Assembly (NCBI RefSeq): GCF_004354985.1 | Contig: NZ_SMSK01000003.1 | Coordinates: forward strand, 186,001-250,000 | Length of the DNA: 64,000 nt | Reading direction: 5' to 3' | DNA from: Segetibacter sp. 3557_3 | GTDB lineage: Bacteria; Bacteroidota; Bacteroidia; Chitinophagales; Chitinophagaceae | Shown here: positions 1-64,000 of the stretch, piece by piece | Layout of the letters: each line of letters begins with the position of its first letter | Numbering within the stretch: position 1 is the first letter of the stretch | Program-made: the position numbers and the translations under genes | The notes under the pieces: model-generated | What the model was told of the DNA's origin: nothing | The model's database searches: none | Seen by the model: only the letters and a program-made list of their open reading frames with translations

Positions 1-35
1 CACAATTTTCAACTCATAACCTCTTTCACATGTTA

Positions 36-1196
36 ATGGAGCAAACGATGCGCTGGTACGGACCCAATGATCCGGTAAGTTTATCCGACATCCGGCAGGC
101 AGGCTGCACAGGTGTTGTTACTGCACTGCACCATATTCCGGTAGGGGATGTGTGGACCATTGAAGAAATTAATAAACGTAAGCAGCAAGTGGAAGCTGCA
201 GGTCTCACCTGGACCGTCATTGAAAGTCTACCTGTGCACGAAGAGATTAAAAAGCAAATCGGGCAATACAAAACCCATATTGAAAATTATAAGATTAGCC
301 TGCGAAATGTAGCTGAATGCGGCTTAAAGGTGGTGACGTATAATTTTATGCCCATTCTTGATTGGATGAGGACCGACATCTATTATACGATGCCCGATGG
401 TAGTAAAGCGCTCTATTTCGAAAAGGCCGCTTTTATTGCATTTGACCTTTTTCTTTTGAAAAGGCCAGGGGCAGAAAACGACTATACCCCGGAAGAAAAA
501 CAACAGGCACATGACCGTTTTTTGGTGATGTCGGACGATGAAAAACAGACACTGTTTAACAATGCCTTGTTGGGATTGCCAGGGAGTGAAGAGCGGTTTA
601 CTGTTGAACAGATTTTGGCCGCCCTTAAAACTTATGAAGGCATTGATGCGCATAAACTCAAGCAGCACTTGTTTTATTTCCTGCAACAGGTTGTACCGGT
701 TGCAGAAGAGGTCGGGCTTAAGATGGCCATTCACCCTGATGATCCTCCATATCCTATATTGGGATTGCCCAGAATTGTAAGTACAGAACAGGATGCGAGG
801 GAGTTACTCGATGCCGCGCCATCAGCTGCAAACGGGCTTTGTTTCTGCACCGGTTCCTATGGGGTTCGAGCCGATAACGATCTGCCGGGCATGGTAGAAA
901 GACTTGGCAATCATATTCACTTTCTGCACCTGCGCGCCACCCGCCGCGATGCGCATGGTAATTTTTACGAAGCCGATCACCTGGAAGGGGATGTGGATAT
1001 GTATGAAGTTGTAAAACAATTGGTGCTTACCATGCGTCGTCGCGGTGTTTCGATCCCAATGCGGCCGGATCATGGACACCAGATGCTCGACGACCTAAAG
1101 AAGAAAACTTATCCCGGGTATAGCGCAATTGGCAGGCTACGTGGGCTCGCCGAACTTAGGGGTCTTGAAATGGGAATTGACAGAAGTTTAAAATAG
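36..1196 (+). CDS. uxuA: Mannonate dehydratase
   Basis: Converts D-mannonate to 2-keto-3-deoxy-D-gluconate in cytosolic hexuronate (glucuronate) breakdown. The protein follows the UxuA pattern along its whole length: [16 protein letters not shown] at the N-terminus, then [52 protein letters not shown] and a C-terminal [13 protein letters not shown] block. The His, Cys and Asp residues of these blocks form the divalent-metal active site in the family. Length (386 aa) is normal. I chose the ATG at 36 rather than 30 because MEQT matches the start of known UxuA proteins. No partner gene such as uxuB is visible because the window begins just upstream. A short palindrome lies two bases after the stop. 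Confidence 0.96.
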
Positions 1197-1198
1197 AC

Positions 1199-1215
1199 TT
1201 TCGTCCAGGACGAAA
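1199..1215. promoter_or_regulatory. Short palindrome just after uxuA
   Basis: TTTCGTCC-A-GGACGAAA is a perfect 8-bp inverted repeat with a one-base centre, two bases after the uxuA stop. A one-base loop and no following T-run make it a poor terminator. The symmetry is operator-like, but no regulator gene is next to it, so a role is only guessed. Confidence 0.3.
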
Positions 1216-1233
1216 CATCGTTTAATTAAGCGC

Positions 1234-1292
1234 ATTTTTTGGTGACCAGCTAACGAATGCTATTTTACATCGTTGTGTCACTCACTTGTACC
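1234..1292 (+). repeat. Dispersed T6GG...CATCGTTGYGTCRC element, copy A
   Basis: Begins with T6-GGTGACCAGC and ends with CATCGTTGTGTCACTCAC followed by TTGTAC. The terminal 24 bases (1268-1291) recur exactly, in inverted orientation, at 53776-53799. It is one of at least seven related intergenic copies in this window and lies between uxuA and the first giant gene. A terminator hairpin follows about 70 bases later. Confidence 0.7.
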
Positions 1293-1360
1293 GCATTACA
1301 ATATTCACCAGTTTTCTGCGACCATGCTTAAGTAAACGATATTGTATTCTTATTGACTTA

Positions 1361-1383
1361 AACCCGCCAACCGGCGGGTTTTT
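1361..1383 (+). terminator. Rho-independent terminator
   Basis: AACCCGCC (1361-1368), loop AACC, GGCGGGTT (1373-1380), then a T-run. It is 165 bases after the uxuA stop, so it may end the uxuA transcript or a short transcript that starts near the dispersed element. The remaining bases up to 1548 show nothing else. Confidence 0.8.
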
Positions 1384-1548
1384 CTGTGTCTAGCAGGCTC
1401 AGTGATACGTTCGTTATCATTTGGCAAATTTCCGCCATTTGCTTGCATTTGCGCAATTAGCAATCTATTTTGTAAAGGTACAAGTCGTAGCCCCTTGTTT
1501 CTCTTTAGGTTACAACCAGGTTCTAACTAACTATTCAAAGCCTTTCTC

Positions 1549-4500
1549 ATGAAGGAAACTCCGTTACTGGCAATGCTGGCGCAATTGTGTGGCGACATCA
1601 TTACTACCCCTGAGCTCGATGGTGACCAGTTGCTCCGCTTGCAAACCGCTATTGCAACCGCGTTGTTTAATGCACCACCCGTAAGCGCTACCACGCCAGG
1701 AAGGTTCCAGTTTGACCGGCTTGAAGATTTTGCAACCCGCCAATTGGCTACTGCGGATTTCGAGCAGTTGGGCACCGTGTTGCAGCGCCTCCAGCAGGAG
1801 AATCTTTCCATTGACAAGACCATACGTGTAGCCCGTCGGGAAGTTCCATTTGTGTCGAGCCAGGTGCGTGGCAGTATTCCTGATTGGGCACGTGGTGCCA
1901 ACATAGTTGATACGCTTGGGCCTTTTACCAACCGGGATGGCCGACAGGTCTGGTTTGACTTTTACCGTATTATCCCCGTTGTGCAGGTATGGCTTAAAGG
2001 AGCAAACCGGCCATTTATGCTTTGTCCGATAGAAGAAAGCAGCCTCGTGAGACCAATAGGGCCGCGTACGTATAAAATTCCAAAAGGCAGTGTGTGGTTA
2101 CACGCAGATCTTTTTGCCCCTGCTTCTCCCGATAACCTTTATTGTGGACTAACGGTAAACGAAAGCGAAATCAGTTTTACCGGTCCGCTGGGATTAACAA
2201 CCGACAACAAACTTATTGTTCCCAATGGGATGGAAGCGGCGGTAAAATTGAACCTGTTGCAAAAGGTTGTGACAGATGTATCGCCCGATGATAATGGCAT
2301 TGATGTTAGAAATGCATCTATTGAGCTTCCCAAAAAACTTTCATTTACCCTTAACCATACCGGTAAATCGCTCACTGTTGACAATGCACGATGGAACTTA
2401 TATGGACAGGATATCGGGTTTACATTCGACAATACCGGCCCGATAAGATGGAATGCCGAGCTTAACAGGATAACCATCCCTTTTAAAGCAAGCGCCCCTG
2501 AGTTTACCATTGCTAATGCTGCAAGTCCTGTTTGTACCGTTGCCGGTAAAGCGCTGATAGCCGAGAGTGCCTGGGCAATCAGCGGTGCCATCGTTGATAT
2601 TGCTGCCCCGCTACAAGCCGACGGCACCGGCGCCATGGCTATAGGAGTTCTGGGTGGACTGGAAGTAAGCTGGCTTGGTTTGAAAGATTCAAACCTCGCT
2701 GAGAAAAGCAGTGCAGCACTAAAGAATGCCCTGGTAATGCTGATGCCCGGAAGAATAAACATTGCAACCCTGTTTGCGTCCAGCATGGGCAAACAACGCT
2801 ATCATCTTTGGCAGGAAATTATTGAAGGCATTCCTAAACCCGTTCAATACATTGACCTCTCGTACACCCGGCAATTCTTTTTCTTTTACGACAGTTTGCA
2901 GGCCGGAACCGAGTCGGTTGCCGCCCAGGCAAACTGCACAACCAGCATAGATAAACCTGTAAAAGTAAACGGAACCCCATTTAAGGTTGAAAGTCTGCAA
3001 ACGATCTTTTCACTTACCATCAGCAAAGCACTGCAGCTTGTTTTAGTATACGATGATAACATTATCGAGGACAACTGGAGCAAAACCCACAAACCGGTTG
3101 CCGGGGTAAACTTGCCCGTCACTTTTGAAACTTCTGCGATTGCCCTCAACAATGCACTCCTTACGGTCAGCCCGGTCACGTCGATGTTGCTTTACGGCGA
3201 TCTGAAGAATGAAGACACATTTGAAAAGTGCTTGCTGATTTATGGTTTTGGGTTATTACAATACCTGCCAACCCTTCCCGACCCATATGCGGCAAACATC
3301 GGTCTCTTGCGTCGCCGCTCATCGGCATCCATTCGTAATGCTAACGCTGCCGGTGGATCACCTCCGAATGTTTTTGCACTCTCAGACATCGATGCTTTAC
3401 TGGTGTGTTTGATGACCTGGAAAGAAATGGATGCGCCTGAAGTAAACTTTTTTATGGGTGATAAACCCGCGGCCCAGGCGAATGTACCTGGCGCTACAGC
3501 CAGGCAGGTGCCGGCTAAACGGATCCGGCTCGACGCTTTGAAAGATCCGCAGGTACTCCAGCAATACCAGCGGGAAACAATGGAGGCCACTAATACGGTC
3601 CGTTCGCGTCAGTGGCAAAATGTTACGGATAACCAGGATATCCCCGGTTCGATGTTAAGTGTGGAAACACGAAACATGATGATGGTGAACGAAAGCTTTG
3701 CCCGGGGGAGTGTATCTCCTTTCCGTAATGCATTTGCCCTGTTGGATGTAAGTACCAATGCCGATTTGATGGGAATTAGCCTTAGCTATGCTTCGGATGA
3801 TTTTGCATACAACCGGACGCACGCGGTAAAGGAAGAGATTACGGGTAGTCCCATATCTATCAGTGGTCTTGATGTGCAGGCAACAAGTCGCCTTGTACAG
3901 GTGTATGCTTTACCCCAGATCAGTTGGGAGCCGGTCATCAATATCACTACAGAGATTACCAACATGGCCGAAGATCCGCACCCCGGGTTGCTGTACTTTA
4001 TGAACGATGGGGTGCCTGCACAAATCGCCAACAATGGTAACGAACCTGTTAGCCTGGCGCCAATACCGCTTACCGGTAAGCTTTCGGAGTGGTACGATAA
4101 GAAAAACAATTTTTTGGCGTGGAGTTATTTTACGCTGCCCTCTGGAATGATGGCCCTTGCGATGTACTACAAACAAGCAGGCCAGCCAAGCCCGAAGTTT
4201 GAACTGGTTAAACAGCAATTTCAAGGTGAGTTAAATACCGGTTTGCAAATAAAAACAGAGGGCCTTGACGATCCCATTAATCGAAACAAGATATTCAGGG
4301 GCAGCGCCCATCAGCTGCCAAATGCATATAATCTTTTTAGCCCGGCAACGGGTGCGCGAAGCATATTGTCGGGCAGCGTAACAGAAATCTTTAATGACGA
4401 ATTCGGAACACTGACCGGTTTTGACCTTAACAAATATGTACCTCTCGAACGATATGATTTCAGCGGTTATGGGGCAAACGTATTCAGCCATTGGGTAAAC

Positions 4501-6813
4501 CAAAATGCTGCCCTTGCACAAACTTCGCAGGCGATGTTTGACGTTTGGAAAGGCCGTACAGCGCATGAGGTAATCCAGGTAAAAAGTGTGCTTTACCCCT
4601 GGGGGATCAGGGTTGTAAGAACAATAACGATTTACCGGGGAAGTAATGCTTTCGAATGGCGTGTCGACAGCGGCTGGAAAGCGGAAAGTGATGGGATATA
4701 CGATTTCAGAACACCAATAAAAGACCATGCGTCAGACAGTGCTGCATTAAAAGCGGCAAAAATCCAGGAGCGCGCACGTACCTATGTTTTTCACCCCGGG
4801 ATGGTTGAAGGGGTTTATAATGTTCGCAATATCAAAGAGGATAACACACTTGCTCCATTTACTACTTCGTGGACGAAAACTACTGGTGTATACATTGACG
4901 ACCTCGGGCACCCCAAAGAAATTGCCGGCAGTACCGTACTCGACGTTAAATTGGTTCCGGTGTACTTTGATGCCGACGTTAAAATTGACGACATCATCCA
5001 GGGCGCACAAGGCGGTAAGGTGCTTAGCCAGCGAATGCTTGGCTACCTCCAGCTTCGGCCAAGGGGTGTATTTATCGACCAGGAAGACTTCGCTAACCTG
5101 CTTACAGTTATGGAGGGACTCGGCGGTCCGGTTGATTGCATCGTGAACATCAATCAAAGTAAACAGCAGATGCGGGTTACAAGGGTAGAAGTAAACCCGT
5201 CTAAAGATGCTGCTAACAAACGCGTGTTTGTGACCGCGGCGAAAGGCACACCTATTCTACCGAAAGACGGAAGTTGGAGCGTTGTACAACACAACAGCAC
5301 AACTAAGGAGGTAACGCCTTTAAGCAAAAACGATGTTATTCCACTTGTTCGTGCGGGGGCGCGCGAGTTTTTAGCTGCACCGCCGGCTGATCCAACCAAG
5401 CTGCCCTATAACCAGAATAAAACCACAAACCCCGTAAACATCGCCGAAGCAACCGAGCTTTTCAAAGGCCTGGAGGCAAGAGCAAAACAGTTTGGATTTT
5501 TGCAAAGCACGGGTGAGAACAAGGTCTTGTTCAGAAATCCGCTTTTCCAAAGAGGAGTTGACCTGTTAAAGGGAAGTGTGCCTGACCTTGCCGATGCTTA
5601 CCGGTTGATGAACAGTAAAGGCATATTTCCAAAGCTTGAGAACTTACCTAAGATGGACCAGATCGGTGAGCTTGCCAACCAGTTTGGAATGAAGATCATC
5701 GATGAGGGTTACAAACTACTGAACAATACCATTGCTGACGCGGAGAAGAAACTTGTGCAGTTGCTTCCTGAGGGTCCGTGGTACATAGTAAAAACCAACG
5801 ATGTAAAGGTGTATGTCGACTACAAGCCGACAAAAACCGATGGGAGCACAGTTACCGATGGTGGCGGGCCGGTTAAAGCAAAGCTGGATTTTGATATTGA
5901 TAGTAAAGCTGCGGAATGGGTGAACAAGATGAACGATGTAACCATGGTTGTAGATCTTGGACCCTTCAAACGATTGCTCCTGATCAGGGGAAAGTTCGAC
6001 ACCAAAAAGAATGCTTCACCCTCATTTATCGGTCCTGAACTCGAATTTGGGCCCGACCTTAAACCTGTAGTAGACATACTGGTATTGCTGAGCCAGCTTT
6101 CTGTTCAGGATGATTATAAAGGCTTGTTGCAAAAGGGTCTTAAGATCGCGATGAGTAACAGCCCGAATAATTGGGAATATAAATTCCAGGCTGATAAGGA
6201 GATTCCGGTTATCAAGTTTCCACCCCCCAAGATGGATACGGCTGCCGCTCCCCTGAGATTGGAAGCGGGGCTTAAGGTTGGGGTTTACTTTAACGTTGCT
6301 GTTCCGCTCCCGCCAACCAATGGCATTCCTACTCCCGGGGCCGGTGCCTTTGTTGAGTTTTATGGTAAGCTTAGCGTAATGTGCGTGAGCGTTGGTGTAG
6401 GCACCATATACGCCGTCGGCCAGGTGACCGTACGCATTAGTGCCGACACCATAAAGGGACCTGCATTGTATATGAAGTTTGGTTTTGGCGTTGAGGCTGT
6501 TGTTGCACTTCCAGTAATTGGCAGCGTTAGCGTATACTTTGCTGTTGGCGTGGAAATGAGTCTCGACAGCACCCAGGTAACCGTAGCAGGCTTTGTGCTC
6601 TTTAAGGGTCGTGCCGAAATCCTTGGGGGAATAGTTACCGTTACCATACAAATAGAAGCGAGCGGCAAGGTGCAGAAACGTATTGGCGGTCCGGATGTAA
6701 GTGGTGAAACCAATATGATCGCCCAGGTAACGTTCAGCCTCGACATCAGCATTTGTTTTATTATTGATATCAGCTTTACAGAGTCGTGGCAGGAGCAGCG
6801 TAAAATCGCTTAG
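1549..6813 (+). CDS. Giant protein of unknown function (1754 aa)
   Basis: I do not recognise a family. The protein has no signal peptide, lipobox or clear transmembrane helix, so it is probably cytosolic or leaves the cell by a route without a Sec signal. Most of it looks like alternating short beta strands and loops, with many Asn/Thr/Asp-rich turns. Residues ~1575-1750 are dominated by alternating small and hydrophobic residues with many Gly and Val (for example VGVYFNVAVPLP and YFAVGVEMSLDS), suggesting a beta-sheet or barrel-like region; the last ~15 residues are charged (ESWQEQRK). No enzyme motif was found. The next gene, 539 bases downstream on the same strand, encodes a second giant unknown, and no other gene lies between them. 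The last codons are part of a 199-bp repeat that recurs downstream. Base composition resembles that of neighbouring genes. Confidence 0.85.
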   Translation: MKETPLLAMLAQLCGDIITTPELDGDQLLRLQTAIATALFNAPPVSATTPGRFQFDRLEDFATRQLATADFEQLGTVLQRLQQENLSIDKTIRVARREVPFVSSQVRGSIPDWARGANIVDTLGPFTNRDGRQVWFDFYRIIPVVQVWLKGANRPFMLCPIEESSLVRPIGPRTYKIPKGSVWLHADLFAPASPDNLYCGLTVNESEISFTGPLGLTTDNKLIVPNGMEAAVKLNLLQKVVTDVSPDDNGIDVRNASIELPKKLSFTLNHTGKSLTVDNARWNLYGQDIGFTFDNTGPIRWNAELNRITIPFKASAPEFTIANAASPVCTVAGKALIAESAWAISGAIVDIAAPLQADGTGAMAIGVLGGLEVSWLGLKDSNLAEKSSAALKNALVMLMPGRINIATLFASSMGKQRYHLWQEIIEGIPKPVQYIDLSYTRQFFFFYDSLQAGTESVAAQANCTTSIDKPVKVNGTPFKVESLQTIFSLTISKALQLVLVYDDNIIEDNWSKTHKPVAGVNLPVTFETSAIALNNALLTVSPVTSMLLYGDLKNEDTFEKCLLIYGFGLLQYLPTLPDPYAANIGLLRRRSSASIRNANAAGGSPPNVFALSDIDALLVCLMTWKEMDAPEVNFFMGDKPAAQANVPGATARQVPAKRIRLDALKDPQVLQQYQRETMEATNTVRSRQWQNVTDNQDIPGSMLSVETRNMMMVNESFARGSVSPFRNAFALLDVSTNADLMGISLSYASDDFAYNRTHAVKEEITGSPISISGLDVQATSRLVQVYALPQISWEPVINITTEITNMAEDPHPGLLYFMNDGVPAQIANNGNEPVSLAPIPLTGKLSEWYDKKNNFLAWSYFTLPSGMMALAMYYKQAGQPSPKFELVKQQFQGELNTGLQIKTEGLDDPINRNKIFRGSAHQLPNAYNLFSPATGARSILSGSVTEIFNDEFGTLTGFDLNKYVPLERYDFSGYGANVFSHWVNQNAALAQTSQAMFDVWKGRTAHEVIQVKSVLYPWGIRVVRTITIYRGSNAFEWRVDSGWKAESDGIYDFRTPIKDHASDSAALKAAKIQERARTYVFHPGMVEGVYNVRNIKEDNTLAPFTTSWTKTTGVYIDDLGHPKEIAGSTVLDVKLVPVYFDADVKIDDIIQGAQGGKVLSQRMLGYLQLRPRGVFIDQEDFANLLTVMEGLGGPVDCIVNINQSKQQMRVTRVEVNPSKDAANKRVFVTAAKGTPILPKDGSWSVVQHNSTTKEVTPLSKNDVIPLVRAGAREFLAAPPADPTKLPYNQNKTTNPVNIAEATELFKGLEARAKQFGFLQSTGENKVLFRNPLFQRGVDLLKGSVPDLADAYRLMNSKGIFPKLENLPKMDQIGELANQFGMKIIDEGYKLLNNTIADAEKKLVQLLPEGPWYIVKTNDVKVYVDYKPTKTDGSTVTDGGGPVKAKLDFDIDSKAAEWVNKMNDVTMVVDLGPFKRLLLIRGKFDTKKNASPSFIGPELEFGPDLKPVVDILVLLSQLSVQDDYKGLLQKGLKIAMSNSPNNWEYKFQADKEIPVIKFPPPKMDTAAAPLRLEAGLKVGVYFNVAVPLPPTNGIPTPGAGAFVEFYGKLSVMCVSVGVGTIYAVGQVTVRISADTIKGPALYMKFGFGVEAVVALPVIGSVSVYFAVGVEMSLDSTQVTVAGFVLFKGRAEILGGIVTVTIQIEASGKVQKRIGGPDVSGETNMIAQVTFSLDISICFIIDISFTESWQEQRKIA

Positions 6814-7200
6814 CATTATAGCACACGGATGACAGGGATAGGACGGATATTAGGGAGGAAACAACAATGGAACATTGAAATAGCTGATTGCGAATACCCG
6901 GTATGGAAGAAGTCAAGACAAGCGGAAGTAATGTATCCATGCCCGAAGATCTATGATCCGCTACCCATCCATCAAATCCGTGCTATCCGTGTGCTAACGG
7001 AAAATTGCTTAGCATCATGGCACACGGATGACAGGGATAGGAAGGATATTAGGGAGGAAGAAATAACGGAACATTGAATCAGCCAATTGCAAATACCGGT
7101 TGTTTTTGACAAAAATCGGACAAGCGTGATTGATAAATCCATGCTCGATGATCACCTATCCATCAAACCCGTGCTATCAGTGTGCTTGCTTTTACGCAGC
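6802..7200. repeat. Two tandem ~199-bp modules bounded by inverted repeats
   Basis: Module 1 starts around 6802 and module 2 around 7001; GCACACGGATGACAGGGATAG begins at 6821 and again at 7020. Each module ends in the reverse complement of its beginning (CCATCAAATCCGTGCTATC... near 6967 and a variant near 7153), so each could form a long stem. The repeat starts inside the last codons of the upstream giant gene: AAAATCGCTTAGCAT there matches AAAATTGCTTAGCAT at ~7001. A further half copy follows the second giant gene. An open frame across the modules (6829-7077) only reads the repeat and is not taken as a gene. Confidence 0.8.
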
Positions 7201-7229
7201 AGAGCGGAAAGTTGAACAATGATCTCAAA

Positions 7230-7288
7230 GTCGAACGGAGCGTCGCAACCACAGATCAACCAGGGCTCTTCCGCTGGTCACCAAAAAA
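7230..7288 (-). repeat. Dispersed T6GG element, copy B
   Basis: Read on the minus strand: T6-GGTGACCAGCGGAAGAG, a middle part, then GGTTGCGACGCTCCG and TTCGAC. The first 17 bases resemble copy A and the whole length aligns with copy C at 18941-19006. It lies just upstream of the second giant gene. Confidence 0.65.
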
Positions 7289-7352
7289 GCAAACCGGGTG
7301 CAAACGTGCTTGCATTTGGCTGAAATATTAACTCCAGGTTTAATCAACGTTT

Positions 7353-10300
7353 ATGGCAGCAACCTTGTCTATTTTATGTTTTCCGCAACGCTGGAACAAT
7401 AACCAGCTCACCGTTAGGGCACTGGTGATTCCACGCAATATCGATCCCACCTTGCCAGACCAGGTAGGCCCGGGAACACCCCCGTGGGGAGAGGCAACAA
7501 TGGCGTTGCGTGCAAGGTTTATTGCCGACCCGGAAAAGTATCCGTCGATAACAGAACCCGACCAGCAATTCGCTTTTGCTGGTATTGCAATGCCGCCAAA
7601 CGTAAATCAACTCCTCAAGCAAATTGCTGATGGACTGGGCGGTATCAGAAGCACCGAAAAACTGCAAAAGGCGAGTACCACCCATCGGGCAAGAAAGTAC
7701 CTGCCGGAAAGCTATCGCAACAGTTTCAACTTTACCACGCCCCGGACCAGGGATGCTGCAATCGATGATAGCTATCATTGTGCGGTAAAGGACAATACAC
7801 CGATTGATCCCACATTTAAGTCGTCGGTTGACAGTTTGAGCTGGGGGAAAGTATTTGCTTTTTGCCTTCGCCAGCCGGCCCTCGCAGAAAGGGTGGGTTT
7901 TGTTTATGAAACGACTTTCGACATTGACCCGGAGCAGGTAAAAAAGGGGGGTTGGCTGTACATCGACCTGGCGGATGGCTGCAGTTTTAAAGCTGCTATG
8001 GATGCGGATCAAAAACGCGTGAAACGTTTTGCGGCACGTATACCAAAGCTTAAGAAAGGTGAAAATCGCCCGGTTTTGGCCGCCATCCAGTTTCCCGTAC
8101 TGGTAAACGTTCCGCCCAACCCTGCGGATGAAGACGTGCCCGTCGCACCGGCAAATATGGATGAACTACTGGTTGAAACGGAACAATACGACGACGGTTT
8201 CTGCAAAATCGTACATGCTGACCAGCCGGTTAGCAGCGACCTGTTGCGGGAAAACGAAGACAAGGAGTTGCCCGTGATTACTGATGCGGGTATCCGGCTG
8301 GCATGGGACGATGAACAACTAATCATCTGGATGAACAGGCAACTGAATGAAGACACCACCCTTGGCGCAGGCAGGCGGAATATCGCACCGATGGGCGTAA
8401 TGCAATACCGGGTTGATGTCCGGTTGCAAAGCGACATTGTTCCAAACCCCAATGCATGGTTACCCCTGTGTAAGGTGCGCAATAAAGCCAACCTGGCAAT
8501 AGGTGATACCCTCATAGACAAAGTTGATGCAGAGAAAGAGCTTGGGGTAGAAGTTTATCCTGCACAGCTGGATGCACGAAAGGACCAACCATTTTGGCTG
8601 CCACAATATTATGCAAACTGGATAGGCAAAAGCCTGGTGTTGCCGGATACCGACGCGATCACCATTTTTCAAAAAGACAAGAATACCGTTCCCGATAAGC
8701 AGGCAAAGAAGTTTGATCAATATGCTGCCGCCGGCCTGGATGGGTTTCAGTTGTTGTATGGAACGAAGTACGAGTTTCGGGTAAGACTGGCCGATATCAG
8801 CGGCGGGGGTCCAATGTTGGAAGAAAGCCGCAGGTATTCCTCGGCTGCGCCGGAAGGCCGTTGCGATTTCAGGCGTACTGTTCAACCACAAACGGTTCGC
8901 CTTAAAAATAAGTTGCCGGAACAGGACTTTGTGTACTTCAGCGACCCGGAAATTACCATGAAGCGGCCGCTGCTTGGCTATCCTTCGGTAATGTTTACGG
9001 GCCGGTATCCAAATGCCGTAGCTGACCTTGCCGCGGATGCAAATGCAGCCATACTTGAGCGACGTGAAGTTGGCCTGCCTGATCCTGACGTAGACGCTGT
9101 AGAAGTGCTTGTTGAGGTAAAAGCGCTTGAAATGGATATGTTGTTGCGCTACGATACCGACAGCCGGGAGAGTTATGCAAGGCTATACATTACTAAAAGG
9201 CAATTCCCCGATGCAGGTGGCTTTAACGATGACCTGACCATACCCCTGACATTTGTAGATGCACCTGTGTTAAACTTCACCGACTCGCAAGACCTCGGAA
9301 CCCTCGGGCTTGTTGCCGGCGGCGACAGCATAGACAGCCACAACGATATCATATTACCGACTTCCCGCGACGTACGGATCACCATCCGCCCACTCGTAAC
9401 GAACCGCGATGAATATTATGCGAAAAACAGCAGCCTGCCACGAAAAGGCAAACCTGTAGTAATCGTTACGCGAAGTGCCAGTCACGATGAGACTGCTTTA
9501 TTTAAACCATCTGCCGACATTGACCGCATTCGTGGCCTTTGGTTACAACCCGACACAGATACCTACCTGAAAGCGACACTAAGCGAGGTGTTCGTAGAAA
9601 ATTACCAGGTTACCAATACCGGCAGTATGATGGAGAGGCTGGCCGACAGCATCGGGAGAATTGTTCCCGTAGAAGCAAAAGGCCTTAGCCTTGTAGGCAA
9701 GCCGGGCACACGCATCCAGTTTGGTGCAAGCCGGCCCATTCGCCATAACCTTAGCCCGGATAGTACAAGCTTTACCTTTTCTACCAAAAGCGACTTGTTG
9801 AATCACTGGGTTGTTCCGATCACGCTTTTGCTAAACCGCGACTGGACATGGGATGGCGCTCAACCCGTAAGTTTTAAGATTTTCCGAAAATTAAAATTTG
9901 TAGGTGCCGGTCTTGAAGCGGAAGATCGAAATTCTATTGGATGGGGCCCCGAGGTGCAGGTTGGTGATATTGAAATGAAACAGGCGATTAATGTGCAGGC
10001 CTTGTATAATCCCGACCGCAGCCAGACTTACCTGTGTTATCTCGACGCCGTAGAGCCGAAGTCGACGGACGCTTCGAAACACCCTGAAGAAATTATGGTG
10101 AGCTACCGGGTACAGCCCCGGTTTAAGTCTGTACCGGTTGCCGTACCCGTAACAACGGATCCCGACCTTGAACTTGTGCTGCACTTGCCCATTACTACAA
10201 AGCCCGGGCAGGTGCCCCGCATTGTGAGTGCAGGTATTGCGCAAAGTAAGTATGTAAGTGATCCCGGTTATTCGAGCACGGAGCCAAGAAGGCGTTACTT

Positions 10301-11390
10301 GTGGCTTGAGTTCAGTGAACCACTGATGAATAAAAATAATGCATACTTCATCAGGTTTCTGGCCTATGCACCGGACCCACTGCTTGCCAGGTGGGAGTTT
10401 GAAATGTTCAGGGCACCGGAAGAGCCATCGCTGCCGGTTAGTCCGGAACCCATGAGGATTATTGGACCCAACCATACCGATGATAAAAGCGGGCTAAATG
10501 CAATGCAGGAACTCACGCCGGCAGACGTGAGCAAGGTGCACTTCCTGGTGCCGTTGCCACCGGGCCTGCATCCTTCTTCTGCGGAGTTATTTGGCTTTTT
10601 CACCTACGAAATACGTGTGGGCCATAAGCGGGGATGGAGTACCGCACAGGCACGCTTTGGGAGTGCGCTGCGTACAACGGGTGTGCAGCATCCTGCGCCA
10701 CAACTATTCTGTATCGTAAACCGCAATGAAAAACACATTATGGTAAATGCGCCTTATGCGCAAACGGTTTATAACGGCGAAGACGTAACCAGCAAGCCGC
10801 CACGCACCGAACTTTGGGCACTCTTGTATGCGCAGGTGAAACGCGCCGACGACAAGGTATTTCGCAATGTGCTCCTCGACGACCAGTTGTTTGTACGGCA
10901 ACGCATACCCGTAAATCCCACAACTGGTCAGCAGGTGATCGATATCAATACCGACGCGGTACAATATGGTATCACCGGCTGGAAAAATAAGGATGTGATC
11001 GTATTGCTGCAGCAATACGGCTTACCGGTAGACAGTAACCTTAGTGTACTTGTTGTTGAAATGCTGCCCACCTACGATAAGTTTTACAGTCCCCCGCCCG
11101 CAAATACTGCCGGCTCAAATTCGCCCCGCCTGTCCAACCGGCAGGTGGTGAAACTGGAAGAAGGTATGGAAGTTCAGCGGTTCAAATCATCGGTCAGGGA
11201 GGTTAATGCGGTTGCCACGGAAAAGCAGGCTCAGCTTGAAAGAAATTTGCAGGGAAGGATGGAAGAGCAATTTATTAATGAGGCGCAGAAGGCGGAGCGG
11301 GTTCGTCCGCTAACGGATCAGTTGGGAAGTGGAAGGATCCTGCGTACGAGCACGTTGGTGCCGGTTCCGGATATTTGTTGTACGGAGTAG
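7353..11390 (+). CDS. Giant protein of unknown function (1345 aa)
   Basis: Not recognised. It starts MAATLSILCFPQRWNNN with no cleavable signal. Several stretches look like beta-sandwich modules, for example GIRLAWDDEQLIIWMNRQL (about residue 310), YGTKYEFRVRLAD (about 470) and YLWLEFSEPLM (about 985), as in fibronectin-type or carbohydrate-binding folds, but no diagnostic motif could be assigned. The region about residues 805-840 (SFTFSTKSDLLNHW, then LLNRDWTWDG) is Trp-rich and should serve as a family fingerprint. Residues ~1255-1310 are Glu/Lys/Gln-rich and likely coiled coil. The protein ends PDICCTE, with two adjacent cysteines. Same strand as the other giant gene, but 539 bases of repeats separate them, so it may have its own promoter. 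It may bind or structurally partner the upstream protein; that is inference from position only. Confidence 0.85.
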   Translation: MAATLSILCFPQRWNNNQLTVRALVIPRNIDPTLPDQVGPGTPPWGEATMALRARFIADPEKYPSITEPDQQFAFAGIAMPPNVNQLLKQIADGLGGIRSTEKLQKASTTHRARKYLPESYRNSFNFTTPRTRDAAIDDSYHCAVKDNTPIDPTFKSSVDSLSWGKVFAFCLRQPALAERVGFVYETTFDIDPEQVKKGGWLYIDLADGCSFKAAMDADQKRVKRFAARIPKLKKGENRPVLAAIQFPVLVNVPPNPADEDVPVAPANMDELLVETEQYDDGFCKIVHADQPVSSDLLRENEDKELPVITDAGIRLAWDDEQLIIWMNRQLNEDTTLGAGRRNIAPMGVMQYRVDVRLQSDIVPNPNAWLPLCKVRNKANLAIGDTLIDKVDAEKELGVEVYPAQLDARKDQPFWLPQYYANWIGKSLVLPDTDAITIFQKDKNTVPDKQAKKFDQYAAAGLDGFQLLYGTKYEFRVRLADISGGGPMLEESRRYSSAAPEGRCDFRRTVQPQTVRLKNKLPEQDFVYFSDPEITMKRPLLGYPSVMFTGRYPNAVADLAADANAAILERREVGLPDPDVDAVEVLVEVKALEMDMLLRYDTDSRESYARLYITKRQFPDAGGFNDDLTIPLTFVDAPVLNFTDSQDLGTLGLVAGGDSIDSHNDIILPTSRDVRITIRPLVTNRDEYYAKNSSLPRKGKPVVIVTRSASHDETALFKPSADIDRIRGLWLQPDTDTYLKATLSEVFVENYQVTNTGSMMERLADSIGRIVPVEAKGLSLVGKPGTRIQFGASRPIRHNLSPDSTSFTFSTKSDLLNHWVVPITLLLNRDWTWDGAQPVSFKIFRKLKFVGAGLEAEDRNSIGWGPEVQVGDIEMKQAINVQALYNPDRSQTYLCYLDAVEPKSTDASKHPEEIMVSYRVQPRFKSVPVAVPVTTDPDLELVLHLPITTKPGQVPRIVSAGIAQSKYVSDPGYSSTEPRRRYLWLEFSEPLMNKNNAYFIRFLAYAPDPLLARWEFEMFRAPEEPSLPVSPEPMRIIGPNHTDDKSGLNAMQELTPADVSKVHFLVPLPPGLHPSSAELFGFFTYEIRVGHKRGWSTAQARFGSALRTTGVQHPAPQLFCIVNRNEKHIMVNAPYAQTVYNGEDVTSKPPRTELWALLYAQVKRADDKVFRNVLLDDQLFVRQRIPVNPTTGQQVIDINTDAVQYGITGWKNKDVIVLLQQYGLPVDSNLSVLVVEMLPTYDKFYSPPPANTAGSNSPRLSNRQVVKLEEGMEVQRFKSSVREVNAVATEKQAQLERNLQGRMEEQFINEAQKAERVRPLTDQLGSGRILRTSTLVPVPDICCTE

Positions 11391-11864
11391 TGGCATGATT
11401 AGATGGCACTGGCACACGGTTGACACGGATAGGACGGATTGCGAGAGATAGAATTAGTTAGTAAGGGACGGCACGAGTTGAGGGACAAGGATAACTAAAG
11501 AACCTGGAACCCGGATCACACAAATAGGAGGGAATGCCAGTGGGAGTAAAGATGAGAACCGATGTGGAGTTAACAAAATAGGAGCAATGTCGAGAGATAG
11601 CACAAGGTAGAACACCAATGATATAAGATAGCTGCATGCTGGAAGTTTTCTAATCTCCGGTTAAGGAGTGAATTGCTTGGCGCAAATACAAACGGTTTTC
11701 GCAGGCAACAAAGTGCAACAAACGTTTGGTGCCACAAGCGAAGCTACAAAATTTGAGATTTTGGCTGCTTCCTCTCCGAGATCAATTAATGGTATAGGAA
11801 CCACTTCCAATCAGCTTTTTACATTTTACATTTTTAATTTTTAATTTTCTTGAACGCTAATCCG
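11391..11864. repeat. Gene-free stretch with repeat remnants
   Basis: At 11405-11450 there is a half copy of the inverted-repeat module found between the giant genes (GGCACACGGTTGACACGGAT, then AGGACGGATT). At 11817-11850 there is a 'tacattttacatttttaattttt' low-complexity word abutting the 3' end of rmuC. Nothing coding is visible between them. Confidence 0.65.
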
Positions 11865-13283
11865 CTATTCTCCCCCCTGCTCGTCGGATTCATTGGTAAG
11901 CCTTGAGGGCAGTTGTTTATTGGCCTTTGCCCCCATACGTTTTAATTCTTCGATACGCCCGATGATGTTACCACGCCCGGTAGTCAGTTGCTTTAATGCT
12001 TCTGCATAACATTGGGTGGCATCATCCAGTTTTTTCCCAACCCCTTCAAGGTTTTCTAAAAACGAATGAAACTTGTCGTATAAGGCTCCTGCTTTTTCGG
12101 CAATGTGTATCGCGTTGCGGTTTTGTTGTTCCACTTTCCATAGGTCTGCAATAATCTTAAGCACCGAAAAAAGGTTGGTTGGGCTTACAAGCAGTATCCT
12201 TTTTTCGTAGGCATACTTCCACAGCATGGGGTCGGATTTCACGGCCTCAAGAAAAGCGGGCTCAACAGGTACAAATAAGATTACATAATCAAGCGCAGCT
12301 GCGTATTTCGGATAGTTTTTCCTGCTGAGTCCGTCGATATGTTGGCGCATCGATCGGATATGATCTACCAGGTAGGCCCTTTGTGTTTCCTTATCGTCGC
12401 ATCCCACACATTGTTCCCAGGATACAAGTGATACTTTGGAATCGATGATGATTTTCCGGTCGTCAGGGTAGTAAATGGTAACATCGGGTTGAAGGCCACG
12501 GCCATTTTCGTCTTTGACAATGTTGCCCGACTCGTCGCGGATAAATTCCTGTAAACGGTATTCACGGCCCTTTGAAAGTCCGCTGTTTTCAAGAAGGCTC
12601 TCCAGGATCATCTCGCCCCAGTTGCCCTGCATTTTGTTGTTGCCCTTCAACGCTGTGGTCAGGTTGTTGGCTTCCTGGCTAACCTGCTGGCTCATTTCGA
12701 TAAGGCGTTGTACTTCCCGCCCTAGTGAAAACCGCTCCTTCGATTCGCGGTCATAGGTGTCTTCAACTTTTTGTTTAAACTCCTGGATGTTCAACTTTAG
12801 CGGCTCCAGTATTTGCTTGATCTGTACCTCGTTCCTTTCTGTAAATTTTTTTGTATTGTCGTCGAGTATCTTATGAGCAATCTCGGTAAACTCAAGCCGG
12901 AATTGCTCACGCAGCCTGAGGATGTCATTTTGTTGGTTGTCGAGTTTTTCGCGGGTAAATTTCAGCTTTTCGTACAGTCCCGTTTTCTCCTCGTTAAGCT
13001 TGTTGTATTGTTGTGCATTTTCCTGCAGTAGTTGTTTGGCCTGTTCAAGTGCCTGAGTGCTTTGCCGGTACAAAGCCTCTTTTGCCATATACGCACCATT
13101 AAGTTGATTACGTTCTTCCTGGGTGGCCTGTAAACTGCTGCGCAGTTGCTCCAGTTCGCGGTTATTGTTTTCAAGTACCTGGTGCAATCCTTTAAGCTTA
13201 GGGGTTTGTATCAGCCAGCTGATGATTGCTCCCGCGACTACCCCTGCTAAAAGCACCAGCAATAATGTTATTTCAGTATTCAT
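11865..13283 (-). CDS. rmuC: DNA recombination protein RmuC
   Basis: A membrane-anchored, nuclease-fold protein that limits inversions at short inverted repeats in other bacteria. The 472-aa product has an N-terminal transmembrane helix (residues ~5-25), a long Gln/Glu-rich coiled coil (~30-200), and the conserved RmuC core with MQGNWGEMILESLLENSGL, a GLQPDVTIYYPDDRKIIIDSK nuclease-like strand and FVPVEPAFLEAV. Length is normal. Upstream, a 16-base palindrome at 13327-13342 could be an operator. The gene is alone on its strand between repeats and the divergently placed tonB gene. A role on inverted repeats is interesting in a window so rich in them, but that link is only a thought. Confidence 0.95.
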   Translation of the reverse strand: MNTEITLLLVLLAGVVAGAIISWLIQTPKLKGLHQVLENNNRELEQLRSSLQATQEERNQLNGAYMAKEALYRQSTQALEQAKQLLQENAQQYNKLNEEKTGLYEKLKFTREKLDNQQNDILRLREQFRLEFTEIAHKILDDNTKKFTERNEVQIKQILEPLKLNIQEFKQKVEDTYDRESKERFSLGREVQRLIEMSQQVSQEANNLTTALKGNNKMQGNWGEMILESLLENSGLSKGREYRLQEFIRDESGNIVKDENGRGLQPDVTIYYPDDRKIIIDSKVSLVSWEQCVGCDDKETQRAYLVDHIRSMRQHIDGLSRKNYPKYAAALDYVILFVPVEPAFLEAVKSDPMLWKYAYEKRILLVSPTNLFSVLKIIADLWKVEQQNRNAIHIAEKAGALYDKFHSFLENLEGVGKKLDDATQCYAEALKQLTTGRGNIIGRIEELKRMGAKANKQLPSRLTNESDEQGGE

Positions 13284-13326
13284 GCACTTGAATTAGTACT
13301 GCAATATTATACCATTCACTGCCTGC

Positions 13327-13342
13327 ATAAACAGCTGTTTAT
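13327..13342. promoter_or_regulatory. 16-bp perfect palindrome upstream of rmuC
   Basis: ATAAACAGCTGTTTAT lies 44-59 bases before the rmuC ATG. It is perfectly self-complementary with no loop, which is the form of a dimer-binding operator rather than a terminator. The binding protein is unknown. Confidence 0.3.
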
Positions 13343-13877
13343 AACATTAACGTATCTCCCGTTTAACCACAAATCTATTCGCTGCTGCTTACAGGCAAAG
13401 CTGACTGCCCGGAAAACGTGTGGGCATTTAAGATCGGGTTTCGGGATGGTTTACCGGAGCCCGTCAGCTATGCAACCCGGAGCTTTGGTCCTGCTTTTCG
13501 CTATTAGTACCGCGCCCACGCACAAGGCCACCCACCGCGGTAGCTAACCGCTTCAATCAGGGCTATGAGGCCCGGCTTATTAACGCGTCCATACTGTTGT
13601 AGCTGGTACAACAAAAACAATTGTGAATTCCTAAACCGAGCAGATGAAGTAAACGGATTAATTAAGTGCGATAAACTAATTAACGATAAACAAAAAAGGT
13701 TTATTTATTTAATTAATGGAAATTAAATCCTGGCTAATAAGATGATTAATTATGCTAATTACATAAAATATTATTAAATAAATAGCTGCTTTTTTACAAA
13801 CGTTTTTGTCGATACAAATTTGGATGATGCATTATGGAAATATTTTCAGCCGGGCGTCTTACTGAAAAACATAACTC
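13343..13877. other. Intergenic region, AT-rich block before tonB
   Basis: No gene seen. From about 13660 to 13830 the sequence is markedly AT-rich with repeated TTAATTAA and AATTAA words, in contrast to the GC-balanced part at 13400-13600. It is likely the promoter region of the downstream tonB gene, although no clear -7 box could be fixed. Confidence 0.5.
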
Positions 13878-14714
13878 ATGCAAAAAGATGCCATCCTTAC
13901 CGCCGACCTGCTGGATATTATCTTTGAAGGAAGAAATAAAGCATACGGTGCTTATGAATTAAGGAAATTTTACAACCGGCGATTATTCATTGCAGTTGGA
14001 ATGATGATGCTTACCTGCTTTTTTCTCCTCCTTGGTTCCCTTCTCGCAGGTAAAAATAATAATGGTCCTGTGCTGAAGTATATGACGGAAGTACAACTCG
14101 AAAATGCACCCGACAAAAAACCTGAACCATTGCCTCCACCACCACCACTAAAGCCTGTGCAACAAAAGGTAGCAGCAACAAAATACACCGATCTGATCAT
14201 CACCAAAGATGAGCTTGTAACGGAAGAAGATCAGCTAAAAGTGATGGCCGAAATGGAGGATACACAAATTGGGAAGCTCAATGTTGAAGGTGAGCGAAAC
14301 ATCGACTATGTTGCTCCGCCTGCTGAACGGGCAATTGGTGGAACACCGGCTGTTGTGAATAAGGTAGAGGATTATGACCGCACATTTACCCAGGTGGAGA
14401 TAGAAGCAAAGTACCCGGGCGGACTTGCAGGCTGGAAGCGGTACCTTGAGCGTAACCTAAATGCGCAGGTTGCCTACGACGAAGGTGCGCCCGTTGGGAG
14501 GTATACGGTTACGGTGCAGTTTATTGTCGACCGGGAAGGCAATATCAGCAACGTGCGCGCAATAGATGTACCCATGGAATGCCGCGCCTGCGGAGCCGAA
14601 GCCGTTAAGGTGATTCTTCGTGGTGGCCGATGGGAACCCGCGGTGCAAAATGGGCGCAAGGTAACCTACCAGGCAATACAGCATATTACTTTTGAGGTCG
14701 CTTCTGAAGGTTAG
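13878..14714 (+). CDS. tonB: Energy transducer TonB
   Basis: Couples the inner-membrane proton motive force to TonB-dependent outer-membrane receptors, of which two candidates lie in this window. The 278-aa protein has the Bacteroidota layout: a ~35-residue cytoplasmic tail containing GRNKAYGAYELRKFYNRR, one transmembrane helix at ~36-57, a proline-rich stretch (LPPPPPLKP, ~85-95) that would span the periplasm, and a C-terminal TonB domain (~185-275) with VQFIVDREGNISNVRAIDVP and GGRWEPAVQNGRKV. Two cysteines four residues apart (ECRACG) in the C-terminal domain could form a disulfide. No exbB or exbD is adjacent, so partners must be encoded elsewhere. Confidence 0.93.
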   Translation: MQKDAILTADLLDIIFEGRNKAYGAYELRKFYNRRLFIAVGMMMLTCFFLLLGSLLAGKNNNGPVLKYMTEVQLENAPDKKPEPLPPPPPLKPVQQKVAATKYTDLIITKDELVTEEDQLKVMAEMEDTQIGKLNVEGERNIDYVAPPAERAIGGTPAVVNKVEDYDRTFTQVEIEAKYPGGLAGWKRYLERNLNAQVAYDEGAPVGRYTVTVQFIVDREGNISNVRAIDVPMECRACGAEAVKVILRGGRWEPAVQNGRKVTYQAIQHITFEVASEG

Positions 14715-15067
14715 TTCCTCTTAGCATTAACCCCGAAAATAGTGATCTAATCAGGTGTGATCATCTGCCCCGGTTTGCCAGGAATTTGTATTGCGGATCC
14801 AAATTCTTTAAGCCGATATCCAATTGTATACTAACGATTAAACTAAAGTGTTCGGGGTGGGCAATGGCCACGCCCCTAAAGGGAGTGTTGTAAAGCTGCA
14901 TGGCTCCTGGTACCATGGCATTGACCAGACTCTTATTGCGCTGGCACCTAATCCTCGCAATGTTCTTTTTCAGCCTTATTATAACAGTGGTATACCAACC
15001 AGATCAGCGGCCGGCTATGCGTACCTCCACCTTGTTTGCAATGAGGCCTAATTACAAAATACCTGCT
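14715..15067. other. Intergenic stretch, nothing recognised
   Basis: Short open frames exist on the plus strand but have no plausible start or protein-like composition, and no hairpin terminator stands out after tonB. I see nothing identifiable here. Confidence 0.5.
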
Positions 15068-15508
15068 TCATGCATGCCTTACATCGGCTTGGTGATGGGG
15101 TTTTGCGATTGCGCCCATCACAAACCCATAAGCCAGGTAAGCGATCATCGTGCTTAAGATAAAAATGCCCGGAGATTGGGAGTTGGCAGAAATGGCTTTC
15201 ATGCCAAGCATTGGAAATAACATGATCAATGTTACACCCCAGGGCAAAACGCTGTAGATCAAACCGCGCATGGCATATGGCCCATTGATCTCGTCCCTGA
15301 AATAATTTACATAAAGAAAAGCAAGTAAGATACCCATTGCAAAGTGCATGATCCAACCAACAATCGGACTGGTATGGGTAAAGGTAGCCAGCATTGTTCC
15401 GTATTCGATATCTGGCATTCCTACAGCTGACAGCAGCAGCATCATGCTGGTAATTACCGCTGTACCGGCAATACCGGCGAGAACGGTATTGGCAACACTG
15501 TATTTCAT
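15068..15508 (-). CDS. Small four-helix membrane protein
   Basis: A 146-aa inner-membrane protein with four hydrophobic helices at about residues 6-30, 47-70, 81-103 and 114-134, a conserved-looking HFAMGILLAFLYVNYF second helix and a histidine-rich tail (KPHHQADVRHA). The Gly/Pro pattern resembles uncharacterised small membrane proteins of Bacteroidota (DUF6789-like), but I cannot name the family with certainty and assign no function. It stands alone on its strand. Confidence 0.75.
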   Translation of the reverse strand: MKYSVANTVLAGIAGTAVITSMMLLLSAVGMPDIEYGTMLATFTHTSPIVGWIMHFAMGILLAFLYVNYFRDEINGPYAMRGLIYSVLPWGVTLIMLFPMLGMKAISANSQSPGIFILSTMIAYLAYGFVMGAIAKPHHQADVRHA

Positions 15509-16004
15509 GGCAGAAAATTTATCCTATAAAGTTCGGCTAATTATGGGCCTGTTGCAAGCGAATCCCTTAAAAAATTCGGCACTACACAAGCAAAGCATTA
15601 ATGGCAAGGGTGTTACTTCCGGAAGGTATTCAGCCCCCCATTTGTGTATGCACGCAAGCGTTGCTCACCTTCTGCCATGGCATTGCCAGGACGATAAGCT
15701 GGGCTAAAATGCGTCCAAACTCGGGCTTGAAAAAAGTAATCACGGAATGTAGCAGATGCAATCACCTGTATTCCCTTTTCTTGTTAACCACATACTTATG
15801 CTATGCCGTTGTTTCATCATAAGCATGAATTGTTCAGTCATACCGCATTTTAGCCGGTACAAATGGTTTTTTAACCCCGCAAACAGCTTTTTGCCTATTT
15901 ACAGCAGCTGCTTTTTTCACTCATTTATGCGATTGCCCGGCAGAGCATTGCTGGCGACATTTGTCTTATCAAAACAACGAGCACAACACAATAAACACTA
16001 CAAC
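15509..16004. other. Intergenic stretch, nothing recognised
   Basis: No convincing gene, terminator or repeat was seen. Open frames across it are short and lack protein-like composition. Confidence 0.45.
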
Positions 16005-16157
16005 ATGAAAACAAAACTATCATCAAAAATGCAGCGATTGGTACAGCAACTTATTGCTTTTGTAAACCTGCAGGATGTTGACTTCAACCGGAATGCTAAA
16101 CCCGTGCTTGTACCAGTGCCCACGATGAAGCCGACCTTTTTGAAAAAAGAAAATTAA
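16005..16157 (+). CDS. Possible 50-residue protein
   Basis: ATG at 16005 opens MKTKLSSKMQRLVQQLIAFV and ends with a basic, proline-containing tail (VPVPTMKPTFLKKEN). The first half could form an amphipathic helix. It lies 80 bases before a lipoprotein gene on the same strand. Evidence is limited to the reading frame and composition; it may be chance. Confidence 0.35.
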   Translation: MKTKLSSKMQRLVQQLIAFVNLQDVDFNRNAKPVLVPVPTMKPTFLKKEN

Positions 16158-16237
16158 CGTAGCGGCTCATACCACACAGGAGTCAATCACCTTCATCTCA
16201 TATACTTAATTACTAAATCCATTCACCACCTTAACTT

Positions 16238-16792
16238 ATGAAACGTTTCGCCTTTGTTCTGTTATCCATTGTTTTATTTTCAAGTGCCTGTAAAAAAGAC
16301 CAGGTCAACAAACCCGCTGCCGATGTTAATGGCGTAACTGAGTTTACAGTTGCGGAAGAAAAAGAATTTACTTACACTTTCACTGCACCGGAAACACATG
16401 CATCTATCCTGAATTACAACGGAAAAAAACAACTCAATATAAAGTTTTCATCAGTCTACGCCGAGTCAACCAAGCCATTTAAAGCAGAGATTGTCATCAA
16501 TGATTTTACCGGCCCCGGAAAATATACACTCGATAAGGAAGGTACGCTTGCGGTAATGACAGACGATAACCGCGACGGTGACGCTTACTGGGCGAATTAT
16601 TACAACCAATCTGGTTACGGTTCTTATACAAAGCAATACTCACCGCGAACCTACCTCACGGTTACCCATGCCGCTAATGGTAAATTGGTTGCCGACATCG
16701 ATATGAAGTTGTGGCACAACCTGGTAGCTTCAGGTTATTCCATGATCCTCGATGTAGCCTGGAAAGGACGTGTAGTTGCTGAGCTGGAATAG
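16238..16792 (+). CDS. Hypothetical lipoprotein
   Basis: A 184-aa secreted protein with a clear type-II signal: MKRFAFVLLSIVLFSSAC, with Cys18 as the lipidated residue after a SSAC lipobox. The mature part starts KKDQVNKPAAD and then contains alternating strand-like segments (FTYTFTAPET, YNGKKQLNIKFSSVYAE, KAEIVINDFTGPGKYTLD), suggesting a beta-sandwich facing the periplasm or cell surface. No enzyme motif. No partner gene is close; the following 1.4 kb is repeat DNA. Function unknown. Confidence 0.85.
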   Translation: MKRFAFVLLSIVLFSSACKKDQVNKPAADVNGVTEFTVAEEKEFTYTFTAPETHASILNYNGKKQLNIKFSSVYAESTKPFKAEIVINDFTGPGKYTLDKEGTLAVMTDDNRDGDAYWANYYNQSGYGSYTKQYSPRTYLTVTHAANGKLVADIDMKLWHNLVASGYSMILDVAWKGRVVAELE

Positions 16793-17165
16793 AATTGGCG
16801 GATTGCGAATTAGCGGATTATCGGATGGCGGATTACAACCGCGGAGAAGGGGAGAGGCAGAGATTTCGCAGAGAGAACTAGATTAGCGGATTACGGATTG
16901 GCGAATAGCGGATTGGAACGGGAGAGAAAAAGATTGGCGGATTACGGATTGGCGGATTACTGATTGGCGAGGATTACCGCGGAGAAGGGGAGAGGCAGAG
17001 ATACCGCAGAGTTCTTTTTTTACATTTTACATTTTTCATTTTCAAACCGCAGAGAATTGGAGAGGCAGAGTTTGCGCGGAGTTCTTTTTTTACATTTTAC
17101 ATTTTTCATTTTCCAACCGCGGAGGATGGGAGAGGCAGAGATTTCGCACAGTTCTTTTTTGGAGT
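16793..17165. repeat. 'gcggatt' words and three 70-bp repeats
   Basis: 16795-16970 consists of variants of GCGGATTACGGATTGGCG. Then a 70-bp unit starting ACCGCGGAGAAGGGGAGAGG and ending in a TTACATTTTACATTTTTCAT word occurs at 16976-17045 and 17046-17115, with a truncated third copy from 17116 to ~17160. A partial copy of the purine-rich part is also at ~16838. No coding sequence. Confidence 0.8.
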
Positions 17166-18159
17166 GCATCATATAAAGACCGGTAATCATTGCAGCAGCC
17201 GATGTATAGCAGCAACTGCCCGGTCACAACGAAAGCTCCGCGTTGATAAAAACGCGTCATCATAAAGACCGGTGATTATTGCAGCAGCCGATTTTATAGC
17301 AGCAACTGCCCGGTCGCAACGAAAGCTCCGCGTCGACAAAAACGCGTCACCATAAAGACCGGCAATTTTTACAGTAGCTGATTTGTAGCAGCAGCTACCC
17401 GGTCACAACGAAAGCTCCGCGTTGATAAAAACGCGTCATCATAAAGACCGGTGATTATTGCAGCAGCCGATTTTATAGCAGCAACTGCCCGGTCACAACG
17501 AAAGCTCCGCGTTGATAAAAACGCGTCACCATAAAGACCGGCAATTTTGCAGCAGCCGATTTTATAGCAGCAGCTACCCGGTCACAACGAAAGTTCCGCG
17601 TCCATAAAAACGCGTCATCATAAAGACCGGCAATTTTTGCAGCAGCTGATTAACAGCAGCAGCTGCCCGGTCACAGCGAAAGCTCCGCGTTGATAAAGCG
17701 CGTCATCATAAAGACCGGTAATTATTGCAGCGGCCGATTTTACAGCAGCAACTGCCCGGTCACAACGAAAGTTCCGCGTCGAAAAAGCGCGTCATCATAA
17801 AGACCGGTGATTATTGCAGCAGCCGATTTTATAGCAGCAACTGCCCGGTCACAACGAAAGCTCCGCGTTGATAAAAACGCGTCATCATAAAGACCGGCAA
17901 TTTTGCAGCAGCCGATTTTATAGCAGCAGCTACCCGGTCACAACGAAAGTTCCGCGTTGATAAAAACGCGTCATCATAAAGACCGGCAATTTTTGCAGCA
18001 GCTGATTAACAGCAGCAACTGCCCGGTCACAACGAAAGCTCCGCGTCGAAAAAAACGCGTCATCATAAAGACCGGTAATTATTGCAGCAGCCGATTTTAT
18101 AGCAGCAACTGCCCGGTCACTAAGAAAGTTCCGCATTAATAAAAACGCGTCATCATAAA
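17166..18159. repeat. Eleven-copy ~89-bp tandem array with higher-order structure
   Basis: AAAGACCGG starts a unit at 17175, 17264, 17354, 17443, 17533, 17622, 17710, 17799, 17889, 17978 and 18067 (spacing 88-90). Every unit holds GACCGG...CCGGTC arms around a GCAGCAGC-rich centre, and a second hairpin typified by CGCGTT-GATAAA-AACGCG. Units 4-7 and 8-11 are the same four variants in the same order, 356-357 bases apart, so a four-unit block was duplicated. The period is not a multiple of three, so it is not protein coding. There are no unique spacers, so it is not CRISPR. Confidence 0.95.
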
Positions 18160-18222
18160 CAAGTCATTTAAAAAAATAAACCTGGAAAGGTAAACTCGGT
18201 TAGCTTCATGTTTCAGTGTTTG

Positions 18223-18249
18223 AGCCTGTGTTTTTACACAGGCTTTTTT
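18223..18249 (+). terminator. Rho-independent terminator after the tandem array
   Basis: AGCCTGTG (18223-18230), loop TTTTTA, CACAGGCT (18237-18244) followed by a T-run to 18249. The T-run follows only on the plus strand, so it ends transcripts that come from the array side, not the minus-strand gene that stops at 18253. Confidence 0.8.
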
Positions 18250-18252
18250 GTG

Positions 18253-18855
18253 CTACGTAGTCACACTGCCCTGGCGGGCAATAATGAAAGCTATCGTATC
18301 GTCGACACTTATGCCAGCGCGATCCAGTGCGTCATAAATCTCGTCGCGGTTAACGCTTGCCGCAAATGCTTTTTCTTTCAAGCGCTTCTTTACACCCTTT
18401 ACGTCCATGCCCGTATAGCCGCCCGGGCGCATTAATGCGTAAGCGTGTATCAAGCCGCTCAATTCGTCGAAAGCATACAACATTTTATCCATTGCACTCA
18501 CCGGTGCTACGCCAAAATGAGCTGGACCATGTGAAGCAATTGCGCGTAAAATTTCCGGATCCACTCCTCGGTTCTCCAGCTCTTCTATGATCTTCCTGCA
18601 ATGCTGGTCAGGCCACTGATCCCAGTCTGCGTCATGTAGCAATCCGGCCATTTCCCATCGCCATTGTCCCGCTTCATCAAGTTGCAGTTTCTCGGCGGCC
18701 CAGCAATGCATCAGGTGTGCAACCTGCTTCATATGTAGTTTAAGCCGGTCATTTAACACCCAGCTGTCGAGCAAAGCAAGCGCTTCCGCTTTCGATAGCA
18801 CATTTCCCGTATTTGCAGGGTCGCCAAATTCCGTCCGGTTTAGTTGTAAACTCAT
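18253..18855 (-). CDS. HD-domain phosphohydrolase-like protein
   Basis: A cytosolic metal-dependent phosphohydrolase candidate of the HD superfamily; substrate unknown. The sequence shows the ordered metal ligands: His in LKLHMKQVAHLMH, the HD pair in GLLHDADWD, a downstream SHGPAHFG, and a final Asp in AFDELSGLIHAYALMRP. About 200 residues, normal for the small HD proteins often found in Bacteroidota. I place the start at the internal Met (MSLQLNR, 18855); the seven residues before it (MNFDFTP) are read from a 'caaaattcaaaagtaaaaag' low-complexity repeat and are unlikely to be native. Stands alone. Confidence 0.82.
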   Translation of the reverse strand: MSLQLNRTEFGDPANTGNVLSKAEALALLDSWVLNDRLKLHMKQVAHLMHCWAAEKLQLDEAGQWRWEMAGLLHDADWDQWPDQHCRKIIEELENRGVDPEILRAIASHGPAHFGVAPVSAMDKMLYAFDELSGLIHAYALMRPGGYTGMDVKGVKKRLKEKAFAASVNRDEIYDALDRAGISVDDTIAFIIARQGSVTT

Positions 18856-18876
18856 TGGTGTAAAGTCAAAATTCAA

Positions 18877-19266
18877 AAGTAAAAAGTCAGAAGTCTTCAG
18901 ATCCGCCGAGATCCTGCTGTTTAAGGCAGTAGATCAGGGCGATTCTGTTAAACGGAGCGTCGCCACCAAAGCCGCAGGAAGTTCTTCTGCCGGCTTCATA
19001 AAAAAGTCAAGTACAAAGGCAGAAGTAAAAAGTCAAAAGTAAAAAGTCAAAAATGGCGAGGCCGGGAAATCTAAGATGAGCCTGCTTATAAATATTGAAC
19101 ACGATAAAAAATTACGTCTCATATCCCATCTCTCATAACTCATACCTTCCAAACGTCTCATATCCCATCTCTCATAACTCATACCATTCCAATGTTTCAT
19201 AACTCTTCACTCAAAATTCATAACTTTCAACTCATAACTCTTCACTCATAATTCTCAACTCTTCAC
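18877..19266. repeat. Repeat-filled intergenic region with dispersed element copy C
   Basis: 18941-19006 is a minus-oriented copy of the T6GG element (AACGGAGCGTCGCCACC aligns with copy B). 19018-19050 holds 'aaaagtcaaaagtaaaaagt' words. 19112-19145 and 19155-19188 repeat CGTCTCATATCCCATCTCTC followed by ATAACTCATACC; the same text is inverted at 26385-26435. 19189-19265 is an almost G-free run of TCATAACTCTTCACTC variants that abuts the stop of the next gene. Confidence 0.75.
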
Positions 19267-19851
19267 TCATCCCAGCGCCATGTGCAACAACCGCTGTCCC
19301 CGTTCATCAAATTGCAGCAAAGCTGCAGCCTCATGACCCGGTGTTGTCATCTTCTTCCAGGTGCGTTTTAGTATATGTACGATCTTATCGTCTTCATGTT
19401 TTTGTAAAAAGTCAGCAAACTGGTACTGCAGGAAAACAAGGCACAAAGCATTTTCCATTACCTGCACTTCTCGGTCGTATCGCAAGTCCTCTTTTAGGAT
19501 GATATGCTTAACGGGCTCGATCTCAGGCTTTTGATAGCCCGCTTGCTGCATCAGTTCCCCTGCCGTTGAGGCATGAAATCGTGCAAGGTCTTTGCGCCAA
19601 TTTAGGTAGCCAGCCTTGCCGTCGGGATAAACGCTACGCGGTGTTTTCCACCGGCCAATGTGTTGCGACCTTGAGGCGAGTAACAGGCTTTCCCCCGCTG
19701 ATGGCTCAAGGCTGGTGACCCATTCGTAAAGCTTGAGCGCATAAAAATACTCGGCAGGGTAGGTGTTCCCTTCCCACGATAGCTGGTGAGGATCCTGCCG
19801 GTTATAGGTATCGAATAAGTTTATTGCCGTTTCAAATCTGGTCATGTTCAA
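19267..19851 (-). CDS. DUF4202 domain protein
   Basis: A 194-aa cytosolic protein of the DUF4202 family, function not established. The recognisable core is LLLASRSQHIGRWKTPRSVY and the following GYLNWRKDLARFHA, which carries the His, Arg and Tyr residues conserved in the family; the C-terminal part has KHEDDKIVHILKRTWKKM. The length is usual. Oriented away from lpd, whose stop lies 212 bases upstream. The stop codon is directly followed (on the minus strand) by C-free low-complexity sequence. Confidence 0.85.
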   Translation of the reverse strand: MNMTRFETAINLFDTYNRQDPHQLSWEGNTYPAEYFYALKLYEWVTSLEPSAGESLLLASRSQHIGRWKTPRSVYPDGKAGYLNWRKDLARFHASTAGELMQQAGYQKPEIEPVKHIILKEDLRYDREVQVMENALCLVFLQYQFADFLQKHEDDKIVHILKRTWKKMTTPGHEAAALLQFDERGQRLLHMALG

Positions 19852-20014
19852 CTTTTTTGTTTATCCGGCAAGCGCCACTAATATACATCATCATGGTTAA
19901 ATCATGGTCCCGCCCTGGGTCGATAAATTATGATGAGTCTTTTATTGATCGTGCCTGCAACAGCATCATCCTGAACTAAGCCTCACCGCCATCAACAAAT
20001 AAAGGGCAAAATAA

Positions 20015-20039
20015 AAAGGGCTGCACCCGGCAGCCCTTT
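20015..20039 (-). terminator. Terminator of lpd
   Basis: AAAGGGCTGC (20015-20024) pairs with GCAGCCCTTT (20030-20039) around a five-base loop. On the minus strand it is followed by TTATTTT and lies 25 bases after the lpd stop. Confidence 0.85.
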
Positions 20040-20063
20040 CCTGAATTAAATATTAATCCTGCA

Positions 20064-21470
20064 CTAAATATCAATTGCTTCGCCATAAGCTACAGCTGTT
20101 GCTTCTTTCAACGCCTCGCTCATTGTGGGGTGCGGGTGAACTGCATTCAGTATCTCGTGCCCTGTTGTTTCAAGTTTCCTTGCCACCGATACCTCTGCAA
20201 TCATTTCCGTAACACTGTTGCCAATCATATGGGCTCCAAGGAACTCACCATATTTAGCGTCGAAGATCACTTTCACAAAACCTTCGGTGCTTCCCGATGC
20301 ACTGGCCTTACCACTCGCCATAAACGGAAACTTACCCACTTTAACTTCGTAGCCGGCATCCCGTGCTGCCTTTTCCGTAAAGCCAATGCTGGCAATTTCA
20401 GGAGAGCAGTAGGTACAACCCGGAATATTGTTGTAATCCATGCCTTCAGGCAGGTGACCGTATTTTTTCTCGTTGTAACCAATAAACTCCGCCACGTTAA
20501 TACCCTCTTTGCTGGCAACGTGCGCAAGCGCCTGCCCGGGTGTACAATCGCCCAGCGCATAAATTCCCGGTACGTTTGTTTGCCCGTATTTGTCAACGGT
20601 AATTTTTCCTTTTTCGGTTTTTACACCCAGTGCTTCCAGGCCGATATCCTCGATGTTCGCGATAACTCCAACAGCGCTTAATACAACTTCAGCTTCAAGT
20701 ATCTTTTCACCAGCCTGGGTTTTTACACGCGCTTTGCTGATTTCGCCTGATGTATCTACAGCTTCAACAGTAGCATTGGTCAGGATTTCAATCCCCTGCC
20801 GCTTAAACTGTTTTTCGAGCTCTTTCGAAATTTCTTCGTCTTCAACCGGAACAACCCTAGGCATAAATTCAACTATCGTAACCTTCGTACCCATGGCGTT
20901 ATAGAAGTAAGCAAATTCAACCCCGATTGCGCCGCTTCCTACAACGATCATTGTTTTAGGCTGCTTTGGCAATACCATCGCTTCGCGGTAGCCAACTACC
21001 TTTTTACCGTCAATTGGTAAGTTGGGCAATTGCCGTCCACGTCCGCCCGTGGCAATTACAATATGTTTTGCCTCAACCAGCTGTGTTTTATTGTCTGCAC
21101 CCGTTACTTCAACCTGGCCTTTTGCCTTCAGCCTTCCGTAACCCATGATCACGTCTATCTTGTTTTTCTTCATCAGGAACTGAACGCCCTTGCTCATTTT
21201 ATCGGCAACGCCACGGCTGCGCTTGATAACCGCCCCAAAATCGTGTTGTATTCCCGAGGCCTGAACGCCGTAATCAGCAGCATGCTTCAGGTATTCGTAA
21301 ACCTGTGCGCTTTTCAATAATGCTTTGGTGGGTATACAACCCCAGTTAAGGCAAATTCCCCCGAGGCTTTCCTTTTCTATAATGGCAACCTTAAGTCCTA
21401 ACTGTGAAGCCCTGATAGCTGCGGGATACCCGCCCGGGCCGCTTCCTAATACGATAACGTCGTAAGCCAT
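20064..21470 (-). CDS. lpdA: Dihydrolipoyl dehydrogenase
   Basis: E3 subunit of pyruvate and 2-oxoglutarate dehydrogenase complexes; reoxidises dihydrolipoamide with NAD via FAD and a redox disulfide. Visible motifs: N-terminal FAD-binding VLGSGPGGYPAAIRA, the redox-active GGICLNWGCIPTKALL, the second dinucleotide-binding MIVVGSGAIGVEFAYF, the GDCTPGQALAHVASKEG FAD segment and the C-terminal catalytic HPHPTMSEAL with its His-Glu partner. Length 468 aa is normal. The gene is monocistronic here with its own terminator; the E1 and E2 genes are not in the window. Confidence 0.97.
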   Translation of the reverse strand: MAYDVIVLGSGPGGYPAAIRASQLGLKVAIIEKESLGGICLNWGCIPTKALLKSAQVYEYLKHAADYGVQASGIQHDFGAVIKRSRGVADKMSKGVQFLMKKNKIDVIMGYGRLKAKGQVEVTGADNKTQLVEAKHIVIATGGRGRQLPNLPIDGKKVVGYREAMVLPKQPKTMIVVGSGAIGVEFAYFYNAMGTKVTIVEFMPRVVPVEDEEISKELEKQFKRQGIEILTNATVEAVDTSGEISKARVKTQAGEKILEAEVVLSAVGVIANIEDIGLEALGVKTEKGKITVDKYGQTNVPGIYALGDCTPGQALAHVASKEGINVAEFIGYNEKKYGHLPEGMDYNNIPGCTYCSPEIASIGFTEKAARDAGYEVKVGKFPFMASGKASASGSTEGFVKVIFDAKYGEFLGAHMIGNSVTEMIAEVSVARKLETTGHEILNAVHPHPTMSEALKEATAVAYGEAIDI

Positions 21471-22008
21471 GTTTAAATAAGTTGATGGTTGATAGTAGAT
21501 GGTTCTGGTTGATAGATGAACGGAAGGTAAGGTGTTCGTGTAAACTTACACAGCTCAACACTCAACCGGCACGCGAAAATACTGGTAATGCATCAAATCG
21601 CAAAAGCAACTGTTTTTCAGTATGCAACTCAGCGGTGCTCGCCCCACGTTCTGTCCCAATCCGGCCGGTTAAGATGCAGTCGCCCTGTACTATGCTGGAG
21701 CAACACAGCACCTGCTCATCCCTGTTGGTAAAGCGATCATGTATCGGGGGCCTCGAATTCGTGCAGACCCATAAACATGTTTTTTTTGGTACCGGCATTT
21801 GTTCATCGATTAAACCCCGGTTGCGTCGCAATCCGTTCATCTTTTTGTGCTTTGGGCAACGCACTTTACCTATTAAGATGCCCCTTTAACCGAAACAAAC
21901 AACCGTTTAAACCCGGTTTTTACGGGATCACGGGTTTCCCGGGCTTAGGGTGAATTTAGTCCCTTTTTCAAGGTTCGTTTTGTCGTTGGTCGTTACGATA
22001 TTTGTTAA
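21471..22008. other. Intergenic region before the first receptor gene
   Basis: No supported gene. Overlapping open frames on both strands (about 21482-21889) have low-quality composition, and the minus-strand one starts inside unrelated sequence. It contains a palindromic 'acgggatcacgggtttcccggg' patch near 21923. It presumably carries the divergent promoters of lpd and the receptor gene; no clear -7 box was found. Confidence 0.45.
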
Positions 22009-24459
22009 GTGAGATCCAGCATTACCTGCCTGCTTTTGTTTGCCTGTTTCCAGGTTTTTGCACAGTCTGCAAAACCCTCAAAAACAAACATTGGGGTTAT
22101 TACCGGTACCTTGCTTGAAGATGAGTCAGGTAAAGCCATTCCGGATGCTACCATCAGCCTTTCGCTGATGCGCGACGGTAGTGGTAAACGGTCATCAGTT
22201 ACCGACAAAAACGGCAGCTTCGAACTTGAAGCATTGGCCTTTGGCCTATATCGTTTTACCGCCACAAGCATCGGTTATGCAACGGTAACAATGGATAGCA
22301 TATTCATCCGGGAAGAACGGTTCGACTTCAACCTGGGCGATGTTAAGCTCCGCCGGTCTTCAGCAGCGCTTGCCGAGGTTATTGTATATGCTGAAAAGCC
22401 ACTAATCGAAAATAAAGACGGTAAAATCACTTATAACGTGGGCGAAAGTGCTTTAAGCAGCGGCTCCAGCACGGCTGAACTGTTAAAGAGTATGCCCATG
22501 ATCGCTAACGATCCCAATGGCAAGGTATTACTCAAGGGCAGGGAACCCAAAATCCTTATCGACGATAAGCCAACCGATCTTTCTGCGGCTCAGCTGGCAG
22601 ACCTGCTGGAAAGTATGCCGGGCAGCAGTATCGATAGAATTGAATTGATGTTGAACCCGCCACCCCAGTACGCAACAGAAGCCGGCGGGGTAATTAACAT
22701 CGTAACAAAAAAAGGCAAGATTGGCCTCGTTGGCCGGGTGGTTGCAAGCGGCGGAACAAGGGGAGAGGGTAGTCTCTCATCAAATATGTCGTACCGTAAC
22801 AAGAAGTACTCCTTCAATACAACGCTTGGTTTGGCGGCAAGCCAGTTTACAGGGAACAGTTATAGTCGAAGAGAGAATTACTACCGCGATTCTACAAACT
22901 TCTTTAACACCGGGAGCAGGTTTAAGAACCAAAACCTGCGGCCAAATATTCGCCTGCAGGGCGAGTATGAGCTCGACAAAAACAACAGCTTTAATGCGGT
23001 TTTCCAAAACAACCTGAACTACTTCGATAACAACAGCTTTACCCAATATGCTAACCTAAACCGCGATAAGGAAATATACCGGCTCAGTACCCGTGAAAAT
23101 GCCTCCGTCGGTAATGGTTACAACAATAGCCTTACACTATCGTACACTTACAGGGGTAAAAGCTATATCGAACGTTTACAGGTAATTGCCGCGGGCAATT
23201 TCGGCAAGAATGATAACGGTCGCGATTTCTACCAACAATTTTTACAACCCAACTTTTTACCTACTGGCCTCGACTCCTCGCAAAACCAGGCTACCGACGT
23301 GTACAGCAATGCATACTCACTTAGGATCAACTACGATAAGCCTTTACGCTGGAAAGGCGCAATGCTCAGCACCGGAATATCTTACGGCAGAAACAATTAC
23401 CACAATGTTTTGAACACGAGTTTTCTAAAAAAGCTGGAGCAACAATTTGTGATCAACGAGTTGCTCAGCACCGATTTCAGGTTTCATCAAACCATCAATA
23501 CTGCGCGGGCAGGCATGAGCTACCAGTTGCCGGCAAAATGGCGAATCACTGCCGGTGCCCAGGTAGAGCAAACCCAATTTGACTTTACCTTCATCAAGGG
23601 AAATGCTGCCGACGTAAACAATACCTATTGGAACCTGTTGCCGAATCTTACCATCCGCAAAGAGTTCAACAAAACCGTTAACGCTTCGTTTGTTTACCGC
23701 AGAAGCATACGCCGGCCGGGCATAGCCGAGCTAAACCCCAGTGTTGACTACAATGATCCCTATAATATCCGGTTTGGCAACCCGAACCTGCTCCCTTCGC
23801 TTGCAGAAAACTTTGACCTTAATATTGGTTTGTCAAAAGGAAAATACTACTTCAACGGATCACTTGGATATAACAATGTAAAGGACATTTTCAACACCAT
23901 CAGGAGCCTGGTTGAGGCGGGTAAAACCCAGGTGACCTACCAGAATATTGCTGCCCGCAGGGAATATGAAGCAAGCTTTTGGGGCGGCTATACTTTCAGC
24001 AAAAAGCTGCGGATCAACATGAGTGCAGGCTATAGTTATAATCAATACAATGCTGCGGATAAGCTCCTTTTCAAATATCGTAACGGGCAAACCTTTTACA
24101 CCAGCCTGAACTATAATTATATGCCCAATCCACTTACGACGTTTGAAGGCAATGCGCGGTACAGCAGCTTCGCCGATCCGCAGGGTAGGGCCCGGAGCAA
24201 CCTTCAATTAAACCTGGGTATACAGCGAAAGTTTTTTGCGCGCAGGTTAACCGTTGGTTTAAATGCCATCGATCCGCTTCGGGTACAGAAGTATACCACC
24301 TATACCTATGGAAGCAACTTTATGCTCGAAAACTTTAGTTCCACCAACACCCGCAACTTTCGGGTATCGCTTGGCTGGCAGTTAAACCGCACTCAAAAGA
24401 AGCGCATGAGCGAGAAGGAAAAGAAAGCGGTGCTGGAAAGAGTGAAGAAGAAAATGTAA
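22009..24459 (+). CDS. Outer-membrane beta-barrel receptor (TonB-dependent type)
   Basis: Probable outer-membrane transporter of 816 aa. A signal peptide (MRSSITCLLLFACFQVFAQS) precedes a carboxypeptidase-regulatory-like beta-sandwich (~28-110, GVITGTLLEDESGKAIPDATISL), a plug-like domain (~125-235, with ELLKSMPMIANDPNGKV and GGVINIVTKKG) and a long barrel rich in Asn/Tyr/Phe (~240-800). It ends with a Lys/Glu-rich tail (KKRMSEKEKKAVLERVKKKM) instead of a terminal aromatic strand residue, as is frequent in this OMP_b-brl_3-type group. The only suitable start is GTG at 22009. Substrate is unknown. No SusD-like partner lies next to it, so it is not a classical polysaccharide-utilisation pair. 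Confidence 0.9.
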   Translation: MRSSITCLLLFACFQVFAQSAKPSKTNIGVITGTLLEDESGKAIPDATISLSLMRDGSGKRSSVTDKNGSFELEALAFGLYRFTATSIGYATVTMDSIFIREERFDFNLGDVKLRRSSAALAEVIVYAEKPLIENKDGKITYNVGESALSSGSSTAELLKSMPMIANDPNGKVLLKGREPKILIDDKPTDLSAAQLADLLESMPGSSIDRIELMLNPPPQYATEAGGVINIVTKKGKIGLVGRVVASGGTRGEGSLSSNMSYRNKKYSFNTTLGLAASQFTGNSYSRRENYYRDSTNFFNTGSRFKNQNLRPNIRLQGEYELDKNNSFNAVFQNNLNYFDNNSFTQYANLNRDKEIYRLSTRENASVGNGYNNSLTLSYTYRGKSYIERLQVIAAGNFGKNDNGRDFYQQFLQPNFLPTGLDSSQNQATDVYSNAYSLRINYDKPLRWKGAMLSTGISYGRNNYHNVLNTSFLKKLEQQFVINELLSTDFRFHQTINTARAGMSYQLPAKWRITAGAQVEQTQFDFTFIKGNAADVNNTYWNLLPNLTIRKEFNKTVNASFVYRRSIRRPGIAELNPSVDYNDPYNIRFGNPNLLPSLAENFDLNIGLSKGKYYFNGSLGYNNVKDIFNTIRSLVEAGKTQVTYQNIAARREYEASFWGGYTFSKKLRINMSAGYSYNQYNAADKLLFKYRNGQTFYTSLNYNYMPNPLTTFEGNARYSSFADPQGRARSNLQLNLGIQRKFFARRLTVGLNAIDPLRVQKYTTYTYGSNFMLENFSSTNTRNFRVSLGWQLNRTQKKRMSEKEKKAVLERVKKKM

Positions 24460-24715
24460 AATGAAGTAAAAAGTAAAAAGCTTATATAAGATAATTAAAA
24501 ATGTAAAATGTAAAATGAAAAATTGATTCCCGACAAGCAAGCGTCTGTGCTCTTATAAATACTTTTTAGTATAGCTTCCCATCAATCAACCTTTCAACTT
24601 ATCACCCTATCAACTTATTACTCAATACCTCAATACCTCAATACCCAATACCTCAATACCCAATACCTCAATACCAAATACCCAATACCTCTCAACCAAT
24701 CAACCAGTCAACTTA
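24460..24715. repeat. G-free low-complexity tract between convergent genes
   Basis: From about 24585 to 24715 the plus strand has almost no G and is built of CAATACC, TCAATACC and TCAACTTATCAACC words, directly abutting the stop of the minus-strand gene. A 'gtaaaatgtaaaatgaaaa' word is at 24495-24520. No hairpin terminator is present between these convergent genes. Confidence 0.75.
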
Positions 24716-25240
24716 TCAACTTGCTACCTCAATACCCTTCTTCCCAATCCGACTCACCAGCCAGCTTTCTTTAACGGGGATCATCCATTTGTTTTCGAGT
24801 TCTGCTTTGGTTGCCACCAGGTTATTGAAGTAGATCGTCTCGGGAGTGATAAAATCATTTTCAACCGCATAGTTCAATTGTGACAAGGGGATGAGCTGCA
24901 CCTTTTCTTTTACGAGGAAAGCCAGATTCTGGCGGTTGAACATGTCTACCTTAAAACGTTCTTCTATGTTTTTGATCAATCGAACCGAACTGTCGGTGCT
25001 GCATCCGCTAACACCTGCCTGCGACTCATCGGCCATAACCACAACAAACTGCCCGAAAAACAGGTTTGCATAACCTTTTACCACCGCCCCATGCGAACGC
25101 CAGCTATTTACAAATTCATTCAGCATTTCTTCGATTTCGGGTGCCTCGCTAAGGAAGAAAAGCCGGCTCGACTGGTAAACCCATACTCTCGAGGATGGGT
25201 CAAAGTCTTCAGGTAGCAAGGAGCGATAATCCAGGTTCAT
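24716..25240 (-). CDS. Conserved hypothetical protein, last gene of the Fe-S locus
   Basis: A 174-aa soluble protein starting MNLDYRSLLPEDFDPSSRVW and containing SSRLFFLSEAPEIEEMLNEF, SWRSHGAVVKGYANLFFGQF and VVVMADESQAGVSGCSTDSS. Bacteroidota homologues are often labelled 'ABC transporter ATPase', but I see no Walker A, Walker B or signature motif, so that label looks wrong. The conserved Asp/Glu/Ser/Cys cluster (ADESQAGVSGCSTDSS) may be an active or binding site. Located 89 bases downstream of the 57-residue membrane protein, on the same strand. Function unknown. Confidence 0.8.
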   Translation of the reverse strand: MNLDYRSLLPEDFDPSSRVWVYQSSRLFFLSEAPEIEEMLNEFVNSWRSHGAVVKGYANLFFGQFVVVMADESQAGVSGCSTDSSVRLIKNIEERFKVDMFNRQNLAFLVKEKVQLIPLSQLNYAVENDFITPETIYFNNLVATKAELENKWMIPVKESWLVSRIGKKGIEVAS

Positions 25241-25329
25241 AGCTTCAATTTAAATAGATGTGATGTTTTCTTTGACAAAGCTACAGGCATCTAGCTTCAG
25301 CCCCGCGCATCCGGCTGTTAAACTTTAGA

Positions 25330-25503
25330 TTACCATCGCGGTTTGGTAATCAGTGCAAGGGGAATGGCAATGATAAACCCAAGCACCAGGTGGTGCAGGA
25401 CCCCCCTGATGTGGAGCTTGTATAACAGTGCGTCGAAAACGTACAACAATGCGGTGAGTGCAAGTGCAAGCAAAAGAAACCAACCCCATTTAAACTGCTT
25501 CAT
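25330..25503 (-). CDS. 57-residue membrane protein in the Fe-S operon
   Basis: ATG at 25503 follows the stop of the CCG-domain Fe-S gene by three bases, so the two are probably translated from one message. The product starts MKQFKWGWFLLLALALTALL, has one or two helices (~7-25 and ~36-52, LVLGFIIAIPLALI) joined by a His/Arg segment (KLHIRGVLHH), and ends ITKPRW. It is short enough to be missed by length-limited gene finding. It may help anchor the oxidoreductase, but that is inferred only from its position. Confidence 0.7.
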   Translation of the reverse strand: MKQFKWGWFLLLALALTALLYVFDALLYKLHIRGVLHHLVLGFIIAIPLALITKPRW

Positions 25504-25506
25504 GGT

Positions 25507-26286
25507 TTAGTCGATGCTGGCGGCTACAAGTTCTGCGACGTCCATAACCACCACATCGCCTTCTTTGTCGCTGTTTTTAACTCCGTCCGTTAGCATGGTA
25601 TTACAAAAAGGGCACGCAGCTGCGATAATCGTTGCGCCGGTGCCGATTGCTTCATTCGTGCGTTCCTGGTTTACGCGGATGTCGCCGGGTTCCTCCTCTT
25701 TAAACATTTGCGCACCGCCGGCACCACAACAGAGCCCGTTTACCCGGCACCGCTTCATCTCGACCAGTTCGGCATCCAAAGCTTCCAAAACTTTTCGGGG
25801 GGCCTCGTATATCCCGTTGGCCCTGCCGAGATAGCAACTATCATGATAAGTAATGCGGCGCCCTTTGTAAGTGCCACCTTCTTTCATTTTAATCCTGCCT
25901 TCATCAATCAATTGTTGCAAAAGGGTAGTATGGTGAATGACTTCGTAGTTTCCCCCCAGCTCGGGATATTCGTTTTTAAAGATGTTGTAACAGTGGGGAC
26001 AGGTGGTAACAATCTTTTTAATGCCATAACCATTTAGCACCTGTATGTTGTTGTAAGCCATCATTTGAAAAAGGAACTCGTTGCCCGCACGCCGGGCGGG
26101 ATCCCCTGTACAAGCTTCCTCCTTCCCGAGAATGGCATATTTCAGCTCTACCTTGTTTAGGATTGTCGCAAAAGCGCGGGTAATCTTTTGCGCACGCTGG
26201 TCGTAGCTTCCTGAACAACCCACCCAAAATAATATTTCCGGACTATCACCACTGGCCATCATATCCGCCATCGTTGGAACCTGCAT
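25507..26286 (-). CDS. Fe-S protein with two CCG domains (HdrB/GlpC-like)
   Basis: A cytosolic or membrane-associated subunit of a heterodisulfide-reductase-like electron-transfer complex. Two cysteine-rich CCG domains are visible: the first with FWVGCSGSYD and TTCPHCYNIFKNEYPELGG, the second with DSCYLGRANGIYE, RVNGLCCGAGGAQMF and AAACPFCNTML; these cysteines ligate Fe-S clusters in the family. I set the start at the second Met (MQVPTMADMM, 26286) because a TAnnTTTG box ends at 26301, which places transcription start at about 26295 at the first ATG itself. The natural membrane partner is the ferredoxin-like protein at 28740-30050, now separated by two plus-strand genes. Confidence 0.87.
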   Translation of the reverse strand: MQVPTMADMMASGDSPEILFWVGCSGSYDQRAQKITRAFATILNKVELKYAILGKEEACTGDPARRAGNEFLFQMMAYNNIQVLNGYGIKKIVTTCPHCYNIFKNEYPELGGNYEVIHHTTLLQQLIDEGRIKMKEGGTYKGRRITYHDSCYLGRANGIYEAPRKVLEALDAELVEMKRCRVNGLCCGAGGAQMFKEEEPGDIRVNQERTNEAIGTGATIIAAACPFCNTMLTDGVKNSDKEGDVVVMDVAELVAASID

Positions 26287-26300
26287 TTGGAACATTTTTT

Positions 26301-26308
26301 CAAATGTA
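26301..26308 (-). promoter_or_regulatory. -7 promoter box of the CCG gene
   Basis: TACATTTG on the minus strand matches the Bacteroidota TAnnTTTG box and ends 15 bases upstream of the chosen start codon. It gives the downstream part of the Fe-S locus its own promoter. Confidence 0.55.
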
Positions 26309-26584
26309 TTTCATTTTGGTCTAGCCAGATTAGCGGATTACGGATTAGCGAATTGCGGATGAGAGAAGTTAGGAGGTATGAGAGACGAGATATGAGACGT
26401 TGGAAAGTTATGAGTTATGAGAGATGGGATATGAGACGTAATGGTGCTGACATCCCCAATTGCTAAGGGGTAAAGCGGAAAAGTTGTTATAACTTCTTAC
26501 GAGTTAACAACAACAATAAACTTCTCAACCCACGTATTTGCCCTTTTTTACTTTTTACTTTTCACTTTTGCATCAGGACTGCGC
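26309..26584. repeat. Low-complexity words upstream of the ATP-grasp gene
   Basis: 26328-26362 is a GATTAGCGGATTACGGATTA word. 26380-26440 repeats TATGAGTTATGAGAGATGGG-type text, the reverse complement of 19112-19188. 26548-26570 is 'ttttttactttttacttttc'. No gene seen. Confidence 0.65.
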
Positions 26585-26592
26585 TACTTTTG
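26585..26592 (+). promoter_or_regulatory. -7 promoter box of the ATP-grasp gene
   Basis: TACTTTTG fits TAnnTTTG. Transcription would start near 26599, about 12 bases before the proposed CTG start at 26611, which supports translation of the N-terminal extension. Confidence 0.55.
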
Positions 26593-26610
26593 CCGCCTTA
26601 ACCCCAAAAG

Positions 26611-27657
26611 CTGAAAAAGACCTGGCAAAAAATAACCCATTGGGAACTCTGGCCTTTTAAGGTCATCTATGCCCCGCTTTCATTACTGTGGATATACTAT
26701 GCGATAAAGGCACGTGCATTTTGGTTTTTTTCACCGGTCAATCCAACGCTTGAATTTTCGGGCTTCGAAGGGGAAACAAAAAAGGAAATGTATGAGCAGT
26801 TTCCAAAGGAATACTACCCTAAAACACTGCACCTCACTGCTGAGCTGGACTATAACCTCGTTTGCGAAAAGGTAGCGGAGGTGGGATTTGATTATCCCTT
26901 TATTGCTAAACCGGAGGTTGGTATGCAGGGGCTGATGGTCAGGAAGATCCATAACCTGGATGAGCTAAAAACCTACCACGAACGCATACAGGCCGACTAC
27001 CTGGTACAGGCTTATCTCGACCTTCCCCTGGAATTCAGCGTATTTCACGTGCGATACCCCGGCCAGACTAAGGGTAAGGTGACGGGATTTATATTAAAAG
27101 AATACCTGCAGGTTGTTGGTGATGGTAGTACCACACTGCTCGGCCTTATTCAACAACATCCAAAGGCCCGCTACCGCGAAGACGAGATGCGGCAGATGCA
27201 TGGAGATAACCTGGACAAAGTGATTACAAAAGGAGAGGTCTTTCAGTTGAGCTTTACCGGCAACCACAACCGCGGTGCCCGCTTTATCAACCTGCACAGC
27301 GAAATTGATGAGCGACTTACTGCGGTGTTCGATACGATCAGCAATAACACCGGAGCCTTTTACTATGGCCGCTACGATTTAAAGTGTACTTCCATTGAAG
27401 ATCTTAAGGCTGGTCGGAACATCATGTTGATCGAATTCAACGGTGCAGGGGCGGAGCCCAATCACATATATGACTGTGGGATGAGTTACCTGGAAGCACT
27501 GAAAGAGATAGCGTGGCACTGGAAACAGATGTACCATATTGCAAAAATCAATCATCGCCGCGGTGTTCCATACTGGTCGTTTCAAAGAGGTAAACGGCAC
27601 CTTCAAAATGCCGCGGTTTTCTTTGAGCGAATGCGAAAGATCGACAAAGCATACTAA
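26611..27657 (+). CDS. Membrane-anchored ATP-grasp protein with non-ATG start
   Basis: An ATP-dependent ligase-fold protein, similar in layout to D-alanine:D-alanine ligase and related ATP-grasp enzymes; substrate unknown. The ATP-binding part has PFIAKPEVGMQGLMVRKI, FILKEYLQVVGDG, a KVTGFILKEY strand and the Mg-binding end MLIEFNGAGAEPNHIYD. The first ATG is at 26788, but the frame is clearly coding for 59 codons further up: LKKTWQKITHWELWPFKVIY, then a hydrophobic helix (PLSLLWIYYAIKA) and FFSPVNPTLEFSGFEG. No ATG, GTG or TTG exists in that segment before the in-frame stop at 26599; CTG at 26611 is the best candidate start. The LysE-type gene follows 62 bases downstream. Confidence 0.8.
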   Translation: MKKTWQKITHWELWPFKVIYAPLSLLWIYYAIKARAFWFFSPVNPTLEFSGFEGETKKEMYEQFPKEYYPKTLHLTAELDYNLVCEKVAEVGFDYPFIAKPEVGMQGLMVRKIHNLDELKTYHERIQADYLVQAYLDLPLEFSVFHVRYPGQTKGKVTGFILKEYLQVVGDGSTTLLGLIQQHPKARYREDEMRQMHGDNLDKVITKGEVFQLSFTGNHNRGARFINLHSEIDERLTAVFDTISNNTGAFYYGRYDLKCTSIEDLKAGRNIMLIEFNGAGAEPNHIYDCGMSYLEALKEIAWHWKQMYHIAKINHRRGVPYWSFQRGKRHLQNAAVFFERMRKIDKAY

Positions 27658-27719
27658 TGCGATTCGCTTCGGCATCAAGTTGAAATCTCGTAATTCGCTT
27701 ACATTGCAGTACAAGACGT

Positions 27720-28433
27720 ATGAAAATTATTCGCCTTTTTCTTACCGGTATGCTGGTGAGCTTCCTCGGCACGTTGCCGCTTGGAACGCTGAATATTGCT
27801 GCAATGCAAATATCTATTTCCGACGGTTATCGCCCCGCCCTTTGGTTTATTGCAGGATGCCTGCTGGTTGAGTTGATTTATGTAAGAATATCACTCGTTG
27901 CCATAGATAAGATCCGGAAACATGAGCGGATATTAAAGATGCTGGAGTGGTTTACCCTTTTCATTGTGATTGCGCTGGCCGTTTCCTCGTTTGCTGCAGC
28001 ATTGCAGCAACATGGGGAGGCAAAAAACGTGATACTGTCTAACACCATGCACCGGTTTTTCCTGGGTGCTATGATGAGCGCAATAAACCCTGTTCAGATT
28101 CCATTCTGGTTTGGTTGGAGCACCGTACTGTTTACCAAAAAGATATTGCTACCCCGCAACGATTATTACAACATATATATCGGGGGCATAGGTATTGGTA
28201 CCCTCATGGGCAACAGCCTGTTTATTTTCGGGGGTAAATGGGTAGTGACGAAGTTGGACGCAAACCAAAACAGTCTGAATTGGGTGATCGGCGGCATCTT
28301 TTCAATAACAGCCTTACTGCAAATCTGGAAGATGTATCGCCATAAAGACGCGGTGCAAAAAATTCACGATATTCCGGAAGATCAGTTGCACCCGGAAGAA
28401 AGGGCGAGGTTGCAATCACCGGAGCAGCCGTGA
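27720..28433 (+). CDS. LysE-family transporter
   Basis: A 237-aa inner-membrane protein resembling LysE/RhtB amino-acid or small-molecule exporters. The N-terminal helix carries the typical GMLVSFLGTLPLGTLNIAAM with the Pro-x-Gly-Asn-like core of the family, followed by helices near 38-58, 76-95, 105-130 (AMMSAINPVQIPFWFGW), 145-170 and 185-205. A charged tail ends in SPEQP. Same strand and close to the ATP-grasp gene, so likely co-transcribed. The substrate cannot be told from sequence. Confidence 0.82.
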   Translation: MKIIRLFLTGMLVSFLGTLPLGTLNIAAMQISISDGYRPALWFIAGCLLVELIYVRISLVAIDKIRKHERILKMLEWFTLFIVIALAVSSFAAALQQHGEAKNVILSNTMHRFFLGAMMSAINPVQIPFWFGWSTVLFTKKILLPRNDYYNIYIGGIGIGTLMGNSLFIFGGKWVVTKLDANQNSLNWVIGGIFSITALLQIWKMYRHKDAVQKIHDIPEDQLHPEERARLQSPEQP

Positions 28434-28463
28434 CTGACGACAGGTTTTTATTTTAAATGTTGT

Positions 28464-28739
28464 ATGTTAAATGTTGAATGGGGTGTTCCAATCAGCATTG
28501 AGAATTCCTTCCACAACGTAGCCGCTACAGCCAAAAGCAAAATCAACTTATTAACCAGTCAACTTATCCTTTATACCCGATACCTTAATACCCAATACCC
28601 AATACCCAATACCCAATACCCAATACCCAATACCCAATACCCAATACCCAATACCAAATACCTACTCCCACCAATCAACTTATCAACCAATCAACTTCTT
28701 AACAATTACCCAATACCTCAATACCCAACGCCCAACCCC
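28464..28739. repeat. G-free tract with a (AATACCC) heptamer array
   Basis: 28587-28655 is nine full copies of AATACCC plus a partial tenth. Around it run CAACTTATTAACCAGTC and CAATCAACTTATC words, nearly G-free on the plus strand and reaching the stop of the minus-strand Fe-S gene. On the minus strand the array reads (GGGTATT)n, four or more GGG runs spaced by four bases. It separates the convergent LysE and Fe-S genes, which lack a hairpin terminator. Confidence 0.9.
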
Positions 28740-30050
28740 TTACCCTTCCGTCCACCGGTCGCGATCGTCTGGTGATAGTTTCCATGGGGCAAAATTGTTT
28801 TCGGTATTGCTAAACATTCCGTTCCACTCTGAGGGAGCATTGCTTTCTTCCATGATCAGGTGACGCCGGAGCTGAACAATGATGTCGAGGGGATTGATAC
28901 TTACGGGGCACTCTTCCACGCAAGCCTGGCAGGTCGTGCATGCGCGCAATTCTTCTTCGGTGATGTAATCGCGCAAAAGGGTCTTGCCATCATCAGTAGG
29001 TTGTCCGTCTTTGTCGAGTTTTTTGCCGACCTCTTCCATGCGGTCGCGGGTATCCATCATAATCTTCCTCGGGTTGAGGAGCTTGCCGGTCATATTTGCA
29101 GGGCATGCAACGGTACACCTTCCGCATTCGGTACAGGTGTAGGCATCCATCAGGTTTTTCCAGGTGAGGTCCTGCACATCTTTCGCTCCAAACTTCACGG
29201 GTTGTTCGGTGCCTGCTGCAGGGGCGAGTTCAGGTTGCATGGCATACAGAACCTCGTTTTGGATCGCCGGCATATTCCTGAATTTGCCCTTCGGATCCGT
29301 GTCGGCATAATAGGTATTTGGGAAGGCCATCAAAATGTGCAGGTGCTTTGAGTAGGGCAGGTAATTCAGGAAAGCAAAAATGCCGGCAATGTGTAACCAC
29401 CAACAGGTGCGTTCTATTGCCACCAGGGTGCTTGTTCCCATACTTTCAAAAAGAGGAGCGATGAGTCCCGAGAAAAAGAATGGACCGGTTTGGGTGTAGT
29501 GTTCGCTGCCCTTGAGTTGCAAGGCATAGTCAGCCGTATTCATTGTTAAGAACAGCGACATGAGGATGATCTCGGCGATGAGGATATAGTTGGCATCGCT
29601 TCGCGGCCAGCCATCCAACTCTCGTTTCCAAAACCGTTTTAACTTCAGCACGTTTCTACGCGCAAGAAAAATGACGCAAACAACGATTACCAGCACCGCC
29701 AGGAACTCAAAACTGTTAATCAGCCAGCTGTAAAACATTCCCAATGGACCTGCGAAAATGCGGTGTGTGCCAAAGATGCCGTCAATAGCAATTTCGAGAA
29801 CTTCAACGTTAATAATGATAAATCCTGCATAGATCACAAAATGCAGTACTGCTACGAGCGGGTATTTAAACATCTTTTTTTGGCCAAGTGCCAGCAGCAC
29901 CACCCGCTTCCAGCGTTCGGCAATGGTAGATGTAGGATCGTGTTCACGGCCAAGCCTGATGTTCCTGCTGATCTCCTTAACTTTCCTGCTAAACAACCAT
30001 GTGGCAGCGCCTGCCAGCAAAACAAAAAGAACCTGCTGAAGAACAAGCAT
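28740..30050 (-). CDS. Membrane Fe-S oxidoreductase with two 4Fe-4S clusters
   Basis: A 436-aa membrane electron carrier of the heterodisulfide-reductase/NarI-like group. The N-terminal half has about six hydrophobic helices (residues ~1-20, 50-80, 100-130, 150-172, 210-230) with histidines that may ligate heme. The C-terminal half carries two ferredoxin motifs, CTECGRCTVACPAN and CTTCQACVEECPVS, facing the cytosol. It is the expected partner of the CCG-domain protein at 25507-26286; the two are usually neighbours in Bacteroidota, but here 2.4 kb with two opposite-strand genes lies between them. The 3' end abuts the heptamer repeat tract. TACCTTGC at ~30069 is a near-match to a -7 box. Confidence 0.87.
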   Translation of the reverse strand: MLVLQQVLFVLLAGAATWLFSRKVKEISRNIRLGREHDPTSTIAERWKRVVLLALGQKKMFKYPLVAVLHFVIYAGFIIINVEVLEIAIDGIFGTHRIFAGPLGMFYSWLINSFEFLAVLVIVVCVIFLARRNVLKLKRFWKRELDGWPRSDANYILIAEIILMSLFLTMNTADYALQLKGSEHYTQTGPFFFSGLIAPLFESMGTSTLVAIERTCWWLHIAGIFAFLNYLPYSKHLHILMAFPNTYYADTDPKGKFRNMPAIQNEVLYAMQPELAPAAGTEQPVKFGAKDVQDLTWKNLMDAYTCTECGRCTVACPANMTGKLLNPRKIMMDTRDRMEEVGKKLDKDGQPTDDGKTLLRDYITEEELRACTTCQACVEECPVSINPLDIIVQLRRHLIMEESNAPSEWNGMFSNTENNFAPWKLSPDDRDRWTEG

Positions 30051-30226
30051 ACGATTAGATTATACCCGCAAGGTAGCATTTGAAACGACAATCCTGTGCC
30101 GGTGTAAACGGCTTTAAGTTTTTACCTGAAACCGGCATGCAGGTTTTCCCCTTTTTGCGGGGCAGCTCACAAATCATTTATAGAGGGTGCCCGTTTTATA
30201 CTATTTTGCGAGGCCGAAATATAGCC

Positions 30227-30727
30227 ATGAGTCAAAAAATTTGTATCCTCACGAAAGACGTTGCCGAACGAAAAATGAGCCGGATGGCACTTGAGATAGC
30301 TGAACAGCTGAGCGGCGATCCAACCCCATTGGTGCTCATTGGCATACGGGAAAATGGGATGGTGATTGCCGAGATGATCTCCCGCTTATTAAAACCCTAC
30401 CTCGACACGGAGATACGTATTGTTGCCTGCAGCATTAACAAAGTAAGTGCGGCTGAAGTAACGTATGAAGGCAATATGGACTTTAACAACGTAAACGTGA
30501 TTGTTGTAGATGACGTAATCAACAGCGGAAGAACGCTGCTGTATGCACTTAAGCCACTACTGGAAACATTCCCCAGGCGCATCCAGATCCTTTCTCTTGT
30601 GGAACGTATGCATACCAGTTTCCCCATTAAAACTGATTTTGTTGGCCTGTCTGTTGCCACTACACTGCTCGACCACATTCAGGTAGAAGTGCAGGATGGT
30701 GCGGTGCAGGGCGCTTATTTAGTTTGA
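30227..30727 (+). CDS. pyrR: Phosphoribosyltransferase (PyrR type)
   Basis: A 166-aa type I phosphoribosyltransferase fold. The PRPP-binding loop VNVIVVDDVINSGRTLLYAL is intact, and the N-terminal IGIRENGMVIAEMI segment plus the C-terminal VERMHTSFPIKTDFVG fit the PyrR group (uracil phosphoribosyltransferase and, in some bacteria, a pyrimidine-responsive RNA-binding regulator). I chose the ATG at 30227 (MSQKICILTK); the open frame upstream has no ATG and lies in intergenic sequence. A TACTATTTTG box about 30 bases upstream is close to a -7 element. No pyr genes are adjacent, so a regulatory role is uncertain. Confidence 0.82.
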   Translation: MSQKICILTKDVAERKMSRMALEIAEQLSGDPTPLVLIGIRENGMVIAEMISRLLKPYLDTEIRIVACSINKVSAAEVTYEGNMDFNNVNVIVVDDVINSGRTLLYALKPLLETFPRRIQILSLVERMHTSFPIKTDFVGLSVATTLLDHIQVEVQDGAVQGAYLV

Positions 30728-30945
30728 TGGCAATAGCGAATTGCGGATTGCGGATTGGCGGATTGTGGAGCAGAAAACTTGTGGGCAAGTAAATATTGGT
30801 ACATCTGCACTGCATTACCGTAAGGCGAAAGGCCCTTGCATCGAAGAAATCGGCATGACTGGACATTGCGTACTCAGGGAGGATAGATATTTACTCTTCA
30901 GACAACCAGTAATCCGTTATTCGATAATCCGGAATCCGCAAATCA
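30728..30945. repeat. ~215-bp segment bounded by inverted 'gcggatt' repeats
   Basis: 30731-30766 carries AGCGAATTGCGGATTGCGGA and 30907-30948 carries the reverse complement of the same word family (AATCCGTTATTCGATAATCC). The segment fills the gap between convergent pyrR and DUF2279 genes. No hairpin terminator with a T-run is seen. Confidence 0.6.
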
Positions 30946-31968
30946 CTAAAAATGTATCCAATTCCAGCTGACCCGGTTGTTGGAGAACTCGAGGGAAGGG
31001 GTTGGGAATTTAAGCACATTGAGCGCGCCGAGTGCAAGTCGTAAAGCTTTGCTGTTCGTCCTGATCTTCCTGAGGTCAACATCGGGCGCGAGAAACCATT
31101 GACGATATCGCCTGACGTCGCGGCGATTGAAGATCAGGTTGCCGTGATCGTCGGAAGCAACATTATCCTTTGCACCGAACAGGCCCTCGGCTCCATAACC
31201 GCCTGCAATATTCAGCCAGGCTGGCAGGTTACTACCGGGAAAAAATGACCTTAGGTTTGCGCTGAGCCAATAGGTTTGGCCGTTATAATCTTTTAGAAAG
31301 CGCTCATATATCCGCTCGCCATACATGATGTTTGACTGCGCATTCAGGTCCTTACTGCGGTAACTTTTGTGGTGAAAAGAGAATTTCGGCTGAAGCCGCT
31401 GTTCATCCCACTTAAGTTCCTGCGCGATAAGCAGGCCACTTCCGGCAATATTCGCCGCAAAGTCGCCCCAGCTCCAGCCCCAACCAGCGCTGAAGCCGTC
31501 CAGTACCTCAATGGCGGTTTGGTAGGCTGCACCGCTGAGCCCGCCCAACCAGATGCGTTTATTTCGGCTCACCCCGGTCCACCGCCACGTTTCCATAGAA
31601 GCATAGCTCCAGGCATAGGCACTGTAGGCATGACCAACTTTATCCACCTGCAGCCATTCGCGGTTGTCGTTGAATGTATGAAAAGATGTTTGCGGGTATT
31701 GACTGTACCATGCAGCGTATAAACCGACCATACTGAGGCTATAGCCGGCAATATTGCCTGCAGCAACCAGTTTCACCCGGTTGCGGTTGTATTCGTAATG
31801 AAGTGGTTTAAGGGACGCAAGGGCCGCCTGTCCTAGCACGGGCGCTATCGTGTCCTCCTGCAGAATAATATCCACGCTATCCTGTAACGGTATCGTATCC
31901 TGCACTTGCTGTGAAAAACCAGCCAATTGTACCCATAACGCCAGAAGAAGTAAGTAGTGATTTTTCAT
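30946..31968 (-). CDS. DUF2279 family exported protein
   Basis: A ~340-aa envelope protein, function unknown. An N-terminal signal (MKNHYLLLLALWVQLAGFSQ) is cleaved near FSQQ. The mature part has the DUF2279 signature of VDKVGHAYSAYAWSYASMETWRWTG followed by GGLSGAAYQTAIEVLDGFSAGWGWSWGDFAANIAG, with conserved His, Asp and Trp residues and a likely membrane-associated helix. The second Met gives a better signal peptide than the first (31980). The protein converges on pyrR. The C-terminal half is strand-rich and could sit in the outer membrane. Confidence 0.8.
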   Translation of the reverse strand: MKNHYLLLLALWVQLAGFSQQVQDTIPLQDSVDIILQEDTIAPVLGQAALASLKPLHYEYNRNRVKLVAAGNIAGYSLSMVGLYAAWYSQYPQTSFHTFNDNREWLQVDKVGHAYSAYAWSYASMETWRWTGVSRNKRIWLGGLSGAAYQTAIEVLDGFSAGWGWSWGDFAANIAGSGLLIAQELKWDEQRLQPKFSFHHKSYRSKDLNAQSNIMYGERIYERFLKDYNGQTYWLSANLRSFFPGSNLPAWLNIAGGYGAEGLFGAKDNVASDDHGNLIFNRRDVRRYRQWFLAPDVDLRKIRTNSKALRLALGALNVLKFPTPSLEFSNNRVSWNWIHF

Positions 31969-31980
31969 TTCGATGTTCAA

Positions 31981-32306
31981 ACCTAGGTGAAATTTGCAGG
32001 TAAATAACGTTTAGCAGGTGAATGTGGTTTTACTTAAGAAAACTTTAGATCACCATAGGGCATAGCCAACTGGTGGTCGAAGCCTGTAGCCGGAAATCCT
32101 GCAGGTCTGGTAGTTCGGGCCTGAACAGGGCCGCAGCGCTTAACGGAACCGGGCAGCGGAAAGGTCGTGCAAGGAGATTTCGTTGACCCGGCGCTCGCAA
32201 CCGAACCGATTACTTTTGTTGGTCAAACACATATAAAACTTTTCGACTGCGGTTTATCTATGGTATTTTATGCTTAAAATTGCCAGCCGTAAAAAGTCGA
32301 TGTGCG
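31981..32306. other. Intergenic region before the phosphohexomutase gene
   Basis: No gene found. A GC-rich stretch (32080-32200) is not recognised. It contains the -7 box listed at 32211-32218 and leads into the dispersed element copy D. Confidence 0.45.
32211..32218 (+). promoter_or_regulatory. Candidate -7 box upstream of the phosphohexomutase
   Basis: TACTTTTG matches TAnnTTTG. It would give a leader of about 170 bases that includes dispersed element copy D. No good -33 TTG at usual spacing was found. Confidence 0.35.
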
Positions 32307-32385
32307 TACTGCCGTCAAAGTGATTGCGACGCAACGATGATCCATCGGAGTTACCATCGCCGGTATCAAAAATATTCACCAAAAA
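32307..32385 (-). repeat. Dispersed T6GG element, copy D
   Basis: On the minus strand it reads TTTTTGGTGAATATTTTTG, a middle part, then GATCATCGTTGCGTCGCAATC and CTTTGACGGCAG. It overlaps the 5' end of the open frame, which explains the spurious extension MRRNDDPSEL seen before the true start at 32396. Confidence 0.6.
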
Positions 32386-32395
32386 CGCCACCAAA

Positions 32396-34117
32396 ATGGA
32401 TGCTGCCATTCAGGAAAAAGTAAACGTCTGGTTAAACGGAAACTACGACCAGGACACCAAAGACCAAATTAAAGCAATAGAAAACTCCGACGAGCTAGCC
32501 GATAGCTTTTACCGGAACCTTGAGTTCGGCACAGGCGGTTTACGTGGAATTATGGGAGTCGGCACCAACCGGATGAACAGATACACCGTTGGTATGGCAA
32601 CGCAGGGATTTGCCAACTACCTGAAGAAAACCTATGGTGAGAGTGAAATTAAGGTGGCTATTGCACACGATTGCCGGAATAACAGCCGGTTTTTCGCGGA
32701 GACAACTGCGCATGTGTTTGCTGCAAATGGTATAAAAGTTTACCTTTTTGAAGCGTTGCGACCCACGCCGGAGCTTTCTTTTACGATACGGCATCTTGGT
32801 TGTCATGCGGGCGTAGTATGTACCGCGTCGCACAATCCTAAAGAGTATAACGGCTACAAGGCCTATTGGAATGATGGTGGACAACTGGTGCCGCCACATG
32901 ACAAAAATGTGATACAAGAGGTTGATGCAATCACCAGTGTTGATAAGGTGATCTGGACTGGCGGCGACGAGAACATTTCGATTCTCGGGAAAGGTATGGA
33001 CGACACTTATATTGACATGGTAAAGGACCTGAGTGTTTACCCTGAAGTAATTGAAAAGCAGAAAGACCTTAAGATCGTTTATACCTCCATACACGGCACA
33101 GGAATTACGCTGGTACCCCAGGTTTTGGAAAGATTTGGCTTTACCAATGTGCATATTGTAGAAGAGCAGGCCACCCCGGATGGAAACTTTCCAACTGTGG
33201 TGTACCCAAATCCTGAGGAGAGTGAAGCGATGAGCATTGGCTTAAACCAGGCCAAAAAGATTGACGCCGACATCTTGCTCGGCACCGACCCGGACAGTGA
33301 CCGGGTAGGCATTGGCGTGAAGGATCATAAGGGTAATTGGGTACTCATGAATGGCAACCAAACGGCAGTACTTGCTTTTAATTATATGATTGAAGCAAGA
33401 AAAGCAAAGGGGATCAATCAACCGAACGATATGGTGGTAAAAACCATTGTAACTACGGAGATGATTGATGCCATAGCAAAGGCCTATGAAGTAAATTGCT
33501 ATAATGTACTTACCGGCTTTAAGTGGATCGCCGAGTTGATTAAAGAGAAAGAAGGAGAGGAAAACTATGTTATTGGGGGTGAAGAGAGTTATGGATTGAT
33601 GGCCGGTGACAAGGTCCGCGACAAAGACGCAATATCTGCTGTAGCCTTGTTGTGCGAAATGGCTGCATATGAAAAGGATAAAGGCCGCTCGCTCTTTGAA
33701 AAAATGATTGATCTGTACATCCAGTTCGGGTTTTACAAAGAGGGCCTGATTTCAATTACCAAGAAGGGCATGCGCGGCCAGGAAGAGATTGCTGAGATGA
33801 TGCAGCAATATCGCCTGCAACCACCGGCAACCATCAACGGGTCGCAAGTGGTTCAACTACTCGATTACCAATTACAAAACGGCACTAATCTTATTACCAA
33901 AGAGTCGTGGGACATTAACCTGCCTAAGAGCAATGTATTGCAGTTTATACTTGCCGATGGGTCTAAGATTTCGGCACGCCCAAGTGGAACAGAACCAAAG
34001 ATCAAATTTTACTTTAGTGTTCATGAACCCCTTGGCAGCCTCGAAGAATTCGAGACCGTTGAAGCCAGCCTCGATCAGAAAATTCAATCCATTATCACTG
34101 ATATGAAGCTAAAGTAG
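32396..34117 (+). CDS. Phosphoglucomutase/phosphomannomutase (alpha-D-phosphohexomutase)
   Basis: Interconverts hexose-1- and hexose-6-phosphates in the cytosol, feeding glycolysis and sugar-nucleotide synthesis. All four family signatures are visible in the 573-aa product: the phosphoserine loop VCTASHNPKEYNGYK (Ser about residue 145), the Mg loop GTDPDSDRVG (~298), the sugar-specificity loop GGEESYG and the phosphate-binding RPSGTEPKIKFY (~528). GGEESYG fits the PGM2-like group. The ATG at 32396 (MDAAIQEKVNVW) is preferred because the longer frame starts inside a dispersed repeat. A strong terminator follows at 34209. Confidence 0.95.
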   Translation: MDAAIQEKVNVWLNGNYDQDTKDQIKAIENSDELADSFYRNLEFGTGGLRGIMGVGTNRMNRYTVGMATQGFANYLKKTYGESEIKVAIAHDCRNNSRFFAETTAHVFAANGIKVYLFEALRPTPELSFTIRHLGCHAGVVCTASHNPKEYNGYKAYWNDGGQLVPPHDKNVIQEVDAITSVDKVIWTGGDENISILGKGMDDTYIDMVKDLSVYPEVIEKQKDLKIVYTSIHGTGITLVPQVLERFGFTNVHIVEEQATPDGNFPTVVYPNPEESEAMSIGLNQAKKIDADILLGTDPDSDRVGIGVKDHKGNWVLMNGNQTAVLAFNYMIEARKAKGINQPNDMVVKTIVTTEMIDAIAKAYEVNCYNVLTGFKWIAELIKEKEGEENYVIGGEESYGLMAGDKVRDKDAISAVALLCEMAAYEKDKGRSLFEKMIDLYIQFGFYKEGLISITKKGMRGQEEIAEMMQQYRLQPPATINGSQVVQLLDYQLQNGTNLITKESWDINLPKSNVLQFILADGSKISARPSGTEPKIKFYFSVHEPLGSLEEFETVEASLDQKIQSIITDMKLK

Positions 34118-34208
34118 TTTGTTGCGTGTGCGCCTTATTCGACTTAAAACAAAGTCATTAAAGCGGTAACTGCAAACAATACCTCTACATACCCATTTGT
34201 TGATATCT

Positions 34209-34240
34209 AAAGCGCCTGGAAATCTTTTCTCAGGCGCTTT
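34209..34240 (+). terminator. Terminator of the phosphohexomutase gene
   Basis: AAAGCGCCTG (34209-34218) pairs with CAGGCGCTTT (34231-34240) around a 12-base loop. It lies 92 bases after the mutase stop and inside the over-long open frame of the next gene, so it also argues for that gene's later start. Confidence 0.8.
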
Positions 34241-34286
34241 GTATTACTGTGATTTAAGGTTGCGCTTTATTACTTTAGTAGCTGCA

Positions 34287-34943
34287 ATGAGAAAGTACGA
34301 AGATACATACCAGCACAAGGGAATGCGGATGAGGTTGGTGAACCTGCTAAGAGAAAAAGGGATTACAGATGAAAGGGTATTAGAAGCCATAAAACATATT
34401 CCGCGCCACTACTTCCTCGACTCTGCGTTTGATAAAATTGCCTACGAGGACCGGGCATTCCCGATTGCTGCCGGTCAAACCATTTCGCAACCCTATACGG
34501 TTGCATACCAGACCCAGTTGCTTGAGGTGAAGCCCTTTGATAAGGTGTTGGAAATTGGAACAGGGAGCATATACCAGGCCACTGTAATCGCCGAAATGGG
34601 AGCTACCATTTATACGATTGAACGACAGCGAAAACTATTTGAACACAACAAAGATTTTGTGTTTAGAAATAAGTACCCCAATATCAAATTCTTTTATGGG
34701 GATGGTTTCGAGGGATTACCCACCTATGCTCCGTTTGACAAGGTGATTATTACTGCGGCGGCGCCTTTTGTACCACCAAAGCTTATTGCACAATTAAAAA
34801 TTGGCGGAAAAATGGTGATACCTGTTGATGAAGGAAAACACCAGCGAATGCTGAGAATAACCAAAGAGGCGGACGGCGGCACTACCGAGGAAGGTTTTGA
34901 TAACTTCTCTTTTGTGCCGATGCTGAAAGGAAAAAACGGCTGA
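34287..34943 (+). CDS. pcm: Protein-L-isoaspartate O-methyltransferase
   Basis: Uses S-adenosylmethionine to methylate L-isoaspartyl residues in damaged proteins, starting their repair. The 218-aa product has RHYFLDSAFDKIAYEDRAFPI, the family-specific GQTISQPYTVAYQTQLLEV and the SAM-binding motif region KVLEIGTGSIYQATVIAE, then DKVIITAAAPFVPPKLIAQL. The usual motif is EIGTGSGYQ; here the third glycine is Ile, an unusual change in the cofactor loop. The ATG at 34287 (MRKYEDTYQHKGMRMRL) is used; TACTTTAG at 34271 resembles a -7 box, and the upstream frame contains a terminator. Confidence 0.92.
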   Translation: MRKYEDTYQHKGMRMRLVNLLREKGITDERVLEAIKHIPRHYFLDSAFDKIAYEDRAFPIAAGQTISQPYTVAYQTQLLEVKPFDKVLEIGTGSIYQATVIAEMGATIYTIERQRKLFEHNKDFVFRNKYPNIKFFYGDGFEGLPTYAPFDKVIITAAAPFVPPKLIAQLKIGGKMVIPVDEGKHQRMLRITKEADGGTTEEGFDNFSFVPMLKGKNG

Positions 34944-34987
34944 TGTATTAGTCGCTTATAACATTAACCATAGTGTTCTTAAATAAA

Positions 34988-35015
34988 AAGGCCGCCTTCG
35001 ATTGAAGGCGGCCTT
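34988..35015. terminator. Bidirectional terminator between pcm and receptor gene
   Basis: AAGGCCGCCTTC (34988-34999) and GAAGGCGGCCTT (35004-35015) form a 12-bp stem with a four-base loop between two convergent genes. A-runs before and T-rich bases after allow it to act in both directions. Confidence 0.85.
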
Positions 35016-35043
35016 GTTTGTATTGTGGTGCTGTTAACAGTAA

Positions 35044-37689
35044 TTACTGTTGCATTCCTTCTCCACTATCAAGTGAACGATCGTTTTTGCGTTTGAAAAG
35101 GTTAACGTCGAATTTACCGAAACGATAGTTGAAGTTCAATCTTACGATTTGTGGATCCCTTCTGCGCTCGGAAGTTTGGAAGAAGTATGGCGATTCAGAG
35201 TAGGTACTGAACAACTGCGTTCTGAATATGTCATTGACGCTTAAGTTTAGTGAAGCGGTATTACCACCTTTTAAAGTGAAGTCTTTGCGGATTGCAAGAT
35301 CAACACTGTAGCGCGGGTTGATATAACCTTGTGCAGTTCCTGCTCCTCCACCGCCAAACATAAAGCCGCCGCCACCGCCACCACCGCGTGGGCCACCGCC
35401 ACCGCCGCCGCGACCACCTTCCTGTGGAAGAACGGTTTTAGCGAAATAATCACCCGAAAGCTGGATAGCAAAGCCTTTTGGTAATTTGATGCTGTTGTTG
35501 ATTTTCGCAAACCAGCTTGTTCTTTGGTTGGTAAGCGCCGGTTGTCCTGCCTGGGCTGCGATCTTGATGGTGGAATTGAAAACGTTTACGTTAACCGTCA
35601 TATCCCACCACTTGGCCAGGGGCATACGATTGGTAACCTCAACACCGTAAGTCTGGCTGTTGTTTGCGTTGATATAGGTGTTGAATACTGCACTGTCAAG
35701 CGTTTCGATCGGGTTTTTGCCCACATATTGGAAACGGGTGATCAGGTTGTCGTTTTGCTTAAAAAATGTACTGACCAACAGGTTTGCAGCACGCTGGTAG
35801 TTATAATTATAGGAAACCTCCAGTGAGTTGGTAAACTCGGGACGGAGTCCTGCATTACCAACGCTGAGGTTTTGTGGATCTGAATAATCGATAAATGGCA
35901 TCAACTGGAAGAAGTTTGGCCTGTTGATCCGCCGTGAGTAATTAAGTTGCAGGTCCTGGTTGTCGGTTAGCTTATAAGTGATAAAAGTGCTTGGAAAGAG
36001 GCTTAAGGGGAAGTCGACATTGAAGCTGGAGTCTTTGCCGGCCAGATTACCCTGGTAAGTAGAGCTTTCCGCTCTTAAACCAAACTGGTAGCTAATCCTG
36101 TTGACCTGTAAGCTATAAGTACCATAAGCTGCATAAACCCTGTCGGTAAAGCTGTAGCTGCTGCTGATATTAGGGAACAACACATAACCAACACGATTGT
36201 AATCATAAAAGAACTGGTTATTAATGTTCTCAAAGTCCCGGATGGATGCCCGTGCGCCCAATTCGAGTTTTTGTTTATCGGAGATCGGGTTTTCGTAATC
36301 TGCCTGGAATATCAGGTTCTTGGTTTGCCCGCTTCCAGCGGTTCTTTGCAATATGGGTAATGCTTTAGGGCGATTGGATGCTCCGAAAGTCTCTGTTCTG
36401 AAGTTGCCTATGTTATCATTTTTACTGAGGTTGTAGTTAACATCGGCTGTTAGCTCGTGGCCAGGCTTTGAAAACAGGTGTTTGTAACTTAACTGCGAAC
36501 CAAGATTTCTAAAGTTACCGTCGGTCTTGGTGATCCGGTCACTATAACTTGAGAATACTTTGTTGATGGTAGAGTCAATACGTTGGTCGTCATCGTTAAG
36601 GAAGTTACCACGGTTATAGTTTGCGGTAACAGAAATCGTGTTACGGATGTCGATAAAGTAGTCAAATCCGCCCCTTGCAAAGCCAAAGAGATTTTTACCA
36701 ATGCCTTCACTTGTTTGGTGGATTTCGCTGAGTGGGGTAGTAAGCGTTTGCCGGTCGGTAGTTGCCCACGACTTAGACTTGCGTTGGTTCAGGCTTCCGC
36801 TAAGGAAGAAGTTTAATTTGTTTTGTCTGAGGTTGATGTCGCCACCTAGGTTAACCCGTGCCCTGGAGTCGATACCTGCACGAATACCGCCATTGTAGCC
36901 GGTTTTCCTGTTCTTTTTCAACACGATATTGAGGATACCCGCATTACCGCCGGATGCATCAAATTTAGCAGAAGGGTTGGTTATCAATTCCACCCTGTCG
37001 ATGATATCGGCAGGTATCTGGTCCATGGTAAGTGTTGTTGGACGACCATCTACAAAAAGCTGGGGTGACGCATTTCGCATGGTCACGTTGCCGTCAATGT
37101 CGACGCTGAGGGATGGAATGTTTTTCATCACCTCGGTTGCCGTTTGTCCGGTGCTCACCAGGTTACGGTCAACGTTGAAGATCTTGCGATCAACACCCAT
37201 TTCGAAAAGGCGGCGGGTAGCTGTAACGGTAACGTTAGAAAGTGTTGCTGCGTCTTGCTCGAGTTTGATATTGCCAAGGTCACGGTCGATCATACTCATC
37301 ATTTGCTCCTGGTTTGCACCGGGGCCGGGACGAAGTCCGAAAGAGAGCGCCTGGTCTTTTTGCTTAAAACCTATAGCTGAAACACGAAGGGTAAAGTTTC
37401 CAAAAACCGGAAGGTTTGATAAGCTGAAATCGCCATTGTTTGCTGAAATGGCCGTTTTGATGGTTGCCTGGGTGGATTTTTTTGTTGCAGAATCAACGCC
37501 GTTTGACAAAAGGATTATTGATGCGCCGTCAACTGCTTTGTTTGTTTTGCTGTCAACAACTTTACCATAAAAGTGGCCGGTATTCATCTGTTGACCACCT
37601 CCTCTACCTGCTCCCGGACGCATTCCCGGGGGCTGAGCCGATAAACCAAGACCAGATAATAAAAATGCTACAAGTACTAATTTTCTCAT
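35044..37689 (-). CDS. Outer-membrane beta-barrel receptor with glycine-rich loop
   Basis: An 881-aa outer-membrane protein of the same broad type as the one at 22009. It has a signal peptide (MRKLVLVAFLLSGLGLSAQP), a Gly/Arg-rich spacer, a carboxypeptidase-regulatory-like domain (~38-125), a plug (~150-260, TATEVMKNIPSLSVDIDGNV, LFVDGRPTTLTMDQIPADII) and a long barrel. Around residues 727-760 there are several poly-Gly runs (GGRGGGGGGPRGGGGGGGF), predicted in a surface loop or strand turn. The C-terminus reads NLFKRKNDRSLDSGEGMQQ. Substrate unknown; no SusD-like neighbour. Upstream of the start, CAATTTTGCC is a weak -7-like box. Confidence 0.88.
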   Translation of the reverse strand: MRKLVLVAFLLSGLGLSAQPPGMRPGAGRGGGQQMNTGHFYGKVVDSKTNKAVDGASIILLSNGVDSATKKSTQATIKTAISANNGDFSLSNLPVFGNFTLRVSAIGFKQKDQALSFGLRPGPGANQEQMMSMIDRDLGNIKLEQDAATLSNVTVTATRRLFEMGVDRKIFNVDRNLVSTGQTATEVMKNIPSLSVDIDGNVTMRNASPQLFVDGRPTTLTMDQIPADIIDRVELITNPSAKFDASGGNAGILNIVLKKNRKTGYNGGIRAGIDSRARVNLGGDINLRQNKLNFFLSGSLNQRKSKSWATTDRQTLTTPLSEIHQTSEGIGKNLFGFARGGFDYFIDIRNTISVTANYNRGNFLNDDDQRIDSTINKVFSSYSDRITKTDGNFRNLGSQLSYKHLFSKPGHELTADVNYNLSKNDNIGNFRTETFGASNRPKALPILQRTAGSGQTKNLIFQADYENPISDKQKLELGARASIRDFENINNQFFYDYNRVGYVLFPNISSSYSFTDRVYAAYGTYSLQVNRISYQFGLRAESSTYQGNLAGKDSSFNVDFPLSLFPSTFITYKLTDNQDLQLNYSRRINRPNFFQLMPFIDYSDPQNLSVGNAGLRPEFTNSLEVSYNYNYQRAANLLVSTFFKQNDNLITRFQYVGKNPIETLDSAVFNTYINANNSQTYGVEVTNRMPLAKWWDMTVNVNVFNSTIKIAAQAGQPALTNQRTSWFAKINNSIKLPKGFAIQLSGDYFAKTVLPQEGGRGGGGGGPRGGGGGGGFMFGGGGAGTAQGYINPRYSVDLAIRKDFTLKGGNTASLNLSVNDIFRTQLFSTYSESPYFFQTSERRRDPQIVRLNFNYRFGKFDVNLFKRKNDRSLDSGEGMQQ

Positions 37690-37897
37690 ATATATGCTTA
37701 TAAATAAAGGGCAAAATTGTTGTCGAAATAGTTATGAAAGTTCATAAATAAGGATAAGCGGTAAATAAAGTCGATTTTTTGGGGGAAGGCTGTTCAGCAA
37801 TCTCCCAAAACGGATAAATGGCCAGTTGTGTTTCCCGGATTTACCGGTGAATGGGATGATGTGCGTAATTACAGCCTGAAAGTCTCCCATACGATGC

Positions 37898-38494
37898 CTA
37901 CAACATTACCAGGATGAGCAGGAGTTGGAGCAGCCCGATTATAAAACCGAAAACAGCACCCAACCATTGCAATGAACGAAGCTCACCTTTGAAAAACGTT
38001 GGACCGGCAATAATAGTATAATGAATAGCCCTGCCGACGGTCCTTTCAAGAATTGGTTGCAGTTCAGTTTTGGTAATCGCCTTTTCAAAATAAGTTTCCA
38101 TAACTTGGGGGAATAGTTCTTCCAACTGTTTCATGAAAACAGTTTTCAGCTGGCTTATTGTCCTATCGCCGATAAGAGAGCCGATCATGGGTATCTCTTG
38201 TTTCAATTTGTGGCGCAGAAACACATCAATATGTTGCTCAATCATAGGGTTGAGTTGCTGATAAGCGGCATCCGGGTTGACGATGTTCTTCAGCGAACCT
38301 TCTTCAAGTTGTTTAATTAAGCCACTTTCAACCAGTGTAATAATTTGGTCTTTACGTGCGAGTAAAACTTTTTCAAGCGAGAGTTGTCCCGGAAAGCCGG
38401 AGGGTTTGCGAAAAAGAAGATAACAAAATGCCGCCATAATGAGCCAACCCAACAAAGCAGACAATAGGGGGGTAACAAAGATCCAGTTCGACAT
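37898..38494 (-). CDS. DUF445 family membrane protein
   Basis: A 198-aa protein with one transmembrane helix at each end (~7-28 and ~172-196, WLGAVFGFIIGLLQLLLILVML) and an amphipathic helical middle with ELFPQVMETYFEKAITKTELQ. This matches short DUF445 proteins, a group related to YheB-type envelope proteins of unknown function. Its start is about 50 bases downstream of the tRNA-His gene on the same strand, separated by a terminator. Confidence 0.75.
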   Translation of the reverse strand: MSNWIFVTPLLSALLGWLIMAAFCYLLFRKPSGFPGQLSLEKVLLARKDQIITLVESGLIKQLEEGSLKNIVNPDAAYQQLNPMIEQHIDVFLRHKLKQEIPMIGSLIGDRTISQLKTVFMKQLEELFPQVMETYFEKAITKTELQPILERTVGRAIHYTIIAGPTFFKGELRSLQWLGAVFGFIIGLLQLLLILVML

Positions 38495-38512
38495 GGAGTA
38501 GAATTATAAAAA

Positions 38513-38537
38513 AACCTCGTTGCATTGCAACAAGGTT
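38513..38537 (-). terminator. Terminator of tRNA-His
   Basis: On the minus strand ACCTTGTTGC pairs with GCAACGAGGT with a single mismatch and is followed by a run of seven T. It directly follows the tRNA. Confidence 0.8.
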
Positions 38538-38543
38538 CTTTTG

Positions 38544-38618
38544 GGAGACCGAGGGGTCTCGAACCCCCGGCCTTCAGTGCCACAAACTGACGCTCTAACC
38601 AACTGAGCTACGATCTCC
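38544..38618 (-). tRNA. tRNA-His (GTG)
   Basis: Minus-strand cloverleaf with acceptor GAGATCG/CGGTCTC, D-arm GCTCAGTTGGTTAGAGC, anticodon arm TCAGT-TTGTGGC-ACTGA with anticodon GTG, and T-arm GGGGG-TTCGAGA-CCCCT. An extra G at the 5' end (position -1) pairs with discriminator C73, the identity element specific to tRNA-His. The CCA end is not encoded. Confidence 0.97.
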
Positions 38619-39041
38619 GTTTTTAACGGTTGCAAAAATAGGGAAAAAGTGTTTTCCAATTGCAAATGGCTGTCATATTTCCACGATATTGTTAATCGTG
38701 CACGAACATGCTTCTCAGGTTGTAACCAGGGAAGCCGGCATAGGTTGCTATTTAGGTGTTTCCCTATCCACTCAGCCTATTTGCCGGTTTTTTGAAGTAC
38801 ATTGAAATCAGGTGTGACTATTGTATGATAAGTACAGTGATTATCGTTGTAAACGGGGGAAAAGATGTGTTTGTAACAATTCGCTAAACAAAATTGAACT
38901 TCTGTTCGGAATCTTTGTTTTTCCATCTGTTCCAATGCATTGTTTTTCAAGGTACTAAGTAGCTGAATTTGGATAATTAATATGTGGCTGTAAAAGCTTG
39001 TTAAGATGCCGGACTCACGCCAACAGCACTTTTTTTTACTT
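38619..39041. other. Intergenic region upstream of the tail-specific protease
   Basis: No gene seen. CACGAT (38682-38687) and ATCGTG (38695-38700) form a small inverted repeat. The rest is AT-rich leader sequence; the protease -7 box lies at its end. Confidence 0.5.
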
Positions 39042-39049
39042 TATTTTTG
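39042..39049 (+). promoter_or_regulatory. Candidate -7 box of the protease gene
   Basis: TATTTTTG fits TAnnTTTG, but it ends only seven bases before the ATG at 39057, so the transcript would be nearly leaderless. The surrounding T-runs make a chance match possible. Confidence 0.35.
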
Positions 39050-39056
39050 ATACTTA

Positions 39057-41207
39057 ATGAAACAAATTCTACAATTTATGATGAAACCTAAGGTATTGCC
39101 TTTAGTGCTGCTGCTGGTATTTGCAGGAATCTTTTGGGCATTTAAATCACTTGGAGAGGATGGAAAGACCGTTTCGAAACAACAGAAGATACTAACTACG
39201 TTGGGTTCCATCATCGAGGAAAATCACTATGATCCTAAACCCATAAATGATGATTTCTCACGCGAGATCTTCAAAAAATTTCTTGGTGAAATTGACGCGG
39301 AGAAAAACATACTGCTCCAGTCGGATTTGAATTCGTTGAAAAAATACGAAACCTATATCGACGATGAAATACATGGTGCAACAATGGAGTTCCTCCCTAC
39401 GCTGAACCCCATATTTACGAAGCGGCAACAGGAGATTGCTTCGCTTTATAAAACATTGTTGGCAAACCCATTCGATTTCACCATTGATGAAAAACTTGTC
39501 GCCGACGGAGATAAGCTGAACTTTCCTGCTACGGACGCAGAACGGAAAGATCGCTGGCGCAAGAAGTTGAAGTACCTTACCCTTGAGCGTTATAATGACC
39601 TGATGGAGCAGCGCGAAAAGAATAAAGGAACTAAAGACTTTGTTGTTAAGACAGATAAAGAAATAGAAGCTGAAGCTCGTCAGAAGGTGATGAAGATTAT
39701 GGATAAGTCTTTTGACAGGATGAAGTATAAACTGACTGATGAGGATCGGTTTAATACCCTTATCAACAGTATCACGACATTTATGGATCCGCATTCTGAT
39801 TACTTTCCACCGGTTGAGAAAAGGTCCTTTGACGAACAGATGAGTGGACGTTTCTATGGTATTGGAGCGTCACTTAAAGAAGAAGAAGGTGGAATAAAAG
39901 TAGCCACACTGCTGACCGGTAGCCCGGCCTGGAAAAGCGGGGAAGTACAGGTAGGTGATATTATTATGAGGGTTGGCCAGGGTAAGCAGGAGCCTGTTGA
40001 CCTTACAGGATATGCAGTTGAAGATGCAGTTAAGATCATCCGTGGTACAAAAGGCACGGAAGTAAGGTTGACCTTAAAAAAAGGCGATGGCTCATTAAAG
40101 GTAGTCTCCCTCATCCGCGACGAAATCGTGCAGGATGAAGGATTTGCCAGGAGCGCAATTATCAAGGATAAAAACAAGATTGGGTATATCTACCTTCCGG
40201 AGTTTTATGCTGATTTTGAGCGGCAGAATGGCTCCAGGTCTGCAGTTGACGTCGCGAAAGAAGTTCAGAAGCTTAAGGAAGCTAATGTAGATGGAATTAT
40301 CATCGATTTGCGTAACAACGGTGGTGGTTCTTTGATGGATGTTGTAAATATGGTTGGCTTATTTATCCCTGATGGACCAATTGTTCAGGTGAAGGATCGT
40401 GAGGGTAAACCAACTGTGCTTGGTGACAACGACAAATCAGTACTCTACTCAGGTCCCCTCGCAGTAATGGTAAACGAATTTAGCGCAAGTGCCTCTGAAA
40501 TATTTGCAGCCGCAATCCAGGATTATGGAAGAGGAGTTATCCTCGGCAGTAGTTCAACTTATGGAAAAGGAACTGTTCAGCGTAATATTCCTTTCGGAAA
40601 GCCTCTTGATTTCGCGAGCGGTTTAACCGAATATGGTGCGATAAAGCTCACGCTTCAGAAGTTTTACCGCGTTAATGGAGGATCTACCCAATTGCGTGGT
40701 GTCACACCCGATATCATCATCCCGGATCAATATGAGTCTTTAAAGTTCAGGGAGAAAGACAATCCAAATGCATTAAAGTGGGACGAAATCCAAAAGTCGA
40801 ATTTCAAACCGTGGCAGGCTACCTACAACCTAGCGACTGTTAAGGCAGCAAGTCAGCAGCGAATTGCAAACAGCATTCCGTTTACAACGATAAAAAAGAA
40901 TGCGGAATGGCTTGCGGTGCAGAACGATAAAGAGTACAACCTCAACTATCAGAAATTTGCGCAGGAGCAAAAGAGCATTCGCGCTGCTGTAAAGCAGAAT
41001 GATACCCTGTCGAAATCTAAAACTGAACTGCCTATTGAAGGCTTAACAGCAGATACGTTGAAGTACAACAATGTTGACAAAGAGAAAGGGGAGCGTTATC
41101 GGGCATGGCTGAAAAACCTTCGTACTGATATTTATATCAATGAAACCGCTAATGTGGTAAATGATATGATCGGTACAAAAGCTGTGGTGATCGCCAGGAA
41201 ACCTTAG
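39057..41207 (+). CDS. prc: Carboxy-terminal (tail-specific) processing protease
   Basis: Periplasmic S41 serine protease that trims or degrades proteins from their C-terminus. The 716-aa protein has an N-terminal membrane anchor or signal (PLVLLLVFAGIFWAF), an N-terminal helical region, a PDZ domain (~260-340, GIGASLKEEEGGIKVATL), the S41 catalytic domain with FSASASEIFAAAIQDYGRG (nucleophile Ser about 478) and TYGKGTVQRNIPF (general base Lys about 504), and a C-terminal DUF3340-like helical domain. This is the Prc/Tsp layout rather than the shorter CtpA one. Gene is monocistronic. Confidence 0.93.
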   Translation: MKQILQFMMKPKVLPLVLLLVFAGIFWAFKSLGEDGKTVSKQQKILTTLGSIIEENHYDPKPINDDFSREIFKKFLGEIDAEKNILLQSDLNSLKKYETYIDDEIHGATMEFLPTLNPIFTKRQQEIASLYKTLLANPFDFTIDEKLVADGDKLNFPATDAERKDRWRKKLKYLTLERYNDLMEQREKNKGTKDFVVKTDKEIEAEARQKVMKIMDKSFDRMKYKLTDEDRFNTLINSITTFMDPHSDYFPPVEKRSFDEQMSGRFYGIGASLKEEEGGIKVATLLTGSPAWKSGEVQVGDIIMRVGQGKQEPVDLTGYAVEDAVKIIRGTKGTEVRLTLKKGDGSLKVVSLIRDEIVQDEGFARSAIIKDKNKIGYIYLPEFYADFERQNGSRSAVDVAKEVQKLKEANVDGIIIDLRNNGGGSLMDVVNMVGLFIPDGPIVQVKDREGKPTVLGDNDKSVLYSGPLAVMVNEFSASASEIFAAAIQDYGRGVILGSSSTYGKGTVQRNIPFGKPLDFASGLTEYGAIKLTLQKFYRVNGGSTQLRGVTPDIIIPDQYESLKFREKDNPNALKWDEIQKSNFKPWQATYNLATVKAASQQRIANSIPFTTIKKNAEWLAVQNDKEYNLNYQKFAQEQKSIRAAVKQNDTLSKSKTELPIEGLTADTLKYNNVDKEKGERYRAWLKNLRTDIYINETANVVNDMIGTKAVVIARKP

Positions 41208-41427
41208 TTGGGTACTTAACCGGAAACTGGGGTTTATTCCACGATTTTTTGGACTGGCAAATGTTCGCTATTGATCTCCGGTTGCCCGCCCGGATAGACC
41301 CAGTCGGACGCCCGCCCCGATGAACCCGGTTCGTGGGTGTCGCTCACTTGTACGGCATCTTTTTAAATTGATATACCGATCAGGGTACAAGAACTTACTA
41401 TGATCAAGTATAAACAGGTAAATCATC

Positions 41428-41459
41428 AAAGGCTGTCTTCTCGAAAGGAGGCAGCCTTT
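41428..41459 (+). terminator. Rho-independent terminator
   Basis: AAAGGCTG at 41428 pairs with CAGCCTTT ending at 41459, and the stem extends inward to about 14 pairs with some G-T pairs around loop TCGA. It is 220 bases after prc. Confidence 0.7.
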
Positions 41460-41588
41460 ATCATTTATATGCCAGCTTTACCGAAGGCGTTTGATGAACA
41501 ACAACGCATTCGGGATGATGCTTAAACCGTAGCGAAAATGTCTGGATTTACTCTCCATTCTCTGTGCGCTGACTATACTCCTAAGCTT

Positions 41589-41596
41589 TATCTTTG
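41589..41596 (+). promoter_or_regulatory. -7 box of the antiterminator gene
   Basis: TATCTTTG is an exact TAnnTTTG match, 18 bases before the ATG at 41615. It is the likely promoter of the polysaccharide block. Confidence 0.6.
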
Positions 41597-41614
41597 TTTC
41601 AAATCCGGTGATTG

Positions 41615-42115
41615 ATGGAAAAGAAATGGTATGCCATTTATACAAAGCCCAGATGGGAAAAAAAGGTGGATACAGTACTACTAAAGAAGAGCCTTGAGAG
41701 CTGGTGCCCACTTCAGAAAGTAGAAAAACAATGGAGTGACAGAAAGAAAATCATTGAAGAGCCGCTTTTTAAATCGTATGTGTTTGTACACATTACAGAA
41801 CCAGAGCGGGTGCAGGTGCTGATGACCGATGGGGTTATCAATTTTGTTCACCACGTTGGTAAGCCCGCTGTTATAAGAGAAGAGGAGATACAGATTATTA
41901 AAAAGTTCCTGCTGGAAAAAGATGCATCAATTACCATACAGTCGTTGGAGTCGCTGGATGAAAATACGCGGATCGTTGTAAACCACGGAATTTTTATGAA
42001 CAGCGAAGGCACCGTTATTCGTGGTGGAAACCGGAAAGTTTTTGTAAAACTGGAGTCTCTTGGCCAGATCATGACTGTCGAATTTCCGGTTGAATACGTT
42101 ACTCCCTTGACCTAA
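41615..42115 (+). CDS. UpxY-like transcription antiterminator (NusG family)
   Basis: A 166-aa NusG paralogue. It begins EKKWYAIYTKPRWEKKV, the hallmark of the NGN domain of UpxY/RfaH-type proteins, continues with FKSYVFVHI, and has a C-terminal KOW domain around NHGIFMNSEGTVIRGGNRKVFVKL. In Bacteroides such proteins travel with RNA polymerase through capsule operons and prevent early termination in the leader. Its position as first gene of the sugar-modification block and the 286-base gap to the next gene fit that role. Start set at ATG 41615. Confidence 0.88.
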   Translation: MEKKWYAIYTKPRWEKKVDTVLLKKSLESWCPLQKVEKQWSDRKKIIEEPLFKSYVFVHITEPERVQVLMTDGVINFVHHVGKPAVIREEEIQIIKKFLLEKDASITIQSLESLDENTRIVVNHGIFMNSEGTVIRGGNRKVFVKLESLGQIMTVEFPVEYVTPLT

Positions 42116-42401
42116 ATACCTTCTCCTGTTAAGCATAAGGCAGAAGCTGATAAATCCAGCTCGCCGGTTTCAAATAAAATGTGTGCACCATCGTTAATAA
42201 GTTCGTAACCAACACACATTTAATAAAGACTGGACGGAATCTTATTGACCTTATTGAAAATTGGCTTTCTTTCGCGTAAAAACCCGACCCTACACCCGGC
42301 TCAACAATTGTCGAAGCGCTAGAGTTTCCTTATATAAGGTTGCTTGTTCTGTTAACCGGAACAAAGCAGATTATTTTAGACCGGACGGGAAATAACAGCT
42401 C
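42116..42401. promoter_or_regulatory. Long leader between antiterminator and sugar genes
   Basis: Contains a 9-bp hairpin, AAATGTGTG (42177-42185) with CACACATTT (42213-42221), around a 27-base loop. No T-run follows, so it is not a simple terminator. It could be a pausing or loading site for the antiterminator; this is inference. Confidence 0.35.
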
Positions 42402-43421
42402 ATGAGAAAGATCAATTTCGCGATTATCGGTTGCGGCAGGATCGCACAACGACATGCAGAACATATCGCAAATATTGGGAAACTTGTTGCCGTTTGTGAT
42501 ATTGTTCCTGAAAAGGCGAACGCGCTCGCCGAGAAGTTTGATGCCGTTGCTTATACCGGCATCGACTTACTTATAAAAGAAGAACGAACAATTGACGTCG
42601 TATCTATTTGCTCTCCAAATGGTTTGCATGCACAACACAGTATAGCGGCCCTTCGCGCAGGGTTTCATGTGTTGTGCGAAAAGCCGATGGCCATTAATGT
42701 GAACGATTGCGGCGAGATGATCAAGGAAGCAGAACGCGCGAACCGCAGGCTTTTTGCCATTAAACAAAACCGCTTTAATCCGCCCGTTGCCGCTTTGAAG
42801 GATGCCATCGACAAAGGCATTCTTGGAAAGATTTATAGTATACAGCTAAATTGTTTTTGGAACCGGAATGCTGAATATTATGAGAATACGTGGAAAGGAA
42901 CACTTGATCTCGATGGTGGAACGCTTTTTACCCAATTTAGCCACTTCATCGACCTGCTGTACTGGTTGGTTGGAGACGTAAAACGGGCTTTTGCTTTGAC
43001 TGGTAACTTTGGCCACCAGGGCTTAATCGAGTTTGAAGATACGGGGGCCGTTGCACTCGAATTCTACAACGGCGCCATTGGTACGATCAACTATACTGTT
43101 AACAGTTATCGGGCAAATATGGAAGGTTCAATTACCATTTTTGCGGAAAAGGGAACAGTAAAAATTGGCGGCCAATACCTTAATGAGCTCGAGTACCAAA
43201 ATATAGATGGTTTTGAGTTTCGCGACCTTCCCGAGGGCAACAAAGCCAACAACTACGGCACCTATGTTGGCTCGATGAGCAATCATGATAAGGTATATGA
43301 AAACCTCGTAGATGTTTTGCTCAAGGGCAGTTCCATATCTACCAATTCATTTGAGGGCCTCAAAACTGTTGAAATCATCGACAAAATTTACCAATCTGCA
43401 AAAAATCTACGTAACTGTTAG
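42402..43421 (+). CDS. Gfo/Idh/MocA oxidoreductase (WbpB/WlbA-like)
   Basis: An NAD-dependent sugar dehydrogenase of 339 aa. The Rossmann motif is IIGCGRIAQRHAEHI, followed by the family EKPMAINV motif and the catalytic-region KQNRFNPPV. The blocks CFWNRNAEYYENTWKGTLDLDGGTLFTQFSHFIDLLYWL are characteristic of UDP-GlcNAcA 3-dehydrogenases (WbpB/WlbA), which start synthesis of 2,3-diacetamido uronic acids for O-antigen or capsule. The next gene, 2 bases downstream, is a matching N-acetyltransferase. The aminotransferase (WbpE-type) expected in the pathway is absent here. Confidence 0.88.
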   Translation: MRKINFAIIGCGRIAQRHAEHIANIGKLVAVCDIVPEKANALAEKFDAVAYTGIDLLIKEERTIDVVSICSPNGLHAQHSIAALRAGFHVLCEKPMAINVNDCGEMIKEAERANRRLFAIKQNRFNPPVAALKDAIDKGILGKIYSIQLNCFWNRNAEYYENTWKGTLDLDGGTLFTQFSHFIDLLYWLVGDVKRAFALTGNFGHQGLIEFEDTGAVALEFYNGAIGTINYTVNSYRANMEGSITIFAEKGTVKIGGQYLNELEYQNIDGFEFRDLPEGNKANNYGTYVGSMSNHDKVYENLVDVLLKGSSISTNSFEGLKTVEIIDKIYQSAKNLRNC

Positions 43422-43423
43422 TC

Positions 43424-43888
43424 ATGCGATATATTCCCTTGCAGGCGTGCATAAGAAACGTTGAATTTGGTGAAAGCGTGAAAGTAGTTGAACCAGTAAA
43501 CATCTACGGCTGTAAAATTGGTGACCATACTTTTATCGGACCTTTTGTAGAAATACAAAAAGACGTCACAATCGGTAAGAACTGCAAAATTCAATCACAC
43601 AGTTTTATTTGCGAATTGGTGACCATAGGAGATGATTGCTTTATTGGTCATGGGGTTATGTTTATCAACGACCTCTTTTCTAGTGGTGGCCCCGCAGGTG
43701 GTGACCGCAACCTATGGCGTTCAACGCAGATTGGCAATGGGGTTTCCATTGGGAGTAATGCAACCATATTACCTGTTGCCATTTGCGACCATGCCGTCAT
43801 CGGGGCCGGAGCAGTTGTAACGCGCAACATTACCCAGCCGGGAGTTTATGCGGGCAACCCTGCTAAATTGCTCCGTACCTTGCCATAG
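43424..43888 (+). CDS. Left-handed beta-helix acyltransferase (WbpD-like)
   Basis: A 154-aa hexapeptide-repeat enzyme, probably N-acetylating a 3-amino-sugar nucleotide. Repeats of the [LIV]-G-x4 type are visible (KIGDHTFIGPFVEIQKDVTIGKNCKI), then the active-site loop GHGVMFINDLFS and the coenzyme A binding tail GSNATILPVAICDHAVIGAGAVVTRN. It starts 2 bases after the WbpB-like gene, so the two are surely co-transcribed and likely consecutive in a diacetamido-uronic acid pathway. Confidence 0.88.
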   Translation: MRYIPLQACIRNVEFGESVKVVEPVNIYGCKIGDHTFIGPFVEIQKDVTIGKNCKIQSHSFICELVTIGDDCFIGHGVMFINDLFSSGGPAGGDRNLWRSTQIGNGVSIGSNATILPVAICDHAVIGAGAVVTRNITQPGVYAGNPAKLLRTLP

Positions 43889-44146
43889 CACTTACATTAG
43901 GGTGGTCTACACTTCGGATTGCTTCTGCCTGGCCTTTTATACAGCATCGTTATAAACAAGAACTGCCCAAATGCTTTCCCGGCGCATTTTTTGAATTCAA
44001 CTTTCTAATCCATTATTTATTGGCGCATGTGCAGCCGGTGCTGAGCCGACCTTTAAAGCCTTGTGTCGTTTCGGAAACTGTTCCGCCGGGATCCACTTTG
44101 CTATTGCTGTCGGGTCATTAAAAATGGGTAATCTGAAAATAACTAT

Positions 44147-44893
44147 ATGCTTGATTTCTTGTTTGGTACAAAAAAGGTTGAAGCAGATTTGTCTTTCCTT
44201 GCAGTTGATATGCATTCACATCTTTTGCCAGGCATCGACGACGGAGCGAAAGACATTACCAAAAGCATGGAACTGATCACCGCCTTGAAAGATCTTGGCT
44301 ATCGTAAGCTGATCTGCACTCCACATATCCTGTCGGACCTGTATCCAAACTCCAGGGAGACTATTCTGCCAAAACTCGAACTCGTTAGAGCAGCAATTGC
44401 ATCGGCAGGACTGGATATTGAAATTGAGGCTGCTGCTGAATATATGGTGGACGATGAATTTTCAAGATTGCTTGCAGGGGCAACCCGAAACGACCTGCTC
44501 ACCCTCGGTAAGGACCACATCCTTGTTGAAATGTCGTACCTGGCGCCTTCCCCTTATTTTGAAGAGTCATTGTTCAAGCTGCAAATACTGGGTTTAATTC
44601 CTGTGTTGGCTCATCCGGAACGGTATAGTTATTATCACAAGAACTTCAATACCTATAAGCGCTACAAAGAGCTCGGTTGTAAACTACAGGTCAACTTAGG
44701 TTCATTGTCGGGCGGCTATGGGCCGGACGTAAAGAAAGCTGCAGAGAAACTGTTCAAGAATAACATGGTTGACTTTCTTGGAACAGATATGCACCACAAT
44801 GGTCATTTGACCATGCTGAGAAGCCTGGCAACAAAAAAGGAACTTTACGACCTGACAAGCGGAGCAAACCTTCAGAATAAAATGCTTGCGTAG
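44147..44893 (+). CDS. PHP-type tyrosine-protein phosphatase (CpsB/YwqE family)
   Basis: A 248-aa metal-dependent phosphatase of the polymerase-and-histidinol-phosphatase fold. It normally dephosphorylates the tyrosine kinase that controls polysaccharide chain length and export. Motifs: DMHSHLLPGIDDGAKD (metal His and Asp), CTPHILSDLYPN, HILVEMSYLAP, LAHPERYSYY and GTDMHHNGHL. The kinase partner (Wzc/Ptk-like) is not in the window. Last gene of the polysaccharide block, on the same strand as the three before it; 258 bases without recognisable features precede it. Confidence 0.9.
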   Translation: MLDFLFGTKKVEADLSFLAVDMHSHLLPGIDDGAKDITKSMELITALKDLGYRKLICTPHILSDLYPNSRETILPKLELVRAAIASAGLDIEIEAAAEYMVDDEFSRLLAGATRNDLLTLGKDHILVEMSYLAPSPYFEESLFKLQILGLIPVLAHPERYSYYHKNFNTYKRYKELGCKLQVNLGSLSGGYGPDVKKAAEKLFKNNMVDFLGTDMHHNGHLTMLRSLATKKELYDLTSGANLQNKMLA

Positions 44894-44992
44894 TAGAACG
44901 CTTCACATTGTGATTATCGCATGCGGCAACTTCCATTGTCTATGGTTCCCATCAACATCGTTTGATCCGCGAATATGCAACATGGAATGGTA

Positions 44993-46105
44993 TTAGGGTA
45001 AGGGATCATTCGCCGGTGTGACCTCCCGGTAAAGGATATGGTCAATCCGCTGTTCCATGTGGTCATCGTTTTTGGCTTTGCTCAGGTAAAATTCTTCATA
45101 GTAAGCCTTAATGATTGCTGCGATAGGAGTCGCCATGATAATTCCAAATACACCAAAGGCCGCCCCCATAGCAAAAAGTAATATGATGATTGATGCCGGG
45201 TGGATGTTCATCATATTCGAGCGCACTTTAGGCATTATGAAATCGCCCATGATCTCATCAAGTGCCAGGAAGAAAATGGCAACCCAAAGTGCTGTCATGG
45301 GGCTCACTGACAGGGCGACCAATAGTGGCGGCACCGCCATTATGTAAAATCCAAGCTTTGGTACCAATCCCGAAAAAAACGCCAGTACTCCCCATACCAG
45401 CGCTGCCGGTACATCCATAATGTTAAGGAACACCGTGATAGAAACAGCATTGATCAGGCCGGCAATGAGGTTGGAATTAAACCAGCCTACCAGCATTATA
45501 GAACATTTCGAGAGTGCATTGGCCGCTTTGTCGCGATTGCTTAAACTAAAGAAAGAAAGGTACAATTCTACAAGGGGTCGTGGCTGAACGACCATGTAGG
45601 CAATCATGCTCATCATAAGTATGAATATCAATAGCGAACTGATCAGGGATAGCGAATAGTTGCCAATGTTTATGATGGTATTTTGTAATGAAGGCACAAA
45701 CTGCAGCACGTCAATGCTGCCTTTTTGTAATCCTTTATTCAGGTTGGGATAGTTCTTAAACCATTCAGAAAACTTGAAGGATAGACGGCTCGCATAATCG
45801 GGAATGTTGCTGATCAGTATAGAAACCTGGTTGCTGATAATGGGTATGATTAGCCAGCATAAAGCAACAATGGTAAGCACCATCGACCCGAATACAATAA
45901 CACATGCCCATATTCTCTTCATACCCTTTTTCTCGAGCCAGGTAATCGGAGCATTGATAATTAATGCAAGCACTACGGCAAACAATAGCAGCATAATTAC
46001 GCTCGTAATCTTAAACAGTAACCAAAGAAAAATGATGATACTGGCGGCAAAAGTGATAGCCTTTATCAACGCCTTGTATAAGCCCTCAGAGGGGGTAGCT
46101 TGCAT
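44993..46105 (-). CDS. AI-2E family transporter
   Basis: A 370-aa inner-membrane protein of the AI-2E/PerM family (possible exporter or Na/H exchanger; the ligand here is unknown). It shows paired N-terminal helices (FAASIIIFLWLLFKITSVIMLLLFAVVLALI), a soluble amphipathic part, then a C-terminal helix bundle with VPAALVWGVLAFFSGLVPKLG and the family motif region ALDEIMGDFIMPKV and HPASIIILLFAMGAAFGVFGIIMATPIAA. Converges with the phosphatase gene. No operon partner. Confidence 0.9.
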   Translation of the reverse strand: MQATPSEGLYKALIKAITFAASIIIFLWLLFKITSVIMLLLFAVVLALIINAPITWLEKKGMKRIWACVIVFGSMVLTIVALCWLIIPIISNQVSILISNIPDYASRLSFKFSEWFKNYPNLNKGLQKGSIDVLQFVPSLQNTIINIGNYSLSLISSLLIFILMMSMIAYMVVQPRPLVELYLSFFSLSNRDKAANALSKCSIMLVGWFNSNLIAGLINAVSITVFLNIMDVPAALVWGVLAFFSGLVPKLGFYIMAVPPLLVALSVSPMTALWVAIFFLALDEIMGDFIMPKVRSNMMNIHPASIIILLFAMGAAFGVFGIIMATPIAAIIKAYYEEFYLSKAKNDDHMEQRIDHILYREVTPANDPLP

Positions 46106-46248
46106 AATTAGTTTTCTGGTGTATTAATGATTTGCCTGCAATTGCCATGCCCCCCGTCGTTGATCCTCAACACCTAACAGCGCGATAGACAACCCCTGCA
46201 CCGTGCGGTTTGCTTCGTTCACGAATGCCTTGATGTGTTTTTACCTGC

Positions 46249-48654
46249 CTACATTTCAGCGTCGCAGCCAATAGGTGCACCAGGTGGAATTTGCAAAGTG
46301 GCCGGAAGTGTAACTTCCTTTGGATTTACGATCCGTTCGATGGTATATAGGTAGTGTGCACGTAACCGGTTTGAACTGGTTAGCTTAGTTGTTGCAAACT
46401 TCTTGAGCCACTGAAGCCTTTCGAAGCAGATTGCTTTCACCTGGTAGGTAGATTGTTCGCTTGCGGCAAGCCCAAGCAGGTGCGTTAACACCAATTGCTG
46501 CGTCTGCAACTGAACCTGTCCGGAAAGTCCCTGTTCAACCGGCACGTTCCAGGTTTTCTCAAGTATCTGCGTCAGAACATCGTCCCAGCCAGGTGTATTA
46601 TGCCCGGCCTTGAAATCAACCAGCCTGTTTGCCCGCTCGGGATACAGTAGAAAACTTAGTTCGTAAGTTGTGAGTGCGGCGGCAGCTGCAAGCGCGTCAA
46701 AACTCATACCCGTACGCTTGTCAAACAGTTCACCAACATTATAATACATCGGCGGACGAGGTGGAATAAGCTCAATGATCCGGTTGGGTATTGTCAACAC
46801 CCGGGCACTTAAACATTCCAACGCGGCGTCAAGTGCCTTTTGTTGCACGGAAGCAGGCAGGGGAAGGGGTGGGGTTTGCTTGGTATCCCCGCGCACACTA
46901 TAGCTATAGTTCATTCCCCCGATGAGTTTGCATACAGCTTCAAGTTGATAACGGTGATAATTGTACACCGGCACCAGCGCATCCTCAAGTTTTGCAACAG
47001 GAGTATTTACCTCGATGGCACTTAGCGAGAATTGTTGCAGGGCCTTTTGTCTGACAGCAAGGGTGTTTGCAAGTTCTGCTGCGGGATCGGCTCCATTGTC
47101 CCAAAGGTGAGCCGCCGGATGCATGCCGCCCTGTGCCCGGGCATCCGCGTCGGCAATATAAAGCAATCCACGAGCACTATTTTCGTTTAGTAATCCGTCC
47201 AGTGCAGCTGCTTCCTCTGTATCGGCAAACTGTTGATAACCGTACTGGATGGCTCTTTTATCCCATTCACCGATCGAGTTGGTGTACACATTGCTAAAGT
47301 CAATTTTTCCTTCTTTATTCAGGAATACAGCAGGATGCGGGTAGTCCATTACTGATGCGCGGTTGTTGACACTTGATGCATAGTTATGCTGAAGGCCGAG
47401 GGTGTGACCCACCTCATGAGCAGCAAGCTGCCGCAGGCGTTGAAGCGCAGCCTGCCTCATTGTTTCAGGTACCGGTTTGCCAGTTTCATATGGGGATAGC
47501 AGGCCGGTAAAAATGAGGTGATCCTGGCGCACACGTAAAGATCCGAGTGTTACCTGTCCTTTTATTATTTCACCCGTCCTGGGATCCGTTACGCTTGCGC
47601 CATACGACCAGCCGCGTGTGGAGCGATGAACCCAGTTGATCATGTTGTACCGGATGTCCATTGGATCTGCACTATCTGGTAACATCTTTACCTGGAAAGC
47701 ATTTTGAAAGCCTGCTGATTCAAAAGCTTCGTTCCACCACCGGGCACCGTCTAAAAGCGCAGACCGTATGGGTTCGGGTGTGCCATTGTCGAGATAGTAC
47801 ACAATCGGCTTAACAGCTTCACTTCTTCCAGCTCCTGCATTCTTTCTCACCAACCGGTGTCGGCTGATGAACATTTGTTCAATGGGTTCACTGAAAGGAG
47901 TGCTGTAATCGAAATAGGAGATGCCGAAATAGCCACTCCTTATATCATACCTTCTTGGTTTGTACCCATTATCCGGCAATTGAACAAAGGAATGATGCAT
48001 CCGCAAAGTGATGGCTTCGGGAGACGGTGTAACTGAACTAACAAACCTGCCTGCATCTCCGCCGCCCGTGAATGTTACGGTGCTTTCGAACTCTGTATTT
48101 AGCGGAAAGTTTTTGGTATGCTCCAGGTATATACCCGACCTCGCCTCGTTAAGCGCGTAACTCCCCTGACGCATCGTCCTTAACCGGTCAGCAACTCCCT
48201 GGGCATCACGTAGCAAAAAAGGAGTAAGATCAATCAGAACCTTTCCATTTTCCTCTTCTTCAGCAATAAAACCTGCAATAATCGATTCGGCGAACGATTC
48301 TTTTACGGCTTGTTGTTCTTTCAGGTCTGCACTTCCTGCCCGGTAACGGGTATTTGGTTGAACGAGCCACACTTTTTTGCCCACTTTGGAAAAATAGACG
48401 ATCCTGCTAGCACCGATCTGACCGCGATCAAGCCCGATATCATTTGATCCAAGGCCTCCGGGCAGCGAATTGACATACAAAAATGGGGTATTCATCAGGT
48501 CCGTCTGCAGCCAGATTTTACCGTTCGTCTCGTCCCACCAAAAGGTGAAAAGGCCATCGTAACGCTTCATGTTTTTGGTTTTTGCAGCAATTTTGTCCTG
48601 TGCAGTGGCAGAGAGGAGGCATAACGTTGCAATAAATACCAGAAAGTATCTCAT
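46249..48654 (-). CDS. Exported zinc-dependent metalloprotease (DUF5117/DUF4953 type)
   Basis: An 801-aa secreted metalloprotease. The start is set at 48654 (MRYFLVFIATLCLLSATAQ), which gives a clean signal peptide; the 41 residues upstream look like untranslated sequence. The zinc site is HEVGHTLGLQHNYASS at about residue 410, the extended HExxHxxGxxH metzincin motif. The N-terminal region has GLFTFWWDETNGKIWLQ and FLYVNSLPGGLGSNDIGLDRGQ, as in Bacteroidota proteins of this family. The C-terminal ~350 residues are helical. No disulfide pattern stands out. Likely periplasmic or surface; substrate unknown. Confidence 0.9.
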   Translation of the reverse strand: MRYFLVFIATLCLLSATAQDKIAAKTKNMKRYDGLFTFWWDETNGKIWLQTDLMNTPFLYVNSLPGGLGSNDIGLDRGQIGASRIVYFSKVGKKVWLVQPNTRYRAGSADLKEQQAVKESFAESIIAGFIAEEEENGKVLIDLTPFLLRDAQGVADRLRTMRQGSYALNEARSGIYLEHTKNFPLNTEFESTVTFTGGGDAGRFVSSVTPSPEAITLRMHHSFVQLPDNGYKPRRYDIRSGYFGISYFDYSTPFSEPIEQMFISRHRLVRKNAGAGRSEAVKPIVYYLDNGTPEPIRSALLDGARWWNEAFESAGFQNAFQVKMLPDSADPMDIRYNMINWVHRSTRGWSYGASVTDPRTGEIIKGQVTLGSLRVRQDHLIFTGLLSPYETGKPVPETMRQAALQRLRQLAAHEVGHTLGLQHNYASSVNNRASVMDYPHPAVFLNKEGKIDFSNVYTNSIGEWDKRAIQYGYQQFADTEEAAALDGLLNENSARGLLYIADADARAQGGMHPAAHLWDNGADPAAELANTLAVRQKALQQFSLSAIEVNTPVAKLEDALVPVYNYHRYQLEAVCKLIGGMNYSYSVRGDTKQTPPLPLPASVQQKALDAALECLSARVLTIPNRIIELIPPRPPMYYNVGELFDKRTGMSFDALAAAAALTTYELSFLLYPERANRLVDFKAGHNTPGWDDVLTQILEKTWNVPVEQGLSGQVQLQTQQLVLTHLLGLAASEQSTYQVKAICFERLQWLKKFATTKLTSSNRLRAHYLYTIERIVNPKEVTLPATLQIPPGAPIGCDAEM

Positions 48655-48803
48655 ACAGAATAATTGTAATGAACTGAGTGAGCCGTAAAGTAAGCAAAAT
48701 CGGGTGGCTGTAAATGGGTAACCGTTGCACATCTTGAAGTTGGAACCTGAGTTCTTTTTTGAAGCGACCGGAGGCACATGGATCAGTTGGATCTAAATGC
48801 AAA

Positions 48804-48824
48804 AAGCCCCGAATGTTGGGGCCT
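48804..48824 (-). terminator. Terminator after the SH3 gene
   Basis: GCCCC and GGGGC arms around a seven-base loop; on the minus strand a T5 run follows. It lies about 25 bases after the stop of the minus-strand gene at 48845. Confidence 0.7.
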
Positions 48825-48844
48825 TTTACATAAACTTAAAACGC

Positions 48845-49267
48845 TTATGCGTTTTGTGGTTCCAGGTACTGCGCGTACGCATACCCTTCTTCCCCAGCAT
48901 CAGTTCGAATCAGGAACCATTGATCGTTGGTTTTGCTGATTAGTGTCACCAGCTCATTGTGGGCAGCTTTTCCAACCAGTGGTTGGTCAGTACCCGGTCC
49001 CTTCCTGATGTTCAGGTTTGAGCTTTGGGTAATCACCTTTGCTTTTCCACCAGGCGTGGCCGAAACATTCACATTCAAGATCAGGTCGCCTGAGCGGAAA
49101 TCAGGGTCAATCTTGTTGTAGACGTCCCAAAGATGATCTTTTACTTGTCCCGATGGCGCGCTGCCATCAATGTATAGAATATTATCCTGCTCCCTTACCT
49201 GAAGACTTTTTACTTCTGATGTAGTAGCAGCATTAATCAGTTCACGGTATTTATCCTGTAACGACAT
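48845..49267 (-). CDS. SH3 domain protein with BON-like N-terminus
   Basis: A 140-aa protein without a signal peptide. The N-terminal half (EVKSLQVREQDNILYIDGSAPSGQVKDHLWDV) resembles a BON fold, as does the following DLILNVNVSAT. The C-terminal half is a bacterial SH3 domain: SSNLNIRKGPGTDQPLVGKA, then ELVTLISKTNDQWFLIRTDAGEEGYAYAQYLEP. Bacterial SH3 domains often bind the cell wall, but lack of an export signal makes that unclear. It begins 7 bases after the BON lipoprotein gene, so they form one operon. Confidence 0.82.
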   Translation of the reverse strand: MSLQDKYRELINAATTSEVKSLQVREQDNILYIDGSAPSGQVKDHLWDVYNKIDPDFRSGDLILNVNVSATPGGKAKVITQSSNLNIRKGPGTDQPLVGKAAHNELVTLISKTNDQWFLIRTDAGEEGYAYAQYLEPQNA

Positions 49268-49273
49268 AGATGT

Positions 49274-49780
49274 TTATTTAATGGTAAGCTGATTGTTGAT
49301 CTTTTTTGGTTTAAGGGTGCTGATGGACTGCATTAGTGTGACCAACCTGTCCCTGGTAATGGTTCCGGTAAGTGTAACTTCCCCGTTATTTACAGAGGCA
49401 TTAACACCAGGAAAGTCTTTTACTGCATCGGTTACGCCGCGACTGATTGCATCGTCAGGAGCAACTTCAACCGGGTTGTCAGGTATGCGCGGAGCAATAC
49501 TAATATCATTTACAACTTGCTTAACTCCTTTAACTCCTGTAACAACAGACTCGGTTTTTTCGCGTATTTGCTCGTCTTTCACCTGCCCCGAAAGTGTGGC
49601 TATTTTGTCGACAACAGCGGCATTGACCCCTGCCATGTCCGGATTGGCAGCAAGTTTTTCCGTGATGTCTTTCCTGATTTCTTCATCGCTTCTTCCTGAG
49701 CAGGAGTAAAGGGTTACTGATAGTACAGCCAGGGCGAAGAGTACAACAAAATTTCGCAGCATGTTTTTTTTCATTTTCAA
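49274..49780 (-). CDS. BON-domain lipoprotein
   Basis: A 168-aa periplasmic lipoprotein with signal MKKNMLRNFVVLFALAVLSV and lipobox LYSC (Cys27). Two BON domains follow: about 33-95 with VNAAVVDKIATLSGQVKDEQIREK and about 108-168 with VNASVNNGEVTLTGTITRDR. BON domains bind phospholipid or envelope surfaces and are common in osmotic-stress proteins such as OsmY. First gene of a two-gene operon with the SH3 protein. Confidence 0.87.
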   Translation of the reverse strand: MKMKKNMLRNFVVLFALAVLSVTLYSCSGRSDEEIRKDITEKLAANPDMAGVNAAVVDKIATLSGQVKDEQIREKTESVVTGVKGVKQVVNDISIAPRIPDNPVEVAPDDAISRGVTDAVKDFPGVNASVNNGEVTLTGTITRDRLVTLMQSISTLKPKKINNQLTIK

Positions 49781-49989
49781 ATTTTTTGGTGATGGATAGT
49801 GAATACGGGAATACTAAAACTGTGCCCTTAGCTAATGAAGGAATACTAATACCAGGGAACTCCTCCTTCCCCAAGGCTGCATTAAACCGGTATAGTCAGC
49901 CATCCGGCTGTATAAGCTGTTTAAACTCATTTAGGATGCGATCGGCTGTCGGAGTTTTAGGGCAGCTGACAGCTGAGTCTTGAGAAACC

Positions 49990-51020
49990 TTAGCGGGAAG
50001 TCGAATACTGCCCCCCATTTGCATCAAAAAATAACCTTATGCCGGCCTTGCCACTTTCTACGAGATGGTTTATCGTGGAAAGCTTCAATTTTCTCACCCT
50101 GCCAGGCAAGTTCAGGTGGCTGATGGTCACCGTCCTGGTCAGCGAAGGCTCGTCGGGATTGGGCTTGTCAATCACCGACTCATATACCGCACGGAAGTAG
50201 TCGTGGAGCGTGCTAATTTTAGACGGGTATACCCCACCTTTTGCATATTGGAGTTGCTGTGGTTTGTCGAGTAGAAGTCCCAGTGTTTTAGGGTTGATTT
50301 TCAAACCGGAATTGCTTGTATCATCCATATATCTTGGGGCGTCAAACAGCTGTATGGGGTAGTTTGAAAGAAGCCCCCCGTCGACCATAAGGTGATAAGT
50401 GCCATTGGCCCGATCTTTTCGAACATGGCCGCTGTCATCAATTAGTACCGGCTCGAAGTAAAGCGGGATGGAAAAGGATATCCGCAGCGCATCAGCGATG
50501 CGCATTCCGGGATATTGTTCAAATGAAAAGGTTCTAAGTGTCCGGTAAGTCAGGTCCGTTCCGGTGATGTACAGGTCTTTATAGTTTTTTGCCTGTTTTT
50601 GTGTATGCAGTTGCGCAAAAGTAATGTTCCGGTCACCGGTCTTTGCCTCAATGAGCTTATTCATCCATTCCGTAATTTTCTCACCTTTAAAGAAACCGAA
50701 CCTTTTTTTCATCCTCGAAAAGCCTGAAGCAAAAAAACCATCGTTGAAATCTTTCAAAGGAATATCGGCAGCAATCTTTTTCATTTCTGCTGGTGTGTAA
50801 CCAACAGCCAGCAGCGTTGCCTGGATGGCACCCGCGGAAGTTCCGCCAACCCGCTCAATTTGTTGCAAGATGCCAAGGCTGTCAAGAACTTCAGAAGCAC
50901 CAACATAAGCAAAGCCCCGAACGCCACCACCTTCAAGCACGAGGTTGCTATACTTTTTTCCTGCGCACAAACAGCCATGTTGGAAAGGATGGCCACGATC
51001 AACAAACACTTCTTTAGCAT
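49990..51020 (-). CDS. Patatin-like phospholipase, signal peptide in another frame
   Basis: A serine-aspartate lipid acyl hydrolase. The catalytic part has oxyanion-hole VLEGGGVRGFAYVG, nucleophile GGTSAGAIQATLL and the Asp of LMVDGGLLSNYPI. The catalytic frame has no credible start codon: it opens only from a TTG at 51066 through unrelated residues. One frame over, ATG at 51020 encodes a good signal peptide (MLKKCLLIVAILSNMAVCAQ) that would run into KYSNLVLEGGG if one A were added in the A6 tract at 50954-50959, or by a -1 slip there. Thus this is a frameshifted gene, a sequence error, or a slippage-controlled product. Convergent with nothing; divergent from the transglutaminase gene. Confidence 0.75.
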
Positions 51021-51168
51021 GCTGCTGGGTTTGTTTGTAAACTACTAAGTAACGTCGCCGCAACAAGGCCGCCAGGGACCCAAATCGTTAGCAAAAATGT
51101 TAAACTGTTTGCCGGAGTTTTTATAACTTAAATTGCAGTCTGAAACATCTACCGCCTTGTTTGTGGAT

Positions 51169-52248
51169 ATGAAACCGTTGCTTTCCATCTTTCTTTTCTT
51201 GTTTTCAACCGTGCTGTTTTCACAGGAGATGGCTTATAACAGGCTGCCCGTTCGATACAGGCCTGAAAGGCAAACCTCACCTGCGGAGTTGGCAATCCAG
51301 CTTACCCAGCCTTACCATAGCGAGCTTGAAAAAGTTCGTTCGATTTTCAACTGGATTACCGATAACATCTCTTATAAGCTACGTCCGTGGAACCCGCGAA
51401 ATCTTAAAAAGAACATACCTGTTGAGGATGACGATACCAGCTCCGTACTTAAACCCTTAAATGAGCGCGTTGCGGAAAATGTGCTCCGGAGTAGTGAGGC
51501 CCTGTGTGATGGGTACGCCCGTTTGTTTGCAACGCTTTGTAGTTACGCGAACATCAGGGCTGAAGTGGTTACCGGTTACAGCAGAACCAATTTTAGCGCG
51601 AATGCTTCGAAATTTAAATCCAATCATTCGTGGAACGCTGTTCGTATTGATAGTGTATGGCACCTGCTGGACGTCACCTGGGCAAGTGGTTATGTAAGTT
51701 ATATGGGCGAACGATTCATCAGGCACCAAAACGATGAGTACTTTCTTACACCGCCAAAACAGTTTATAGCCGAACACTATCCTGAAAATCTCGAATGGTC
51801 ATTTTTAACGGAACCACCCCTGTTTAAAGAATTCGATCATACGCCATTCAAATCACAGCGGTTTATCAAGTCCAGGGTAAAATCATTTAAACCCGAAAAA
51901 GGCACAGTCGATGCAAGGGTAGGAGATACCCTCACATTTGAGATAGAAACAACCGATATTGGAACCAACCTCGAAGGAACTTACGATCCGCAGTTTGACT
52001 CCACCATAAGCCTGTTGCCGCCATCATGGGCATATCTTAAACCGCAATATGTTGAAGGTAAGCCGATCATCAGGTACCAGTACGTTGTACCATCAACCGA
52101 AGTTCAATACCTGAACATCGTACTGCACGACGAGGTATTGATGCGTTACAGGCTGGTAGCCAAACCGAAACCTCAACCGGTTTTGCAGGATAGTATACCC
52201 CAATCGGTTATTACTCCCATTATAATTGCTGGGGACTCCAGGTGGTAA
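51169..52248 (+). CDS. Exported transglutaminase-like protein
   Basis: A 359-aa secreted protein with signal MKPLLSIFLFLFSTVLFSQE. The transglutaminase-like cysteine-protease core shows the triad in order: Cys in SSEALCDGYARLFATLC (about 113), His in SNHSWNAVRIDSVWHL (~153) and Asp in LLDVTW (~168). The remaining C-terminal ~180 residues are strand-rich (DTLTFEIETTDIGTNLEG, VQYLNIVLHDEVLMRYRLV), like an Ig-type domain. Start chosen at 51169 because it gives the signal peptide. Likely acts on cell-wall peptides or envelope proteins; the substrate is unknown. Confidence 0.87.
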   Translation: MKPLLSIFLFLFSTVLFSQEMAYNRLPVRYRPERQTSPAELAIQLTQPYHSELEKVRSIFNWITDNISYKLRPWNPRNLKKNIPVEDDDTSSVLKPLNERVAENVLRSSEALCDGYARLFATLCSYANIRAEVVTGYSRTNFSANASKFKSNHSWNAVRIDSVWHLLDVTWASGYVSYMGERFIRHQNDEYFLTPPKQFIAEHYPENLEWSFLTEPPLFKEFDHTPFKSQRFIKSRVKSFKPEKGTVDARVGDTLTFEIETTDIGTNLEGTYDPQFDSTISLLPPSWAYLKPQYVEGKPIIRYQYVVPSTEVQYLNIVLHDEVLMRYRLVAKPKPQPVLQDSIPQSVITPIIIAGDSRW

Positions 52249-52319
52249 AGCCCGGAGGATGGCACATTACATTGTTGCCAGCCACGTGATTAATCATTCA
52301 AGAAGGCCCGACGCGTTAA

Positions 52320-53420
52320 CTATACATTAAACCTGAAGTGGAGGATGTCTCCGTCTTCTACGAGGTATTCTTTTCCCTGCACCGCAAGTTTTCCATTATC
52401 GCGGCATGCAGCTTCCGACCCGTATTTTACAAAGTCGGCGTACTTGATGACTTCTGCTCTGATAAAACCTTTTTCAAAGTCGGTATGGATTACGCTTGCT
52501 GCCTGTGGTGCAAGCATCCCTTTCGTAATGGTCCATGCCCTTACCTCCTGCACCCCCGCTGTAAAATAGGTAGCGAGGTTCAACAGGCGGTAGGTTGAAG
52601 TAATTAAGCGTGCAACCCCGCTTTCGTGAAGGCCAAGGTCCTCAAGGAACAGCTGGCGATCGTCGTAGCTTTCCATTACCGCAATTTCACTTTCGATTTC
52701 TGCGCTGATCAGCAGAATCTCGGCGTTTTCATTTTTGACGGCTTCTTTAACCGCCTCTGTAAACTTGTTACCTGATACCACGCTTTTCTCATCCACATTA
52801 CACACATAGATCACTGGCTTCATGGTAAGCAGGAAAAGGTCGCCGAAGTGTTTTTCTTTCTCTTCAGGGCTAACTTCAAAGCCACGGGCGTTTTTACCTT
52901 GCACGAGAAATTGTTTCAGCTGTTGCAGCAGTTCGATTCCGCGGGTAATGTCGCGATCACCTGATTTTGCAAGTTTCTCGTTTTTAGAAAGTTTTTTCTC
53001 CAGCGTATCGAGATCTTTCAGCTGAAGTTCCGTATCAATGATTTCTTTGTCGCGAACCGGGTTAACCGATCCATCAACGTGAATAACGTTATCGTCTTCA
53101 AAACAACGAAGCACATGGATGATGGCGTCGGTGCTGCGGATGTTTCCCAAAAACTGGTTTCCCAGTCCTTCGCCCTTGCTCGCACCCTTTACGAGGCCGG
53201 CAATATCAACAATTTCAACCGTAGCAGGTACAACCCTGTTCGGCTTCACCAGCTTTTCCAGTTCAATCAGCCGGTCATCCGGCACGGTGATTACCCCAAC
53301 GTTTGGTTCAATGGTACAAAACGGAAAGTTTGCCGCCTGAGCTTTTGCATTACTTAATGCATTAAATAAAGTTGATTTACCCACGTTTGGTAATCCCACG
53401 ATGCCTGCTTGTAAACCCAT
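52320..53420 (-). CDS. ychF: Redox-regulated ATPase YchF
   Basis: An Obg-family P-loop ATPase that binds ribosomes and affects stress responses. The 366-aa product has G1 GLPNVGKSTLFNALS, ANFPFCTIEPNVG, G3 DIAGLVKGASKGEGLGNQFL, the YchF-specific CNVDEKSV in place of NKxD (which explains ATP rather than GTP preference) and a C-terminal TGS domain with FIRAEVIKYADFV and YLVEDGDILHFRFNV. Normal length. Monocistronic. Confidence 0.97.
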   Translation of the reverse strand: MGLQAGIVGLPNVGKSTLFNALSNAKAQAANFPFCTIEPNVGVITVPDDRLIELEKLVKPNRVVPATVEIVDIAGLVKGASKGEGLGNQFLGNIRSTDAIIHVLRCFEDDNVIHVDGSVNPVRDKEIIDTELQLKDLDTLEKKLSKNEKLAKSGDRDITRGIELLQQLKQFLVQGKNARGFEVSPEEKEKHFGDLFLLTMKPVIYVCNVDEKSVVSGNKFTEAVKEAVKNENAEILLISAEIESEIAVMESYDDRQLFLEDLGLHESGVARLITSTYRLLNLATYFTAGVQEVRAWTITKGMLAPQAASVIHTDFEKGFIRAEVIKYADFVKYGSEAACRDNGKLAVQGKEYLVEDGDILHFRFNV

Positions 53421-54215
53421 GTGCTAAAATGTAAGATGTATTAATATTCGAAATCCAAAGTCAAAATTCCAGGTAAGACAAAAATGTAAAAGGAACATGT
53501 GGTGAACATATTGAGTTCCATGCCCGACATTCCAGCTTGACCACTTCTGCAATTCATCATGTACCAGCAATCATCCGGTTAAGCTTTTTTTTGGACCCAA
53601 CTCCAGGAATGCTATGATTCATCGTTGCGTCGCACTCTTCAACCGAATACTCTTGCCGGGCAAGTCACACGAACAAGGGGCTATACTAAACGGCATTAAT
53701 GGTTCATCTAACATAATAACACCCTTCACAAAACTTCACACTAATCTCCGCTCTTTGCCGCATGTTGCTTCTACCGTACAAGTGAGTGACACAACGATGT
53801 TCAATAGCCATCGAAAAGCTCGTCCCAAAAAAACCAAGGTAACAGGTACTTTTCCCATACCGCCCCTGATCCCATGTAAATTCGAAATCCTCTGGCTCAA
53901 CGCTCATCTCTCAACTAAAACGTTACTCCTAACTTCCAGCCCTAATTCCCAACCTAACTCTAAATGCAAACCCACAACTCTTAATTCTTAACTCCTAACT
54001 CCTAACTCCTAACCCACAACTCTTAACTCTTAACTCTCAACTCTTAACTCTCAACTCTTAACTCCCAACCCACAACTCTTAATTCATAACTCTCAACTCT
54101 CAACTCATTACTCCTCTTTCAAAACGGCCGCAAATATAGGCATTCAGATTTGGTAAAAGATTTTAGAAGTGAAACCATTAACTTCAAACTTTTTGGTCAG
54201 ACAACCTATCCCAGT
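53421..54215. repeat. Intergenic region with two dispersed elements and a G-free tract
   Basis: 53585-53643 is a plus-oriented element (copy F: T8GGACCC... ending CATCGTTGCGTCGCACTC). 53776-53833 is a minus-oriented one (copy G), whose GTACAAGTGAGTGACACAAC stretch matches copy A perfectly. From ~53900 to 54115 the plus strand is an almost G-free series of AACTCCTAACTC, CAACTCTTAACTC and CATAACTC words. A predicted open frame at 53614-53991 only reads these repeats. It contains the divergent promoters of ychF and the SpmAB gene. Confidence 0.75.
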
Positions 54216-55715
54216 ATGGCATTGAGCAGAATATGGTCGGCGTTTATTATTGTAGCGATATTGGTAGCAGCGGCAAGGGCCACATTTTCGGGGGACAGCG
54301 GAATTTTCAGCAGGATGGTTTCGGGCAAAGCAGACGATCCGGTAGATACGATCCGGTACATTTTAGCAGATAACAAGTATCCTTCATCATTTGGTTCAAC
54401 GGAAAGCTTTACGAGGTACCTCGCAGGTTATGCTTACGTTCCGTCCGACTCGATACACCCACCCAGCCTGTTGATTTCGGGCGAGCCCTCATCGCCGACC
54501 GTGCAAAGGCTTATTGCTGAACACCCGGGCATCCGGGTTTCTGGCTTTCGTGCCGTTCAATTCCAATTGTTTAAACGGGCGGATGGTATTATCGAAACCT
54601 GTAAAAGCGCCGTCAATATCAGCATAGGCCTTATCGGGATTATGGCCCTTTTTATGGGTTTTATGAGCATCGCGGAAAGAGCAGGCGGGATCCGGCTGTT
54701 ATCAAGAATAATCGGGCCTTTTTTTGGTAAACTGTTTCCCGAGGTGCCCAAAGGACACCCGGCGATGGGACATATGATGATGAACTTTTCCGCAAACCTG
54801 TTGGGGCTCGACAATGCAGCAACACCATTTGGCATTAAGGCAATGGAAAGTTTGCAGGAAATTAATGTGGAAAAGCAAACTGCCTCAAACGCCCAGATCA
54901 TGTTCCTGTGTTTGCATGCAGCCGGTTTTACCCTCATCCCCGTAAGCATCATTGCGGTTCGCGCTTCGTTGAAAGCAGCAAACCCCACCGACATCTTTAT
55001 TCCTTGTATGATCACCACCTTCGTGGCGACAATGGCGGCAATGTTTATCGTTGCCTTCAAACAAAAAATCCGGATATTTCAGCCCGTGATACTGGCATGG
55101 GTAGGCAGCTTTTCGGCGATCATCGTGTTACTCGTAGTTTATCTGTCATCGCTTGATGCAGCAGGGGTACAGCTTTTTTCGAGCGTGCTGAGCAACGGCC
55201 TTATCCTGCTGATCTTCCTGTTAATTGTGTTTGGTGCCATTTATAAGAACATCGATGTTTTTGATGCATTTATCGACGGTGCGAAGGGTGGTTTTGATAC
55301 CGCCGTACGGATCATTCCTTATCTTGTTGGTATGCTGGTAGCGATAAGCTTGCTGCGCACCAGTGGAACGTTTGATGTTATCATGAATGTGCTTAAAACC
55401 GGGTTTGCCTTGCTGGGTACGGATACCCGTTTTGTTGACGGCCTCCCAACCGCACTCATCCGCCCGCTTAGTGGCGGTGGCGCCAGGGGAATGATGGTGG
55501 ATACCATGAAAACTTTTGGCGCTGACTCTTTTGCCGGCAGGCTTGCCTCCATTTTCCAGGGTGCATCGGATACTACATTCTACGTAATCGCCGTTTACTT
55601 TGGGGCGGTATCGATACGCAATACCCGTTATGCAGTAGGCGCAATGTTGCTTGCCGACCTTGTTGGCATTTGTACCTCGATCTTGCTCACTTATATGTTT
55701 TTTGGTCAATCCTAA
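54216..55715 (+). CDS. Fused SpmA-SpmB nucleoside-recognition membrane protein
   Basis: A ~499-aa inner-membrane protein made of two nucleoside-recognition (Gate) domains, related to spore maturation proteins A and B, which are separate in Firmicutes. The first half has ETCKSAVNISIGLIGIMALFMGFMSI and NFSANLLGLDNAATPFGIKAM; the second half has GAKGGFDTAVRIIPYLVGMLVAI, RPLSGGGARGMMVDTM and FQGASDTTFYVIAVYFG. A periplasmic insert (~50-135) lies between helix 1 and the first domain. ATG 54216 (MALSRIWSAFII) is preferred over the TTG at 54150. Role in a non-sporulating phylum is unknown. Confidence 0.87.
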   Translation: MALSRIWSAFIIVAILVAAARATFSGDSGIFSRMVSGKADDPVDTIRYILADNKYPSSFGSTESFTRYLAGYAYVPSDSIHPPSLLISGEPSSPTVQRLIAEHPGIRVSGFRAVQFQLFKRADGIIETCKSAVNISIGLIGIMALFMGFMSIAERAGGIRLLSRIIGPFFGKLFPEVPKGHPAMGHMMMNFSANLLGLDNAATPFGIKAMESLQEINVEKQTASNAQIMFLCLHAAGFTLIPVSIIAVRASLKAANPTDIFIPCMITTFVATMAAMFIVAFKQKIRIFQPVILAWVGSFSAIIVLLVVYLSSLDAAGVQLFSSVLSNGLILLIFLLIVFGAIYKNIDVFDAFIDGAKGGFDTAVRIIPYLVGMLVAISLLRTSGTFDVIMNVLKTGFALLGTDTRFVDGLPTALIRPLSGGGARGMMVDTMKTFGADSFAGRLASIFQGASDTTFYVIAVYFGAVSIRNTRYAVGAMLLADLVGICTSILLTYMFFGQS

Positions 55716-55902
55716 TCAACCCGGCGGGTACCTGAACAGCTGAAACCATCGCGTGTTTTAGTATAAGGATTGGCGCAACCAGGCAAATGCTCACCGGAGG
55801 GTATGCCGGATAGCCAAACACAACTCATTTTATTATTCGTTAAGGTATTCGGCAACACTGTGAACTCGGTTACCGAATGATTAACTTGCACAAAACAAAT
55901 CG

Positions 55903-57057
55903 ATGGATTTCATTATAAGCGAAGAACAACAGATGATCAGGCAGGCTGCGAGGGACTTCGCTAAAAACGAATGTCTGCCCGGGGTAATACAGCGGGACGA
56001 ACAACAGAAGTTTCCCAAAGAACAGATCATGAAGCTGGGTGAGTTGGGTTTTATGGGCATGATGGTCGACCCAAAATATGGCGGCAGCGGTTTGGATACC
56101 GTAAGCTATGTATTGGCAATGGAAGAGATCAGTAAGATTGATGCAAGCACCAGTGTATGCATGAGCGTTAACAATAGCCTTGTATGTTGGGGTATACAGG
56201 AATTTGGCAACGACGCACAAAAAGAGAAATACCTGACCCCGCTTGCTATGGGGCAGAAAGATGGCGAACTATATATTGGCGCGTTCCTGTTAAGTGAGCC
56301 GGAGGCTGGCAGTGATGCCACTTCCCAGAAAACAATGGCAGAAGATAGGGGCGATCACTACCTGCTGAATGGCACAAAAAACTGGATCACCAACGGGGCC
56401 AGCGCATCCGTTTATCTCGTGATTGCGCAAACTGATCCTGCGAAGAAAAGCAATGGCATCAATGTATTTATTGTTGAAAGAGACACCCCGGGTGTTGAGG
56501 TTGCGCCCAAAGAGAACAAATTAGGCATACGCGGAAGTGATACAACCTCGGTGATGTTTACCGATGTGGTAGTGCCAAAAGAAAACCGGATCGGCGAAGA
56601 TGGCTTTGGTTTTAAGTTCGCCATGAAGACCCTTGCCGGTGGGCGGATTGGTATTGCTTCGCAGGCGTTGGGCATCGCGAGCGGTGCTTACGAACTATCA
56701 CTTGCTTATGCAAAACAACGAAAGGCGTTTGGGAAAGAAATTATGCATCACCAGGCTATCCAGTTTAAACTTGCAGACATGGCAACCCGGATCGATGCAT
56801 CACGCCTGATGTGCCTGAAAGCAGCGAGCGATAAAGACAATGGCCGCGACTACACGCTAAGCTCTTCAATGGCAAAGGTATTCAGCAGTGAAACGGCTAT
56901 GTGGACTGCGACAGAGGCCGTGCAGATACATGGGGGTTATGGCTTTGTAAAGGAATACCATGTTGAACGACTGATGCGCGACGCAAAGATTACCCAGATA
57001 TATGAAGGCACCAGCGAGGTACAGCGCATTGTGATCGGCAGAACTATTCTAAAATAA
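55903..57057 (+). CDS. Acyl-CoA dehydrogenase (short/medium chain type)
   Basis: A flavin enzyme that introduces the first double bond of fatty acid or branched-chain acyl-CoA oxidation. The 384-aa protein shows MDFIISEEQQMIRQAARDFA, FLLSEPEAGSDA, the FAD-binding NGTKNWITNGASASVYLV, RKAFGKEIMHHQAIQFKLADM, QIHGGYGFVKEYHVERLMRD and the catalytic glutamate of YEGTSEVQRIVIGR. This set fits butyryl-CoA dehydrogenase-like members. A terminator follows at 57078; the electron-transfer flavoprotein genes are not adjacent. Confidence 0.95.
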   Translation: MDFIISEEQQMIRQAARDFAKNECLPGVIQRDEQQKFPKEQIMKLGELGFMGMMVDPKYGGSGLDTVSYVLAMEEISKIDASTSVCMSVNNSLVCWGIQEFGNDAQKEKYLTPLAMGQKDGELYIGAFLLSEPEAGSDATSQKTMAEDRGDHYLLNGTKNWITNGASASVYLVIAQTDPAKKSNGINVFIVERDTPGVEVAPKENKLGIRGSDTTSVMFTDVVVPKENRIGEDGFGFKFAMKTLAGGRIGIASQALGIASGAYELSLAYAKQRKAFGKEIMHHQAIQFKLADMATRIDASRLMCLKAASDKDNGRDYTLSSSMAKVFSSETAMWTATEAVQIHGGYGFVKEYHVERLMRDAKITQIYEGTSEVQRIVIGRTILK

Positions 57058-57077
57058 ATCAATATAAACGATTGAAC

Positions 57078-57108
57078 GCCCTGGTAAAGAACTTCGCCAG
57101 GGCTTTTT
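57078..57108 (+). terminator. Terminator of the acyl-CoA dehydrogenase gene
   Basis: GCCCTGG (57078-57084) pairs with CCAGGGC (57097-57103), followed by T5. It is 21 bases after the stop. Confidence 0.85.
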
Positions 57109-57217
57109 CATGCCCATCATAGTCGCTTATTCCGGCCAGTCAGGCACATTTCAATATTTGGCTGGCCATGGAAAGCAATCCGGGGATAATCAGCAGGACA
57201 ACGTTCCCGAATTCGGT

Positions 57218-57225
57218 TACTTTTG
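57218..57225 (+). promoter_or_regulatory. -7 box of the YggS gene
   Basis: TACTTTTG fits TAnnTTTG and sits 22 bases before the chosen ATG (57247). This also excludes the longer open frame that starts within the box. Confidence 0.6.
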
Positions 57226-57246
57226 CTGCAAACATCAGCATGGCAT

Positions 57247-57921
57247 ATGGGGGTAAACATTGAGCTATATCGGCAAATTCTTGGGGTTCTGGAACCGGCA
57301 CAGGTTGAACTTGTAGCGGTAAGCAAGGTGCGGAGTGCTGAAGAAATTATGCAGTTGTATAATGAAGGTCAGCGCGACTTTGGAGAGAACTATGTGCAGG
57401 AGCTCGTAGATAAGCAGCTGATGTTGCCTGTTGATATACGTTGGCATTTTATAGGACATCTACAAACCAATAAGGTAAAACAGATTGCACCTTTTGTACA
57501 CCTGATACATGGGGTTGACAGTACAAAGCTGCTGGCGGAAATTAACAAACAAGGTAAAAAGCACGACAGGGTAATTAATTGCCTTATGCAGGTGCATGTA
57601 GCTGAAGAGCCTAACAAGTTCGGGCTTACGGAAGAGACCCTGTTTGATGCGCTTGCCCAGGTTACCCAAACCCCACTTGAATTTTCAAACGTTTATATCC
57701 GTGGAATCATGGGGATGGCTTCTTTCACCGACAACAGGGAACAGATCAGGGGTGAATTCAAGTTTTTAAAATACCTGTTTGACAAATACCAAAGCATGGC
57801 CTCGTCAAATTGCGCATTGAAAACGCTCTCCATGGGGATGAGCGACGATTACGAAATCGCGATCGAAGAGGGTAGTAATATGGTAAGAATTGGCAGCCTT
57901 CTTTTTGGAAGACGGATATAG
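57247..57921 (+). CDS. yggS: PLP homeostasis protein (YggS/PROSC family)
   Basis: A 224-aa single-domain alanine-racemase-like barrel that binds pyridoxal phosphate and buffers its level. Visible: VELVAVSKVRSAEEIMQLY with the PLP-binding Lys, FGENYVQELVDK, IRWHFIGHLQTNKVKQI, LMQVHVAEEPNKFGL, IRGIMGMASF and LSMGMSDDYEIAIEEGSNMVRIGSLLFG. The start at 57247 (MGVNIELYRQ) follows the promoter box. Confidence 0.95.
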   Translation: MGVNIELYRQILGVLEPAQVELVAVSKVRSAEEIMQLYNEGQRDFGENYVQELVDKQLMLPVDIRWHFIGHLQTNKVKQIAPFVHLIHGVDSTKLLAEINKQGKKHDRVINCLMQVHVAEEPNKFGLTEETLFDALAQVTQTPLEFSNVYIRGIMGMASFTDNREQIRGEFKFLKYLFDKYQSMASSNCALKTLSMGMSDDYEIAIEEGSNMVRIGSLLFGRRI

Positions 57922-57934
57922 CCCTTATGACAAA

Positions 57935-59230
57935 TTATTTTTGGCCTGTTTTTGCATAATCGAACACCAACTGGCAAAATGCTTTTACGCCAACATCAAG
58001 CCTGCTGTCGTCGACAAAAAAGTCAGGGGTATGGTGGGGAGGGGCAGTTTTTTCATCTTGTCCCTTAGGCATTCCACCTAAAAAGAAGAATACCGAAGGA
58101 ACCTTATCGCCGATAAAAGAAAAGTCTTCAGCACCCATAACCCATTCCATTTCTTTCACGTTATTCTTCCCGGCTGCTGTTTCAAAAGATGGTAACATGC
58201 GTTTTGTGAGTTCCGGATTGTTGAAGGTTACCAGCGTTTTGTTTTCAAACTTCACTTCTGCTTGTGCACCGGCGCTTTCAGCAATGTGCGTAGCGGTGGT
58301 TTTTATTTTTTCAAACACGAGTTTACGCATATTCGCATCCAGGGTCCTGATCGTTCCGGTAAGGTCTGCTTCTTCGGGTATAATGTTCATACGTACCCCG
58401 CTGTGAAACATGCCTACGGAAATTACAACAGGCGCTTTTGTTAGTTCGCTTTCGCGGCTCACAATGGTTTGCAGACCCATAATGATTTGCGATGAAACTA
58501 CAATAGGATCTATACCAAGCCAGGGATAAGCTCCATGCGTTTGTTTTCCTTTTACCTTAATGCTAAATTCATCGGCGGACGCCATTACGGAACCACTCTT
58601 GTATTTAATCGTCCCCACTTCTGTTGCCGAGTTAATGTGCAGTCCAAACGCCGCTTCAACTTTTGGGTTATTCAGCACTCCTTCTTTAACCATTAGCGAA
58701 GCGCCACCTTCTTCTCCAATTGGCGAGCCTTCCTCAGCGGGCTGGAACAGGAATACAACAGTACCGGGTACATCCTTTTTCATTTGCGACAGCACGGTAG
58801 CTGCACCAATTAGTATAGCCGTATGGGTATCATGACCACATGCATGCATTACCCCAACTTGTTGGCCGTTGTATTCCGCAATTTGCTTTGACGCAAAAGG
58901 AATCTTTACCCGTTCAGTAACAGGCAGTCCATCCATGTCGGCCCGCAGCGCGACAACCGGTCCCGGTTTGCCACCTTTAAGAATAGCTACAACACCTGTT
59001 TTTGCAATCCCAGTTTTAATCTCGAGTCCTAAACCTTTCAGCCGTTCTACAACGTATGCTGCCGTCTTTGTTTCCCTGTTCGACAATTCAGGGTATTCGT
59101 GCAAATGGCGTCGCCATCCAATCAGGTCGTTGTTGATTGCTGTTGTTTTTTGCGCAATCACCGAAGCAATATCCTGGGCGCTGAGGCATAAAGCCGGGAA
59201 AGCAGCAAGCGCCAGTAGGAGTTTTTTCAT
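57935..59230 (-). CDS. Exported M20 family amidohydrolase/peptidase
   Basis: A 431-aa secreted metalloamidase with signal MKKLLLALAAFPALCLSAQ. The metal-binding blocks are HACGHDTHTAILIGAA and QPAEEGSPIGEEGGASLMV, with the catalytic Asp/Glu and the His of FGLHIN; a dimerisation domain lies in the middle and MGAEDFSFIGDKVPSVFFFLG near the end. Closest in pattern to hippurate hydrolase/N-acyl-amino-acid amidohydrolases. It starts 4 bases after the stop of the serine hydrolase gene, so the two form an operon that may process exported acyl-amino-acid or peptide substrates. Confidence 0.92.
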   Translation of the reverse strand: MKKLLLALAAFPALCLSAQDIASVIAQKTTAINNDLIGWRRHLHEYPELSNRETKTAAYVVERLKGLGLEIKTGIAKTGVVAILKGGKPGPVVALRADMDGLPVTERVKIPFASKQIAEYNGQQVGVMHACGHDTHTAILIGAATVLSQMKKDVPGTVVFLFQPAEEGSPIGEEGGASLMVKEGVLNNPKVEAAFGLHINSATEVGTIKYKSGSVMASADEFSIKVKGKQTHGAYPWLGIDPIVVSSQIIMGLQTIVSRESELTKAPVVISVGMFHSGVRMNIIPEEADLTGTIRTLDANMRKLVFEKIKTTATHIAESAGAQAEVKFENKTLVTFNNPELTKRMLPSFETAAGKNNVKEMEWVMGAEDFSFIGDKVPSVFFFLGGMPKGQDEKTAPPHHTPDFFVDDSRLDVGVKAFCQLVFDYAKTGQK

Positions 59231-59234
59231 GGGC

Positions 59235-60764
59235 TTATTTTTTCGTAAACGTATACGGGTCGTACTCGATAAAGTCGTTTGCTTTCACTGACAGGGATAT
59301 CACCTTGCCATTTGCGATATTGAACCTGGTTGGGAATATGCCGAATGCCAGTGGCGAATAAGTCAGCAACCATTCGTTATTGTCCATATAGGCCAGCGTT
59401 GCCGATAGATTATTGTGCCCTTTGAAATTCAGTTGCAGCTGTTTCCCCTGAGGAGCAAGCTTAATTTCCATCTCGCCATACAATTCATTTTGGTAAGTGC
59501 CAACAAAAGCTGAAAGGGCAAGCGACGGCAACGAGCCTTTAACCCGGGCTTTATAGTCGGCTATATCTGAAATGGTTTCTGCTTCACCCCTGGTGAAAGA
59601 TGACAAGGCGGAAAGGGACCTGTTTACATAGGGCACTCCAAGATAGGCGTCGAGTAACTGGTAACGCAGCGACTCAAAAAATTCCTGGTTGTCATTATTG
59701 GTGAGTATCACAATACCAAGCTTTTCCTCTGGTACAAAACAGGTATTGGTGACAAAGCCAAACGCACCGCCGGTGTGGTGATATACCTGCCGGCCATTGT
59801 AATCAGCCGAAAACACACCAAGGCCGTACCCACTGAAATGAGTGGGGAAAGCCGTAGACTTGCGGCTCCGGATGGTTGTATTTACATCGCGGGTACGCTG
59901 TATTACTGCCCAGGGCAAAATGCGTTTACCTTCATAACGGCCGCTATCTAGTTGCATCATCAGCCATTTACTCATGTCTTTAACGTTGCTTACCATACTC
60001 CCTGCAGGACCAATATTGTCAATCTTGTCGTAACCCAGCTCATATAAACTTCCGGTAAACTGGGTGGTGTAGGGTTTTGCCACGTTCGGCCTTTCTGAAA
60101 TTCCCTGGCTCAACATATGGGTGTTGTTCATATTCAATGGCATCAGAATGCTGTCGTAAACATATACCTCCCACGGTTTACCACTTACGATCGGGATAAT
60201 TTCCCCAGCCGTCAAAAAGCAACTGTTGCAGTAACCAAAATCCTGTCGAAATTGCCCGGGTGGTGTTAACAGACGCATTCGCTTGATGATCTCGTACCGG
60301 CTCAACTTGCTGTTCCAAAAAGTGAAGTCACCCTGGAAAGTTTTAGTGCCAATCCGGTGACTTAACAGGTCGCGAACGGTCACCATTTCTGAAGCATTTT
60401 TGTCGTATAAGGCGTAATCTTTAAAGTACCTGGTAACCTTATCATCCAACGACAGCTTCTTTTCATGATCCAGTTGGGCAACAGCTGTTCCGGTAAAGAG
60501 TTTAGTGTTACTGGCAATCATAAACAGGGTGTTCTCATCAACAGGTGCTTTTGTGTTGATGTCGCGGACACCATAACCTTTCATTGCAACAACCTGGTTG
60601 TTTTTTACTATGGCGATGGCAAGACCGGGTATGTTCCAGTCCTTCATTCCTTGTTGAATATATTTTTCAAGGCTGTCGGTTACAAAAGACGGGTTGGACG
60701 ATTGGGCACGTAAGGCAAAAGTGCAAAAACAAACAATGGTAAAAACCCCTATACTCCTGATCAT
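59235..60764 (-). CDS. Exported serine hydrolase, beta-lactamase/DD-peptidase fold
   Basis: A 509-aa periplasmic class C beta-lactamase-like protein (S12 family) with signal MIRSIGVFTIVCFCTFALRA. The catalytic S-x-x-K is SNTK (Ser85, Lys88), the Tyr-x-Asn element is YCN in DFGYCNSCF, and the third element is HHTGGAFG. A C-terminal DUF3471-like domain (~400-505) contains FVGTYQNELYGEMEIKL. These proteins act on peptides or esters; beta-lactam resistance is not implied. First gene of an operon with the M20 peptidase. Confidence 0.9.
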   Translation of the reverse strand: MIRSIGVFTIVCFCTFALRAQSSNPSFVTDSLEKYIQQGMKDWNIPGLAIAIVKNNQVVAMKGYGVRDINTKAPVDENTLFMIASNTKLFTGTAVAQLDHEKKLSLDDKVTRYFKDYALYDKNASEMVTVRDLLSHRIGTKTFQGDFTFWNSKLSRYEIIKRMRLLTPPGQFRQDFGYCNSCFLTAGEIIPIVSGKPWEVYVYDSILMPLNMNNTHMLSQGISERPNVAKPYTTQFTGSLYELGYDKIDNIGPAGSMVSNVKDMSKWLMMQLDSGRYEGKRILPWAVIQRTRDVNTTIRSRKSTAFPTHFSGYGLGVFSADYNGRQVYHHTGGAFGFVTNTCFVPEEKLGIVILTNNDNQEFFESLRYQLLDAYLGVPYVNRSLSALSSFTRGEAETISDIADYKARVKGSLPSLALSAFVGTYQNELYGEMEIKLAPQGKQLQLNFKGHNNLSATLAYMDNNEWLLTYSPLAFGIFPTRFNIANGKVISLSVKANDFIEYDPYTFTKK

Positions 60765-61330
60765 TCGCTTGGTTTAAAAGATGAAAATAGGTGAAAAAGC
60801 TAAGTGATATATGAACTAATGAACGACAACGAACGAGACGCTATAAGATCTGCATGGCAAGTTGAAATCAGGTACGCTGGTATTTACGTACTATTCTCTT
60901 CCAGGGCTGCTTTAATAGTATCATCAGCCCGGGTGCCGACCCGGATGAACTCGTTCATACAAAGTTTCGTCGCGTACGGCAGGCACTGCGCGCGGATGAA
61001 CACAACGGTAAATGAACATGAATTCCTTGTACCAAGGGGTGGATACAAGAATCGATTATGAGTCTTAACGGGTTTCTGAAGGTGGTCTATTCACCATCAC
61101 AGGTTGACTTAAGTTTCGGCCCCTAACTTGTTAATGTATTCATAACGGAGCTGGGGCGCGTTTGGTCGATGGACGACTTACGAACCGTTTTGTAGAATAA
61201 TACGACATAGCAACATCTTAGGATTGTGCTTTAAATCACTAAGGTTCAATGGCGTGCAGCAATCTGATAAACAGGCACATTTTTCCTTGTTCACGGGTAT
61301 TATTTCAACCACAAATCAAAAAGTTCAGTC
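60765..61330. other. Intergenic region, little recognised
   Basis: No gene supported; a short open frame at 60804-61061 lacks protein-like composition. 60975-60990 has TTCGTCGCGTACGGCAGGC, a weak resemblance to the end of the dispersed element. It separates two divergent genes. Confidence 0.45.
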
Positions 61331-61654
61331 ATGAAAAAAATCATTATCGGATCAGTTGCGCTTTTCTTTGCAGCTGTTACAGATGCAAATGCAGGCACAT
61401 TTTCGACTACTGAAAAGTTTGTAGTTCAGGACACCACAAGAAAGTCGCAAGACTCTTCACAGAAGGCACCTGTGAAAGCAGAAGATCTTCCAAAAGCTGT
61501 GAAAGACATTTTAGCCGGTGATGAATTTAAAGAGTGGACAGTAAGTTCGGCATCGTGGATTAAAGGCAACAGGGAGTACTATGAAATTGCACTTGCCAAG
61601 GGTACAGAAGCAAGAGTAGTGAAGCTCGATAAGGAAGGCAAGAAAGTAGAATAA
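61331..61654 (+). CDS. Small exported PepSY-like protein
   Basis: A 107-aa secreted protein with signal MKKIIIGSVALFFAAVTDANA. The mature part has a Ser/Gln/Lys-rich linker, then LPKAVKDILAGDEFKEWTVSSASWI and EYYEIALAKGTEARVVKLDKEGKKVE, which looks like a single PepSY-type or beta-lactamase-inhibitor-like fold. A strong terminator 26 bases after the stop suggests a well expressed single gene. Function unknown. Confidence 0.8.
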   Translation: MKKIIIGSVALFFAAVTDANAGTFSTTEKFVVQDTTRKSQDSSQKAPVKAEDLPKAVKDILAGDEFKEWTVSSASWIKGNREYYEIALAKGTEARVVKLDKEGKKVE

Positions 61655-61680
61655 CAATTCTAACCACAAATTAGGAATAT

Positions 61681-61710
61681 AAAAGACCGGCTTTGTCCGG
61701 TCTTTTATAT
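61681..61710 (+). terminator. Terminator of the small exported protein gene
   Basis: AAAAGACCGG (61681-61690) pairs perfectly with CCGGTCTTTT (61697-61706) around CTTTGT. The stem core is the same AGACCGG/CCGGTCT word found in each unit of the array at 17166-18159. The rest up to 61979 shows nothing else. Confidence 0.9.
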
Positions 61711-61979
61711 TTTTGTCAATGTCTCAGTCTATAATCCGGCAGTATTGTTCTCTGCTTTAAAGGTGAATATCAACCCGGTCTCGAAACCTGGTTGATCCGT
61801 AGCAGGATGAACGCGGGCTACTGAGATGTCCCGGCTAAGCTTAGTATAATCGATTATTTGGGGTTACAAACAAAACCGGTGCAACAAATTGTGGCCTACC
61901 GCGGTCGTTAAAAAGAGAAATGCTGGCTCAGAAGTAAACCGGATCAGGGTTTGGACACCTAAATATTACCACCGACATT

Positions 61980-63305
61980 ATGCTCAAAATATTATTAGTT
62001 GAAGATGATCTTACGTTTGCTAAAATCCTCGAAGGATTTCTAAAGCGAAACGGCTACGAGGTCGATGCTAAAACTAATATCAAATCTGCTTTACAGGCAA
62101 TAGAAAACAACAACTACGACCTGTTCTTACTTGATTATCGTTTACCAGATGGCACCGGGCTTGACCTGCTTTCCACTTTATCGGTAAAGCAATCAGCCGG
62201 CCCCGTGATTATGATGACAAGCTTCAACGACGTCCGTACGGCTGTTAAAGCCATGCGTTCAGGCGTATTTGAATACATCACCAAACCCGTGAACCCTGAA
62301 GAGCTGCTCATGATCATCAACGAGGCGTCGAAGCGAGACCCTGTTGACGTTGCTGCACCGCCTAAGAAAAAGGCCTTTATTGAAGGAAACAGCAAAATCG
62401 CGCAACGTCTTTCCGAGCACATCAGGATCGTTGCGCCAACCGATATGTCGGTATTAATTGTTGGTGAAAGCGGAACCGGCAAAGAACACGTTGCCCGCTC
62501 TATTCATGAGTTTAGCACCCGGAATAAAAAGCCATTTGTTGCCGTTGACTGTGGTACGCTCTCCAAAGAGCTTGCAGGAAGTGAACTTTTCGGGCATGTG
62601 AAAGGAGCTTTCACTGGAGCAGCCCTGGATAAAACCGGTGTTTTTGAACTGGCCAGCGGTGGAACGGTATTCCTTGATGAAATTGGTAATCTTGGCTATG
62701 ATGTGCAGATCAAACTACTCCGTATGTTACAGGAACGGGTTATCCAGCCCGTTGGTGGAACAAAGCAGGTGAATGTAGACATCCGGCTGATTACCGCAAC
62801 AAACGACAACCTGTTAAACAGCATTGCGAATGGTGGATTTAGAGAAGACATCTACCACCGGATAAATGAATTCAAGATACAGGTACCACCGTTAAGGAGC
62901 AGGGGAGACGACCTTAGGTTATTTGTCACCTACTTTATCGAACAGGCAAACGCAGAACTGGGACGCTCGGTAAAAGCTGTTAGTGCGGAGGCTATGCGCG
63001 TATTTGAAGATTATGACTGGCCGGGTAATCTTCGGGAGCTCCGGAACGTAATTAAAAGGATGGTGCTGCTAAGTAAGTCAGATATTGCCGGCACAGACGT
63101 TTTACCTGAAGAAATGATTGATACGATTGACCAACAGTCAAGAAAACCAACGGTTGACTTGAAAGCAATACAGGAAGTTGGGGAAAAAGAAACAATCGCT
63201 AAAGTGCTGTTGCAAACCCGTTACAATAAAACTAAAGCGGCGAAGCTGTTAAACATCGACCGTAAAACCCTCTACTATAAAATGGAACAGTACGGTATTG
63301 AATAG
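61980..63305 (+). CDS. Sigma-54-dependent response regulator (NtrC family)
   Basis: A 441-aa transcription activator. Receiver domain (~1-120) with acidic pocket VEDD and phosphoacceptor Asp52 in LLDYRLPDG; AAA+ domain (~140-370) with Walker A GESGTGKEH, GAFTGA (which contacts sigma-54), GGTVFLDEIGNL and RLITATNDN; C-terminal Fis-type helix-turn-helix (ETIAKVLLQTRYNKTKAAKLLNIDRKTLYYKMEQYGIE). It should activate RpoN-dependent promoters when phosphorylated. The facing gene encodes the C-terminal part of a hybrid histidine kinase, its likely partner. Confidence 0.96.
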   Translation: MLKILLVEDDLTFAKILEGFLKRNGYEVDAKTNIKSALQAIENNNYDLFLLDYRLPDGTGLDLLSTLSVKQSAGPVIMMTSFNDVRTAVKAMRSGVFEYITKPVNPEELLMIINEASKRDPVDVAAPPKKKAFIEGNSKIAQRLSEHIRIVAPTDMSVLIVGESGTGKEHVARSIHEFSTRNKKPFVAVDCGTLSKELAGSELFGHVKGAFTGAALDKTGVFELASGGTVFLDEIGNLGYDVQIKLLRMLQERVIQPVGGTKQVNVDIRLITATNDNLLNSIANGGFREDIYHRINEFKIQVPPLRSRGDDLRLFVTYFIEQANAELGRSVKAVSAEAMRVFEDYDWPGNLRELRNVIKRMVLLSKSDIAGTDVLPEEMIDTIDQQSRKPTVDLKAIQEVGEKETIAKVLLQTRYNKTKAAKLLNIDRKTLYYKMEQYGIE

Positions 63306-64000
63306 CTAAACGGTAGTTCCAAGGGTACTTTGTAGCAGGAAAAGAAAACTTTCGAGTTCAGGCAATACATCCTCATGCATGGTTTGGAGCAATCCGGCAT
63401 CTTCAGTGGACCGCAGTTCAGCTTCCCAATACCGCAGTGTTTTTGCAAGTTCTTTTTCTCCCACCTGGCCGGCACGGCCGGCAAGCCGGTGAATAATCAG
63501 GCTACAGGTTTCCAGATCACCCCTGTTAACGGCGTCCGCCAATTCTTTTTTATCGGTAATGGTGTCTTCAAAGCATTGCTCAAGAATGGCCATTACCTGG
63601 TGCTCGTCTACCACCAACTTACGTAAGCCCGAAAGATCAAGCGCACTTGCTGGTTCAGGTGAGGACAATATCGTGAATTCATGCACCATTTCTACCAGCG
63701 CGGTTTCGGTAAATGGCTTTAGCAAGATACTATCAAACCCATTCTCCAGAATCGCCTGCTTTTCTTCGGCAAGCACCTGCGCTGTAAGCGCAATGATCTT
63801 TATGCCAGGGCCGATCTTCTTTCTTAGTTCATGGCACAAGTGGATCCCATCCATTCCCGGCAGCCGGATGTCGGAAACAATCAACTGAACTTCCGTATCA
63901 AATTTTGCTGCCAGGAGATCCTCCGCAGAACTAAAACAGCGGTGACGAATGTTGTATTTGCTGAAGATCAACGAAGCCAAATTCCTTATCAGGCGATCGT
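63306..64000 (-). CDS. C-terminal part of a hybrid histidine kinase (receiver plus Hpt)
   Basis: The reading frame is open through the window edge: codons before the nominal start at 63980 continue DRLIRN, the expected beginning of a receiver domain, so this is a 5'-truncated gene. The visible part has a receiver with LIVSDIRLPGMDGIHL (phosphoacceptor Asp), IIALTAQVLAEE and LLKPFTETAL, then a histidine phosphotransfer domain with CSLIIHRLAGRAGQVG (phospho-His). The kinase core would lie beyond 64000. Convergent with the NtrC-type regulator, 0 bases between stops; the two may form a phosphorelay. A start at 63980 is not taken. Confidence 0.87.
   Translation of the reverse strand, partial: DRLIRNLASLIFSKYNIRHRCFSSAEDLLAAKFDTEVQLIVSDIRLPGMDGIHLCHELRKKIGPGIKIIALTAQVLAEEKQAILENGFDSILLKPFTETALVEMVHEFTILSSPEPASALDLSGLRKLVVDEHQVMAILEQCFEDTITDKKELADAVNRGDLETCSLIIHRLAGRAGQVGEKELAKTLRYWEAELRSTEDAGLLQTMHEDVLPELESFLFLLQSTLGTTV

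Follow-up and report, generated by a model that had tools for sequence, protein, structure and literature searches.

An eleven-unit tandem array of paired hairpins between convergent genes of Segetibacter sp. 3557_3: a probable lineage-specific intergenic minisatellite

The window analysed here is a stretch of 64,000 nucleotides from Segetibacter sp. 3557_3 (assembly GCF_004354985.1, contig NZ_SMSK01000003.1, positions 186,001 to 250,000), and positions given without a contig or locus name are those of this window. The array which is our subject (the focal array) sits between two convergent open reading frames (ORFs), viz. a 184-aa ORF on the plus strand and a 207-aa ORF on the minus strand. 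The features of this region are as follows.

16238 to 16792, plus strand: 184-aa ORF directed at the array, weakly similar to NF052634 (29 bits, cut-off 57)
16976 to 17160, no strand assigned: unrelated 70-bp tandem array of 2.6 copies, abutting the focal array
17168 to 18149, no strand assigned: focal array of 11 units, with a partial unit edge continuing to 18159
17168, 17257, 17347, 17436, 17526, 17615, 17703, 17792, 17882, 17971 and 18060: starts of the 11 units
17178 to 17225, minus strand: hairpin A of unit 1, with outer stem GACCGG/CCGGTC and an inner stem of the minus-strand GCAGTTG/CGGCTGC type; counterpart in all units
17239 to 17256, minus strand: hairpin B of unit 1 (CGCGTT/AACGCG, loop of 6 bases), likewise with a counterpart in all units
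17436 to 17791, no strand assigned: units 4 to 7, first copy of a four-unit series
17792 to 18149, no strand assigned: units 8 to 11, second copy of this series, a good match only for units 8 to 10
18222 to 18250, plus strand: terminator-like hairpin of 10 pairs with a T tail, past the array (consensus match only)
18253 to 18876, minus strand: 207-aa ORF reading toward the array

By our reading the N-terminus of the 184-aa ORF is lipoprotein-like, and the 207-aa ORF carries what we take to be an HD-like motif, with no match in Pfam, NCBIfam or PADLOC. None of the 133-aa, 184-aa and 207-aa ORFs matches a family above cut-off, and Pfam gives a TonB C-terminal match among the flanking ORFs. Much of the 370 bases preceding the focal array consists of other tandem repeat, and sequence similar to the 70-bp array occurs in 5 other 1-kb bins of a 724-kb sample of the genome. 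Elsewhere in the window, a match to the Flavo-1 RNA is present on the minus strand at 13483-13568 (49.3 bits, gathering score 42); this match and the TonB one are in keeping with Bacteroidota. Due to the convergence of the two ORFs and the positions of the terminator-like sites, transcripts of the plus strand could traverse the array as far as the hairpin at 18222, and those of the minus strand could enter it from the 207-aa gene. A weak terminator-like match lies on the minus strand at 18149-18132, in unit 11, the one nearest to the 207-aa gene; the scan gave 4 terminator-like sites as against 5.1 in shuffled sequence, i.e. no excess.

The units of the array are direct and arranged head to tail, and they align over their full length without spacers. 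Tandem Repeats Finder reports a period of 89, 11.1 copies and 88% matches at 17169-18159, and when the array is split on AAAGACCGG the unit spacing is 89, 90, 89, 90, 89, 88, 89, 90, 89 and 89. All six frames are closed, with 13-22 stops each and a longest open stretch of 75 codons, which rules out a coding repeat. Thus, the eleven units of 88-90 bases and the non-coding nature of the array, both claimed in a preliminary description made from the sequence alone, are borne out. The longest exact internal repeat of the array is 97 bp, in an assembly of 35 contigs. The same description regarded units 4-7 and 8-11 as one variant series, so that a block of four units was copied. The offsets between the two sets are 356, 356, 356 and 357, and permutation of the unit order gives p = 0.026 for the best four-unit run over all lags. 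The block copy is upheld for units 4-6 versus 8-10, as the pairs 4/8, 5/9 and 6/10 differ at 0, 3 and 6 positions respectively, but not for units 7 and 11, whose 10 differences are about the average for unit pairs. Unit 11 is nearer to units 4 and 8 (6 differences) than to unit 7, and unit 2 differs from units 4 and 8 at only 3 positions.

Each unit was described earlier as keeping two dyads, and this has stood. The pattern GACCGG-N(25-45)-CCGGTC is present in all 11 units with the dyad invariant, and in 100 dinucleotide shuffles of the window it occurs on average 0.06 times, with a maximum of 1. In hairpin B, both CGCG arms are intact in 10 of the 11 units. The further claim, that shorter units retain these arms and the last one decays at its edge, is likewise correct: hairpin B of units 6 and 7 is one base shorter with the CGCG arms retained, and in unit 11 one arm is CGCA on the plus strand, giving one G-U on the minus strand, with additional changes at the edge of the unit. 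When the units are cut at their exact borders, their fold z values range from -0.84 to -3.89 on the plus strand and from -1.36 to -3.55 on the minus strand (n=11), and in a frame fixed at 89 bases they average -2.23 and -1.93, respectively, although these eleven values are not independent, as the units share a common ancestor. Random 89-base windows of the same genome have a mean of -0.20 (sd 1.09). Fifteen other arrays of this genome, picked by hand from the survey list described below, served for comparison. The ten with at least 3 windows have fold z values between -0.83 and 0.55, except for L073 on the minus strand (1.49), and among the five with 2 windows L063a (-4.00 on the minus strand) and L078 (-2.08, -1.50) fold strongly. 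The array structure is thus real and unusual for this genome, and the focal array is not typical of the array background of its own genome. A role of the hairpins as a requirement for amplification is unsupported, because the larger arrays L085 and L097a have fold z values near zero (between -0.22 and 0.52).

Variation among the units is also distributed unevenly. The outer stems contain 1 variable column of 20, compared with 25 of 56 among unpaired columns (Fisher p = 0.0009, for stems chosen after the alignment had been inspected). When single-unit folds are taken as the structure, variation is depleted in paired columns with a one-sided p of 0.017-0.22 on the minus strand and, more strongly, with p from below 0.001 to 0.052 on the plus strand. 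In the comparison of the changes within stems with column shuffles, covariation is not significant, as the observed values are reached in 97-142 of 500 shuffles on the minus strand and in 109-287 of 500 on the plus strand; there are two pairs with changes on both sides, a number reached by 97 of 500 shuffles. Structures slid along the alignment score lower than the actual one, which was itself derived from these same sequences. The preliminary description had taken the stems in every unit to suggest selection on RNA or DNA structure, or a protein-binding array. The unusual folding and the nearly invariant outer stems agree with such selection, but covariation does not rise above shuffles. As the changes read on the minus strand mostly keep pairing, while covariation is not significant and many arrays of this genome do not fold unusually, selection on the array structure is no more than suggested.

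Within its own genome the covariance model built from the units matches the 11 units at one locus and none beyond it, up to E = 10. No match to it was found in 293 other genomes of the family, in 395 other genomes of the order sample or in 394 other genomes of the phylum sample, these three sets being overlapping. The model has a low information content (0.634 bits per position) and spans the variation of its own array only, and weak relatives could be missed in the large searches because 11-14 first-look candidates were scored per genome under strict filters. A BLAST query of two units gave no match in 58 other relatives, including 9 congeners. An origin from a mobile element or phage was also considered and rejected, as the array has no match in phages and plasmids, in searches which reach similar sequence only, and two array patterns have none in viral contigs. 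The pattern of the 21-base linker has 3 single matches, in unrelated lineages, among the genomes of 84,980 species, and these are judged to be chance, about one being expected by our estimate. In Rfam 15 the array has no family at the gathering score (7 permissive matches are far under the cut-offs), and no description of such an array was found in the titles and abstract openings of the papers that literature searches brought up. The 207-aa protein has a match in 8 of the 10 genomes of the genus including its own (in G005 as two weak pieces), i.e. the gene is matched in 7 of 9 congeners. Around these seven matches no tandem repeat (period at least 12, length over 60) is present, which rejects a conserved array beside this flanking gene in the congeners that have it, and in each of the 6 congeners looked at more closely a different ORF, 80 aa or longer, starts 14-174 nt past the stop of the gene. 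The preliminary description had held that absence from all relatives, together with a lack of structure-preserving changes, would mark the array as neutral slippage debris. The first of these holds in all of the genomes searched; the second does not hold, as variation avoids the outer stems and the changes read on the minus strand mostly keep pairing, yet the covariation check is not significant.

Tandem arrays are numerous in this genome. A sample of 1.124 Mb, which includes the window and is non-random (runs on contigs C29, C22 and C30 and contig starts), contains 42 arrays of period at least 30, or about 37 per Mb, and 26 of these 42 are crossed by no open frame of 100 codons or more. In the congeners G003 and G009, there were 1 and 0 such arrays, respectively, in 200 kb each. 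Because 42 arrays were sampled and 26 of them lack an open frame, intergenic tandem amplification is common in this genome. Ranked by score, only two non-coding arrays, with periods of 113 and 264 bp, precede the focal array, and they belong to the following loci on contigs C22 and C30.

L085, 4787 to 6729: non-coding array, 17.3 copies of 113 bp
L097, 6213 to 9736: non-coding arrays, 6.2 copies of 264 bp and 4.3 copies of 130 bp

By eye, the units of these two loci contain sequence like CGTCATTGCGA...GAAGCAAT, which resembles the CGTC-tagged repetitive extragenic palindromes (REPs) described in PMC3733652. The sequence CGTCATTGCGA has 37 occurrences across the 1.124-Mb sample, spread over 7 three-kb bins, as against 1 and 0 in 200 kb of two congeners; clusters of the CGTC-tagged class are, according to PMC3733652, rare outside Neisseriae and Wolbachia. 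Another array, at L063:9905-10588, is non-coding with 2.7 copies of 249 bp, has a mean minus-strand z of -4.00 (2 windows), and gave no Rfam match. In the 724-kb sample the focal array has no second place, whereas 14 of 19 other arrays have one, and three other arrays of the window recur in 5, 6 and 4 further 1-kb bins.

These results are to be set against several explanations of the array. One of them is that its minus strand specifies a tandem structured RNA, which could be a prolonged 3' UTR belonging to the 207-aa gene or else a small RNA processed into single units; the two hairpins of each unit would bind a protein or another RNA. In support of this reading, 205 of 209 cells are paired on the minus strand and 186 of 209 on the plus strand (gaps scored as broken), and three inner-stem pairs include cells which pair on the minus strand only, one of these pairs running from C-G through U-G to U-A. 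On the minus strand, changed cells that keep their pairing outnumber those that lose it whichever of the 11 units serves as reference; on the plus strand this is so for 3 of 11, and for the other 8 the broken cells prevail. The whole array folds at -379 kcal/mol on the minus strand versus -288 kcal/mol on the plus strand, values which carry no shuffle control. If any RNA function exists, the pairing points to the minus strand rather than to the plus strand, on which the preliminary description proposed to look for a transcript. However, two of the minus-strand breaks (unit 7, columns 40-61, and unit 6, columns 6-13) pair on the plus strand, the mean unit fold z does not separate the strands, and the depletion of variation in paired columns is at least as great on the plus strand. 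The covariation result, the terminator-like match in unit 11, the lack of an Rfam family and the absence from every relative searched also count against this reading. Six promoter-like matches on the minus strand lie within the units, but they follow the E. coli consensus, and the scan gave 11 in all compared with 6.0 (sd 2.3) in shuffles. We regard a minus-strand RNA as unlikely, though as a serious minority alternative. Its more specific form, in which eleven two-hairpin units amplified recently in one species would constitute an orphan RNA locus, maintained by selection on the fold and serving a protein as a scaffold or as a decoy with many sites, is quite improbable.

An explanation in terms of DNA, where a protein would recognise the dyads and the array would act as a boundary or an anchor, is about as improbable. 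In its favour, the dyad GACCGG/CCGGTC is invariant in 11 of 11 units at a nearly constant spacing of 88-90 bp. However, units 6 and 7 deviate by one base in the spacing of the hairpin B arms, the array is at a single locus, and outside it the dyad pattern occurs once genome-wide, in unrelated sequence on contig C35, as against 10 matches for the reversed control pattern; the candidate binding proteins considered were the flanking ORFs.

Very improbable is an array of the REP/BIME kind which has lost its transposase. The units are palindromic and intergenic, lie between convergent genes and would form hairpins in any transcript, as REP/BIME elements do, and there are three matches over cut-off to Y1 transposases in this genome, two of them near arrays which are palindromic by eye. 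One of these RAYT-like matches (C29:359188-359532) is followed by a long palindromic array of type TGCCCCAGCGGGGCA (L126, G000:C29:357500-362000), and this locus looks like a REP-transposase pair with its own repeats stacked alongside. The second (C22:14538-14780, with an internal stop) is about 0.5 kb from the array L078:15276-16091 (L128, G000:C22:12000-18000), and the third is at C3:3158-3499. This reading is nevertheless disfavoured because dispersed copies are absent from the genome. In addition, no linked RAYT transposase is found at this locus, the one on the same contig being about 155 kb away (C29:359188 versus the array at C29:203168). According to PMC3733652, the stem of a REP has at one of its ends an unpaired tag, GTAG or CGTC, and by eye no focal unit has either tag at its stem foot. 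GTAG is seen by eye only in some units, inside the inner stem, and the CGTC following hairpin B overlaps a stem of 6 bp with a 6-base loop, compared with 8-9 bp and 4-5 bases in the REP class.

Two other known systems may be dealt with briefly. The array is not a CRISPR array, as its units adjoin one another directly, with no unique spacers between them, and can be aligned throughout. With type III toxin-antitoxin systems (ToxIN, CptIN) it shares tandem repeats with the potential to fold into RNA units, but the unit length and arrangement of these systems differ from those of the focal array, and no toxin-like match was found in the flanking ORFs (7 compared with Pfam and 5 each with PADLOC and NCBIfam); since three of these ORFs (207, 184 and 133 aa) match no family above cut-off, a diverged toxin could be among them.

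The explanation which we favour, with a probability of roughly 0.6, is that recombination has amplified a hairpin-bearing seed into an intergenic minisatellite specific to this lineage. It is favoured because the array is at a single locus, with none in the other genomes searched and none near the flanking gene in the congeners that match it, and because the array abuts another tandem array in a genome with many arrays and its covariation is not above shuffles. The atypical fold z, the near-invariant outer stems, the pairing kept on the minus strand and the lack of any other place in the 724-kb sample, unlike most other arrays tested there, count against it. According to this explanation, a short hairpin-bearing intergenic sequence between the convergent genes would have been duplicated head to tail, in a genome that contains many amplified intergenic sequences, and the array would then have grown and been partly homogenised via unequal recombination or slippage, probably with one copy event of at least three, perhaps four, units. 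The stems would have been present in the seed and the copies would be young. We infer this mechanism of amplification, as well as the lack of a dedicated function, from the observations above. A read-through transcript would fold as a row of hairpins, which could passively form a 3' end or keep the two convergent genes apart as a barrier.

As in other minisatellites or VNTR loci, the focal array consists of intergenic, non-coding, near-identical direct repeats of tens of bases, and its copy number is presumably variable. It differs from them in the fold of its unit, which is better than that of most of the other arrays tested in its own genome. The mycobacterial MIRU, an example of this kind of repeat, are dispersed, whereas the focal array is at one locus. 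If the array is a minisatellite only, it provides an example from an array-laden genome, of use in studying how arrays start and spread, and it may serve as a typing marker. If instead the minus-strand pairing bias is functional, then it would represent a multi-unit non-coding RNA born in one lineage by tandem amplification.
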